From a virus: a DNA stretch of 37,832 bases. The stretch covers positions 1-37,832 of IMG/VR virus record IMGVR_UViG_3300028393_000161; one strand, 5' to 3'. Both the position numbers and the translations under genes were made by a program. Below are positions 1 through 37,832 of this stretch, piece by piece (the stretch's first letter is position 1; each line of letters begins with the position of its first letter). The notes under the pieces were generated by a model. The model did not search any database. It saw nothing but the letters and a program-made list of their open reading frames with translations, and was not told the DNA's origin.

Positions 1-147
1 GTCTTCTTTTTCACCTAATTCAACGGTTGCGCCACCGTCTTCTTCCAAAATGACTTCAATATCAGCGTCTTCAGGCTTTCTATAAGCCTCAGGCATCTCA
101 ATATCGATTTGTTCTTCGTCTTCGGGGCGGGATTTATGAATTGCCAT
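1..147 (-). CDS. N-terminus of a probable portal or other head protein (cut by window edge)
   Basis: Forty-nine codons are visible before the left edge. The start is ATG at 147, two bases after the stop of the transglycosylase gene, preceded by a GGAGA ribosome site about 11 bases upstream. The visible part is strongly acidic (many E and D, with stretches such as EDEEQIDIEMPE and ILEEDGGATVE) and has no recognisable domain. Position downstream of the large terminase and a virion lytic protein, in the same direction, makes a portal protein the best guess from phage gene order. This is inference from context only; a scaffold or another head protein is possible. Confidence 0.5.
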   Translation of the reverse strand, partial: MAIHKSRPEDEEQIDIEMPEAYRKPEDADIEVILEEDGGATVELGEKED

Positions 148-149
148 GT

Positions 150-3014
150 TTATTTATTTCTCCAATTTTCCGGGAGGAACGGTACATTGCTCCTGTCTAC
201 CGGATTTTCTGTAATTCTAAGCGGTTTTCCAATTTTAGCTGAATAATCCGTTAAAAACTGATCAATTTGTGGGTAATATTTTTGTGCTGCAGTGTTGGCT
301 GTGCCTTTTACTTGAGCAATATTGTTAAATACGCCATCAGAATCTGCTAATACCTGCACTGTAACATGCGGCACACCCTTACCATCACGTAATGAGAATA
401 TTTTTGTAGTACCTTCTTGTACGCCTTTGGCATAACTAGGAAGTTTTCCTACACAGTGCCCCATGATACAACCTTCAATAGCTAATGCTTCAGGGGTTTT
501 TACATCTACCCATGAATCTTTTTCTAGTTTCATAAAAGGACTGGTTCCAGCGTACAGTTGTTTTTTAGTAAAGCTTTCCGGAGAACGTGAGGCTTTGTCC
601 AGCATTTGATGCCACTCACGGGCTTTTACTGCTACATCCACTACACCCATGTTCTTAATTTCAGCAGGGGTGCGAGTAAATAAATAGTCACGCATCTCGT
701 TAATAGGCATCATACGGCTTGCACCGCCAGTAGAAGCATAAATAGGTTCGCCTTTAGCAACCGCTTGGCGCACATGAGGCTGCAAATCAGACTTATTAAA
801 CGCACGCAACAAACTTCCGGCTTCACCTTCGGCCACGATATCTTTAAATCCTTTTGGTCCGTAAATGCTACGATATTTTTCAAGATCAGTAGGATCAAGG
901 CCAAAAGTGTTGGCCATTAAAGTGTCTTCCCCAGGAGATTGTTGTTTAATTAGCTTTTCAATATCCTTTTCCATGCTGTAAAGATTTTTTCCCGTTCCTT
1001 TAAGAGCCGCTGTAGAAAACACTGCTTGAACATTGGTACTAGCATCATAGGATTGGCGTAGCTTTTTTAGTGCGTCCGGATCACCGGCACGAGCTTGAGC
1101 TATTACTGTGTTATTTGCAATTGAAGGCTGAATACGATTTTCAAGGATTGCTTTAAATAATGGATCGTCTGGAGTGCCGTATTGATTCTGATAGAAGTTA
1201 CGCATCTTCTTATCAAAAAACTTTGCAACTTCTTGACCTTGCTCGGTATTGGTATCAATCCCCTCAATGGTATTTTTTAACTCCTGGTCCATACGAGTTA
1301 ATGGCACATCGGCAGCAGATGATGCGCCTAGGGATACTCCACCTTTTGGACGAGATGCAAACGCTGGTTCTAGGCCAGTTACTTTTGCTACACCTTGTGC
1401 TACTTTGGAACCACCTTGACCAGTGGCTGCCATACTTAAATCTTCTAACGCTGCTTTGGCTGTACCCTTAATGGCTTTACCTGCAGCGACCGCTGCTCTT
1501 GGTCCTGCGGTAGGGCTAAGTACACCCAATCCCATACGAGTAATATTTTCCGTAGTAGATCCAGTAGGCTTGTCCATGAGGCCATACTCATTGGCTTTCT
1601 TAATGATCCACTCTGCGCCGCCCACGGGCATCTCTGATGCAAGCTTGCTGCCAGTCATAGCGTCTACACCCTTAAGACCTAGATTGACTAGATCAACTGG
1701 TGAGCCTGCAATATCTGCGGGTAAGTATTGGGTGCTGCGACCTACTTCCTTGAGCATGGCTTTAGCTTCGCCGCCTTCAGCAAACTTATATGTGTAATTA
1801 ACATTAGCGCCGTACATGTGGCCACGACCGCCGGTAGGACTAGGCATTGGATTGATTGAGCGACGTGCTTCCAAACTAACTTGATGTGGGCCTTGCTGGG
1901 TGCTGTAGCCCATAGAAAAATCACCCGGCATCATCATTACTTTTTGACCCTGGGGCTTGGTTGCTATACCACTGACCCCGGCTTTTACTTGTCCATTCAA
2001 TAATGGCAACTCCGCTTCTAACTTACCTGTGACTGTGGCAGGCACTATTTGATGACCTATTCCAGGGATAACTGTGCTAGAAGGCGCTAATTCAAAAGTA
2101 GGGCGAATGGATAAGTCTTTTCCTGGTTCTTTAAGCTCTTCAAAAAACTGGACAGCACGCTTATCGTGATCGCTGTCCTTATCATCCTTTTTTGCTTCAC
2201 CACCTTTTGACAGCATTTTAGGTTGCTTTGCAAAAGCATTAGGAGCTTGGATACCGGCTAACATTTGTTTAGCTTGGCTAAAGTTCGCAACGGCGTTGTC
2301 TTCCTCGTTCTGCGCTACTATCTCTTGGGCCGTGGTCAACTCATCGTCACTCATGCCCATAAGAGCAAATGCGGCGTTATAGCCTGTTCCTAGGTTGGGA
2401 GCTTCAGAACGAATAAATTGGGGAACCGGGCGACGGAACCAACTTGGTCCTTGTTTCGTGGGAGCTGGTTCTTGAGCAACGGGCGCTGGCTTGTTTTTAC
2501 TGGCCATCTTCGCATTGAGCTCTTCGATAACTTGCCCGGTGGTTTTACCTTGCAAGTTTGGATTTTGTTTTAATACTTTTTGAACACGCTTTGGAGATTC
2601 AAACATAGCCAACGATTTCTCAATCGGGGCGTTTGGATCGGCTTTGGTCAGAAGAGTCTTGGCTCCATGTTGGCCAAAGAAGTGCGCTGCATAAACTTCC
2701 CCGTAACTTGGCTCACGGCCTAATGCTGAGGAGAGTGCTTCAAAATTCTTTTTAATAAGTTTTGCGCCCATTTCGGCGTTTTTTTCTGGGATGTACTGCT
2801 CTCCTGGTTTGCCACCCATCTCTTTCCAGCTAGAATCTAAAAAGCCAAATAGTCCTTTAGCAGTGCTTTTAGGGTTTTTAACCCCCGGCCTAAAGCTAGA
2901 CTCTGCTCCGCCAATCTTTAGCATGAGCTCAGGATCAACGCCTTCTTTTGCAGCAGCGTCTTTGATAATTGCTTGTATGGACTCTAGGTCTTGCTTTGCT
3001 GTTTCTTTAGCCAT
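150..3014 (-). CDS. Virion lytic transglycosylase fused to a PcfJ-like C-terminal domain
   Basis: A 954-residue protein. Residues about 8-125 form an SLT-type lytic transglycosylase domain: GAESSF with the expected catalytic Glu near residue 38, then TAKGLFGFLDSSW (51-63) and a conserved AAHFFGQ segment near 110. Residues about 320-405 contain alternating hydrophobic, strand-like stretches ending in YTYKF. The last about 110 residues carry MGHCVG (near 850) followed by IFSLRDGKGVPHVTV and QVKGTAN, the signature of PcfJ-like domains. Two 'GGEAK' motifs occur near 268 and 408. The expected role is local cell-wall opening during DNA ejection. Start and upstream stop share one base (TAATG), with AGAGGTG as ribosome site. 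The domain combination, not the enzyme call, is what is uncertain. Confidence 0.85.
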   Translation of the reverse strand: MAKETAKQDLESIQAIIKDAAAKEGVDPELMLKIGGAESSFRPGVKNPKSTAKGLFGFLDSSWKEMGGKPGEQYIPEKNAEMGAKLIKKNFEALSSALGREPSYGEVYAAHFFGQHGAKTLLTKADPNAPIEKSLAMFESPKRVQKVLKQNPNLQGKTTGQVIEELNAKMASKNKPAPVAQEPAPTKQGPSWFRRPVPQFIRSEAPNLGTGYNAAFALMGMSDDELTTAQEIVAQNEEDNAVANFSQAKQMLAGIQAPNAFAKQPKMLSKGGEAKKDDKDSDHDKRAVQFFEELKEPGKDLSIRPTFELAPSSTVIPGIGHQIVPATVTGKLEAELPLLNGQVKAGVSGIATKPQGQKVMMMPGDFSMGYSTQQGPHQVSLEARRSINPMPSPTGGRGHMYGANVNYTYKFAEGGEAKAMLKEVGRSTQYLPADIAGSPVDLVNLGLKGVDAMTGSKLASEMPVGGAEWIIKKANEYGLMDKPTGSTTENITRMGLGVLSPTAGPRAAVAAGKAIKGTAKAALEDLSMAATGQGGSKVAQGVAKVTGLEPAFASRPKGGVSLGASSAADVPLTRMDQELKNTIEGIDTNTEQGQEVAKFFDKKMRNFYQNQYGTPDDPLFKAILENRIQPSIANNTVIAQARAGDPDALKKLRQSYDASTNVQAVFSTAALKGTGKNLYSMEKDIEKLIKQQSPGEDTLMANTFGLDPTDLEKYRSIYGPKGFKDIVAEGEAGSLLRAFNKSDLQPHVRQAVAKGEPIYASTGGASRMMPINEMRDYLFTRTPAEIKNMGVVDVAVKAREWHQMLDKASRSPESFTKKQLYAGTSPFMKLEKDSWVDVKTPEALAIEGCIMGHCVGKLPSYAKGVQEGTTKIFSLRDGKGVPHVTVQVLADSDGVFNNIAQVKGTANTAAQKYYPQIDQFLTDYSAKIGKPLRITENPVDRSNVPFLPENWRNK

Positions 3015-3292
3015 TAAATGCCACCTCTAGTGAAACCCTTTTTAGCAATACCGTCTGCTCGACGATGGGCCATGGTCACTGAACCACCCTTCTTGTATAC
3101 AGGGCTACGCTTATATATATCCACAGGCTTTACTGGAGCACCACTGCCCCCGCTTCGAGCAGCTCTTTCCTTTAAGTAGATTTCCTTAAAGCCTTCTTTT
3201 GATTCAGGCTTAGGTGTGACTTTATCTACTTTTTTAGGAGACTCTTTGCTAGGCTCCATAGGCGGAATAGGATCAATTTCAGAAACCTTCAT
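3014..3292 (-). CDS. Small basic phage protein with ADGIA/KGxTRGG tail motif
   Basis: A 92-residue protein between the terminase and the transglycosylase genes. The N-terminal half is rich in P, K, E and S and probably disordered. The C-terminal half has YKKGGSV followed by RADGIAKKGFTRGGI at the extreme end. Short phage proteins ending in 'RADGIAxKGxTRG' are common beside terminase or head genes in podovirus-like phages, but I know of no assigned function. Its stop overlaps the next start, so the two are translationally coupled. It shares the GG-type peptide motif with several virion proteins, which suggests a head or assembly role (inference). Confidence 0.75.
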   Translation of the reverse strand: MKVSEIDPIPPMEPSKESPKKVDKVTPKPESKEGFKEIYLKERAARSGGSGAPVKPVDIYKRSPVYKKGGSVTMAHRRADGIAKKGFTRGGI

Positions 3293-3324
3293 ACGACTCC
3301 TTGTGGGTTTTCCTGATTATATGA

Positions 3325-4791
3325 TCAATAATACTCGTGCACAACCTCTTTGCCACTGTATTCCTCTTCATAATCAGTGCCTAGGGAAATAAAGTTTCCT
3401 GCTCTAAAACGGGACAGGGCCATGGTCATTGAGTCTACTTGGTCATCATGTGAGCCATTAGGAAAGGATGCACATTCCTCAATTAGGTCCTGGGCCCACT
3501 CATCTTCAGAAGCCCACACCATTCCAGACTCCAGTATAGGCGCAATTGCGTTAGCCCTGGAGATTTTATCCTGGCCCACTTTCCGCCCACCGGGACTGTA
3601 CATAGTTACAGGGATACCAAGACGACGCAATTCTTGTTGTAGGGGTGTCCCAGTTGCCTTTGCTTCAATGAGCACGTTGTCCGGGTTCCAATATTTATAC
3701 TCTTCAAGAGCGACTCGTTTAAGTTCTGGAAAGTCATACCGTCCTTTACGTACACCCAGGAGGATGATATTAGGACCAGTATCAATGCTAGGAGTAAATA
3801 CTCCCCAAGTGCTGATAACAGAATAGTCAGCCGTTTCTTTTTTGGAGTACGCTGTGTCGTACGATTGGATAATATATTCGCAAGGAGGCGGTTCTTCATG
3901 TTCCCACTTTCTCCACCACTCTCTTTTCAGGATTGCTCCGTCGTCGTTGGTGGGTTGCTGTTGCCACTGGGCGTTCCACTTCTGAAGGCCAATGGACATT
4001 TTGACTTTTTCAAGTTCGTCTAGTTTCCAGTAGCCAGGCCATAAAGGTTTGTGATTAGGCAAGATGGCAGGAAACTCTAGAACTTCCCATTGATCAGCTT
4101 TAATTTGTGACTGAGCTTTGATCAAGCGCCCAGCAACGTCGTCGGTTTTCCACCGAGTGTTAATCAAGATTATTGCGCCACCTGGCTGCAATCGCTGCCG
4201 TGGACCGGAGGTATACCAGTCCCATGTGTTCTCCATGGCTGTGTCGGAGATAGCATCTTGTTCGTCCAAGATATCGTCAAGGATGATAATGTCACCACCA
4301 CGGCCCGTCATAGCACCGCCCTTACCAATAAAGAACGCCTCACCACCGGCAGAGGTTGACCAACGGCCTGCTGCTTTAGAGTCAGCAGAAAGCATGGTCT
4401 TTGGGAAAAGGTCCTTGTACCGTTCTTCATCTACAAGGTTACGAATCATACGACCAAAGCGCTGTGCTAGTTCAGCGGTATGTGAGCCTACAATTAGCTT
4501 GGACTGTGGCAACTTGCCCATTAAATAGGCAGGAAACAAGTATGAACCCATCTGCGACTTACCATGTCGAGGGGGCATGGCAATAATCAGGCGTTTACAT
4601 TCGCCTGACACTACCCTGTCGAACTTCTCAGCAATTAACTTATGATGCTCACCGACAAGCATTTCCGGCCAAACATATTGGCAGAAGTCCAAAAAGCCGG
4701 ACGTAGCCCTGTCTTGGGCATCGAGTAGCGCTTTACGGTATTCAAGCCGTGCTAAGTCGGCTTCAACATCTGGCGGTAGGGGTTGACTCAT
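3325..4791 (-). CDS. terL: Terminase large subunit
   Basis: A 488-residue two-domain packaging motor. The ATPase part has Walker A PPRHGKS (73-79), Walker B IIILDD (168-173) and a coupling motif NTRW (211-214). The RNase H-like nuclease part has its acidic residues in QSYDTAY (D312), VLIEAKATG (E376) and GSHDDQVDSM (D449/D450). Length and motif order match the phage terminase family with a TIGR01630-like C-terminal nuclease. The ATG at 4791 lacks a good ribosome site, though no better in-frame start is seen. The gene stands just after the 457-base non-coding region, which probably supplies its promoter. The small subunit gene is 5.6 kb upstream rather than adjacent. Confidence 0.96.
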   Translation of the reverse strand: MSQPLPPDVEADLARLEYRKALLDAQDRATSGFLDFCQYVWPEMLVGEHHKLIAEKFDRVVSGECKRLIIAMPPRHGKSQMGSYLFPAYLMGKLPQSKLIVGSHTAELAQRFGRMIRNLVDEERYKDLFPKTMLSADSKAAGRWSTSAGGEAFFIGKGGAMTGRGGDIIILDDILDEQDAISDTAMENTWDWYTSGPRQRLQPGGAIILINTRWKTDDVAGRLIKAQSQIKADQWEVLEFPAILPNHKPLWPGYWKLDELEKVKMSIGLQKWNAQWQQQPTNDDGAILKREWWRKWEHEEPPPCEYIIQSYDTAYSKKETADYSVISTWGVFTPSIDTGPNIILLGVRKGRYDFPELKRVALEEYKYWNPDNVLIEAKATGTPLQQELRRLGIPVTMYSPGGRKVGQDKISRANAIAPILESGMVWASEDEWAQDLIEECASFPNGSHDDQVDSMTMALSRFRAGNFISLGTDYEEEYSGKEVVHEYY

Positions 4792-4875
4792 GGGCGCATA
4801 TTAACACAAGGTGAGGGTACTTACAGGGCTAGTTTGTATGTGAAGCAAAAAATCTGCTTTCCCCTCGGTACAAAG

Positions 4876-4928
4876 TGTACACTTTTTGGTTTTTTCTATA
4901 CATATTGCACAAACATGTACACTTTTTG
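4876..4928. repeat. Two 13-bp direct repeats exactly 40 bases apart
   Basis: TGTACACTTTTTG occurs at 4876-4888 and 4916-4928. The first copy contains the palindrome GTGTACAC (4875-4882). The second forms a 7-bp inverted repeat, ATGTACA (4915-4921) with TGTACAT (4927-4933). Forty bases is close to four helical turns, so a dimeric protein would meet both copies on the same face. Operator or iteron use is inference. Confidence 0.7.
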
Positions 4929-4936
4929 TACATATC

Positions 4937-4968
4937 TTGCATGAAGTTTTTATTGAAATTTCATGCAA
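4937..4968. repeat. Imperfect 13-bp inverted repeat
   Basis: TTGCATGAA (4937-4945) pairs with TTCATGCAA (4960-4968). After one mismatch (a G-T wobble in one orientation) three more pairs extend the stem inward, leaving a small AT-rich loop. There is no clean U-tract on the minus transcript side, so a protein-binding dyad or a weak transcript structure is as likely as a terminator. Confidence 0.6.
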
Positions 4969-5130
4969 ACTTTACAAAAAATAATATACACCCCCACCCC
5001 AGGCCTTTTAAAACATAAGGGGGCCTATTTCCGTTTTGGCTATAACTGTTTGTCTGAAAATTAGGCTTAGTTCAAGTTTTTTAATGGGGGTGGTTTTTTG
5101 GTGGGTGGGGTCTAAGAAAGTCAAGGTAAA

Positions 5131-5244
5131 TAGGAGGCAGCGGAAAAGCTGCTGCCTCCTACTGTTGCGTGGACGCAACATAGCAAGAAGCTATCGGCTA
5201 GGCGTAGCCGATAGCTATAAACAATTGGACGGCAAGCCGTCCAA
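5131..5244 (-). other. Array of four tandem perfect hairpins
   Basis: In minus-strand order: stem TTGGACGG with loop CTTG (5244-5225); stem AGCTATCGGCTA with loop CGCC (5216-5189); stem TGTTGCG with loop TCCA (5180-5163); stem TAGGAGGCAGC with a 9-base loop (5161-5131). Gaps between them are 8, 8 and 1 bases. All arms are perfectly complementary and all four differ in sequence. The first is a G(CUUG)C loop, a known extra-stable RNA tetraloop. It starts 4 bases after the stop codon of the 71-residue gene. No strong U-run follows the last stem, so this is not simply a row of classical terminators. Confidence 0.8.
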
Positions 5245-5248
5245 GGTG

Positions 5249-5464
5249 CTAGGCGACTGCTTCTTCTTTTACTATCTCGGCAAGGTCTCGCCCAGTCATA
5301 CCATAAATGGTAATGATCGGTGGAGTGTCTGCGCCCAGGCAAGCAAACACACCAGTGATGTAAGCCTGCTGGTGATTGCCATACTTAATCGTATTGCGTC
5401 CAATTTTATTACGCTTAGCGTAATCTACCCATTGTTGGGCAATGTCTTTAGCTGATACAGTCAT
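5249..5464 (-). CDS. Unknown small phage protein
   Basis: A 71-residue protein that I do not recognise. It begins MTVSAKDIAQQW and has a charged N-terminal helix-like half and a hydrophobic middle (AYITGVFACLG). Two ATGs six bases apart are in frame (5470 and 5464). I choose 5464 because the shared leader GGAGAAATGAGA places the ribosome site about 8 bases from it, the same spacing that is forced in sister genes where the first ATG is out of frame. It has its own promoter and 5' hairpin, and the four-hairpin array lies directly after its stop. Confidence 0.65.
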   Translation of the reverse strand: MTVSAKDIAQQWVDYAKRNKIGRNTIKYGNHQQAYITGVFACLGADTPPIITIYGMTGRDLAEIVKEEAVA

Positions 5465-5518
5465 TCTCATTTCTCCTTTAGATTACATGGGATCACCTGA
5501 TCCCATGTAAGTATTATA
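5465..5518 (-). promoter_or_regulatory. TATAAT promoter with 13-bp leader hairpin
   Basis: The minus-strand -10 TATAAT is at 5518-5513. Two bases later an almost uninterrupted inverted repeat runs from 5510 to 5483 (13-bp arms, 2-base centre), then AAGGAGAAATGAGA and the ATG. The expected transcription start near 5506 lies inside the outer arm, so the mRNA would begin with a roughly 9-bp hairpin. No good -35 element is visible. Confidence 0.7.
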
Positions 5519-5520
5519 CA

Positions 5521-5712
5521 TCAATAATCAAAGTCTTCAGGATTTATATCTTGCAGACTGGTGACCAGACCATCAAAGTCTTCATTCTCTCCCAACATAT
5601 CAGCGAGTGCTGAAACAATAGAGCGATCAAGTCCCATGTTATCTGCAAGATCATCTAAGTAATCTTGGCGATCAGCATAACCATTCATCTCATAAACATT
5701 ATCAATAACCAT
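5521..5712 (-). CDS. Unknown acidic small protein
   Basis: A 63-residue, very acidic protein (MVIDNVYEMNGYADRQDYLD at the start, EDFDY at the end). Unrecognised. Its composition and small size fit an accessory phage protein such as a DNA-mimic or host-binding inhibitor, but there is no direct evidence. Its start is unambiguous because the upstream ATG in the shared leader is out of frame, which makes it the reference for choosing starts in its neighbours. It has its own promoter and strong leader hairpin. Confidence 0.65.
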   Translation of the reverse strand: MVIDNVYEMNGYADRQDYLDDLADNMGLDRSIVSALADMLGENEDFDGLVTSLQDINPEDFDY

Positions 5713-5766
5713 TTCTCATTTCTCCTTTAGAGTACATGGTCTCGGCGAGACCATGTAAGTATTATA
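5713..5766 (-). promoter_or_regulatory. TATAAT promoter with 11-bp leader hairpin
   Basis: The minus-strand -10 TATAAT is at 5766-5761, with a possible TTTACA -35 at 5791-5786 and a rather long 19-base spacer. Arms TACATGGTCTC and its complement (5757-5747, 5743-5733) enclose a 3-base loop. The AAGGAGAAATGAGAA leader and ATG follow. The -10 box overlaps the stop codon of the tiny peptide gene upstream. Confidence 0.7.
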
Positions 5767-5824
5767 CCTCGAACTCAAATAAAATTGTAAAGATAATTAT
5801 CACTAGGATAAACCCTAGGATCAT
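5762..5824 (-). CDS. Tiny single-span membrane peptide (20 residues)
   Basis: ATG at 5824 overlaps the TGA of the gene before it (ATGA). The peptide MILGFILVIIIFTILFEFEV is almost wholly hydrophobic, enough for one membrane span, and ends with acidic residues. Its TAA stop lies inside the TATAAT of the next promoter. A second, similarly placed 22-residue peptide is at 9110-9178, which raises confidence that both are translated. The function is unknown; a holin-like, toxin-like or membrane-signalling peptide could all look like this. Confidence 0.4.
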   Translation of the reverse strand: MILGFILVIIIFTILFEFEV

Positions 5825-6132
5825 TCATCCACCTCTTCCATATCTTCTATAGGGCATTGGACCTTGGCTTGTGGCCAATAAACAATCATGTCATAACCCA
5901 TACTATCAGTATGGGGCGCAGGGATGATTGAAGTGTCAGACCAAATGGTATCCCGGTAAACGGAACGAGCCATCTCATAGCCCAATTCAAATAATGCGCC
6001 CCTGGGGATCTCAACTCCCAGGCAGAGCGAGCCATCCATACCCCTGCCGGAGTAGGAACGAATCGAGTCAACAAAAGAGGTGTTCTCGAGTAACTCGAGA
6101 ATCATGCGTGCAGTGTCATTCATCATCTTCAT
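5821..6132 (-). CDS. Unknown phage protein
   Basis: A 103-residue protein starting MKMMNDTARMILELLENTSF, with an acidic C-terminus (EDMEEVDE). I do not recognise the family. ATG 6132 overlaps the upstream TGA (ATGA), so it is coupled to the 69-residue gene and shares that gene's promoter. A tiny hydrophobic peptide gene follows with the same overlap, giving a three-gene mini-operon. Confidence 0.65.
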   Translation of the reverse strand: MKMMNDTARMILELLENTSFVDSIRSYSGRGMDGSLCLGVEIPRGALFELGYEMARSVYRDTIWSDTSIIPAPHTDSMGYDMIVYWPQAKVQCPIEDMEEVDE

Positions 6133-6338
6133 TCTGTCATCTCTTTCTTGAAGTTAGGGAAATATTTATCTTCGCTCCATTGTGCAAAATGGGTCTCAAA
6201 CAAATCGGCAAAAGCTTCACGCAAGATTCTTGCGTTTGTACTATCTGCACGATAGTAAGCCTGGGCGATTGCATTGGCGAATCCTCCGCCACGCTGTTCC
6301 ATTACTTGTGCTGCTCTGTGACCTTGTTCGTAATTCAT
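6129..6338 (-). CDS. Unknown small phage protein
   Basis: A 69-residue protein (MNYEQGHRAAQVMEQRGGGF at the start) of mixed charge and probably mostly helical. No known domain is seen. I choose the ATG at 6338 rather than 6344 by leader spacing (TAAGGAGAAATGAGA before it). It is first in a three-gene unit with the 103-residue gene and the 20-residue membrane peptide. Confidence 0.65.
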   Translation of the reverse strand: MNYEQGHRAAQVMEQRGGGFANAIAQAYYRADSTNARILREAFADLFETHFAQWSEDKYFPNFKKEMTE

Positions 6339-6391
6339 TCTCATTTCTCCTTAAGTAAGTAAGGGAGTTAACTCCCTTACTTGGTATTATA
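6339..6391 (-). promoter_or_regulatory. TATAAT promoter with 26-bp palindromic leader
   Basis: The -10 TATAAT is at 6391-6386, preceded by TAGTG. A perfect 26-bp palindrome occupies 6382-6357 (AAGTAAGGGAGTT and its complement), then TAAGGAGAAATGAGA and the ATG. The transcript would fold from its first bases. The palindrome could also be a protein-binding dyad. Confidence 0.7.
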
Positions 6392-6400
6392 CACTAGTTA

Positions 6401-6700
6401 TTATTCTTCGTCTTCTATTTCTTCAGGGTTATCAATTGCCCATTGCTCGAGGATGCCACGGGTTAGCTCAAACCAATTTACGTTATTAATAAAATCGTAA
6501 ACGATTCCAGAGATGAAGCCATCATGAGTAAACTCATGGCTGATGCATTCTTCTACGTATTCTTTTACAACGCTGGAAGCTTCGTAAGCTTCTTCCAGTG
6601 TGTAGTGATCAATGCCCAAATCTTGGGCATCCATGCCATCCAAGATTTCAAGATTAGTCTTCCATGTTTCCCAATTGCTCCATCCGTTATAAGTGCTCAT
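6401..6700 (-). CDS. YNGWxNxETW-family phage protein
   Basis: A 99-residue acidic protein opening with MSTYNGWSNWETWKTNLEIL. The 'YNGW-N-ETW' opening is the hallmark of a small-protein family found in many unrelated phages. I know of no assigned function. The C-terminus is acidic (NPEEIEDEE). It appears monocistronic: its own promoter and leader hairpin lie upstream, with an intrinsic terminator of the preceding unit just above that. Confidence 0.75.
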   Translation of the reverse strand: MSTYNGWSNWETWKTNLEILDGMDAQDLGIDHYTLEEAYEASSVVKEYVEECISHEFTHDGFISGIVYDFINNVNWFELTRGILEQWAIDNPEEIEDEE

Positions 6701-6754
6701 TTCTCATTTCTCCTTGGTTCTTGGTCAACGGGTGTTGACCATTTGAGTATTATA
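6701..6754 (-). promoter_or_regulatory. TATAAT promoter with 8-bp leader hairpin
   Basis: The -10 TATAAT is at 6754-6749. Stem TGGTCAAC (6741-6734), loop ACCC, stem GTTGACCA (6729-6722), then CAAGGAGAAATGAGAA and the ATG. The predicted RNA start is close to the AUGG at the base of the stem. No clear -35 element. Confidence 0.65.
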
Positions 6755-6772
6755 CATGAATAAAGAATAAAA

Positions 6773-6791
6773 GGGAAAAATTCTTTTTCCC
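6773..6791 (-). terminator. Intrinsic terminator
   Basis: On the minus strand GGGAAAAA, loop GAA, TTTTTCCC is followed by TTTTATTCTTTATT. This is a stem with a U-rich tail placed after the 101-residue gene and just before the next promoter. Confidence 0.65.
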
Positions 6792-6942
6792 GTGATCCTT
6801 GTGCCAAGGATCACGGAACACGTGAAAAGTTTCACGTGCCAAGGATCAGGGGCGAGGGGGCTAGTTTTACCATACCTGTATAAACAACCAGTAAGTGCCT
6901 AAATATTAGGCAAACCCTTATAGTGATTAGCTATAGGGGTTT
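6791..6942. repeat. Cluster of four more inverted repeats
   Basis: Arms CGTGATCCTTG/CAAGGATCACG (6791-6801, 6805-6815), CACGTGAAA/TTTCACGTG (6819-6827, 6830-6838), TGCCTAA/TTAGGCA (6896-6902, 6906-6912) and AAACCCTTATAG with a one-mismatch complement (6912-6923, 6931-6942). The word CCAAGGATCA appears again at 6839-6848, so it occurs twice beyond its inverted partner. With the terminator, five hairpins lie in about 170 bases after the 101-residue gene. Confidence 0.65.
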
Positions 6943-6970
6943 GTATATCGATAGTTTAGTGCTATAGCTA

Positions 6971-7276
6971 TTAAAGCTCAAAATCTAGGGTATTGCCACT
7001 AAATGGGATCTCTTTACCATCCGCCAAACGCACAAACCAACAATAGTTTTTTTGATAAACCGAAAATTTACCATTGCAAAAATGATTGGCAAATTGATTC
7101 ATTCTTACTTTAGTGGTTCGAGTAAACCAGCCACCCGTATTCAAATGCACTTTACTATCATTTTCGACGCTAGCAACATCCGTTAATTGATAAGTGCCAA
7201 CAAATGTTTTACCCCATGAGCCCTCCAATTTTCTTACACTAGTTGCAACACCTTGAAAGCGATCTAATTTAGTCAT
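6971..7276 (-). CDS. Unknown phage protein
   Basis: A 101-residue, fairly basic, beta-rich protein (GKTFVGTYQLTDVASVEND, later NTGGWFTRTTKVRMNQF). No known domain is recognised. Its leader is a variant, CTGGAGAAATTAGAA, in which the extra ATG is absent, so the start at 7276 is clear. It is a single gene bracketed by its own promoter and a hairpin/terminator cluster. Confidence 0.65.
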   Translation of the reverse strand: MTKLDRFQGVATSVRKLEGSWGKTFVGTYQLTDVASVENDSKVHLNTGGWFTRTTKVRMNQFANHFCNGKFSVYQKNYCWFVRLADGKEIPFSGNTLDFEL

Positions 7277-7328
7277 TTCTAATTTCTCCAGTTAATTAGG
7301 GGAGCCCGTCCCCATGTTTAGTATTATA
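7277..7328 (-). promoter_or_regulatory. TATAAT promoter with short leader hairpin
   Basis: The -10 TATAAT is at 7328-7323, with a possible TTGATT -35 at 7352-7347 (18-base spacer). A 5-bp G/C-rich stem, GGGGA/TCCCC (7313-7309, 7303-7299), follows; it is weaker than in the sister modules. The GGAGAAATTAGAA leader precedes the ATG. Confidence 0.6.
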
Positions 7329-7348
7329 CATGAGGACGGGAGAGAAAA

Positions 7349-7921
7349 TCAAACAATTTCTTTTGCTTTTAACCAGTTGGGAATTTCTTTTAAATTTACA
7401 GGGTTTCGCATAGGCATAACAATGCCAACAAAGCGATCAATACCAATATCAACCAAAGCCGACGATTCGCCATTATGTGCAATTGTTGGTAATTTAGAGC
7501 CATTCAACAATTTAGAGCATTTCACAAAACGCCCAATCAGCTCAGGGTTAAATTGTGCGCTCTCACCAGTTGCGGGTTTTGTAGGTAAAACTCTCATGTA
7601 ATCAGGAAATTTCCCATCTACTGGATTAAAACTAATACCATCAATTGACCAGTTGCCATGCTCATTCGTGGATAAGAAATTATCTTTCTTATCTAACTTA
7701 GCGATGATCTCATTAGGGATGATGATAGAAAATGCTTTTCCCTCATGAGCCGTTTCGCTGATCTGAAATATCCCCAGCAAGTGACCATCAGTTGCGACCA
7801 TGCGGGTATAAGCCCCAGTAGATTCCACCAGTACGCCATTTAAGTAATAACGTATATCTTGCTTCGAAGCCAATACAGCCATTGCTTTCAAACTATCTTT
7901 AGGTAATAAAATTGCTTCCAT
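7349..7921 (-). CDS. Two-domain mini beta sliding clamp
   Basis: A 190-residue protein with clear bacterial DnaN signatures: QDIRYYLNG (21-29), MVATDGH (41-47), FPDYMRVLP (105-113) and VMPMRN (168-173). These match the second domain and the very end of the third domain of DnaN, which is about 366 residues; domain 1 is missing and domain 3 is shortened to about 75 residues. The likely role is a processivity clamp for the phage polymerase, or a decoy that binds host clamp partners. A two-domain subunit could close a ring as a trimer, as PCNA and T4 gp45 do (inference). I choose ATG 7921 over 7927 by leader spacing. It has its own promoter and lies far from the polymerase gene. Confidence 0.85.
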   Translation of the reverse strand: MEAILLPKDSLKAMAVLASKQDIRYYLNGVLVESTGAYTRMVATDGHLLGIFQISETAHEGKAFSIIIPNEIIAKLDKKDNFLSTNEHGNWSIDGISFNPVDGKFPDYMRVLPTKPATGESAQFNPELIGRFVKCSKLLNGSKLPTIAHNGESSALVDIGIDRFVGIVMPMRNPVNLKEIPNWLKAKEIV

Positions 7922-7968
7922 TCTCATTTCTCCTTGTGACTGGCGACATTGCCATAAATAGTATTATA
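7922..7968 (-). promoter_or_regulatory. TATAAT promoter of the mini-clamp gene
   Basis: The -10 TATAAT is at 7968-7963, preceded by TAGTG, with GTCACA (four of six to consensus) 17 bases upstream. The leader can form only a 4-bp stem (TGGC/GCCA, 7941-7954). CAAGGAGAAATGAGA precedes the ATG. Confidence 0.6.
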
Positions 7969-8173
7969 CACTACTTTCTATTTCTGTGACTACAAAATTA
8001 TCCGCAATAATTGCGCCTACTTTCAGGGGCTCTCCATCCATATAAAAGAAAATCTTTTCATCTTCTGCATCTTCTACTTCGTCCCACTCACCTAAGGCAA
8101 CAGTCACTGAAAAAATATTATCAGGTTCATCCTCCCAATAACCCTCACACTCTACAGTTTTATATTTAAGCAT
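7964..8173 (-). CDS. Unknown acidic small protein
   Basis: A 69-residue acidic protein (MLKYKTVECEGYWEDEPDNI at the start, EWDEVEDAEDEK in the middle). Unrecognised. It overlaps the end of the gene before it by 8 bases, with GAGG as ribosome site. The clamp-gene promoter overlaps its 3' end. Confidence 0.6.
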   Translation of the reverse strand: MLKYKTVECEGYWEDEPDNIFSVTVALGEWDEVEDAEDEKIFFYMDGEPLKVGAIIADNFVVTEIESSV

Positions 8174-8387
8174 TTTGGACCTCTACAATTTTAAATTCTT
8201 CTCTTTCGTAAGGACTTGCAATATTTCCGTTGGCAAACGCTTCTTCTTCATCTGCCAAAAAAGAATCTAATTCATTGAGTGCATCTTCAAAAGAATCATA
8301 TAGAGTGGGTTTTCCAGTTTCCCCATCAGACCATGTATTGATCCACCCATCACAAAGTGTGTAGTGTTGTATTTCGTATTTCTTCAT
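8166..8387 (-). CDS. Unknown acidic small protein
   Basis: A 73-residue protein, MKKYEIQHYTLCDGWINTWS at the start, acidic in the middle (LDSFLADEEEAFANG). Unrecognised. ATG 8387 is chosen over 8393 by the leader-spacing rule. The leader here is supplied by the last codons of the preceding 59-residue gene. Confidence 0.6.
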   Translation of the reverse strand: MKKYEIQHYTLCDGWINTWSDGETGKPTLYDSFEDALNELDSFLADEEEAFANGNIASPYEREEFKIVEVQNA

Positions 8388-8389
8388 TC

Positions 8390-8569
8390 TCATTTCTCCT
8401 CACCTAAAAGTTCTACTTCATACATATTCCATTCACCTGATCCATCAATTTCTTTAAAATCTCCACCATCAAGGTCTTTAGCAAAAGCCCATTCGTCTTC
8501 GTCATCTTCTACTTCAAAATCACAATAGAGTTCATAGGTGATCGTTGCATATGCTCTAAACTTTCTCAT
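8390..8569 (-). CDS. Unknown acidic small protein (59 residues)
   Basis: ATG 8569 follows CAAGGAGAAATGAGAA, the shared leader. The protein begins MRKFRAYATITYELYCDFEV and continues with EDDEDEWAFAKDLDGGDF, ending LLGEEK. It resembles its 53-residue neighbour in layout (short beta-like N-terminus, then acidic) but no family is recognised. Its last codons and stop (GGT GAG GAG AAA TGA) form the ribosome-binding leader of the next gene. Confidence 0.6.
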   Translation of the reverse strand: MRKFRAYATITYELYCDFEVEDDEDEWAFAKDLDGGDFKEIDGSGEWNMYEVELLGEEK

Positions 8570-8600
8570 TTCTCATTTCTCCTTGTAAAACTGTATTATA
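8570..8600 (-). promoter_or_regulatory. TATAAT promoter, leader without hairpin
   Basis: The -10 TATAAT is at 8600-8595, preceded by GTAGTG. The leader is only AC-AGTTTTAC followed by AAGGAGAAATGAGAA, with no stem. It shows that hairpin and promoter are separable parts of the module. Confidence 0.6.
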
Positions 8601-8606
8601 CACTAC

Positions 8607-8909
8607 TTATTCAAAATCAGCACTAACTTCTACTCCATGCTCTCTCAGCAAATCAATAGCATGACTACTAATGCTCATTACCCCATCATAGTCACGTAAC
8701 GATCTTTTACCGTTGCGATCAATATCAAACCAAAGCCCAATATGATAAAAGTCTTCTAAACTAGGTAAATCCCATTCAATAAAACCAGTGTCATCTGTAT
8801 TGAAAAACAATTCCATTGTGGATTCATGCTCTCCAGCATCCCTACTGCCCCAAGATCCTTCATAAAACAATTCTGCCTTTACTGTTTTGGTTCCAATTGA
8901 TTCAGCCAT
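8607..8909 (-). CDS. Unknown phage protein
   Basis: A 100-residue protein from ATG 8909 (MAESIGTKTVKAELFYEGSW). An in-frame TTG further upstream gives a longer frame, but the ATG follows AGAGGATGAATAAA with normal spacing, four bases behind the stop of the 53-residue gene. The protein is acidic with beta-like segments (STMELFFNTDDTGFIEWDL). No known family. Confidence 0.6.
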   Translation of the reverse strand: MAESIGTKTVKAELFYEGSWGSRDAGEHESTMELFFNTDDTGFIEWDLPSLEDFYHIGLWFDIDRNGKRSLRDYDGVMSISSHAIDLLREHGVEVSADFE

Positions 8910-8910
8910 T

Positions 8911-9072
8911 TTATTCATCCTCTTCGTTAAATGCTTCAAACTCTAAGTTCATAAGTTCTACATCAATATCATTTTTAAGACACTCAATATAGGCTAGTCT
9001 TTCCGCATCTTCAGGGGTATCTGCATCAATATCCATATTCCATGTGCCTGTTACTGTTACGCTGTATTTCAT
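8911..9072 (-). CDS. Unknown small acidic protein (53 residues)
   Basis: ATG 9072 with TTAAGGAGAAAGT as ribosome site. The protein starts MKYSVTVTGTWNMDIDADTP and continues EDAERLAYIECLKNDIDVEL. The layout 'beta strands, then DxxEDAexlA helix' is common in small phage proteins of unknown function. It is the first gene of a two-gene unit with the 100-residue protein and has one of the best promoters in the island. Confidence 0.6.
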   Translation of the reverse strand: MKYSVTVTGTWNMDIDADTPEDAERLAYIECLKNDIDVELMNLEFEAFNEEDE

Positions 9073-9123
9073 ACTTTCTCCTTAAGTAAGACTGTATTAT
9101 ACACTACTTTTATTCCCCGTCAA
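9073..9123 (-). promoter_or_regulatory. Sigma-70-type promoter
   Basis: TTGACG (9123-9118), 16-base spacer, TATAAT (9101-9096), with TAGTG just before the -10. No leader hairpin. It lies in the gap between the tiny membrane peptide and the 53-residue gene. Confidence 0.7.
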
Positions 9124-9178
9124 GAAAATCTAATAAAACCCAAAAAGCCATAAACCCAAGTAGAACGACAAAAATCAT
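9110..9178 (-). CDS. Tiny single-span membrane peptide (22 residues)
   Basis: ATG 9178 overlaps the TGA of the 214-residue gene (ATGA). The peptide begins MIFVVLLGFMAFWVLL and ends DFLDGE: one hydrophobic span and an acidic tail. It closely parallels the 20-residue peptide at 5762-5824 in length, composition, coupling and position before a promoter. Function unknown. Confidence 0.4.
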   Translation of the reverse strand: MIFVVLLGFMAFWVLLDFLDGE

Positions 9179-9819
9179 AGAGCCCCCACAGTAGATCCAG
9201 CGTAAGCACTCGCATAGATAGCACGTTCAGCACCTTCGATTAGTTCTACTGCCCCATACTCCCAGTCAGTCGATTCATACATCCCGCAACCCTCGTCATA
9301 AACCTCTTCACCATCACGATAAGCCTTTACAGAGATAAACACATAATGCCAATCACCGTTTATAAAACCTTCAAAATGCTTTATCTCCCGCTTGACAGAC
9401 TCTAGTGCCAAACGATCAGCATAGGATTTACCAGACTTAGTACCTGAAAAATCCTTACGAGCCTTAGCTAATGCTTCTGCAAAATTATAGTAATAGTTTT
9501 CACGACCATAACTACGTAACTGGACGTTGCCATTGCCTGCGTGTTCTGCATAACGTTGCATAGGTTCCACTGTTCCCCATCCTTCGCACCACCCCCAAGG
9601 GGTCTCACCCCACTGCTCGGTCTCAATTCGCAAAACAACTGAGCATCCTTCAGGCAATCCCTCGAGTTCAACCTCCTGCCCTGTTTCATAGTTGTAATAA
9701 TTGGTAAGACCAAAACTCTCAGTCTTGATTAAACCTTTAGCAATCAAATACGACTGCCGTACATTGGTGCTGTGCTCTTTACGAACTTCTTTGTAAGTCT
9801 TTAGTAATAATTTATCCAT
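9175..9819 (-). CDS. Unknown phage protein
   Basis: A 214-residue protein, the largest of the accessory island. It opens MDKLLLKTYKEVRKEHSTNV and has a W/G/E-rich middle (ETPWGWCEGWGTVEPM). The C-terminal half is beta-rich (HYVFISVKAYRDGEEVYDEG). No catalytic motif is evident and I do not recognise it. It is coupled to the CxxC protein: the end of that gene (GGG GAG AAA TGA) is its ribosome leader. Confidence 0.65.
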   Translation of the reverse strand: MDKLLLKTYKEVRKEHSTNVRQSYLIAKGLIKTESFGLTNYYNYETGQEVELEGLPEGCSVVLRIETEQWGETPWGWCEGWGTVEPMQRYAEHAGNGNVQLRSYGRENYYYNFAEALAKARKDFSGTKSGKSYADRLALESVKREIKHFEGFINGDWHYVFISVKAYRDGEEVYDEGCGMYESTDWEYGAVELIEGAERAIYASAYAGSTVGAL

Positions 9820-9822
9820 TTC

Positions 9823-10005
9823 TCATTTCTCCCCTAATTGGTTACATTCACAATCAAAACAAACGTAGTCATTGTCTACATCACACTGACTACAGCCTAC
9901 TGTTGGGACTAACTCATTCCCTGATTCATAAAAAGCATCTATTCTGTGTCGCCTGTAAGCAAGCCACTCATCCGAAGTCATCTTATCTATGTCTTTGTAT
10001 TCCAT
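9823..10005 (-). CDS. Small CxxC zinc-finger-like protein
   Basis: A 60-residue protein whose C-terminal part has VGCSQCDVDNDYVCFDCEC, two CxxC pairs about 10 residues apart, a typical small zinc-binding ribbon. The N-terminal half is helical (MTSDEWLAYRRHRIDAFYES). A zinc-binding or nucleic-acid or protein contact role is likely; the partner is unknown. ATG 10005 is preceded by AGAAAGGAGCAGT. Confidence 0.65.
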   Translation of the reverse strand: MEYKDIDKMTSDEWLAYRRHRIDAFYESGNELVPTVGCSQCDVDNDYVCFDCECNQLGEK

Positions 10006-10042
10006 ACTGCTCCTTTCTAATTTCTAAGTGATTAGTATAATA
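10006..10042 (-). promoter_or_regulatory. Weak promoter-like leader
   Basis: On the minus strand TATTATACT (10042-10034) is a poorer -10 than in the other modules: the near-palindromic GTATAATAC word is here in the opposite orientation. A 5-bp stem CTAAT/ATTAG follows, then GAAAGGAGC and the ATG. Confidence 0.4.
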
Positions 10043-10053
10043 CAACTTCTAAT

Positions 10054-10461
10054 CTATTGCAACATCTTTTTTCTTATTTCTTGCCAATCTATTGAAATAT
10101 AGGGATAACGCAACAAAGGCTCTACCAAGATACCTTTCTCCAACAACTCTATGGCTTGATGCCCAGCATACAAAGACAGGGATTTATATTTCTCTGCTCT
10201 TAGCTGGTGTTGCACCATAATGTATGTAGGAGCAAGCAACATAGAATGTTTTATGTGAAATGCGACCTGATGAGGGCTCAACTTTACTTTCTTACTTCCC
10301 AGTGGGCATACCTTGTTTTCCAGCATAACAAACGTATCCCCCAAAGCAATCAGCATATCTGGAATACCTAGGCCAGTGCGAGACTCCAGCCTAGTGACAC
10401 AAGCATCCGGAAGATTATCAGCAATCTTTTTATTGAGTGCTGATTCAGGTTTCGCTGTCAT
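10054..10461 (-). CDS. VRR-NUC-like PD-(D/E)XK nuclease
   Basis: A 135-residue protein with the VRR-NUC pattern: RTGLGIPDML (D35), VMLENK (E48, K50) and a helix with LSPHQ (Q65). These are the residues expected to bind metal and position DNA. The length suits a stand-alone phage nuclease such as a junction resolvase or nicking enzyme. It begins within the end of the small terminase gene (17-base overlap), so it may process branched DNA at packaging. Substrate is inferred from family only. Confidence 0.75.
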   Translation of the reverse strand: MTAKPESALNKKIADNLPDACVTRLESRTGLGIPDMLIALGDTFVMLENKVCPLGSKKVKLSPHQVAFHIKHSMLLAPTYIMVQHQLRAEKYKSLSLYAGHQAIELLEKGILVEPLLRYPYISIDWQEIRKKMLQ

Positions 10462-11083
10462 CTTCAGTAACTTCTATTCCAGCATCAAATGGAGGCTCAA
10501 TTTCTTTGACTACAGACTCTTTGATAGTCTTTGAATCTACTTCAACAATCTCCTGGGGAATACTTGCACCATAAATTTTGCGAATCTCAGCCAGTTTGCG
10601 CTCTACCTCTTCTTTGCTCATTGAATCAATCGATCCATGGCGTATTTCTTTACGATCTACATAAATTGTGCCTAAGGCTTGCCCACGACGATATTCAGCC
10701 TGAACTGCAGCTCCATACGCTCCTGCTTCCAAGGCCTTATCCCTAATCAGTTGTAAATCACGCATATGCCGATCATAGTTTGTGCCATATTTTGAATTGA
10801 GCTCTGCTCGATAAGCTTGAATCGCTGAAACCACGTGAGGATTGATTTCCGGATTACTCAATTTCCAGGCCATGGCAGAAGCGCTCTTTTCGTTATATCC
10901 AGCACGAATTGCCGCTTCTTTCATTGTGACGTGACCATCCCCAGCAACAAGCTCCTGGACAAACTTCCACTCCTTGGCATTTAGGCTCTTGTATTGCTTC
11001 AGTGGTTTGACAGCAACGTTAGTCCTAGCTATCAATTTATTCCCACGAATAGGGGGTACGTTATAAACATCTCTTTTTCCCAC
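10445..11083 (-). CDS. terS: Terminase small subunit
   Basis: A 212-residue protein. Residues about 53-84 form a helix-turn-helix: VTMKEAAIRAGYNEKSASAM followed by a NPEINPHV segment, as in Terminase_2-type small subunits that recognise viral DNA and stimulate TerL. A helical middle (RDLQLIRDKALEAGAYGAAV) fits the oligomer-forming part, and the acidic C-terminus ends EVTEDDSET. The start is GTG 11083, five bases after a strong AGGAGAA. Unusually, the large subunit is 5.6 kb further downstream, beyond the accessory island. Confidence 0.85.
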   Translation of the reverse strand: MGKRDVYNVPPIRGNKLIARTNVAVKPLKQYKSLNAKEWKFVQELVAGDGHVTMKEAAIRAGYNEKSASAMAWKLSNPEINPHVVSAIQAYRAELNSKYGTNYDRHMRDLQLIRDKALEAGAYGAAVQAEYRRGQALGTIYVDRKEIRHGSIDSMSKEEVERKLAEIRKIYGASIPQEIVEVDSKTIKESVVKEIEPPFDAGIEVTEDDSET

Positions 11084-11387
11084 AACTTCTCCTCAGTTAA
11101 AACAGGGGTCCTATAGACTTTTTTACGGGTATAGTATGTTTTAGAAAACAAAAATTTGTCTCGTGCGCACACCCAGTAACATTACACCTGTAAAACTACT
11201 GTAATGTCAGTGTAAGCCCTGAAACCCTTATATCTATTGACTTATTACACCATTACGTCTATTACGTCTAATTTCACAAAAAAATAAAAAAAAATCACTC
11301 TTATCAAAAAAAAGTCTATATAAACCCGTTTTTAACAAAATATTGCCTAAAAAATAGGCAACTGCTGTATGTTTATACAGCACTTTA
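11084..11387. other. 304-base non-coding region upstream of the small terminase
   Basis: No gene is seen. It is AT-rich with A-runs. Features: an 8-bp dyad ACATTACA/TGTAATGT (11179-11186, 11200-11207), tandem ATTACGTCT repeats (11252-11260, 11261-11269) and two hairpins next to the stop of the 80-residue gene (11343-11382). The dyad and repeats are good places for regulator binding before the small terminase gene. I could not pick a convincing promoter. Confidence 0.7.
11343..11382 (-). terminator. Double-hairpin terminator candidate
   Basis: On the minus strand TGCTGTAT-AAAC-ATACAGCA (11382-11363) is followed one base later by TTGCCTA-TTTTT-TAGGCAA (11361-11343) and then TATTTTGTT. It lies 5 bases after the stop of the 80-residue gene, at the end of the small-gene train. 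Confidence 0.6.
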
Positions 11388-11630
11388 TTAATTTATAAGG
11401 GTTTTCCCTAAGTCTGCAAATTCTTCACCACCTGGACCAAATTCTAGATAATCCAGCACTTCGTCTCTCGTGATTATTGGGCCAACATACAAGCTCTTGA
11501 TCCTTGGTTCTCGATCATTGAACGGCGCTCCATAATACTCGTAACTAATACCTTTTTCGTCGGTAAGAACGATCAATTGCAAAGGTTGATGCCCTGGGTC
11601 CATCTCCACCTTAAAATCGCTCTCTATCAT
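11388..11630 (-). CDS. Unknown small acidic protein
   Basis: An 80-residue protein (MIESDFKVEMDPGHQPLQLI at the start) that is probably beta-rich, with a GPGGEEF segment near the end. No family recognised. The ribosome site AGGAG is provided by the last codons of the gene before it (CAG GAG TAA). It is the last gene of the 15-11.4 kb train. Confidence 0.6.
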   Translation of the reverse strand: MIESDFKVEMDPGHQPLQLIVLTDEKGISYEYYGAPFNDREPRIKSLYVGPIITRDEVLDYLEFGPGGEEFADLGKTLIN

Positions 11631-11635
11631 TTTGA

Positions 11636-11959
11636 TTACTCCTGAGGTTTTTTCTTCTCCAACTCACTCATCTTCTTTGCTAATCGCTCAGCAAACATGT
11701 CAAAAAGTTCGTCTTGAGCGGATTTCTGTGATTTTTTCGCTATATAACCTCCAGCACGGGAAGTTTTTGCTCTGCTTTGCTCGGTTTTTTGACGCAGTGC
11801 AATAGATTGTTGTTGAATTAAATCCAACTGCTGTTCTTTAGTCGTAAGCTTGTCCCGTGGATCTTGGCCTACGATTAACTTATCCCCCTGGCGTTGTGCT
11901 ATTGCCAACAACCCAGAGATTTTCTGATCTGCCCATTTTTGAGTGTCTTCCCAATTCAT
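11636..11959 (-). CDS. Unknown coiled-coil, Q/K-rich protein
   Basis: A 107-residue protein from ATG 11959 (MNWEDTQKWADQKISGLLAI). An ATG six codons upstream overlaps the previous gene, but only 11959 has a strong AAGGAG at proper spacing. The sequence is helical and rich in Q, K and E, with EQQLDLIQQQ in the middle and ELEKKKPQE at the end. No known family. Q-L-D-L-I resembles a sliding-clamp binding peptide but lacks the usual final F. Confidence 0.6.
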   Translation of the reverse strand: MNWEDTQKWADQKISGLLAIAQRQGDKLIVGQDPRDKLTTKEQQLDLIQQQSIALRQKTEQSRAKTSRAGGYIAKKSQKSAQDELFDMFAERLAKKMSELEKKKPQE

Positions 11960-11969
11960 TTCAGGCTCC

Positions 11970-12161
11970 TTAGTCATAACTTATTTTACTCTTTTCTATG
12001 TTGTGAGCCAATAGCGCTTCATGCGCTTCTTTATAAGCATCTCGTTGTTGCTCGAGTATGGAAAGCATTTTTATTGCCTCCTGGATAAGACCATACTGTG
12101 CCACGGCATGGGGGTTCCCATAACGTTGATCCAAAGCCTCGATTAGTTCTGCTAAATTCAT
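11970..12161 (-). CDS. Unknown small helical protein
   Basis: A 63-residue protein, MNLAELIEALDQRYGNPHAV at the start, then a long helix (KMLSILEQQRDAYKEAHEAL). Unrecognised. ATG overlaps the upstream TGA (ATGA). Confidence 0.6.
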   Translation of the reverse strand: MNLAELIEALDQRYGNPHAVAQYGLIQEAIKMLSILEQQRDAYKEAHEALLAHNIEKSKISYD

Positions 12162-12460
12162 TTCTCTTGCGCCTTTTTTAGTATTTCTATGGACTCGTAA
12201 ACTACATCAGAAAAACCTTTATTAGGTCTTTCATCTTCAAGTTTATCGGCATACTTTTCTAATATTTCTACAATGTTTTTGACAATAACTTTTTCTATTT
12301 CTTCATCTGTTAGTTCTTTTACTGGGTGGGTATAAAGTGGGGTAAGGTCATCTACTGGAAAAAAACTATTCTTATCAAAGTAATTGCCTTTGCCGTCTGT
12401 CCACGCTACTGGTTTATTGTTCATTGCCTCTAGCCTATCTTGTGTAGTAAATGTAGTCAT
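12158..12460 (-). CDS. PVAW/YTHP-type phage protein
   Basis: A 100-residue protein. The N-terminal half has NKPVAWTDGKGNYF followed by LTPLYTHPVKELTDEE; 'PVAW...G...PLYTHP' is a recurrent phage motif, often fused to different tails. Its role is unknown. The C-terminal half is helical and charged. ATG overlaps the upstream TGA. Confidence 0.7.
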   Translation of the reverse strand: MTTFTTQDRLEAMNNKPVAWTDGKGNYFDKNSFFPVDDLTPLYTHPVKELTDEEIEKVIVKNIVEILEKYADKLEDERPNKGFSDVVYESIEILKKAQEK

Positions 12461-12624
12461 TTCACGTCCAATAAGTCACTTGCTTTGATTCCTTGCTTTT
12501 CCAGGAGTAATCTAAGCTTTTCTAGGGCCGCTTTTTCAACATAATTAACAGTGGTGCGATTCATACCCATCACGTCTCCTATTTCTTGATGAGTCATATC
12601 GAAATTCTCACTTGGTGTATTCAT
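12457..12624 (-). CDS. Orphan sigma-70 region-4-like helix-turn-helix protein
   Basis: A 55-residue protein. MTHQEIGDVMGMNRTTVNYV followed by EKAALEKLR matches the helix-turn-helix of sigma-70 region 4 ('eIg..lg.sr..v..iE..AL.kLR'), which contacts the -35 element. No other sigma region is present. It could bind host RNA polymerase or a -35-like site and act as activator, anti-sigma or ordinary repressor. ATG 12624 has AAGGAAA in front; both ends overlap neighbours by four bases (ATGA). Confidence 0.7.
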   Translation of the reverse strand: MNTPSENFDMTHQEIGDVMGMNRTTVNYVEKAALEKLRLLLEKQGIKASDLLDVK

Positions 12625-12770
12625 TTTCCTTGTACCTTTCCGTAAACATGGGATATCACTTTTAAAACATATTGGATATCACTAGGAGTTAATTGCCCCA
12701 TTAATTGCAATATCTTTATCACCGCAACATCATTATCCAGCGGCTCAGGCTTAACTAAAGTCTCAATCAT
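12621..12770 (-). CDS. Unknown small protein (49 residues)
   Basis: ATG 12770 with TTGGAGAATAAG as ribosome site. It starts MIETLVKPEPLDNDVAVIKI and continues with a helix, LQLMGQLTPSDIQYVLKVI. Unrecognised. Its stop overlaps the start of the sigma-4-like gene (ATGA), so the two are probably made together. Confidence 0.55.
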   Translation of the reverse strand: MIETLVKPEPLDNDVAVIKILQLMGQLTPSDIQYVLKVISHVYGKVQGK

Positions 12771-12883
12771 CTTATTCTCCAATATCGATCTTTTGGGTTA
12801 GCAAGCATTGATTTAATCAATTGATCTATAGTAAACCAGTGAATCTCTTTCATGCCATCATGCCGCATGATTTCAAAGCTCAT
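12767..12883 (-). CDS. Unknown very small protein (38 residues)
   Basis: ATG 12883 follows GGAAG and overlaps the upstream TGA; its own TGA overlaps the next ATG. It starts MSFEIMRHDGMKEIHWFTID and ends KDRYWRIR. Too short to classify; its place in the unbroken chain of overlaps is the main support. Confidence 0.5.
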   Translation of the reverse strand: MSFEIMRHDGMKEIHWFTIDQLIKSMLANPKDRYWRIR

Positions 12884-13155
12884 CTTCCATCTTCCTTGAT
12901 GGGAATTAAAGTAAAGCTCCCATCGGAATTCTTTTTCATCTCCATGGCGCTATCTTTGTGCTCCCAAAACCCTGGCACGCTAAGCGCATCAATTTGATTT
13001 TGGGCCTTGATCAGCGAGTCCATCAGCTCGATAGTTTGAGTCTGAAGGGCATCAATCAAGCGTTGTTGCACTTTTAATTGCTCACGAAGATAGGATTCAG
13101 GCTCAAATGGATCGCCATCATTAAACAACCCATAAAATGGAATAGGTTCTACCAT
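12880..13155 (-). CDS. Unknown coiled-coil protein
   Basis: A 91-residue protein: a proline-rich start (MVEPIPFYGLFNDGDPFEPE), then a helical coiled-coil-like segment (QQRLIDALQTQTIELMDSLI) and a basic/acidic tail. No family recognised. GAGGATG lies in the end of the preceding gene as ribosome site. Confidence 0.6.
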   Translation of the reverse strand: MVEPIPFYGLFNDGDPFEPESYLREQLKVQQRLIDALQTQTIELMDSLIKAQNQIDALSVPGFWEHKDSAMEMKKNSDGSFTLIPIKEDGR

Positions 13156-13484
13156 GGCGCATCCTCGTCGCAGTCATCAATAACAAAGGCTTTAATTAAT
13201 CTTTCATCCTTGAACACCAGGCGAAGGTTATAGGTGTCGCAGTGATTCCAAAAGTCAACTAAGTCCTCATCAAAGGGGTCCATTTCAACACGTACATCGT
13301 AACTGGCTATTTTAGGTACAAAAAATTTAGCTATTACTCCCGGCTTGATACGATATTCAACGTCTACAAGCCAGCTAGGTTCTTGGACCGTGATCCAGGT
13401 GTCTCGTTCCGGGTTATAAGCTTCTACTTCGTAGCCATCGGCCCAAGCTTTAATAATCTCTGCGTGTGTATGGGGTACATTCAT
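13149..13484 (-). CDS. Phage protein with HAEIIKAWADG/YRIKP domain
   Basis: A 111-residue protein. Residues 5-47 read HTHAEIIKAWADGYEVEAYN and on through W-I-T-V to VEYRIKP. This module (H-x-E-x-I-x-A-W-A-x-G ... W ... YRIKP) recurs in many phage proteins of unknown function. The C-terminal half is acidic and specific. It has the shared leader (TAGGAGAAATGAAAA), made of the last codons of the membrane-protein gene before it, and an ATGA overlap. Confidence 0.7.
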   Translation of the reverse strand: MNVPHTHAEIIKAWADGYEVEAYNPERDTWITVQEPSWLVDVEYRIKPGVIAKFFVPKIASYDVRVEMDPFDEDLVDFWNHCDTYNLRLVFKDERLIKAFVIDDCDEDAPW

Positions 13485-13876
13485 TTTTCATTTCTCCTAT
13501 AAAAAGACTGATTTAGGTAAGGGGTCACCGGTGCAAGTAAAGCGCCCACACCCGGCATGGGTCCGACTAATACATTAGGGTTACTGCGGTCATACAAATC
13601 AAAAGTATAGCCACGTTCTATTACGGGCAGCTGCGTAGGGAAGGCAGGGGCAATATCACGATTACCACTAAAGCCAGCGGCATAGGCATTATTACTACTT
13701 GGGACTACAGCCACCTGGGGTACTTGCTGGGCATTGACCACCACTCCCCAAAACAATAACCAAAGTGCCAGTGCCAAAACGTACCATTTTGCGTACCACT
13801 TCTTCGGCTCTGCTTTGTTTTCATGGGGCACGGAAGCGCCTTGGTCCACGATATGTGGGATGTTGTTCTCGCTCAT
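13481..13876 (-). CDS. Single-span membrane protein
   Basis: A 131-residue protein with a basic stretch (KAEPKKWYAKW) and then one membrane span (YVLALALWLLFWGVVV, about residues 32-47), followed by a P/N/G-rich C-terminal part. The ALWLLFWGVVVNAQQ end could also be read as an internal signal sequence. No family recognised. ATGA overlap with the gene before it and GGGGAACT as ribosome site. Confidence 0.65.
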   Translation of the reverse strand: MSENNIPHIVDQGASVPHENKAEPKKWYAKWYVLALALWLLFWGVVVNAQQVPQVAVVPSSNNAYAAGFSGNRDIAPAFPTQLPVIERGYTFDLYDRSNPNVLVGPMPGVGALLAPVTPYLNQSFYRRNEK

Positions 13877-14109
13877 AGTTCCCCTTTTTCCAAAAAGAAT
13901 GGCGTGTGCCTTCCTACAAAAGCGCCAGCCACGTTGTATTCAAAATACTCTATAGCATCCTCATAAGACATGTCTTTCATGAGTATCTTGATTACCTTAT
14001 CCTTGTCGTAACAAATAGCTGTAATGTCTAGCCTATGCACTACGCCAACAATGGCTTTATCAAAGCCATCTGCCTTTAGTAACTCCGGATACTCTTCTGA
14101 AATTTTCAT
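13873..14109 (-). CDS. Conserved small phage protein (YEDAIEYFEYNV family)
   Basis: A 78-residue protein with ICYDKDKVIKILMKDMSYED followed by AIEYFEYNVAGAFVGRHTPFF. This pattern, 'YDxDKxIxILMxxxMSxExAxEYFxYNVxGAxVGxxTPxF', is widespread in tailed phages, but no function is known to me. Overlaps both neighbours by four bases. Confidence 0.75.
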   Translation of the reverse strand: MKISEEYPELLKADGFDKAIVGVVHRLDITAICYDKDKVIKILMKDMSYEDAIEYFEYNVAGAFVGRHTPFFLEKGEL

Positions 14110-14240
14110 CTACGTCTCTTCCACGCCCACAAAATATACTTAGCACGCAAGTCTTTATAAGCTTCTTGGCCTGCCTGGTAAAAACAATATATCACTACCG
14201 CTGCCAACCAAAACATCAAACCATCTAAAAAGATTTCCAT
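14106..14240 (-). CDS. Small membrane protein (44 residues)
   Basis: ATG 14240 with AAGGAAAAAAT in front. MEIFLDGLMFWLAAVVIYCF forms one membrane span and the C-terminus is basic (WAWKRRR), consistent with N-out/C-in topology. Function unknown. The stop overlaps the next start (ATGA). Confidence 0.55.
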   Translation of the reverse strand: MEIFLDGLMFWLAAVVIYCFYQAGQEAYKDLRAKYILWAWKRRR

Positions 14241-14467
14241 TATTTTTTCCTTAAAATTTTAGAAGTAACACGATCCGCCAGGATAGGCAACGGGGTATCT
14301 AGTCGCTTAGTTGCATTGGCTGGATGACAACACCACTTTGTGCCCATTTCTTTAATCATCTCTTTAGTTTTAGCCGCATTGTACTCACACAACAAGTCAT
14401 AGATATGGGCATTAAAACGCCCTGCATGGATCATCTGTATGAGTAAAGATTTATCGTTTTCAGTCAT
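14240..14467 (-). CDS. Unknown small basic protein
   Basis: A 75-residue protein from ATG 14467 (MTENDKSLLIQMIHAGRFNA). A TTG further upstream extends the frame, but GAGGTG sits correctly for the ATG. Basic, with two adjacent cysteines (KWCCHP). Unrecognised. TAATG overlap with the next gene. Confidence 0.6.
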   Translation of the reverse strand: MTENDKSLLIQMIHAGRFNAHIYDLLCEYNAAKTKEMIKEMGTKWCCHPANATKRLDTPLPILADRVTSKILRKK

Positions 14468-14721
14468 AGTGACACCTCGCAAACTTTATCGGTTATATCT
14501 TTGATCAGCTCAGGATAACAGCAAACCATTTCCCAAATGCTGGTGCTTGTGCCATCAGGAGCAGCAATCCGAACGTCGTAAAGCTCAACGTCGCCGGTAT
14601 AGCCAATGTCATCCTCAGCATCTACTACTTCGCCGTAAACCTCCAGCTCGCTATCACCTACAGTAACTGTAGTGATGTAGTATTTAGCGCTTTCTTTCTG
14701 CCACGTATTGGTACTTAACAT
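14464..14721 (-). CDS. Unknown small acidic protein
   Basis: An 85-residue protein from ATG 14721 (MLSTNTWQKESAKYYITTVT), beta-rich and acidic (EVVDAEDDIGYTGDVELYDV). A longer frame exists, but the promoter at 14752 would exclude it, and AGAAAGGT lies before 14721. No family recognised. First gene of the long overlapping train down to 11.4 kb. Confidence 0.6.
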   Translation of the reverse strand: MLSTNTWQKESAKYYITTVTVGDSELEVYGEVVDAEDDIGYTGDVELYDVRIAAPDGTSTSIWEMVCCYPELIKDITDKVCEVSL

Positions 14722-14780
14722 ATTTGTTACCTTTCTGATTTCTAAATAAGTATTATACACTACTCTTTCGGTGTGTGCAA
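14722..14780 (-). promoter_or_regulatory. TTGCAC-17-TATAAT promoter of the small-gene train
   Basis: TTGCAC (14780-14775), a 17-base spacer ending GTAGTG, TATAAT (14757-14752). No leader hairpin. It drives the 85-residue gene and probably the whole overlapping series after it. Confidence 0.7.
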
Positions 14781-14990
14781 ATCTAATATCTTTTGCCATC
14801 TGTCAGGGCCTAGGATTGCTACGGCATCAAAGCACATGGGAATTACTGTCTGTAGCTTGTTGATCATCTTCTCATCAACAAAACCCTTACTAATCTGAAA
14901 CAACATAGCCATGACTTCAGCTCGGGACTCGTCCACAATGTTGAGCCAAGCATCCATGTCTTGCTTAGTCATCTCTTTTCTATTACTCAT
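14760..14990 (-). CDS. Unknown small protein
   Basis: A 76-residue protein from ATG 14990 (MSNRKEMTKQDMDAWLNIVD), mostly helical. A GTG one codon earlier is possible, but AGGTGATGTG before the ATG and the TGATG overlap with the upstream gene favour 14990. Unrecognised. The next promoter overlaps its last codons. Confidence 0.6.
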   Translation of the reverse strand: MSNRKEMTKQDMDAWLNIVDESRAEVMAMLFQISKGFVDEKMINKLQTVIPMCFDAVAILGPDRWQKILDLHTPKE

Positions 14991-15175
14991 CACATCACCT
15001 GTTCGTATGCAGTATCAATTAACCAAGTCATTTCCCCGCCAATGGTGCGGCTTTCTACTTGGGCCATTTCCAACAACTTCTCATAAGTATGTTTACGAAT
15101 AGCAATAGTCACCCAAGGCTTTTGGCGCTTGGACGGCGAGGCTTGCTTCTTTATCTCTTTCTTATTTTCTTTCAT
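14990..15175 (-). CDS. Ribbon-helix-helix DNA-binding protein
   Basis: A 61-residue protein: a basic N-terminal arm (KENKKEIKKQASPSKRQK), then WVTIAIRKHTYEKLLEMAQ (one beta strand and helix A) and GGEMTWLIDTAYEQV (helix B). This is the Arc/CopG-type fold that binds operators as a dimer with the paired strands. It is a likely transcriptional regulator of the phage; the dyads near 11.2 kb and 4.9 kb are possible targets (speculative). GGAGGAAGT lies before ATG 15175. Confidence 0.65.
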   Translation of the reverse strand: MKENKKEIKKQASPSKRQKPWVTIAIRKHTYEKLLEMAQVESRTIGGEMTWLIDTAYEQVM

Positions 15176-15222
15176 ACTTCCTCCGTGTATCGAATTATAT
15201 AATACAAACTAGCTTTGTGCAA
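15176..15222 (-). promoter_or_regulatory. TTGCAC-17-TATAAT promoter of the ribbon-helix-helix gene
   Basis: TTGCAC (15222-15217), 17 bases, TATAAT (15199-15194), then GGAGGAAGT and the ATG. It overlaps the 3' end of the acetyltransferase gene, so regulator expression can be separated from the replication block. Confidence 0.7.
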
Positions 15223-15655
15223 GGTTGTAATACTTTAACCATCGATGTTGTAAATAATCCTCAATCAAATATCCAAAGATATAACAGTCATCACCATCCG
15301 GGAAAGCCTTACGCATCCTGCCTTCCAGGGTGAAACCAAATTTTGGCGCAATCTGCAATGCTGTTGTATTACTGCCTCTAGTAGGGCCCGTGAGCCGTGC
15401 TAAGTTAAGCTCGCCAAATGCAAAAAAGAATGCACGAGAAATAAATTCTTTACTAAAACCATGTCTACCAGGAACAGCAGCGTAGTGTATACAGGCGCTA
15501 TACACATTAACGTCAGAGAAAACAAACACAGCGGTAAATTCCCCTGCATCATTTACTTTAGAAAACGTGAGACATCGACCACATGGGCCTTCCAGGTTCA
15601 TCCGAGAACGTGCCCAGGCCAGGGCTTCTTCATGACGCTCACACCCAATAATCAC
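15209..15655 (-). CDS. GNAT-family acetyltransferase
   Basis: A 148-residue protein with the GNAT core: strands TAVFVFSDVNVYSACIHYA (41-59), helix GFSKEFISRAFFFAFGEL, strand ARLTGPTRG and the C-terminal motif SNTTALQIAPKFGFTLEGR (95-113), in which 'N..A....kfGF..EG..R' is typical. It should transfer an acyl group from acyl-CoA; the acceptor is unknown (protein, small molecule or modified base). Start GTG 15655 overlaps the polymerase stop (GTGA) with GGGGAGAA as ribosome site. Confidence 0.75.
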   Translation of the reverse strand: MIIGCERHEEALAWARSRMNLEGPCGRCLTFSKVNDAGEFTAVFVFSDVNVYSACIHYAAVPGRHGFSKEFISRAFFFAFGELNLARLTGPTRGSNTTALQIAPKFGFTLEGRMRKAFPDGDDCYIFGYLIEDYLQHRWLKYYNLAQS

Positions 15656-17517
15656 TTTGCTTCTCCCCAGGAGGGCCCAATTTCTACGTCCACACGACTT
15701 GGTACTTCAAGGCGTACAGCCTCGATCATAATTTGCGCTGCCTCTTCTGCCTCTTTCTTATCCTTCATAGAAAGCGCTACCTCATCGTGCACTTGCAGCA
15801 AAACTCGGTAGCCTGCCTTGTGCAACGCCACCATGCTTGCTTTGGTTTGATCAGCTGCAGAGCCTTGTATCAACTTGTTTAAACCTTTGTAAGTATAGGC
15901 ACGCTTGATTCTTTGGCCATACTTAATGATTGCCTCATCATAGGGCAATGCCTTATTGACTCCCCACTCCATTGGCTCCCACAAAGGGAAACGGCACTTA
16001 CGTCCAAGCAGGGTACGAATCGTACCATTGGCCGCCTGGTGATCAATACGCTTCATCACTGCATTCACAGTGCCTTTTAGGAATGGGACGTTAAGGTGAA
16101 ACTTACGAATCAACGCATCTGCTTCTTCCATCTCCAGGCCAAGGCTTCCTGCCATTTTGGACTTGCCCATGCCATACATAAGACCTAAGCCAATAGTCTT
16201 GGCCTCCTTACGGGACACGCCTGCCATGTCCGCCACCATTTGATGGAAGTCAGTACTGTCATCATTCTTATATCCTTCAGCTGCTTCTTCAGCTCCTGGT
16301 AAGTTAAGCAGGGAAGCGTAGTGGACCATGATCCGTGGTTCTTGCTGCGAGAAGTCATTTGCTGCCCACAACTGCCCTTCCTCAGGTAAGAAAAGGCTCC
16401 GAACGAGAGGTCCGATTACTTCGTGACGGGCGGGGACCTGCTGCAAGTTGGGGTTAGCCATAGACAACCGCCCAGTAACCGTACCACCATCATCGGAGCG
16501 TAACTGGTTGACGTGCGGGTGAATCCGCCCATCTTTTTCTGAGTAACCTAAGTAAGGTTCCAAAAAGGTCCCATGAGTCTTATTAACTTCACGAGCCTCA
16601 ACAATCATCTTAGCTACAGGGTGTTCTACGTTATCCAAGAACCCTTTAGTAAAGCTTGGAGCGCCTGCACTAGTCTTGTGATAAGGAATATTTAATGTAT
16701 CAAAGGCCTTGGCAATTGAATCAGCGGCCCAGATTTCTACGTCCTTACCAACAATACGTTTAAGTTCTTTATGTAATTCTTTTTCACGTTTTTTAAATTG
16801 ATCTATTAACTGCACACACTTTTCTCGGTCAAAGCGAATGCCCTGGAAAGTCAAGTCAATGAGCACCGGCAAAAGGTCAGTCTCTAAATTAAAGATAGAC
16901 TCTAATTCTTCCTTACGTATCAAGGGCTTGAAGTGCTGGTAAAGCTTTAAGGTCAGCATAGCATCTTGTTCAGCATAGTCACCAACATACATTGCCGGGA
17001 GTTTCCACAACTCTTTCTTAGGGTGCACACCAAAGTCAGATGCAGCCTGCTTTAAACCTACCTCGGATTTAATTTCCTGCAAGTAATCAAATCCCAGGGA
17101 GTTCAGTGAGAATGAGAAACGATTCTCATCTAGCAGCGGAGCAGCCAACATGGTATCGATGATACGACCATTGATTGTATAGCCTGTAGCCTTAAGCCAG
17201 CCTACGTCGTAGGCGGCGTTGTGCATGATCTTATCTGCTGGTGTGGCTAAGACATCCTTTATCCATTTTTCAACCATGCGTCTATCAAGATTCCCACCAC
17301 CAGCGTGAGCAACAGGATAATAACCAGCCCACCCGTCCACAGCAACAGCATAGCCAACAATGTATCCGTCAGTCCTGGGCCAACCAGGTCCATAAGACTC
17401 CATGTTGGGATCACAAGTTTCCAAGTCAATTGCTATCTCCTTTGCATCAGTTAAGTTAGGAAAACGATCAGGTGGAATCCACTCCACCTGAACAGGGAAT
17501 AAGGGCATTGTTGCCAT
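15652..17517 (-). CDS. polA: DNA polymerase, family A, with 3'-5' exonuclease
   Basis: About 621 residues. Exonuclease domain: IAIDLE (Exo I), HNAAYDVGWL (Exo II), YAEQD (Exo III). Polymerase domain: TGRLS, motif A DFSQQEPR, motif B RKEAKTIGLGLMYGM, motif C QVHDE; all catalytic acids are present. There is no 5'-3' exonuclease domain, as in T7-like phages, and the length is shorter than T7 polymerase. I chose ATG 17517, just after the upstream TGA; a GTG at 17526 in frame is an alternative. Replicative enzyme of the phage. The processivity factor is not obvious here; the mini clamp is a candidate. Confidence 0.95.
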   Translation of the reverse strand: MATMPLFPVQVEWIPPDRFPNLTDAKEIAIDLETCDPNMESYGPGWPRTDGYIVGYAVAVDGWAGYYPVAHAGGGNLDRRMVEKWIKDVLATPADKIMHNAAYDVGWLKATGYTINGRIIDTMLAAPLLDENRFSFSLNSLGFDYLQEIKSEVGLKQAASDFGVHPKKELWKLPAMYVGDYAEQDAMLTLKLYQHFKPLIRKEELESIFNLETDLLPVLIDLTFQGIRFDREKCVQLIDQFKKREKELHKELKRIVGKDVEIWAADSIAKAFDTLNIPYHKTSAGAPSFTKGFLDNVEHPVAKMIVEAREVNKTHGTFLEPYLGYSEKDGRIHPHVNQLRSDDGGTVTGRLSMANPNLQQVPARHEVIGPLVRSLFLPEEGQLWAANDFSQQEPRIMVHYASLLNLPGAEEAAEGYKNDDSTDFHQMVADMAGVSRKEAKTIGLGLMYGMGKSKMAGSLGLEMEEADALIRKFHLNVPFLKGTVNAVMKRIDHQAANGTIRTLLGRKCRFPLWEPMEWGVNKALPYDEAIIKYGQRIKRAYTYKGLNKLIQGSAADQTKASMVALHKAGYRVLLQVHDEVALSMKDKKEAEEAAQIMIEAVRLEVPSRVDVEIGPSWGEAK

Positions 17518-17518
17518 A

Positions 17519-17668
17519 TCAGTCACTGCCTTTTCTTAATAGGTCCAGTTTTTTAAGTAATCGTTCGACTACATCATTGTTGATGGTTTGTTCACGAATC
17601 TCTTGTTCTAACTTCCATAACACTTTTATTTCTTTTAACAGGTCTACAATTTTCTCTTCAAAATTCAC
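17519..17668 (-). CDS. Small coiled-coil protein (49 residues)
   Basis: GTG 17668 overlaps the helicase stop (GTGA), with AAAGGA upstream; its TGA lies directly before the polymerase ATG. It starts MNFEEKIVDLLKEIKVLWKL and runs on as one charged helix with hydrophobic heptads (ERLLKKLDLLRKGSD at the end). Position between helicase and polymerase suggests a small replisome partner, but this is context only. Confidence 0.5.
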   Translation of the reverse strand: MNFEEKIVDLLKEIKVLWKLEQEIREQTINNDVVERLLKKLDLLRKGSD

Positions 17669-19167
17669 AGCCGGAATCCTTTCTCAACTTTCTTGGGCAT
17701 GATTATATGCAAACTTTTTTTCGCTCGGGTGACACCAACATAAAATAATCGGTGCACCGCATCTGGATTCACCGCATATTCTGCGGAGAATCGGCTAGAA
17801 AGATCCGTGAGCAACATGACATGATCCGACTCGCCACCCTTTGCTCCGTGGATCGTGGATAGTTTTACTGGGGTAGCGCCCCGTAGTTTTTTACCACGCC
17901 GCAGTGCGGCGATAATGTAGTCACGCTTATCTTCAGCAATCTTGGTCAAGGCCTCATGCCATATTGCGCTACTTTGTAACCCAAACTTCTCTGTCAAATC
18001 GTCCATGGTATACAACTGATTGGGCTCGATTCCTGGGAGCTTGCGAAAGCCCCGCTTGACTGCATTTGAGCCCAGGTATTTGTAGATGTTTTGTATATAC
18101 ATTGTATCTACGGGTAAACCCTTACGCAGGGTTTCCCAAGCAATAACGGCATCGAGTATATACTCTGGTATAGACCGTTGGCCATGGCGCTCGTAAATAA
18201 TACCCTGGGAACGTAGATGAGCGTGGACTTCGTTTAATAGATAGTTAGTGGGGGCTAACACTAACCACTCGCCTTCAGTAAGGTCTACATCCTCAAAGCG
18301 TTGATAGGTCTGCACAGCGCCTTCAAAGTTCCGGGGCTTCCATTCCTTAGGTTGACGATTCTTAATTCGGTGGACAATCTCTTCCGCTACCTCATGGACT
18401 TTAGAAGGGACACGCCAGGACTGCTCTAGAACAGTCACAGTGCCCTCGAAGTTAAGGAAAGCATCTACGTCAGCCCCAGCCCATGTAAACACGGCCTGAT
18501 CATCATCTCCTGCGATATAGACCCTTTTGGCCTTACTAGCCAGTATCTCTACTAAATTCCACTGCAACCGGCTCAAATCCTGAGCTTCATCTATGATAAC
18601 GGCCTCAAGCAAAGGTAGCTTGTTAGGCTCATATACTAGGCGCTCTAGCATATCTGTAAAGTCAATCAAACCACGGGATGCTTTGTAGTGACGATAAGCA
18701 CGCTCTACATACTCAAAGTGATACCACTCGATATCTAGGCTACTACTATTGTAGTAAGACTTTAAATCCTGGCCCTTGATCCGTGCAATGTTAATCTCGG
18801 ACAAAATAGGGTTGTCGGCCTTAACCATAAAATCTTCTTCGCCGTGCTCAATGTTTAAATCAATCCCAGCCTCAATCCCGAACTCTTTATAGTTCTCAGC
18901 CTTCATCACCTCGTTAGTAGAAATATTTAAGCAACGGAATGCCAAGCTATGCAGTGTGCGAAACCACGGAAAGTCAGTAGCTTCTTTTAGCTGGGGAAAC
19001 TTCTCAATAGCCCTATCTCGTGCTTCATGAGAAGCTTTCCTTGTAAAAGAAAAGTATCCAATCAACACAGGGGAAACGCCATCAAGTAGCTCCTTCTCAA
19101 CAATGTTGAGAAGGTATGTAGTCTTACCACTACCTGGCGGCCCAAAGATTTTATTGATATGACTCAA
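17665..19167 (-). CDS. UvrD/Rep-like SF1 DNA helicase
   Basis: A 500-residue protein with the SF1A motif set: Walker A GPPGSGKTT (9-17), DEAQD (193-197), GDDDQAVFTWAGA (220-232), QSWRVP (249-254), STIHGAKG (437-444) and VTRAKK (479-484). It is shorter than UvrD (about 720), as for compact phage SF1 enzymes. The start must be TTG 19167: it overlaps the primase TGA (TTGA) and no other start lies before the Walker A motif. With no DnaB-like gene here, this may be the fork helicase. Confidence 0.9.
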   Translation of the reverse strand: MSHINKIFGPPGSGKTTYLLNIVEKELLDGVSPVLIGYFSFTRKASHEARDRAIEKFPQLKEATDFPWFRTLHSLAFRCLNISTNEVMKAENYKEFGIEAGIDLNIEHGEEDFMVKADNPILSEINIARIKGQDLKSYYNSSSLDIEWYHFEYVERAYRHYKASRGLIDFTDMLERLVYEPNKLPLLEAVIIDEAQDLSRLQWNLVEILASKAKRVYIAGDDDQAVFTWAGADVDAFLNFEGTVTVLEQSWRVPSKVHEVAEEIVHRIKNRQPKEWKPRNFEGAVQTYQRFEDVDLTEGEWLVLAPTNYLLNEVHAHLRSQGIIYERHGQRSIPEYILDAVIAWETLRKGLPVDTMYIQNIYKYLGSNAVKRGFRKLPGIEPNQLYTMDDLTEKFGLQSSAIWHEALTKIAEDKRDYIIAALRRGKKLRGATPVKLSTIHGAKGGESDHVMLLTDLSSRFSAEYAVNPDAVHRLFYVGVTRAKKSLHIIMPKKVEKGFRL

Positions 19168-20693
19168 AATGGCGAGCCTTCTCTCATCTCAGGGGTAGCA
19201 AATGGAGCAGCCTGTTTTTGGAAATTAGGAATGCGCCAGCAACGTGCTGTCCTTCCTTTTAAAAACATAGGCACAGGCTCTCCACCAATATCCCGCAGGC
19301 GCTGAGCAATCTTAGGAGCAGAGAGTCCAACGAAGTTATTACGCTTAAGGTGATTCTCCAAGTCTTTCATCCTGAAGTAAGTCTTAGCCTCTTCATCATT
19401 AATCCATGGACGGCCTAACAACATTTCATCTCGATCGAGCGCTTGCTGCATATGTGTGCAAAACTCTTCAAGCATATCCATAAAGCGCCCAGTAACGCTA
19501 GTGTCTTCAGAAGCTTCAGTAATCTGTTCTGTCTCTACCATCTCTTTTAATAAAGAGTTAAGCAGCTGCTCCCAGTCTTGCTTACGCAAGGTAGGAGGCA
19601 GAAGGTTAATCTTTTCTACACATGCTTTTTGAAACGCCGTTTGTACAAAGAGGCTGTCTGTATCAAGTTCAATTCGACTTCCGTTGATGTCAAGAAACCA
19701 CAGCGGAGGCTCAGAAGCATATTTTGAAAGCGAACTGAGTGCGGGAGCGTCAGGGCCGTCACCGCCAATACCATGCTTGCGTGTTCTGCACAGTCCTGAG
19801 TTGCAGAAGGAATTAAGAGGCGCATCCTTGCACTTGTATCGGTAATCTTTTTTACCAGACTGTTTTGTAATGAGTTCAAGTTCTTTCATCCCTAGTGGTG
19901 GGGTCATATATTTAATGTTGTATTCCATGAGCTTATCTTCCCAGCCTATCGGATAAGCTTTCTTAAGATATACCCCAATTGCAAATAAGCCATTGTTGCG
20001 TGTGCCTTCCGGAAAACCTTGATTGCACAACGCTTGAAGACAAGGCGGACCGTCTTTGATTGGGCTTTCCGCTTCTTTTGGTGCTTCAGGGAAATCAAGA
20101 GGAGCACTTTGGACGTTGGCTTCATATAGTCCGTAGAACTCTTCCAGAGTCGCAGCAGATCCATCCGTTTGAATAGCATATCGTGTTCCTTGGTCCCCGC
20201 AAAAATAAGGGAGGTTCAAGAAATTACCAGTGTCTCCACGGTCCACCAGAATCTCAGATTGTTTTGGGAAAATCTCACGGCCTGCCTCGCCCAACAGGGC
20301 AGCGCAAGCCTTTAAATACTTTTGCATATCACGTGCAGGGATAGGCTCCTTAGTAAACAAGAAGCAATGTGCACCACCGGATTTGCTACGGCAAACTACA
20401 AGCGGAAGTTTTAACTCCGCAATTTTTTTAACCAGACCCGTATGATCCAAGGGATACTGATCAATATCAATGCAACCCCATATGCAAGTGTTATCAGCCC
20501 TAATAGGAATAATCCCAAGACTAGGTTCAACACCATTAAGATGGTCAGACCAAAGGTTATCAGTGGGTGGGTGGCGAACAACCACAGCCTTCCCAGCCTG
20601 CTTCCCGTCTCCTCTTGATTTTTCCATCCTGTATGTGCCATATGCTATATCTAGCCCTTCAAATATCTTTTTAAATCTTGCGATGTCTACCAT
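19164..20693 (-). CDS. Archaeo-eukaryotic-type primase (AEP/PrimPol-like)
   Basis: A 509-residue protein. The catalytic core has GCIDIDQY with two metal-binding acids (D76, D78), SKSGGAHCFLF (103-113) with the conserved His, and GNFLNLPYF (156-164), the motif order of AEP primases of the TOTE/PrimPol group. A cysteine-rich segment follows (C218, C223, C288, C297, C302), which may bind zinc or an iron-sulfur cluster. The C-terminal third is helical. It should make primers and possibly extend them. Coupled to the helicase gene by an overlapping stop/start. Confidence 0.85.
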   Translation of the reverse strand: MVDIARFKKIFEGLDIAYGTYRMEKSRGDGKQAGKAVVVRHPPTDNLWSDHLNGVEPSLGIIPIRADNTCIWGCIDIDQYPLDHTGLVKKIAELKLPLVVCRSKSGGAHCFLFTKEPIPARDMQKYLKACAALLGEAGREIFPKQSEILVDRGDTGNFLNLPYFCGDQGTRYAIQTDGSAATLEEFYGLYEANVQSAPLDFPEAPKEAESPIKDGPPCLQALCNQGFPEGTRNNGLFAIGVYLKKAYPIGWEDKLMEYNIKYMTPPLGMKELELITKQSGKKDYRYKCKDAPLNSFCNSGLCRTRKHGIGGDGPDAPALSSLSKYASEPPLWFLDINGSRIELDTDSLFVQTAFQKACVEKINLLPPTLRKQDWEQLLNSLLKEMVETEQITEASEDTSVTGRFMDMLEEFCTHMQQALDRDEMLLGRPWINDEEAKTYFRMKDLENHLKRNNFVGLSAPKIAQRLRDIGGEPVPMFLKGRTARCWRIPNFQKQAAPFATPEMREGSPF

Positions 20694-20799
20694 CGTTCTT
20701 CTTTCTTGGTTGTAAAGGTGGGGCTACTCGCTACACTATCTTACCCCGGTAAGGGTGAGTTTTTGGCCAAACGTAGAATCCGCTTTTGCCCCGTAAAAC
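20694..20799. other. 106-base gap between SSB-like and primase genes
   Basis: No gene is present. A 6-bp inverted repeat CTTACC/GGTAAG (20740-20745, 20748-20753) lies in it. On the minus strand no U-tract follows, so it is not a convincing terminator. A GAAAGAAGAAC purine stretch precedes the primase ATG. Confidence 0.5.
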
Positions 20800-21570
20800 T
20801 TAGAATGGTACTGAATTGCTTTCTGCAGCTACTTCATCCTGGTGCTTGACTTTAATTTCGCCAGCGCCAATTGAGGTTGCAAACTCTTTTGCAGCGGCAT
20901 ATACATTCATATCTTCCAATGAACCTACACGCTCTACTTCCCAACCATACCACTTACCTTTGTCGTTAGACTCGGCTTGAGTAGTCAAGCGATAGATTTG
21001 GCTATACATTGGAGGAGTGTATGGACCATTTTTGCCCATTAACTTTGTGCTCATCATCATGGAATTCCACTTACGGCTCTTTTTAAGCTGTGTAGACTTC
21101 ATCACAATCAATGCTGGATTAGGAATGCCATCATCACTTAAAACCATTACGTAATGGTTTGCCGTGTTCTCGATGTAATTGCCATTATCCAAGTAATCCT
21201 TGTTATCACCTTGCTCACGATGAGTACGGCTAAGGATGTCACTGGTAGCTGGATAGATTTGTGCAGGAGCACCGCTGCCTGAACCACGTGGTGTCCACTC
21301 AATATATTGACGAACGTAAGCTGAAGGCACAACCAAGATACCTTTCTTACCATCATATAACTCGTCGGTCACGCTGTTCAAAACCATCCCTGGCATTGCG
21401 CCGTCCATCTCACCAATTTCTGGGGATGTGCTGGTTAATAACTTTAAGAAAGGTAATGCAAAGTCTTCCTGAGTCATCCCAGTAAAGCCTGAAGAAGCAT
21501 CTTCCTCAAACGTGCTGGCCAATGCAATTGCTGTACCGGTTTGTTTTACTGCTAAGTCTTTCGTTGCCAT
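20800..21570 (-). CDS. Probable single-stranded DNA-binding protein
   Basis: A 256-residue protein from ATG 21570 (AAAGGAAATAGAACC before it). The middle is beta-rich (GKKGILVVPSAYVRQYIEW and following). The C-terminus is acidic and ends AAESNSVPF, like the protein-binding tails of SSBs that end in a hydrophobic P-F. Its position before the primase and polymerase and its length match phage SSB-like proteins. The OB fold itself is not directly recognisable to me, so the call rests on tail and context. Confidence 0.65.
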   Translation of the reverse strand: MATKDLAVKQTGTAIALASTFEEDASSGFTGMTQEDFALPFLKLLTSTSPEIGEMDGAMPGMVLNSVTDELYDGKKGILVVPSAYVRQYIEWTPRGSGSGAPAQIYPATSDILSRTHREQGDNKDYLDNGNYIENTANHYVMVLSDDGIPNPALIVMKSTQLKKSRKWNSMMMSTKLMGKNGPYTPPMYSQIYRLTTQAESNDKGKWYGWEVERVGSLEDMNVYAAAKEFATSIGAGEIKVKHQDEVAAESNSVPF

Positions 21571-21583
21571 GGTTCTATTTCCT

Positions 21584-22138
21584 TTATGCTGATTTAATTG
21601 TCGCTTTTTGACCAATGTATGCGCCAAAAAGTTCTGTCGGGAACTCGTTACCTTGTTCCGTCATTTCTCGAACCCAAGCCTTGAGAGTTTGTGGTTCGAT
21701 CTTTTCCGATTGCTCAGCTGGAAAGCTTTGCTCACGAAGAAGATTGATTAGTGATTCGCACAATTCGTCTTCACCACGACCAAATCGTACGGCCACTGTA
21801 TTTTTGATGATGTCATCATAGCCATGCTCACGAAGCCACTCATAGGCCTCAGAGCGACGGGGCTCAGGGATTGATGCACCATAGAATGGCTTGACATCGA
21901 TCTGTGATCCGTCAGACATCTTAAATGACTTCATGCCTAGTTCTTGCAAAGCTGAAGGAATAGTTTCTTCCAACAGTTTACGCATGGAATCCTTACGCTC
22001 CTTAAGAACGCTTTCTAATTCCTCAATTTCTTTTTCAAGAACTTTTGCACGCTTAGCTAAGCCAGCAATGCCAGCTAACTGATCGTCCTGGATTGTTAAG
22101 GCTCCAGCATCCTGTTCAAACATCTCAGATAAACTCAT
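21584..22138 (-). CDS. Conserved phage protein with N-terminal coiled coil
   Basis: A 184-residue protein. Residues about 25-60 are a coiled coil (LAKRAKVLEKEIEELESVLK). The rest has KMSDGSQIDVKPFYGASIPE and RRSEAYEWLREHGYDDIIKN, a pattern seen in phage proteins encoded beside SSB-like genes, with no settled function. A nuclease-inhibitor (Gam-like) or recombination-accessory role is possible but unproven. AAGGAGAATTAG precedes the ATG, and the gene overlaps the previous one by 14 bases. Confidence 0.7.
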   Translation of the reverse strand: MSLSEMFEQDAGALTIQDDQLAGIAGLAKRAKVLEKEIEELESVLKERKDSMRKLLEETIPSALQELGMKSFKMSDGSQIDVKPFYGASIPEPRRSEAYEWLREHGYDDIIKNTVAVRFGRGEDELCESLINLLREQSFPAEQSEKIEPQTLKAWVREMTEQGNEFPTELFGAYIGQKATIKSA

Positions 22139-22454
22139 CTAATTCTCCTTTCTCAAGTAGGTCAACAGAAACAGGATAATACCTATTTTCTTTTCGACTC
22201 CACTTCAACATCTTAAAGCGCCCGTGATTGTAAGAAGCAGCAACGGCACAGGCGATACCAATTGCTGCAGGGTCTCCAATGAGAAGTAAATAATCCTCAT
22301 CGGTATACTTGCATAGTTTACGCTGAATTCTGCGTACACTGGGAACTGGGGAAAACGCTACTTGACCTGGAGGCAATAATATTTCAACTGTGCCAAAGTC
22401 CATCGCTGAAGTGATGTCGTTTTGCGTCTCTTGTACTACATACACTACTGACAT
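22125..22454 (-). CDS. Conserved phage protein (LLPPGQVAFSPVPSVRRI family)
   Basis: A 109-residue protein: VYVVQETQNDITSAMDFGTV at the start, then ILLPPGQVAFSPVPSVRRI and DYLLLIGDPAAIGIACAVAA, ending with a W/R/Y-rich segment. These blocks are strongly conserved in a family found near replication genes of many phages; function unknown. First gene of the leftward replication block, with AGAAAGGTTTTT as leader. Confidence 0.75.
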   Translation of the reverse strand: MSVVYVVQETQNDITSAMDFGTVEILLPPGQVAFSPVPSVRRIQRKLCKYTDEDYLLLIGDPAAIGIACAVAASYNHGRFKMLKWSRKENRYYPVSVDLLEKGELDEFI

Positions 22455-22517
22455 AAAAACCTTTCTTATTTCTTAACTCACAGGTATAATAATACACTAG
22501 TTTTACATTACGTGCAA
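22455..22517 (-). promoter_or_regulatory. Leftward promoter of the replication block
   Basis: On the minus strand TTGCAC (22517-22512), a 17-base spacer ending TAGTG, TATTAT (22494-22489). Both the -35 word and spacing equal those at 14.78 and 15.22 kb. Confidence 0.65.
22485..22490 (+). promoter_or_regulatory. Rightward -10 element for the helicase-exonuclease island
   Basis: A consensus TATAAT lies 51 bases before the chosen ATG of the SNF2-like gene, overlapping the leftward -10 region. No clear -35 is seen. Overlapping divergent promoters would make the two transcription directions compete. Confidence 0.5.
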
Positions 22518-22541
22518 CACCCCGAGAAAGAAGAATGTTTT

Positions 22542-23996
22542 ATGAGTGATCAATATCTATTAGACTATCCGTTTAAGAATAAGCCTTTTCTGCATCAGCG
22601 CATCTACCTAGAACGCTTTTGGAATAAGGACAAAGCTGCTTTATTTGCCGACATGGGTACAGGTAAAAGCTTCATGCTTATTACTAACATTTCCATGTTA
22701 TATGACCAAGGCAAAATCAATGCTGCAGTGATCGTAGCGCCTAAAGGTGTCTATCGTAACTGGGCAGGAGTTGAGATTCCTAAGCACATGCCAGAGCATG
22801 TTGTATATCGCCAGGCAGTCTGGAACCCCTCACCACGTAAGGCTGAGCAGGTGGCCCTTGATTCGATGTTCGACATCACTGAGGATTTAAAAATACTCAT
22901 TATGAATATTGAAGCTTTTTCTACAGAAAAAGGGGCTAAGTTTTGTAATCGATTTCTATTGGCTCACAACGCTTTTATGGCAATTGATGAGTCCACCACT
23001 ATTAAGTCACCTACTGCCAAACGTAGTAAAAACATTTTGAAAGTTGGTCAGTTGGCCAAGGTTAAACGTATTGCTACAGGTTCCCCGGTTACCAAATCTC
23101 CTTTGGATTTGTATCAGCAGTGCGCCTTCCTGGGCTATGACTGTCTTGGGTTTGCGAGCTATTACGCTTTTCAATCTCGCTACGCAGTTACTGTGGAACG
23201 GAACCTGGCAAGCCATAGCTTTAAACAGATTGTGGGCTACAGGCGGATTGATGAGTTGCAAGAAAAGCTACAAAAGTTTTCTTTTAGGATACGAAAAGAA
23301 GAGTGCTTTGATTTGCCACCTAAGACCTTTGTAAGACGTGAAGTAGAGCTTACCGACGAGCAGGCTAAAGCCTATAAGCAAATGACGCTTATGGCCTTGG
23401 CTACTTTTGATAAAGGCATCACGTCCACCGTTAATGCTTTGACACAAATTATGCGGTTGCAGCAAATTGTTTGTGGGCATATCACCTTAGATTCCGGTGA
23501 GATTGTGCAGCTAAAAAACAACAGATTAGATGAGATGATGGCGGCAATTGAAGAGACCGATGGCAAGATTATTATTTGGGCTCACTTTCGCCATGACATT
23601 GAGGCTATTAAGCTTGCTCTTCAAAAGGCGTATGGCATGAACTCTACAGCCACTTTCTTTGGGGATACTACGTCAGACGAACGGGAAGACATTGTGAATC
23701 GTTTTCAAGATCCCAACAGCGAGCTACGGTTCTTTGTAGGGCAGCCCCGCACGGGTGGTTACGGGTTAACCCTTACTGAAGCAAATACCATGATTTACTA
23801 TTCCAATGGTTATGACCTGGAAGTAAGGCTGCAGTCAGAAGCTCGAATCGATCGTTATGGCCAAACCAGGCCAATGACTTACATCGATTTAGTAGCACCA
23901 AAAACAGTGGACGAAAAGATTGTTGAAGCACTCGTTCGCAAGATCAATATTGCAAATGAAGTAATGGGGGAAGAATTAAAAGCATGGCTTACTTAA
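22542..23996 (+). CDS. SNF2-like SF2 helicase/translocase
   Basis: A 484-residue protein from ATG 22542; a GTG ten codons upstream is in frame but overlaps the leftward -35 box. Motifs: DMGTGKS (37-43), IDESTTIKSP with DEST as Walker B (149-152), ATGSPVTKSP (motif III), and QSEARIDRYGQT (431-442, motif VI). DEST instead of DEAH and the 'R-I-x-R-x-G-Q' motif VI are typical of the phage SNF2-like family. It should move along double-stranded DNA and remodel protein or branch structures. With the exonuclease it is the only plus-strand transcription unit here. Confidence 0.9.
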   Translation: MSDQYLLDYPFKNKPFLHQRIYLERFWNKDKAALFADMGTGKSFMLITNISMLYDQGKINAAVIVAPKGVYRNWAGVEIPKHMPEHVVYRQAVWNPSPRKAEQVALDSMFDITEDLKILIMNIEAFSTEKGAKFCNRFLLAHNAFMAIDESTTIKSPTAKRSKNILKVGQLAKVKRIATGSPVTKSPLDLYQQCAFLGYDCLGFASYYAFQSRYAVTVERNLASHSFKQIVGYRRIDELQEKLQKFSFRIRKEECFDLPPKTFVRREVELTDEQAKAYKQMTLMALATFDKGITSTVNALTQIMRLQQIVCGHITLDSGEIVQLKNNRLDEMMAAIEETDGKIIIWAHFRHDIEAIKLALQKAYGMNSTATFFGDTTSDEREDIVNRFQDPNSELRFFVGQPRTGGYGLTLTEANTMIYYSNGYDLEVRLQSEARIDRYGQTRPMTYIDLVAPKTVDEKIVEALVRKINIANEVMGEELKAWLT

Positions 23997-24688
23997 TCAA
24001 TACATTTAAACGGTACAAATACCACTCCCTGACACGGTTAGACAGTCCGGAAGGGCGAAGGTATGTCACACCAGAAGGAACGCCCCTGCCGTCCGTTACG
24101 ACGATCCTAGACCGTACTAAAGATAAATCGCACCTTGATGCTTGGGTCAAGAATGTTGGACAGGGAGAAGCGGACAGAATTAAGAATGAAGCTGCCTCGG
24201 TTGGTACACACATGCACGGCTGCCTTGAGCGCTTTATTAAGCATCGTCCACTTGAGGTTCCCACATCCTGGTTAGCGGTCCGTGGCTATCGTATGGCGAT
24301 GGCATTAGCGGAGAAGTATTTTCCAAACCTAGATGAAGTTTGGGGGTGCGAAGTTAGTGTTTACTACCCAGGAAAGTATGCAGGCAGCACCGATTTAGCT
24401 GCGGTATATAGGGGTAAACCCTCGATTGTGGACTTTAAACAAACCAATAAGATGAAACAACGGGCTTGGATTGAAGACTACTTTCACCAGCTTGCTGCCT
24501 ATGCTCTAGCGCATGACATGGTATATGGCAGTGATATACAGCAAGGCGTTATTTTGATGGCGGCGCAGGATGGGCAGGTACAAGAATTCGTTTCGGTTGG
24601 CCGTGAGTGGGAGCAGTATAAGCAGGCTTGGTTGGCACGATACGATCTCTTTGCCGCTGCTCACGCACTAGCTGCGCCTGGTGTGTAA
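23984..24688 (+). CDS. RecB-like PD-(D/E)XK exonuclease
   Basis: A 234-residue protein with GTHMHGCLERF (74-84), E123, GSTDLAAVYRGKPSIVDFKQ (D137, D150, K152) and DYFHQLAAYALAH (Q169, Y173), the full motif set of RecB/MGME1-type nucleases. It probably resects DNA ends for recombination, end processing or host DNA breakdown. Its start overlaps the helicase end by 13 bases. A convergent hairpin terminator follows. Confidence 0.85.
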   Translation: MAYLINTFKRYKYHSLTRLDSPEGRRYVTPEGTPLPSVTTILDRTKDKSHLDAWVKNVGQGEADRIKNEAASVGTHMHGCLERFIKHRPLEVPTSWLAVRGYRMAMALAEKYFPNLDEVWGCEVSVYYPGKYAGSTDLAAVYRGKPSIVDFKQTNKMKQRAWIEDYFHQLAAYALAHDMVYGSDIQQGVILMAAQDGQVQEFVSVGREWEQYKQAWLARYDLFAAAHALAAPGV

Positions 24689-24703
24689 TCCACTCAAAAT
24701 GAT

Positions 24704-24732
24704 TCCCGTCTACTAGTCGATCGTAGACGGGA
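24704..24732. terminator. Bidirectional hairpin between convergent genes
   Basis: TCCCGTCTAC (24704-24713), 9-base loop, GTAGACGGGA (24723-24732). It lies in the 60-base gap between the exonuclease and the 1131-residue gene, both of which end here. The tails are only moderately T-rich. Confidence 0.65.
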
Positions 24733-24748
24733 TATTTAGCTTCTTTTG

Positions 24749-27700
24749 TCATTGCTGTGTTTTGTTAAGTTCGATGGCCTGGCCCAAAGTATCTCTTGGG
24801 AACAAGGATTGATACATAGTAGCAGCATTTGGCCCAGGCTTAGGTGGAGTTGTTGGGAAAGCCGGACCAATGTTACCAACACCCTTAGTTGGAGGCGCTG
24901 GGTAACGTTGATTAAAGTTTTGCATCTGCTGTTTAGCTTGACCTGGAGCTCTTGTTGGAGGCGCTGCAGGCGTCTGTGGTTGCTGCGGTGCAACTTGTAC
25001 AGGTTGTTGTACAGGGGCAGCTTGCTCTGGCTCTTGTTGTATCTCTTGTGCAACGTCAGTCATAAACGCACGACGTGGAGCATTGTAGATGACCTCAGGT
25101 ATGTATACACCTGATTTACCAAATTGCTTTTGTAAACGCTTAGCTAAGTTTTCAGGAGACTTATCTTTGGCTTGTTGAACGAGCGCTTTAGCAAAGTCAG
25201 CATCTTCAACCGCACGTTGCATGACTCTATCCAAAATACTATATTCTTGGCGGCCTACAAAACGAGTTAGTAAGTACGCTGTGCTCCAGGCTACACCAGT
25301 GCGGCCTTCCATAATGGATTTACCAATTCCAGTAAGACCTGGAATACCTGTACCAAGAATACGCTGGGCCTGCTCATTAGTAGATTCAAAAGGTGATGGA
25401 ATATTAGCGATGCTTGGAGAAGACTTAATGTACCCTTCCAATTGACCAATTTTACGCAAGTTGGTCAACTGCTCTGGGCTAAATAACGCAGCCAAAGACT
25501 TAGGGTTTGCTCTATCTAAGAATTGAGTAATAGATACTTTGCCTTGTGGATCGGCAGCACTTTTATAAACAGCACGGCGTAACGCTTCAAGGCGCTCTGG
25601 AGAACCCTCCATTGCTTTTACCAATACATTCATATCTGCTGGGTCACGCAATACACGGGTAATTAACTCATTAGGGTCAGCGCCTTCACGGGTAGACTTA
25701 GCAATCAGTTTATTCAACTCGTTGTCTACAGCAGCTTGCTTACGGGCTTCAAGTTGACCAATACGAGCAGCGACTGCTTTACCAGTAGCTAAATCATCTC
25801 TTAGACCCTGCTTAACAGAATCAGGTAGGGCTTCAACAATAGCCTTATTGCTATCTAAAACAGCTTTCATTTTGGATGGATTGACTAAGCCGTCGGCATC
25901 AAGCACACCTTTACTACGAACCCAATCCATAGCAGAACGTGCTAGCAGGTCCCTGCCTTGCTCAGATTCACCAAGTAATAACTTCATATCACGCATGTTT
26001 TCAGCGGACTTAAACGCTTGGCCTACTACTGCTTCATTAGCAGTTAAGAACTCACCTGTAGGACGCTTAGCGCCAATGAGGATAGGAAGATAACGTTCAT
26101 ACGCATCCCCATAAATATCCTTGTAGACTTGTTGGAAATCTTTGTACTGCTTATTCATCTTAGGCACGGCTTTAAACACCATGTCTTCAATATCTTTGTG
26201 AATTGCAGTAGCTTTATCTAGTTCTTTTTGTGCAGCTTGGCGGCCTGTACCAGCAAACTGGGAATCCGTAAAGTTCTGAATAGCTTGATTACGAGCTCGA
26301 GTAGACGCTTGCAGTAACTCTACAGCCTCAGGAAAGTTAATATCTACCTTGCCTGTTTTTGAGGCAGCTGTTTTTGCTGCTTCAAGGGCCGTGGTCAATT
26401 GTTGTGGCTCTAAGCCATACGAAGTAGCCAACACTTTAACTTGTTGATCTTTAGGTAAATTGCTCAAACCAACACGAGTCTTGGTTCCCGCTTCAGGAGA
26501 TAAAAGACTATCAACCAACATCTTGGCAGAAGACTCTTGTTGTTGGCGGAAAGCTAAATCGCCTTGAGCTGTACTCATTGCAGATTCGGAAGGATTTAAA
26601 AAACCTTCCATTGGAGCAGCGGCAGTAGAGCCTGGGCGTTGACGCTCTACCATCATGTCGGTGATATTTTTAACTAAGTTATCACGGAAAGCGTTTTCAC
26701 TTTTCTTTCCCTGCCTACCTTTGTAACGTCCTAAGATGTTAACCAGTTCCGGATATTGTTCACGTATTGGACCAGTAAAAATACGATACTTAGAAATAAT
26801 ATCGGTAATGGGTTTGTTAATATCAAAAGAAGGGTAACGAGATACACCATCGGCCTCACGAGTTGGAAGCGGAACACCGTCTTTGGTAAAAAAATTACGC
26901 AAGCCCATGCGATCAGCTACGTTACGTAAATTAAAAAAGCTCTTCTCACCGGAAGACAAAATTGTGTTACGAATTTCATTGCCCAATACATCCTTGTTTT
27001 GAGCGCCATAACGAGCAGACAAGCCTTCTGAAGCTAACGCTTTTTCAGCAGCAATATTGTCTATCAAAGAAGTTTGTAATGCCTCTGAATCGCCTTTAAC
27101 CTTGCTCAAAGCATCTTCCAAATTCATGGCTGATTTAGGTGAAAAGCTTTCAATGATGTTATTAAATTCGTCCGCATTTCCAGCACGGCGAGCTAATTCT
27201 TTTTGTAATTGCTCAGGAGTCATGCTCTTGATTAAATTACCTTCTTCAATCAAGAACTGAGGTAACTGAGTACGCTCGGCAGTGTTAAGCTTAATGCCCT
27301 GTGCTCCAAGGTCCGTGATCAGTTGTTCTGCACGCTTAAGGCTTTCTTGTACTTCACCTTTGCTCAACGCTTTACCAACGGCACGCTCAGCACGGGGCAC
27401 AAGCATACTAGCAATAGGGCGAGTCAGAATATTGTATTCACCTGAAATCTCTTTACCTACTTCAGATAACTTGCTTTGGTCAGGACTTACTACCTGTTTT
27501 AAATACTTTGCAGCTATAGCACTAGGTGCTACTTTTGAAGCTACAGCTCCTGCTACAGCTCCACCGGCGGGGGCCACAACGGAAGCGGCCAATGGCAATA
27601 ATTCACTGGCAATAGGGCCCATTTCTTCTTCTTGGGTATATTGCTTTGTAGCACCAAAAGCTCCACCAGATGTAATGTCCGCCGCCAAAGCTGCTCTAGG

Positions 27701-28144
27701 ATTTTTACGAATAAAGTCTAGTGTATCTTTGGCAACACGCTTTATCACGCCAGCGTCAGCCATTAAAGGTGCTGCTAGTTTTTGACTAGCGGCCATGTAA
27801 CCAAGCACACCAGTAATAGGTAAGTTAGCGCCAATACCTTCACCAATTGCACGAGCATAGCGTTCGTCTACGTTTTTAGCTCCAACATCACCTCGATTAA
27901 ACATCTTAGTAAGTGTCTGGACATTCTTATCATCATAACCAAGTGCACGGCCAATTGCTTTTACACCAGCATCTGGAAGGGCAAACAAAGCCGCATTAAA
28001 GCCATAGCTTGCTTGCTTTGCTAAATCGTAGGGGTTACTAGGAATTTCCCACTTTCCTTGTGGAAGAGGGGCTTCTGTTTTTCCAACAGTTTCCCCTGTG
28101 TCCAAATCAATAACCTGGCCATCTGCCGTGGTAATCGTTGCCAT
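24749..28144 (-). CDS. Large virion protein, probably internal/ejection protein
   Basis: A 1131-residue, mainly helical protein. The N-terminal third contains G/A-rich hydrophobic stretches (LPLAASVVAPAGGAVAGAVA) that could insert into membrane. The middle is long charged helices (KAVVADNEL-like). The C-terminal 120 residues are P/Q-rich (APVQQPVQVAPQQPQTPAAP). No catalytic motif is seen. Size, composition and place at the end of the tail block fit the internal virion proteins that podoviruses inject to carry DNA through the envelope, but no direct homology is recognised. TAAGGACGCTAC precedes ATG 28144. Confidence 0.7.
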   Translation of the reverse strand: MATITTADGQVIDLDTGETVGKTEAPLPQGKWEIPSNPYDLAKQASYGFNAALFALPDAGVKAIGRALGYDDKNVQTLTKMFNRGDVGAKNVDERYARAIGEGIGANLPITGVLGYMAASQKLAAPLMADAGVIKRVAKDTLDFIRKNPRAALAADITSGGAFGATKQYTQEEEMGPIASELLPLAASVVAPAGGAVAGAVASKVAPSAIAAKYLKQVVSPDQSKLSEVGKEISGEYNILTRPIASMLVPRAERAVGKALSKGEVQESLKRAEQLITDLGAQGIKLNTAERTQLPQFLIEEGNLIKSMTPEQLQKELARRAGNADEFNNIIESFSPKSAMNLEDALSKVKGDSEALQTSLIDNIAAEKALASEGLSARYGAQNKDVLGNEIRNTILSSGEKSFFNLRNVADRMGLRNFFTKDGVPLPTREADGVSRYPSFDINKPITDIISKYRIFTGPIREQYPELVNILGRYKGRQGKKSENAFRDNLVKNITDMMVERQRPGSTAAAPMEGFLNPSESAMSTAQGDLAFRQQQESSAKMLVDSLLSPEAGTKTRVGLSNLPKDQQVKVLATSYGLEPQQLTTALEAAKTAASKTGKVDINFPEAVELLQASTRARNQAIQNFTDSQFAGTGRQAAQKELDKATAIHKDIEDMVFKAVPKMNKQYKDFQQVYKDIYGDAYERYLPILIGAKRPTGEFLTANEAVVGQAFKSAENMRDMKLLLGESEQGRDLLARSAMDWVRSKGVLDADGLVNPSKMKAVLDSNKAIVEALPDSVKQGLRDDLATGKAVAARIGQLEARKQAAVDNELNKLIAKSTREGADPNELITRVLRDPADMNVLVKAMEGSPERLEALRRAVYKSAADPQGKVSITQFLDRANPKSLAALFSPEQLTNLRKIGQLEGYIKSSPSIANIPSPFESTNEQAQRILGTGIPGLTGIGKSIMEGRTGVAWSTAYLLTRFVGRQEYSILDRVMQRAVEDADFAKALVQQAKDKSPENLAKRLQKQFGKSGVYIPEVIYNAPRRAFMTDVAQEIQQEPEQAAPVQQPVQVAPQQPQTPAAPPTRAPGQAKQQMQNFNQRYPAPPTKGVGNIGPAFPTTPPKPGPNAATMYQSLFPRDTLGQAIELNKTQQ

Positions 28145-28153
28145 GTAGCGTCC

Positions 28154-30721
28154 TTACTGCTTAAGTGTGGAGAGAAGTACCTGCTGTGTTCCCTTTGGAG
28201 TCATTATATACACTTGTCCGCTTGGATTGGCTTTTGCCAAATTAGTTACATAGTTCAACTTATTCTGTGGAATTGGGTCGTTTCTAGTACCTAAGTTTGG
28301 AACTTCAAGCTGGATATCCTGATTAAGCCAACCAAGTTGCTGAGCCGTAGCCAAGCGTTGATTAGCGATGTCAGTACGCACAGCCATGATGCGAGCCAAA
28401 GCGGTTTCTGGGTCAGAGAAAAATGTACCAGGTTTATCACCAAGGATAAAGTCAGCACCTTTTTGTTCTGCCACAGCAATATTACCTGTATCACCTGTTC
28501 TAGCAATTGCTTTACCTGCAGTATTAAATGCAGTGAGAATTTGAGTACGTTTTTTCTCTGCTACAACGTTAGGATCAAGTGGTGAAACAGGGACAAGCGT
28601 ATTGTTCTTAAAGTTGGTAATAAAAGCTTTAGGACCGAACGCAGTAGTGTAGTCAGTTAATGCAGAGTCAATAGAACGTAGTGCAGCTTCTTGACGTGAA
28701 ATTTCAGCAGCTAAACGCTCTCTTGTACCCTTGTCAGTATTGATTGTTTGACTTGTAGTGCCACTTACTCTTGCGTATGGAGTATCCATACCAACTACTT
28801 CACCCTTCTCATCTTTTACTACTTGAGGAGTGTAGGTGCTTTGTAAAAAGCTATTAGTAATTGTAGGATCAACTTTCATGCCACGATCTTCACCTTGCTT
28901 GCCACGGTAATTAGTTAAACCAGCACCTAAATCAGTAGGAATTACCTCACCTTTGGCAATAGATTGTTTAATAATTTCTTTTTGCAATGCAGCATTAGCT
29001 TTGTCTTCCGCAGCAATAGTCTGTAATCCGGAAGTAAGTGCCGCACCAGAAATCTGAGACTTGCGTGCAGATTCTTGCGCTGCCAACTGACCGAGACCAC
29101 CGGGTAAACCCTTAGCTGCATTTGCCAAAGCCATCATTGGAGTACGAGCACCAGTAGTTGCATATTGCAAGCCAGCATCCGCCAATAACAATAAAGCTTG
29201 GACTTGTGTATCTTCTTTATTACCACCCATGTATTTTTCAAATACAGGGAGGTTTTCTTTCATGTAAGCGTCAAGTCGATTCTCAAGCTTTTGCTCTTTA
29301 GGAGTAACTTTTACACCAGTTTGCTGAGTCATTAAATCTTCTACAGTCTTAGGTTCTGTAGGAGGATTCAATGCTTTTTCCACAGCACTAGGTTCAGGAA
29401 CTACTTCTTCACCTTCAGTAAGACCTAGTGGGCCTTTGCCCTTAGGTGGGGGCGGTTGGTTATATACGGGTTTACCCTGAGCATCTCTAGTAATTACTAA
29501 TGGAACGTCTGTACCATCATTACGCATTGGCATCCCAGGAGTTTCTTCCCGGCCACCAAACGCATTAGACACGGCAGCTGCGCCAGGAATCGCTGTTAAT
29601 GCTGCACCCACTTTAGCAGCGGCAGGAGAATTAGCTATTGCTTGGCGTACAGGCTCTGTTGCCATACCAATACGTTGGGTTAGTGTTGGGTAATACATTT
29701 CCATACCTTCGGCTGTTTTAGGTAAGAAAGTCCCTAAAGTGCTACGGCCTTGCTGGAGAGTAGGCTGTGTCAACATCGGTTGAAATAAGCGGCCAGCGTA
29801 CATATTTACTGCCTGGGCATAAGGTTGAGCTCTTTGAATGACGTTATTCGCCATTGGAGCCATTGACGCTAAAAAATGCTCAGGCAGACCAGTTTTTGGG
29901 TTGACGGTCGAGCCCCCTCCCATACTAGTAAGCATAGCGTGTTGCTCAGGAGTAAGGTAAGCCAACATTGAATCACCTTGTCTTCCTTCTTGTGCAATTG
30001 CACTTGTTTGTAATTGAGGCCCGTTGTAACTTACGCCCGTTTTGTAATTAGCACCGGACTGTGGCAAAGAAGCAATACCACCCCCAGCAAAGCCTTGTGG
30101 AGGTTGCTCTGGTTGGTACAGCGGAGCCATTTGATTGGAACCCATATTTTGTGGAGCTTGCGCTGCTTGATACATGGCAGGCATTTGATCGTAACCAGCG
30201 CCATAACCTGGAGCTTGGCTAACCATGCCACCATAGGCAAAACCTTGTGGAGCAGGTCCTTGAGCCTCGGGACCTGGCATTGGAGGCATTGCAGGAGGTT
30301 GTGGAATACCGCCGCCTTGTGGTGGGGTGGGCATCGGTGCTCCAGCGTCTGGAGTCAGTGAAGGAGGAGACATCCCCTGACCTGGGGGTAATGCACCGAT
30401 ACCCGCAGGAGCTTGCTCCGCTGCAAATTTAGATTGCAACATAGCTAAAACTTCAGGGGGTGTTTCACTAGCTACCTGATCACCTAACATATCAGCAAGT
30501 TCTTGGTAGCGAGCATCAACGGAACGAACATCTCCACGAAGATTGTTCATAAGAATTTCAGGAGAAGTTGGACTACGTTTGGAAACATCTTCCATCAACT
30601 CATCATCATTTATTTCTTCCGAGTCGGCTTCCTCATCAAATCCCTGAGCAATACCCGAATCGGCTTTGCTGGGCTTGTTTTTAGCGTTAAATAGAGCCCG
30701 TTCAAATACCTTGGGATTCAT
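28154..30721 (-). CDS. Virion protein with P/G/M-rich head and 'MGGGSTVNPKTG' module
   Basis: An 855-residue protein. Residues about 1-110 are acidic; about 115-240 are rich in P, G, Q and M with FAYGGMV and FAGGGIA motifs; then GDSMLAYLTPEQHAMLTSMG and STVNPKTGLPE (about 246-284), a module shared with the 676-residue protein. The rest is helical with G/A-rich parts. TTAAGGAGAATGT precedes the ATG. Predicted structural or ejection protein; no enzyme motif seen. Ten bases before the next gene. Confidence 0.7.
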   Translation of the reverse strand: MNPKVFERALFNAKNKPSKADSGIAQGFDEEADSEEINDDELMEDVSKRSPTSPEILMNNLRGDVRSVDARYQELADMLGDQVASETPPEVLAMLQSKFAAEQAPAGIGALPPGQGMSPPSLTPDAGAPMPTPPQGGGIPQPPAMPPMPGPEAQGPAPQGFAYGGMVSQAPGYGAGYDQMPAMYQAAQAPQNMGSNQMAPLYQPEQPPQGFAGGGIASLPQSGANYKTGVSYNGPQLQTSAIAQEGRQGDSMLAYLTPEQHAMLTSMGGGSTVNPKTGLPEHFLASMAPMANNVIQRAQPYAQAVNMYAGRLFQPMLTQPTLQQGRSTLGTFLPKTAEGMEMYYPTLTQRIGMATEPVRQAIANSPAAAKVGAALTAIPGAAAVSNAFGGREETPGMPMRNDGTDVPLVITRDAQGKPVYNQPPPPKGKGPLGLTEGEEVVPEPSAVEKALNPPTEPKTVEDLMTQQTGVKVTPKEQKLENRLDAYMKENLPVFEKYMGGNKEDTQVQALLLLADAGLQYATTGARTPMMALANAAKGLPGGLGQLAAQESARKSQISGAALTSGLQTIAAEDKANAALQKEIIKQSIAKGEVIPTDLGAGLTNYRGKQGEDRGMKVDPTITNSFLQSTYTPQVVKDEKGEVVGMDTPYARVSGTTSQTINTDKGTRERLAAEISRQEAALRSIDSALTDYTTAFGPKAFITNFKNNTLVPVSPLDPNVVAEKKRTQILTAFNTAGKAIARTGDTGNIAVAEQKGADFILGDKPGTFFSDPETALARIMAVRTDIANQRLATAQQLGWLNQDIQLEVPNLGTRNDPIPQNKLNYVTNLAKANPSGQVYIMTPKGTQQVLLSTLKQ

Positions 30722-30730
30722 ACATTCTCC

Positions 30731-31810
30731 TTAAATTATGCCTGCTTTTTTCGCTGCTGCGCTTGCTGCAGTCGCTGCAATACCAGTACCTACCGCCTGC
30801 TGGAATGCGCTTGGAACTGGAGCAGTAGATGCCGCAATTGACTGCTGGCTAGAAGGAGATCCTTTATAGATATCCGACAAGAACGCCAACCGCTGATATG
30901 GCTCGTACGCTTGCTGCAATGCTGTATTGCGTTGTGCGTCAAGTTGCTGCTGTTGCATGTTTTGCTGTTGCTGGCCAATGTTGTACAAGAAGTTGGTATC
31001 TGCCTGGCCAAGCTGCTGAGCAGTCTGACCCAGAGCTGCCTGTTGAACACCCATGTTGCCCATTTGTGTTCCAAAGTTACCCATACCCTGAGCTATTTGA
31101 TTGCCAATATTAAACTGCTGATTTGCTAGGTTACCAATACCTTGACTTAAAGTACCCATCTGACCATAAGCCGCCAACTGAGCTTGTTGTTGTTGCTGTG
31201 CAGCAGACAATGCTTGCCCATAACCAGCTTGTGCGGACTGAGCAATCGCTTGGTTTTGTGTTTGAGCAAGATTACGGCCTAGTTCAGCACGTTGAATACC
31301 TTCTCTTGAGCCACCAAAAGCACCTGCTCTTACAGCTTGGCCTTGTAAGGCTTGTTGTTGAATCTGCGCTTGGCGATTCATTTCCTGCAACTGCTGGTTT
31401 AATGCCAGGTTGTTGTAGGGGTTCATGTACTGTTGAATCTGTTCTTGGCCAATAGGTCTAGCTTGATTGTAAGTACCCATCAAAGCCATGTTTTGACCTG
31501 CTTGAGCAGCGCCATATTGATTACGAGTATCTGCTCCACGCAAGACATTTGCTGCTTCACCTACAGATTGTTGTCCTTGCTGTATAGCTTGTTGACCACC
31601 TGCTAAGTAAGGTTGATAAGCGCCAATACCAGCACGAGCCTGTTCCATGGCCCTTGTTTGATCTGGATTAAAACCTGCTACGTTATATCCAGGTACATTT
31701 ACAGGTCTGTCAGAAAGACCCTTTGCTGATTGCAAAAGGCCTAGTTTATAGGCTTCAATATCCGGGGCTTCTCGGACTATCTGTTCTGTGGTTGTGGTTG
31801 CTGTAGCCAT
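30731..31810 (-). CDS. Glutamine-rich virion protein
   Basis: A 359-residue protein with very high Q, A and G content, probably long helices (QQLQEMNRQAQIQQQALQGQ). Conserved-looking spots are QQYMNPYNNLALNQQL and GAFGGSREGIQRAE near the centre, which recur in phage internal or needle-like proteins. Likely a structural component of the tail or ejection apparatus. ATG 31810 shares a base with the upstream stop (TAATG). Confidence 0.7.
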   Translation of the reverse strand: MATATTTTEQIVREAPDIEAYKLGLLQSAKGLSDRPVNVPGYNVAGFNPDQTRAMEQARAGIGAYQPYLAGGQQAIQQGQQSVGEAANVLRGADTRNQYGAAQAGQNMALMGTYNQARPIGQEQIQQYMNPYNNLALNQQLQEMNRQAQIQQQALQGQAVRAGAFGGSREGIQRAELGRNLAQTQNQAIAQSAQAGYGQALSAAQQQQQAQLAAYGQMGTLSQGIGNLANQQFNIGNQIAQGMGNFGTQMGNMGVQQAALGQTAQQLGQADTNFLYNIGQQQQNMQQQQLDAQRNTALQQAYEPYQRLAFLSDIYKGSPSSQQSIAASTAPVPSAFQQAVGTGIAATAASAAAKKAGII

Positions 31811-33840
31811 TATTTAGCCTTCTTTTCTAAAGCGTGCATCATGCGATAAAGTTTTTTAGCACCTTCACGACGACTGCCGTTACCTGCGCCACGTACTGCT
31901 CTTGCTGTAACTACAAATTCTCCATCAGACAACATTGCTGGAATTGAATCGGAAGTACCTGTTCCAGGTCCACTAATGCCACCGGTACGACGAGGGTAAA
32001 TTTCAGATATACCACCTTGAGCATACACACGAGGCATGAAGTTATACATTGTAGCTGTATTATAAGGTTGCTGAACAGGGGGCTGCCCTTGTGGAACATA
32101 TACTGGATTTTGAGGAGACGTATAGTTTGTGTAAGTGTTTCCGCCATACGTAGGAGTATTTACAAGGTTAGCTTGTGTAGTAGCAGGCATAGGTGAGTTG
32201 TATCCAGGGAGGTTTGATACTACATACTTACTTGGATCTTTATTAATTAAATCTTGGCCTGTAACAGGAGAACCGTCAGGATTTCTATCTACTAATCCAG
32301 GGGATTTAGGTGTTGTTGGGCTAAAACCTCCAGTTAAAGCACCAATTCCCAACACTCCGGCTCCTATAGCTGGAAGGCTATAGCCTCCTTCTTTGTTCAT
32401 AAATACGCCAGGGTTTTTTGGATCAGTACCAAATAAATAATCCTTGCCCTTAGTGTAATAATCGTTTGCTGTTTCACCAAAAGTTTTAGGTGTTGTTTGT
32501 TCACCCCTAAAGATACCTTCCCCTGAACGAGCCTGGGGTTGCATATCTTGATTCATGTACTGCTGATCTGACGCAGTTGGACTGTATGGAGCTTGTAAAT
32601 TACTGTTTCCAGTAGTATCAAAATCCCTAGAGAATTGTGGAGCCTGTAAGTTTGTATTTCCAGCCGGAAGATTGCTAATGCCTTCACTCGTAGGTGTAAT
32701 TGCACCACCCTTATTGGTAATGTTTACAGCCTGTTCATTAGTACCTGGGGTATTAGTAGTACCTGCATTAACGTCACTGCCAAAGGGTGTAGAGTTATCT
32801 GCTACGATAGGAGCATTGTTAGTAGGGGCAGGGGCATTCATAGTTGCACCGTTTGCTGCAGAAACTCCCCCAGCGGTAACACCAGCTATTGCACCGGTTT
32901 TTAATGCTTGACCAATACTTTGCCCAGTTGCTAAGCCATAGCCCGTACCTACCACACCTGCAGTAGCGGCTGTATTTAACCAACCTCCTGTTGTCCCTGG
33001 AAGGTAATCTGCTATACCTGCACCAATACCAGCTAACGCACCACCAATAGCGGCAGAACGTAAAGAGTCTTTAAGGTTTGAGCCACCCGCTAAAGAAACA
33101 GCGCCGGAAGCTAGAGCACCTGCTGCCATAGCGCCACCAATTGGTCCTAAAGCAGCAATTGCTGTCGGTCCAATGACCATGCCCAAAGCAACGGTTAATA
33201 CAATCTTACCAACGGTTGAAGATGCTACGGACTTAATGGCATCACCCACCGAACTAAAGGCATCACCAATAGCTTTAAGTGGATTGCCTTTAAATTCCAT
33301 AATTCCTGTAGCAGGGTTAATGGTTCCAGAACCGCCCATAGCCTTAAGCATGGCAGCTTCTTGGGGATTGATGTGAGCTAAAATGGTGTCACCACCACGG
33401 CCTTTAGCGGCTAAAGATTGCGCTGCAGCGGCTAGTCCGCCCTGAGCAAAGCCTTGCGGCTGTGGCGCTTGGGCCATGGGACTTGCTCCACCTTGCCTTT
33501 TTAACGCCTCTTGGACCATCAAAAGCATCGTAGTCAGGTAACCACGATCAAACTGCTCTGGTAAATCTTCAGGGCGAACGTTGCCTTCAGTCATCAATTT
33601 TTGACGAATTTGCGGATATTCCTGCTCATGAGAAAGCATATATTGCAGGATTTGCAACATCATTTGCAATTGGTCAGGGGGCAGATTTAGTTGTGAGCTG
33701 ACCTGATCCATAGTCTGATCATAGGCTTGTTCTGCTCCTGGGATACGCTGTCCAATAGACTGCTTAATCAGATTAATATCAGGCTCTGCAGACTGATTTT
33801 CAGGAGCTTGGGGTAGAGTTGCGATTCCTTCTTGGGCCAT
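31810..33840 (-). CDS. Virion protein with GG motifs and 'DSIPAMLSDGEFV' C-terminus
   Basis: A 676-residue protein from ATG 33840; the longer frame would start with TTG inside the preceding gene. A helical N-terminus is followed by FAQGGLAAA, GDTILAHINPQEAAMLKAMG and GTINPATGIMEF (shared module), then a long G/A-rich hydrophobic region (about 190-300). Near the end are YAQGGISEIYPRRTGGISG and SDSIPAMLSDGEFVVTARAV, a C-terminal block common in phage structural proteins. Membrane-active ejection or tail role inferred. Confidence 0.7.
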   Translation of the reverse strand: MAQEGIATLPQAPENQSAEPDINLIKQSIGQRIPGAEQAYDQTMDQVSSQLNLPPDQLQMMLQILQYMLSHEQEYPQIRQKLMTEGNVRPEDLPEQFDRGYLTTMLLMVQEALKRQGGASPMAQAPQPQGFAQGGLAAAAQSLAAKGRGGDTILAHINPQEAAMLKAMGGSGTINPATGIMEFKGNPLKAIGDAFSSVGDAIKSVASSTVGKIVLTVALGMVIGPTAIAALGPIGGAMAAGALASGAVSLAGGSNLKDSLRSAAIGGALAGIGAGIADYLPGTTGGWLNTAATAGVVGTGYGLATGQSIGQALKTGAIAGVTAGGVSAANGATMNAPAPTNNAPIVADNSTPFGSDVNAGTTNTPGTNEQAVNITNKGGAITPTSEGISNLPAGNTNLQAPQFSRDFDTTGNSNLQAPYSPTASDQQYMNQDMQPQARSGEGIFRGEQTTPKTFGETANDYYTKGKDYLFGTDPKNPGVFMNKEGGYSLPAIGAGVLGIGALTGGFSPTTPKSPGLVDRNPDGSPVTGQDLINKDPSKYVVSNLPGYNSPMPATTQANLVNTPTYGGNTYTNYTSPQNPVYVPQGQPPVQQPYNTATMYNFMPRVYAQGGISEIYPRRTGGISGPGTGTSDSIPAMLSDGEFVVTARAVRGAGNGSRREGAKKLYRMMHALEKKAK

Positions 33841-33886
33841 AATCAGGGGTTCTCCGTCTTCGGAAATGGGTTTATATAGGATATTA

Positions 33887-34573
33887 TCATGCTGCGGGGT
33901 CGGTTGGAAGTCTAGAAACAAATGTTATTGACCCTACAGCGGATGGTACGGAAGAGCGTGCATACGGGGTTGTTTGAGCCGCTTCATATTGCATATAAAC
34001 ACCTGCAGTTGCGGGAGAAACAATATAAGCCAAATCGGTTGCCCACCAAAGTTCTATTTTATCCCCAGCATTTACATTAAGGGTAAAGCTAGAATAAGCT
34101 ACTAAGTAAGATGGAACTGACAAGGTTTTCCTAGCCAAAATATCAAACTTACTAGCAGAACCTACAACGTTTGCGTTATTTACTTTAAGCCAAACATCTA
34201 CTGTATGTGCTGCATCTGCAGTATTAGCAAACTGCAGCCTGTAATCAAATTTATATACCCCAGAATAAGTTGCCTCCACATATCCAGTCGGGTCTAATTT
34301 AAAACCACTACTTGAGCCTAGTGTGTTCCAAAGAACCTTTGTCGGCGTATTGTTTGCCGTTGCATATTGAACGGTGGTATCTAGGGCTGCAATATGAGGC
34401 AGGCTTAAAGAAGATCCACCTGTATCAGATAGGAGAGATCCCATACCGTTATCAATTTGATTGAAATACAAGCGCAAAGCACTTGTGAATTGATCAATAT
34501 AACCCTGCTTATAGTCTACTGGAGCCAGGGGAATACTAGGAGCCCTAGGGGGCCGAAGAGGAATCTGAGCCAT
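33887..34573 (-). CDS. Appendage protein with jelly-roll-like C-terminal domain
   Basis: A 228-residue protein. The N-terminal about 45 residues (RAPSIPLAPVDYKQGYIDQF, then ALRLYFNQIDN) look like a particle-attachment segment. The remainder is beta-rich with the C1q/TNF-like pattern (GVYKFDYRLQFANT, VDVWLKVNNANV, YSSFTLNVNAGDKIELWW). Such domains form trimers in phage fibres and decoration proteins. Role in host contact or particle decoration inferred. TAATG overlap with the upstream gene. Confidence 0.7.
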   Translation of the reverse strand: MAQIPLRPPRAPSIPLAPVDYKQGYIDQFTSALRLYFNQIDNGMGSLLSDTGGSSLSLPHIAALDTTVQYATANNTPTKVLWNTLGSSSGFKLDPTGYVEATYSGVYKFDYRLQFANTADAAHTVDVWLKVNNANVVGSASKFDILARKTLSVPSYLVAYSSFTLNVNAGDKIELWWATDLAYIVSPATAGVYMQYEAAQTTPYARSSVPSAVGSITFVSRLPTDPAA

Positions 34574-37038
34574 TATCTTCGTCCGTCAGATTTGATATCA
34601 ATACGAGGGGAGCCTAGTTGCCAGGTTGTTCCTAGCCTTGTAGAGGAGATATTTATGCCCATCTGACGAGCACGTATTCTAGTATAAATTTGCCCTGTAA
34701 ATTGCTCTACCGGGAAAGTACTAGTTTTAGTTACATCTAACTGAGACTCAAATAAATCTACGGGTGTATTAGCAATGTGCGGGATTGCATCTGTATTTAA
34801 AGCCCCACGAATACAATTTATAAAACTTGTTGCTGTTTTACCTGTGTATGTAATTTTTTCTGTATTAAGTAACAAAACACCTGCTACAGGGAAATTGCTA
34901 GTGTCAATAACTGGTATTGTGGTTTGTGTAGTATTTATTTGATTAGTAAGAGAAGTTAATCCCTGGTAGTTTGTACCAGAATTGCGTCTTCCTAATAGGG
35001 ACATATTTATCTGAGGGTTTTCACTAACTGATCCATTAAAAGTAATGTCGGGAATGATTCTCCAAATAAAACCAAAGTTGTGTCCATTATCAATATCAAA
35101 GTCGGAAGACTGGATATAGGATTCAATTGGCTTAGGACTTGCTGTAGCAGCATCGTCTACTCCGTTTTCATGGAATAAAAGAGTGCCTTCTTCAGTACTT
35201 CCTATTGCAGCTATTGGGTGGTCTTGCAAAGGGCTGTCTAACCAAGCAGTTCTATTTAAAGTACCGTACGCCCAAACCTGGTCTAAGTGGTTATAAGTTA
35301 CATACTTATCTACAGTTGGATCACGTCTCTCGTTACGAGAATTGTTAACTTCATCATTTGACACGTAATACCACCAGATTTCACTAAATCCTTCATTTGT
35401 TCCGGATACTACTTGGAAGCGTTGTGAAAAAGCTAAGTCTTCAAAAACATATTTACGTAAAGTACAAGGCAGGGTATCCACTCGTCCTGAATAGACATAG
35501 AACTTATCTGTGCCCATCCAAAACGACATGTTGTTGGCAGTAGATACTGCGTTGGGTGAAATAATAGAAATGTTGTCCATTAAAAGACCAATGCCCCATA
35601 CGTATGGAGGTCCTAGATACTGCATAGAATACAAAGCGGCATCTGTCCAAATCAAAATCTCTTGACGAGACTTTCTAGAAGTCATGATGTATGAGCCGTT
35701 AGACAGACGCTGTTCGCCTGATTGGTTTGTGGCGCTTGGATACCACTGATATGGGTTTTCTTGATCAGACCAACGCACCAGCATTGGATCAAACCTGGAA
35801 AAAGAATCATTAACGCTTTGAGAACCCATGGCAATAACAAAACGAGAAACGTCTGATATTACGATTTGGTTTGTTTGAACGGGTACTTCATTTGGATCAT
35901 ATCCAGCAGTACTTGCCAAAGAAGCAAGGGTCACGGCTCTTGGGTATGTTGCCGTGTTGTTTTTCCAGTAATATACTTTTCCACCACGAGGAGCAAGTAA
36001 TAAATCTTCCCCGTAGTTATCATGGGTCCATAAACGAAGCTGTTGGCCAATACCAAAGTTTACGTCGGATGCCAGTCCCCAGCCAGTTGTTCCCAGCAAA
36101 CCAATTACTTGAAAAATTCGTAATGGAGCAGGATTAGGGATTGGACTTACCGCATGGTTTGTAGCGGGAGAAGATGAACCACTAAGCGTGGCCCCTCGCA
36201 CACACCCTGTAAAAGATGTAGGGGTAATCCCTGAGTACTGAATAATTTCGTTTTCAATTTGAATGTAACCAGAAGAAGAAAACCCAAAGGTAGAATTAAT
36301 ATTGATTGTTGTAGAAGTAGCATTAAGGTAGACAATCCCTGTAGCAGGGGAAGTCCGTGTCAAGTACCCAGATACTGTCCTGTTAGTTCCGTTCCAAACT
36401 CCTGCTCCAAAACCAGTACCGGTTGCAAAAGCAGGTAATCCAATGTTTAATTGAAAAGAAGCAACGACCGCAGAACCTCCTCCAGTAGTTGAGGAAGTAG
36501 CCACGTTAGTTGGACCTAAATCAATTCTAAATTTATTAGTGCTTATTAGCGGGGTTAGGATTTGAAAACCAGTACCACCTTTACTGTCATTAATAACAGC
36601 CACACTAATGCCACCAATAGTTGTACCAGCAACGCCTGAAAAAGAGACATAATCACCACCTTGAGCAAGGTTAGCCACGGCTGTAATGGTGATAATAGAA
36701 GACCCAGCTACCGTTTCTATAGGGTTACTACCTAGTGTTTGAGGAGGTTTATTTAAAGGGGTAATGTCGTTGTAAGTGGCAACGTCACGTACTACATAGT
36801 ATTTTGTATGGGTTCCAATTCCTATTAGGTTTGCACTGGCTAAATTAATCCAATTAATTAAAGCACGGCATATCCCTTTAAAAAACAAACCCGGAGTGGC
36901 TCTTGTCCATCCTCCAATTTTTTCAGGAAAACCAGAACGAAAACGAACTTTATCACCAGAAAACCAACCACCTTCATTGGTGTAGTTTGTGGTTTCCTTA
37001 TTAATTCCTGGGCGAAAAGCAAGCTTTTGTAATGGCAT
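34573..37038 (-). CDS. gp10-like tail hub / DNA-stabilisation protein
   Basis: An 821-residue protein. The N-terminus (FRPGINKETTNYTNEGGWFS, KVRFRSGFPEKIGGW) is the hallmark of a podovirus protein family that I relate to P22 gp10, the hub that closes the portal after packaging. Two insert-like beta modules with matching text occur at about 235-290 (YIQIENEIIQYSGITPTSFT) and 695-752 (LLNTEKITYTGKTATSFINC). Large size versus P22 gp10 (about 470) is explained partly by these inserts. GGATAAACCCTT precedes the ATG. Confidence 0.7.
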   Translation of the reverse strand: MPLQKLAFRPGINKETTNYTNEGGWFSGDKVRFRSGFPEKIGGWTRATPGLFFKGICRALINWINLASANLIGIGTHTKYYVVRDVATYNDITPLNKPPQTLGSNPIETVAGSSIITITAVANLAQGGDYVSFSGVAGTTIGGISVAVINDSKGGTGFQILTPLISTNKFRIDLGPTNVATSSTTGGGSAVVASFQLNIGLPAFATGTGFGAGVWNGTNRTVSGYLTRTSPATGIVYLNATSTTININSTFGFSSSGYIQIENEIIQYSGITPTSFTGCVRGATLSGSSSPATNHAVSPIPNPAPLRIFQVIGLLGTTGWGLASDVNFGIGQQLRLWTHDNYGEDLLLAPRGGKVYYWKNNTATYPRAVTLASLASTAGYDPNEVPVQTNQIVISDVSRFVIAMGSQSVNDSFSRFDPMLVRWSDQENPYQWYPSATNQSGEQRLSNGSYIMTSRKSRQEILIWTDAALYSMQYLGPPYVWGIGLLMDNISIISPNAVSTANNMSFWMGTDKFYVYSGRVDTLPCTLRKYVFEDLAFSQRFQVVSGTNEGFSEIWWYYVSNDEVNNSRNERRDPTVDKYVTYNHLDQVWAYGTLNRTAWLDSPLQDHPIAAIGSTEEGTLLFHENGVDDAATASPKPIESYIQSSDFDIDNGHNFGFIWRIIPDITFNGSVSENPQINMSLLGRRNSGTNYQGLTSLTNQINTTQTTIPVIDTSNFPVAGVLLLNTEKITYTGKTATSFINCIRGALNTDAIPHIANTPVDLFESQLDVTKTSTFPVEQFTGQIYTRIRARQMGINISSTRLGTTWQLGSPRIDIKSDGRR

Positions 37039-37044
37039 AAGGGT

Positions 37045-37632
37045 TTATCCTAATACAGATAAGGCTTTGGCAATTTTAGTTTTACGATCATCTAGGCCAA
37101 TTAATCCACCGTTGATGCGTTTTGTCATTGTCTCATAGTCAGTGGTGTCAGCCAAGGCGTTTAATCCTTTTTTGTTCCAGAACCATCCTGCGGAAAGGCA
37201 AGCATATCGTGGATCCAGCAATAAAGTAGGGTCAGCCAAAAGATCAGCACCAATGCCCAATCCGCAGTGTTCATAATTTTCTTTCCCTGTAAGCTGGATA
37301 AGACCCCTGCCTAAATATTTAGCAGCCTCTTCTTCGCTAGTATTACCTAGTCTGCCGTTGTAAACCTTACCGGCAATTTTGGCTGGTTGACGTGCGTATT
37401 GGTCAGCAACTTCTTTTGTAGGAAAACGGCTAGGCCAGGTTTTCATTAGGCCTTCGGCGCTGTAGTTAAGGTTTTCTTGTAAAGTCTTAAAATTAGCAGA
37501 CTCATGAGCACACTGACCAATAAACGCTGCTTGACGGAGAGGTGTGCTGATGTCATATTTAGTAAATACTTCTTCTAGGGGTCCAAGCCATTTGTGGTCA
37601 ATACCTAGTTTATCTAGTTGGTCATATGTCAT
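37045..37632 (-). CDS. Endolysin, glycoside hydrolase family 19
   Basis: A 195-residue single-domain enzyme. QCAHESANF (E44, expected proton donor), then LQENLNYSAEGL (E53) and GRGLIQLTGKENY (108-120) are the GH19 lysozyme/chitinase signatures. It cuts the peptidoglycan glycan strand at lysis. No signal peptide or wall-binding domain is seen, so a holin should release it; no clear holin gene is in the window. The start overlaps the Rz-like stop (ATGA), without a strong ribosome site of its own, implying coupling. Confidence 0.9.
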   Translation of the reverse strand: MTYDQLDKLGIDHKWLGPLEEVFTKYDISTPLRQAAFIGQCAHESANFKTLQENLNYSAEGLMKTWPSRFPTKEVADQYARQPAKIAGKVYNGRLGNTSEEEAAKYLGRGLIQLTGKENYEHCGLGIGADLLADPTLLLDPRYACLSAGWFWNKKGLNALADTTDYETMTKRINGGLIGLDDRKTKIAKALSVLG

Positions 37633-37832
37633 TTAATTAATCCGTTTTCTGTAGCCCATTCTTGCCATAGGTTTACCTGGAGGGTTGTTTCAGCGCATTG
37701 TCCAACAAGTATTGGGTAGGCGGTTTCTGCATCAGTTCCTTTGGGGGCTGCGGAAATACTGGACATTGAACGGCTACTGGGGTTGAGCTGCATCCCGCCA
37801 TAATAATTGCGCAAAGCAGCAAGCTTGCCTTC
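37629..37832 (-). CDS. C-terminus of a probable inner-membrane spanin (Rz-like), cut by window edge
   Basis: Open from the right edge to the TGA at 37629; 67 residues are visible. The last part, GQCAETTLQVNLWQEWATENG, resembles the C-termini of Rz-type spanins ('CA.T..Q...LQ.W'). The N-terminal membrane span expected for Rz would be outside the window. It fully contains the Rz1-like lipoprotein frame in another register, the layout of lambda Rz/Rz1. Confidence 0.55.
   Translation of the reverse strand, partial: EGKLAALRNYYGGMQLNPSSRSMSSISAAPKGTDAETAYPILVGQCAETTLQVNLWQEWATENGLIK
37673..37831 (-). CDS. Outer-membrane spanin lipoprotein (Rz1-like), N-terminus beyond window edge
   Basis: In the +1 register relative to the Rz-like frame, 52 residues are visible. 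KASLLLCAIIMAGCSS is a lipoprotein signal with a lipobox cysteine (I-M-A-G-C), then VQCPVFPQPPKELMQKPPTQ, the proline-rich P-P-x-E-L-M-x-x-P-P pattern of Rz1-type lipoproteins, ending NALKQPSR before TAA. It should link to the inner spanin and fuse or disrupt the outer membrane after endolysin action. The start codon lies off the right edge. Confidence 0.75.
   Translation of the reverse strand, partial: KASLLLCAIIMAGCSSTPVAVQCPVFPQPPKELMQKPPTQYLLDNALKQPSR

Follow-up and report, generated by a model that had tools for sequence, protein, structure and literature searches.

The bacterial sliding clamp DnaN is also known in a short form, the E. coli beta-star protein, a UV-inducible dnaN product described in work of the 1990s that has no domain 1, retains the whole of domain 3 (mass about 26 kDa) and has been reported to form a trimer. 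The clamp can also be a target of phages, as gp168 of the Staphylococcus phage Twort is a sliding-clamp inhibitor that binds the host clamp itself and has no homology to clamps. T4 gp45 and PCNA belong to the same superfamily as DnaN and have fewer domains per subunit. Sliding clamps are six-domain rings, and two-domain subunits trimerise (PMC9690074).

The small clamp-like protein described here, hereafter the mini-clamp, is encoded in the window, that is, the whole stretch of 37,832 nucleotides of viral DNA that was analysed (IMG/VR record IMGVR_UViG_3300028393_000161). It shares with E. coli DnaN (PDB 1mmi/6fvl) a homologous fold, the same client pocket and loop II, but it counts 190 residues instead of 366, is devoid of domain 1, of the first half of domain 3 and of the interface residues, has the position of K198 reversed in charge and carries an extra C-terminal tail. 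Domain 1 is absent from both beta-star and the mini-clamp, whereas only the latter misses half of domain 3. As with gp168 (complex 7evp), a phage product would here disturb the clamp system of the host, although gp168 targets the clamp whereas the mini-clamp would compete for the clamp's clients. In contrast to gp45 and PCNA, which have two full domains and form rings, a trimer of the mini-clamp cannot reach six domains. The proteins of PHROG 3007, including BcepC6B gp31, Bcep781 gp15 and Shigella phage EP23 p08, belong to the same family, with the compact layout and the pocket; these phage proteins are about 25-35% identical to the window protein, and several stop at MPMR[L/T], with no tail.

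A previous sequence-only reading of the window had placed a gene of about 190 residues at 7349-7921, and this gene was confirmed on the minus strand, with its own Shine-Dalgarno sequence and promoter. The open reading frame listing begins at the ATG at 7927 (7349-7927, 192 amino acids), yet the likely start is the ATG at 7921, which gives 190 amino acids, because AAGGAG is placed 8 nt before it. Residue numbers nevertheless follow the 192-residue count from 7927.

7349..7921, minus strand: coding sequence of the putative pocket-only clamp (open reading frame, Shine-Dalgarno spacing, start in the relatives L002 and L020, PF02767, AlphaFold pLDDT 92.6).
7930..7935, minus strand: Shine-Dalgarno AAGGAG, 8 nt upstream of the ATG at 7921, from the sequence.

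The DnaN blocks that had been read in the protein (RYYLNG, VATDGH, FPDYMRVLP and VMPMR) are each present, and the homology to DnaN holds beyond chance at the level of both sequence and structure. In particular, the window protein matches the Pfam family DNA_pol3_beta_2 (PF02767) with E = 4e-10 and the solved E. coli beta in the PDB with about 7e-13 over beta residues 141-254, while Foldseek gives 8e-11. The match to PHROG 3007 reaches E = 2e-31, and the PADLOC models of anti-phage defence proteins gave no match to the mini-clamp.

With regard to architecture, both alignment and model bear out the absence of domain 1 and of part of domain 3. The protein is nonetheless not the two-domain clamp that had been proposed, as it comprises 1.5 clamp domains, the C-terminal part corresponding only to the second half of domain 3.

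7574..7921, minus strand: counterpart of the complete beta domain 2, residues 3-118, with two beta-alpha-beta-beta-beta half-modules (alignment, PDB match, model).
7406..7558, minus strand: counterpart of the C-terminal half of domain 3, residues 124-174 (E. coli residues about 317-365).

The alignment to E. coli beta runs through domain 2 and resumes only in the C-terminal half of domain 3, the first half of that domain (E. coli residues about 252-316, which include I272, L273, E298 and E304) being missing. Beyond this gap, FNPELIGRF of the window protein pairs with FNVSYVLDV of E. coli (from residue 319 on) and VMPMR with residues 361-365; the true DnaN of Pseudohongiella nitratireducens, which reads FNVSYLLDV...SSALVE...VVMPMRL, is nearly matched by FNPELIGRF...SSALVD...IVMPMR in the window. 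The domain 3 half was assigned by MAFFT alignment, by the motifs FN..Y/L and VMPMR and by structural superposition, whereas profile-profile alignment, used by itself, reached domain 2 and missed this half. In agreement with the assignment, the AlphaFold model of the window protein, built on 59 sequences (pLDDT 92.6), contains the beta-alpha-beta-beta-beta half-modules of the clamp fold: a first one with strand 6-9, helix 10-17 and strands 31-36, 41-46 and 50-57; a second one with strand 66-71, helix 72-76 and strands 82-87, 93-95 and 98-100; and a third one with helix 128-142 and strands 148-150, 157-160 and 166-170. Superposition by VIA-align places model residues 1-175 on E. coli beta 123-366 (168-169 residues, 2.5 A, 28% identity, Z 15.8), with Z values of about 16 against beta clamps. 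A second model, of the member L090, which is about 34% identical, has a pLDDT of 91.4 and superposes 178-179 residues on 126-366 (Z 17.5). As two divergent models agree, the layout of 1.5 domains can be regarded as a trait of the family. PF02767 is matched by all 59 aligned members, PF02768 by none and PF00712 by one, weakly. Thus, the mini-clamp has neither the three complete domains of a functional DnaN clamp nor the two complete domains per subunit of a PCNA or gp45 trimer.

Conservation in this compact protein centres on the pocket for the clamp-binding motif, whose residues (subsites I and II) were taken from a 2024 review (PMC11139829). All 18 positions have an aligned column in each of the 59 viral relatives, and the equivalents of R152, L155, G174 and P242 are invariant.

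7835..7858, minus strand: DIRYYLNG, residues 24-31, loop II and the counterparts of pocket R152 and L155 (both 59/59); columns also used as search patterns.
7775..7795, minus strand: ATDGHLL, residues 45-51, counterparts of pocket T172, G174, H175, (R176) and L177 (G174 59/59, H175 53/59, T172 51/59).
7709..7711, minus strand: E73, at the position of the beta pore lysine K198, D or E in 51/59 relatives.
7589..7615, minus strand: GKFPDYMRV, residues 105-113, counterparts of pocket P242 (59/59), R246 (53/59) and V247 (V or I in 59/59); columns also used as search patterns.
7406..7417, minus strand: MPMR, residues 171-174, counterparts of pocket M362-R365 (M362 57/59, P363 58/59, R365 49/59).

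Across the 59 sequences, the pocket columns are more conserved than the other columns (P = 5e-7). Since the relatives had been collected with patterns spanning two pocket blocks, the test was rerun without those columns, and the difference was still significant (P = 3e-5). The pocket is also retained in isolate phages, and the window protein departs from it at R176 (L), Y323 (L), V344 (S) and V360 (I). Quite different is the condition of the ring. The seven interface residues checked (I78, F106, I272, L273, R103, E298 and E304) all fall in deleted stretches, so that the head-to-tail dimer interface is lost, and the basic DNA-contacting pore is altered, with E73 of the window protein in place of K198. 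In beta, K198 makes contact with DNA and shows 98% similarity among bacteria, while D150 and R152 are required for the viability of E. coli (PMC5042465); the counterparts of the latter two are retained in the mini-clamp family. Some basic helix positions (K14 and K136) are retained as well, as is the DNA-contacting loop II, so that some contact with DNA is conceivable.

Past the end of beta, many members of the family continue for 13-39 residues.

7352..7405, minus strand: tail past the end of beta, residues 175-192, with the family motif P-x-W-[AL], here PNWL.

Tails with P-x-W-[ALVCI] occur in 16 of 38 sequence clusters as compared to 7 of 244 control clusters, and C-termini ending in -AA in 14 of 38 as compared to about 10 of 244, the controls being other open reading frames of the same contigs, some of which are probably not real genes. 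The tail could serve as a further binding motif, and C-termini in -AA are reminiscent of ssrA-type degrons; the window member, which carries PNWL, terminates in KEIV and not in -AA.

The region upstream of the gene presents, in order, AGTAGT-GTATAATACT, a weak hairpin and the Shine-Dalgarno sequence.

7960..7969, minus strand: GTATAATACT promoter element (TATAAT -10), from the sequence; a unit repeated in the window.
7941..7954, minus strand: 5' hairpin TGGC(AATGTC)GCCA, between the -10 element and the Shine-Dalgarno sequence (-5.2 kcal/mol as compared to -2.1 for shuffles).

The promoter that had been called private to the gene does exist, but it is not unique, as the GTATAATACT unit stands before about nine neighbouring genes. 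With one mismatch allowed, GTATAATACT occurs 13 times in the window against 2.7 expected, mostly on the minus strand and directly before single accessory genes; for the minus-strand stretch 5249-10005, elements are found at 5510, 5758, 6383, 6746, 7320, 7960, 8592, 9093 and 10034. The roughly nine single accessory genes have a near-identical GTATAATACT, mostly together with a AAGGAGAAATGAGA-like Shine-Dalgarno sequence, and in several units a strong hairpin lies between the two (up to -17.5 kcal/mol as compared to about -2 to -4 for shuffles), whose sequence varies by gene while its position and shape are constant. The same arrangement of promoter, hairpin and Shine-Dalgarno sequence is found in the related contigs L002, L003, L020 and L022. 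The mini-clamp is thus one unit in a set of promoter-driven accessory genes, which we infer to be early genes. Close to it, at 6401-6700, lies a gene for a DUF7249 protein (PF23907).

The family extends well beyond the window. Indeed, 243 phage records match the mini-clamp, and a pattern search of IMG/VR yielded at least 538 confirmed stretches; its members are mostly 30-40% identical to the window protein, and all 59 that were aligned have one layout. Each of 30 carriers examined has one clamp-like gene, with no second, full clamp in the sequence examined. In Bcep781 the mini-clamp is a lone gene that runs against the structural module, and in EP23 it is one of two genes that oppose it. When genome contigs were scanned for closely related genes in bacteria or prophages, the true dnaN of Pseudohongiella nitratireducens was the sole match, and the matches listed from the plasmid collection were mostly dnaN genes or unannotated chromosome-sized records, with a few short homologues; one of these, of mini-clamp length, lies at 32168-32680 of a 71.5-kb plasmid of Acinetobacter sp. 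WCHA55 (NZ_CP032280.1). A 1394-residue phage protein annotated as 'large polyvalent protein-associated' (BFVD A0A6J7W9M3) shows a weak structural match (E 1e-6, TMq 0.41) and possibly holds a fused copy of the mini-clamp.

In public annotation, the family is present as 'DNA polymerase III beta subunit' or, in PHROG 3007, as 'RusA-like Holliday junction resolvase'. The identity with a RusA resolvase found no support, as a Pfam scan carried to E = 10 yields DNA_pol3_beta_2 only, and the RusA-like label on PHROG 3007 appears to be a misannotation. A note on Bcep781 gp15 reads 'DNA Pol III b subunit fragment', and a separate rusA is present in this phage as gp22. For BcepC6B gp31 (L012, 7986-8573), the annotated start at 8058 removes the conserved N-terminus, the homologous frame being open further upstream. 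Collectively, the family is real, conserved and compact and is already in databases, and no study dedicated to it was found among the openly licensed papers searched.

The relation of the mini-clamp to phage DNA synthesis bears on what its pocket may serve. A strict link with a phage polymerase was not borne out in either direction. The search in carriers covered family A polymerases; such a polymerase is present in 20 of 30 carriers, a raw count from which no enrichment is claimed, while Acinetobacter phage Ab9, Klebsiella phage RSU-F4K5 and Pseudomonas phage USP_25 yielded none. Conversely, four complete genomes with a related polA (DSL-LC04, HTVC023P, MW2 and PaMx11) have no mini-clamp. Both observations support independence from a phage family A polymerase. 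The proposed location outside the replication block holds in the window, where polA lies at 15652-17526, but not in Burkholderia phage BcepC6B and in the record G018, where the mini-clamp directly follows polA. The window polA shares about 75% identity with the polA of Phage DSL-LC04 and 52% with that of the pelagiphage HTVC023P, and the 61-kb size of these two genomes suggests that the 37.8-kb window record is incomplete.

In parallel, a phage protein with a canonical motif was considered as the ligand of the pocket and rejected. The pentameric clamp-binding motif Q[LIMV]x[LM][FL] is absent from the predicted window proteins (0 against 1.7 expected), and the looser hexameric form, found at chance level (2 against 1.5 expected), is confined to two large products of the structural module. 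Neither form is present in the family A polymerases from 19 carriers, a set that includes partial sequences (0 against 2.6 expected together). Thus, no phage protein stands out as the one served by the pocket; as these motifs are degenerate and a scan may miss ligands, this is only suggestive of host proteins as the ligands.

Different explanations can be set against these data. The rule that two-domain clamp subunits trimerise had led the sequence-only reading to consider a homotrimeric ring like that of PCNA, which is disfavoured here because three subunits of 1.5 domains give 4.5 domains and not six, domain 1 is wholly gone together with the interface half of domain 3, and the charge at K198 is reversed to D or E in 51 of 59 relatives. 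The two-domain trimer was rejected on architecture, that is, the 1.5 domains and the deleted interface, and a PCNA-like ring is accordingly very improbable. That the protein is shorter than DnaN would also fit a decaying, functionless remnant of a captured dnaN, but this is scarcely credible for a gene with a good promoter and Shine-Dalgarno sequence, found in at least 538 viral stretches, with one layout in the 59 aligned sequences and a selectively conserved pocket; conservation among members that are mostly 30-40% identical to the window protein contradicts it.

Instead, the mini-clamp could raise the processivity of the phage family A polymerase or tether it, either with no closed ring involved or as an oligomer of some other type. 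The polymerase found in 20 of 30 carriers, the order polA to mini-clamp in BcepC6B and G018 and the lack of a second, full clamp would all fit a polymerase partner, whereas the 19 polymerases free of the canonical motif, the four polA relatives devoid of the gene and the distance of about 8 kb from polA in the window, where the gene sits among accessory genes, make it unlikely. Somewhat unlikely, too, is a positive use of the pocket as an adaptor that recruits one host client (such as delta, ligase, Pol I or Hda) to the phage DNA or replisome rather than titrating it. Conservation of both pocket and loop II would be accounted for in this way, as would the frequency of the gene in phages with their own PolA, at times adjoining polA, and the P-x-W tail could bind a phage partner; on the other hand, the gene occurs in phages with no detected family A polymerase and has no fixed partner gene, the commonest same-strand neighbour, the DUF7249 protein, being found at 14 of about 76 analysed loci in a count that includes some open reading frames that are probably not real genes. 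Two further points count against the reading favoured below, as a phage ligand with a non-canonical motif would also be expected to give pocket conservation, and the window is a fragment, outside which further phage ligands may be encoded.

The reading that we favour, with about even confidence, is that of a ring-incompetent, pocket-only derivative of DnaN whose partners would be clients of the host clamp, for which it could be a sink or an adaptor. It rests on the logic of a pocket that is kept and a ring that is lost, by which clients would be bound without being held on DNA, and on precedents with beta itself: the monomeric mutant I272A/L273A has an affinity for delta about 50 times that of the dimer, yet is unable to sustain processive replication (PMC11139829), and a modest overexpression of beta slows the growth of E. 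coli (PMC4045847). The monomeric decoy of the sequence-only reading thus survives in a modified form, and the conserved pocket, the absence of the canonical pentameric motif from phage proteins and the accessory promoter set lend it indirect support. According to this model, a DnaN cut down to its client-binding pocket, formed by domain 2 and the C-terminal half of domain 3, would be expressed from a promoter of its own, as a member of a set of single-gene accessory units, and would most likely act as a monomer or, at any rate, in a form other than a DNA-encircling ring. Its pocket would be offered to host clients such as the delta subunit, Pol III alpha, Pol II/IV/V, Hda, MutS/L and ligase, which would be drawn off the host clamp, and host replication and repair would likely be weakened or redirected.

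More broadly, and tentatively, the family may represent a widespread and unrecognised natural class of pocket-only clamps, in which the pocket, kept away from DNA, would serve to capture replication and repair proteins of the host; in members that end in -AA, this capture may be coupled to turnover driven by ClpXP. Such a reading would also correct how the phage genes of this family are publicly annotated, many of which now carry the name of a polymerase subunit or, in error, that of a RusA resolvase. The presence of family members in laboratory phages of E. coli K-12, such as the Escherichia phages 'rolling' and TheodorHerzl, makes the question directly testable. If the favoured reading is true, the mini-clamp would provide a small soluble pocket domain for testing clamp-binding peptides and drugs. 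It would also mean that phages compete for clamp clients using the docking site of the host clamp itself, detached from the ring, which would represent a second mode of attack on the clamp hub beside inhibitors such as gp168.
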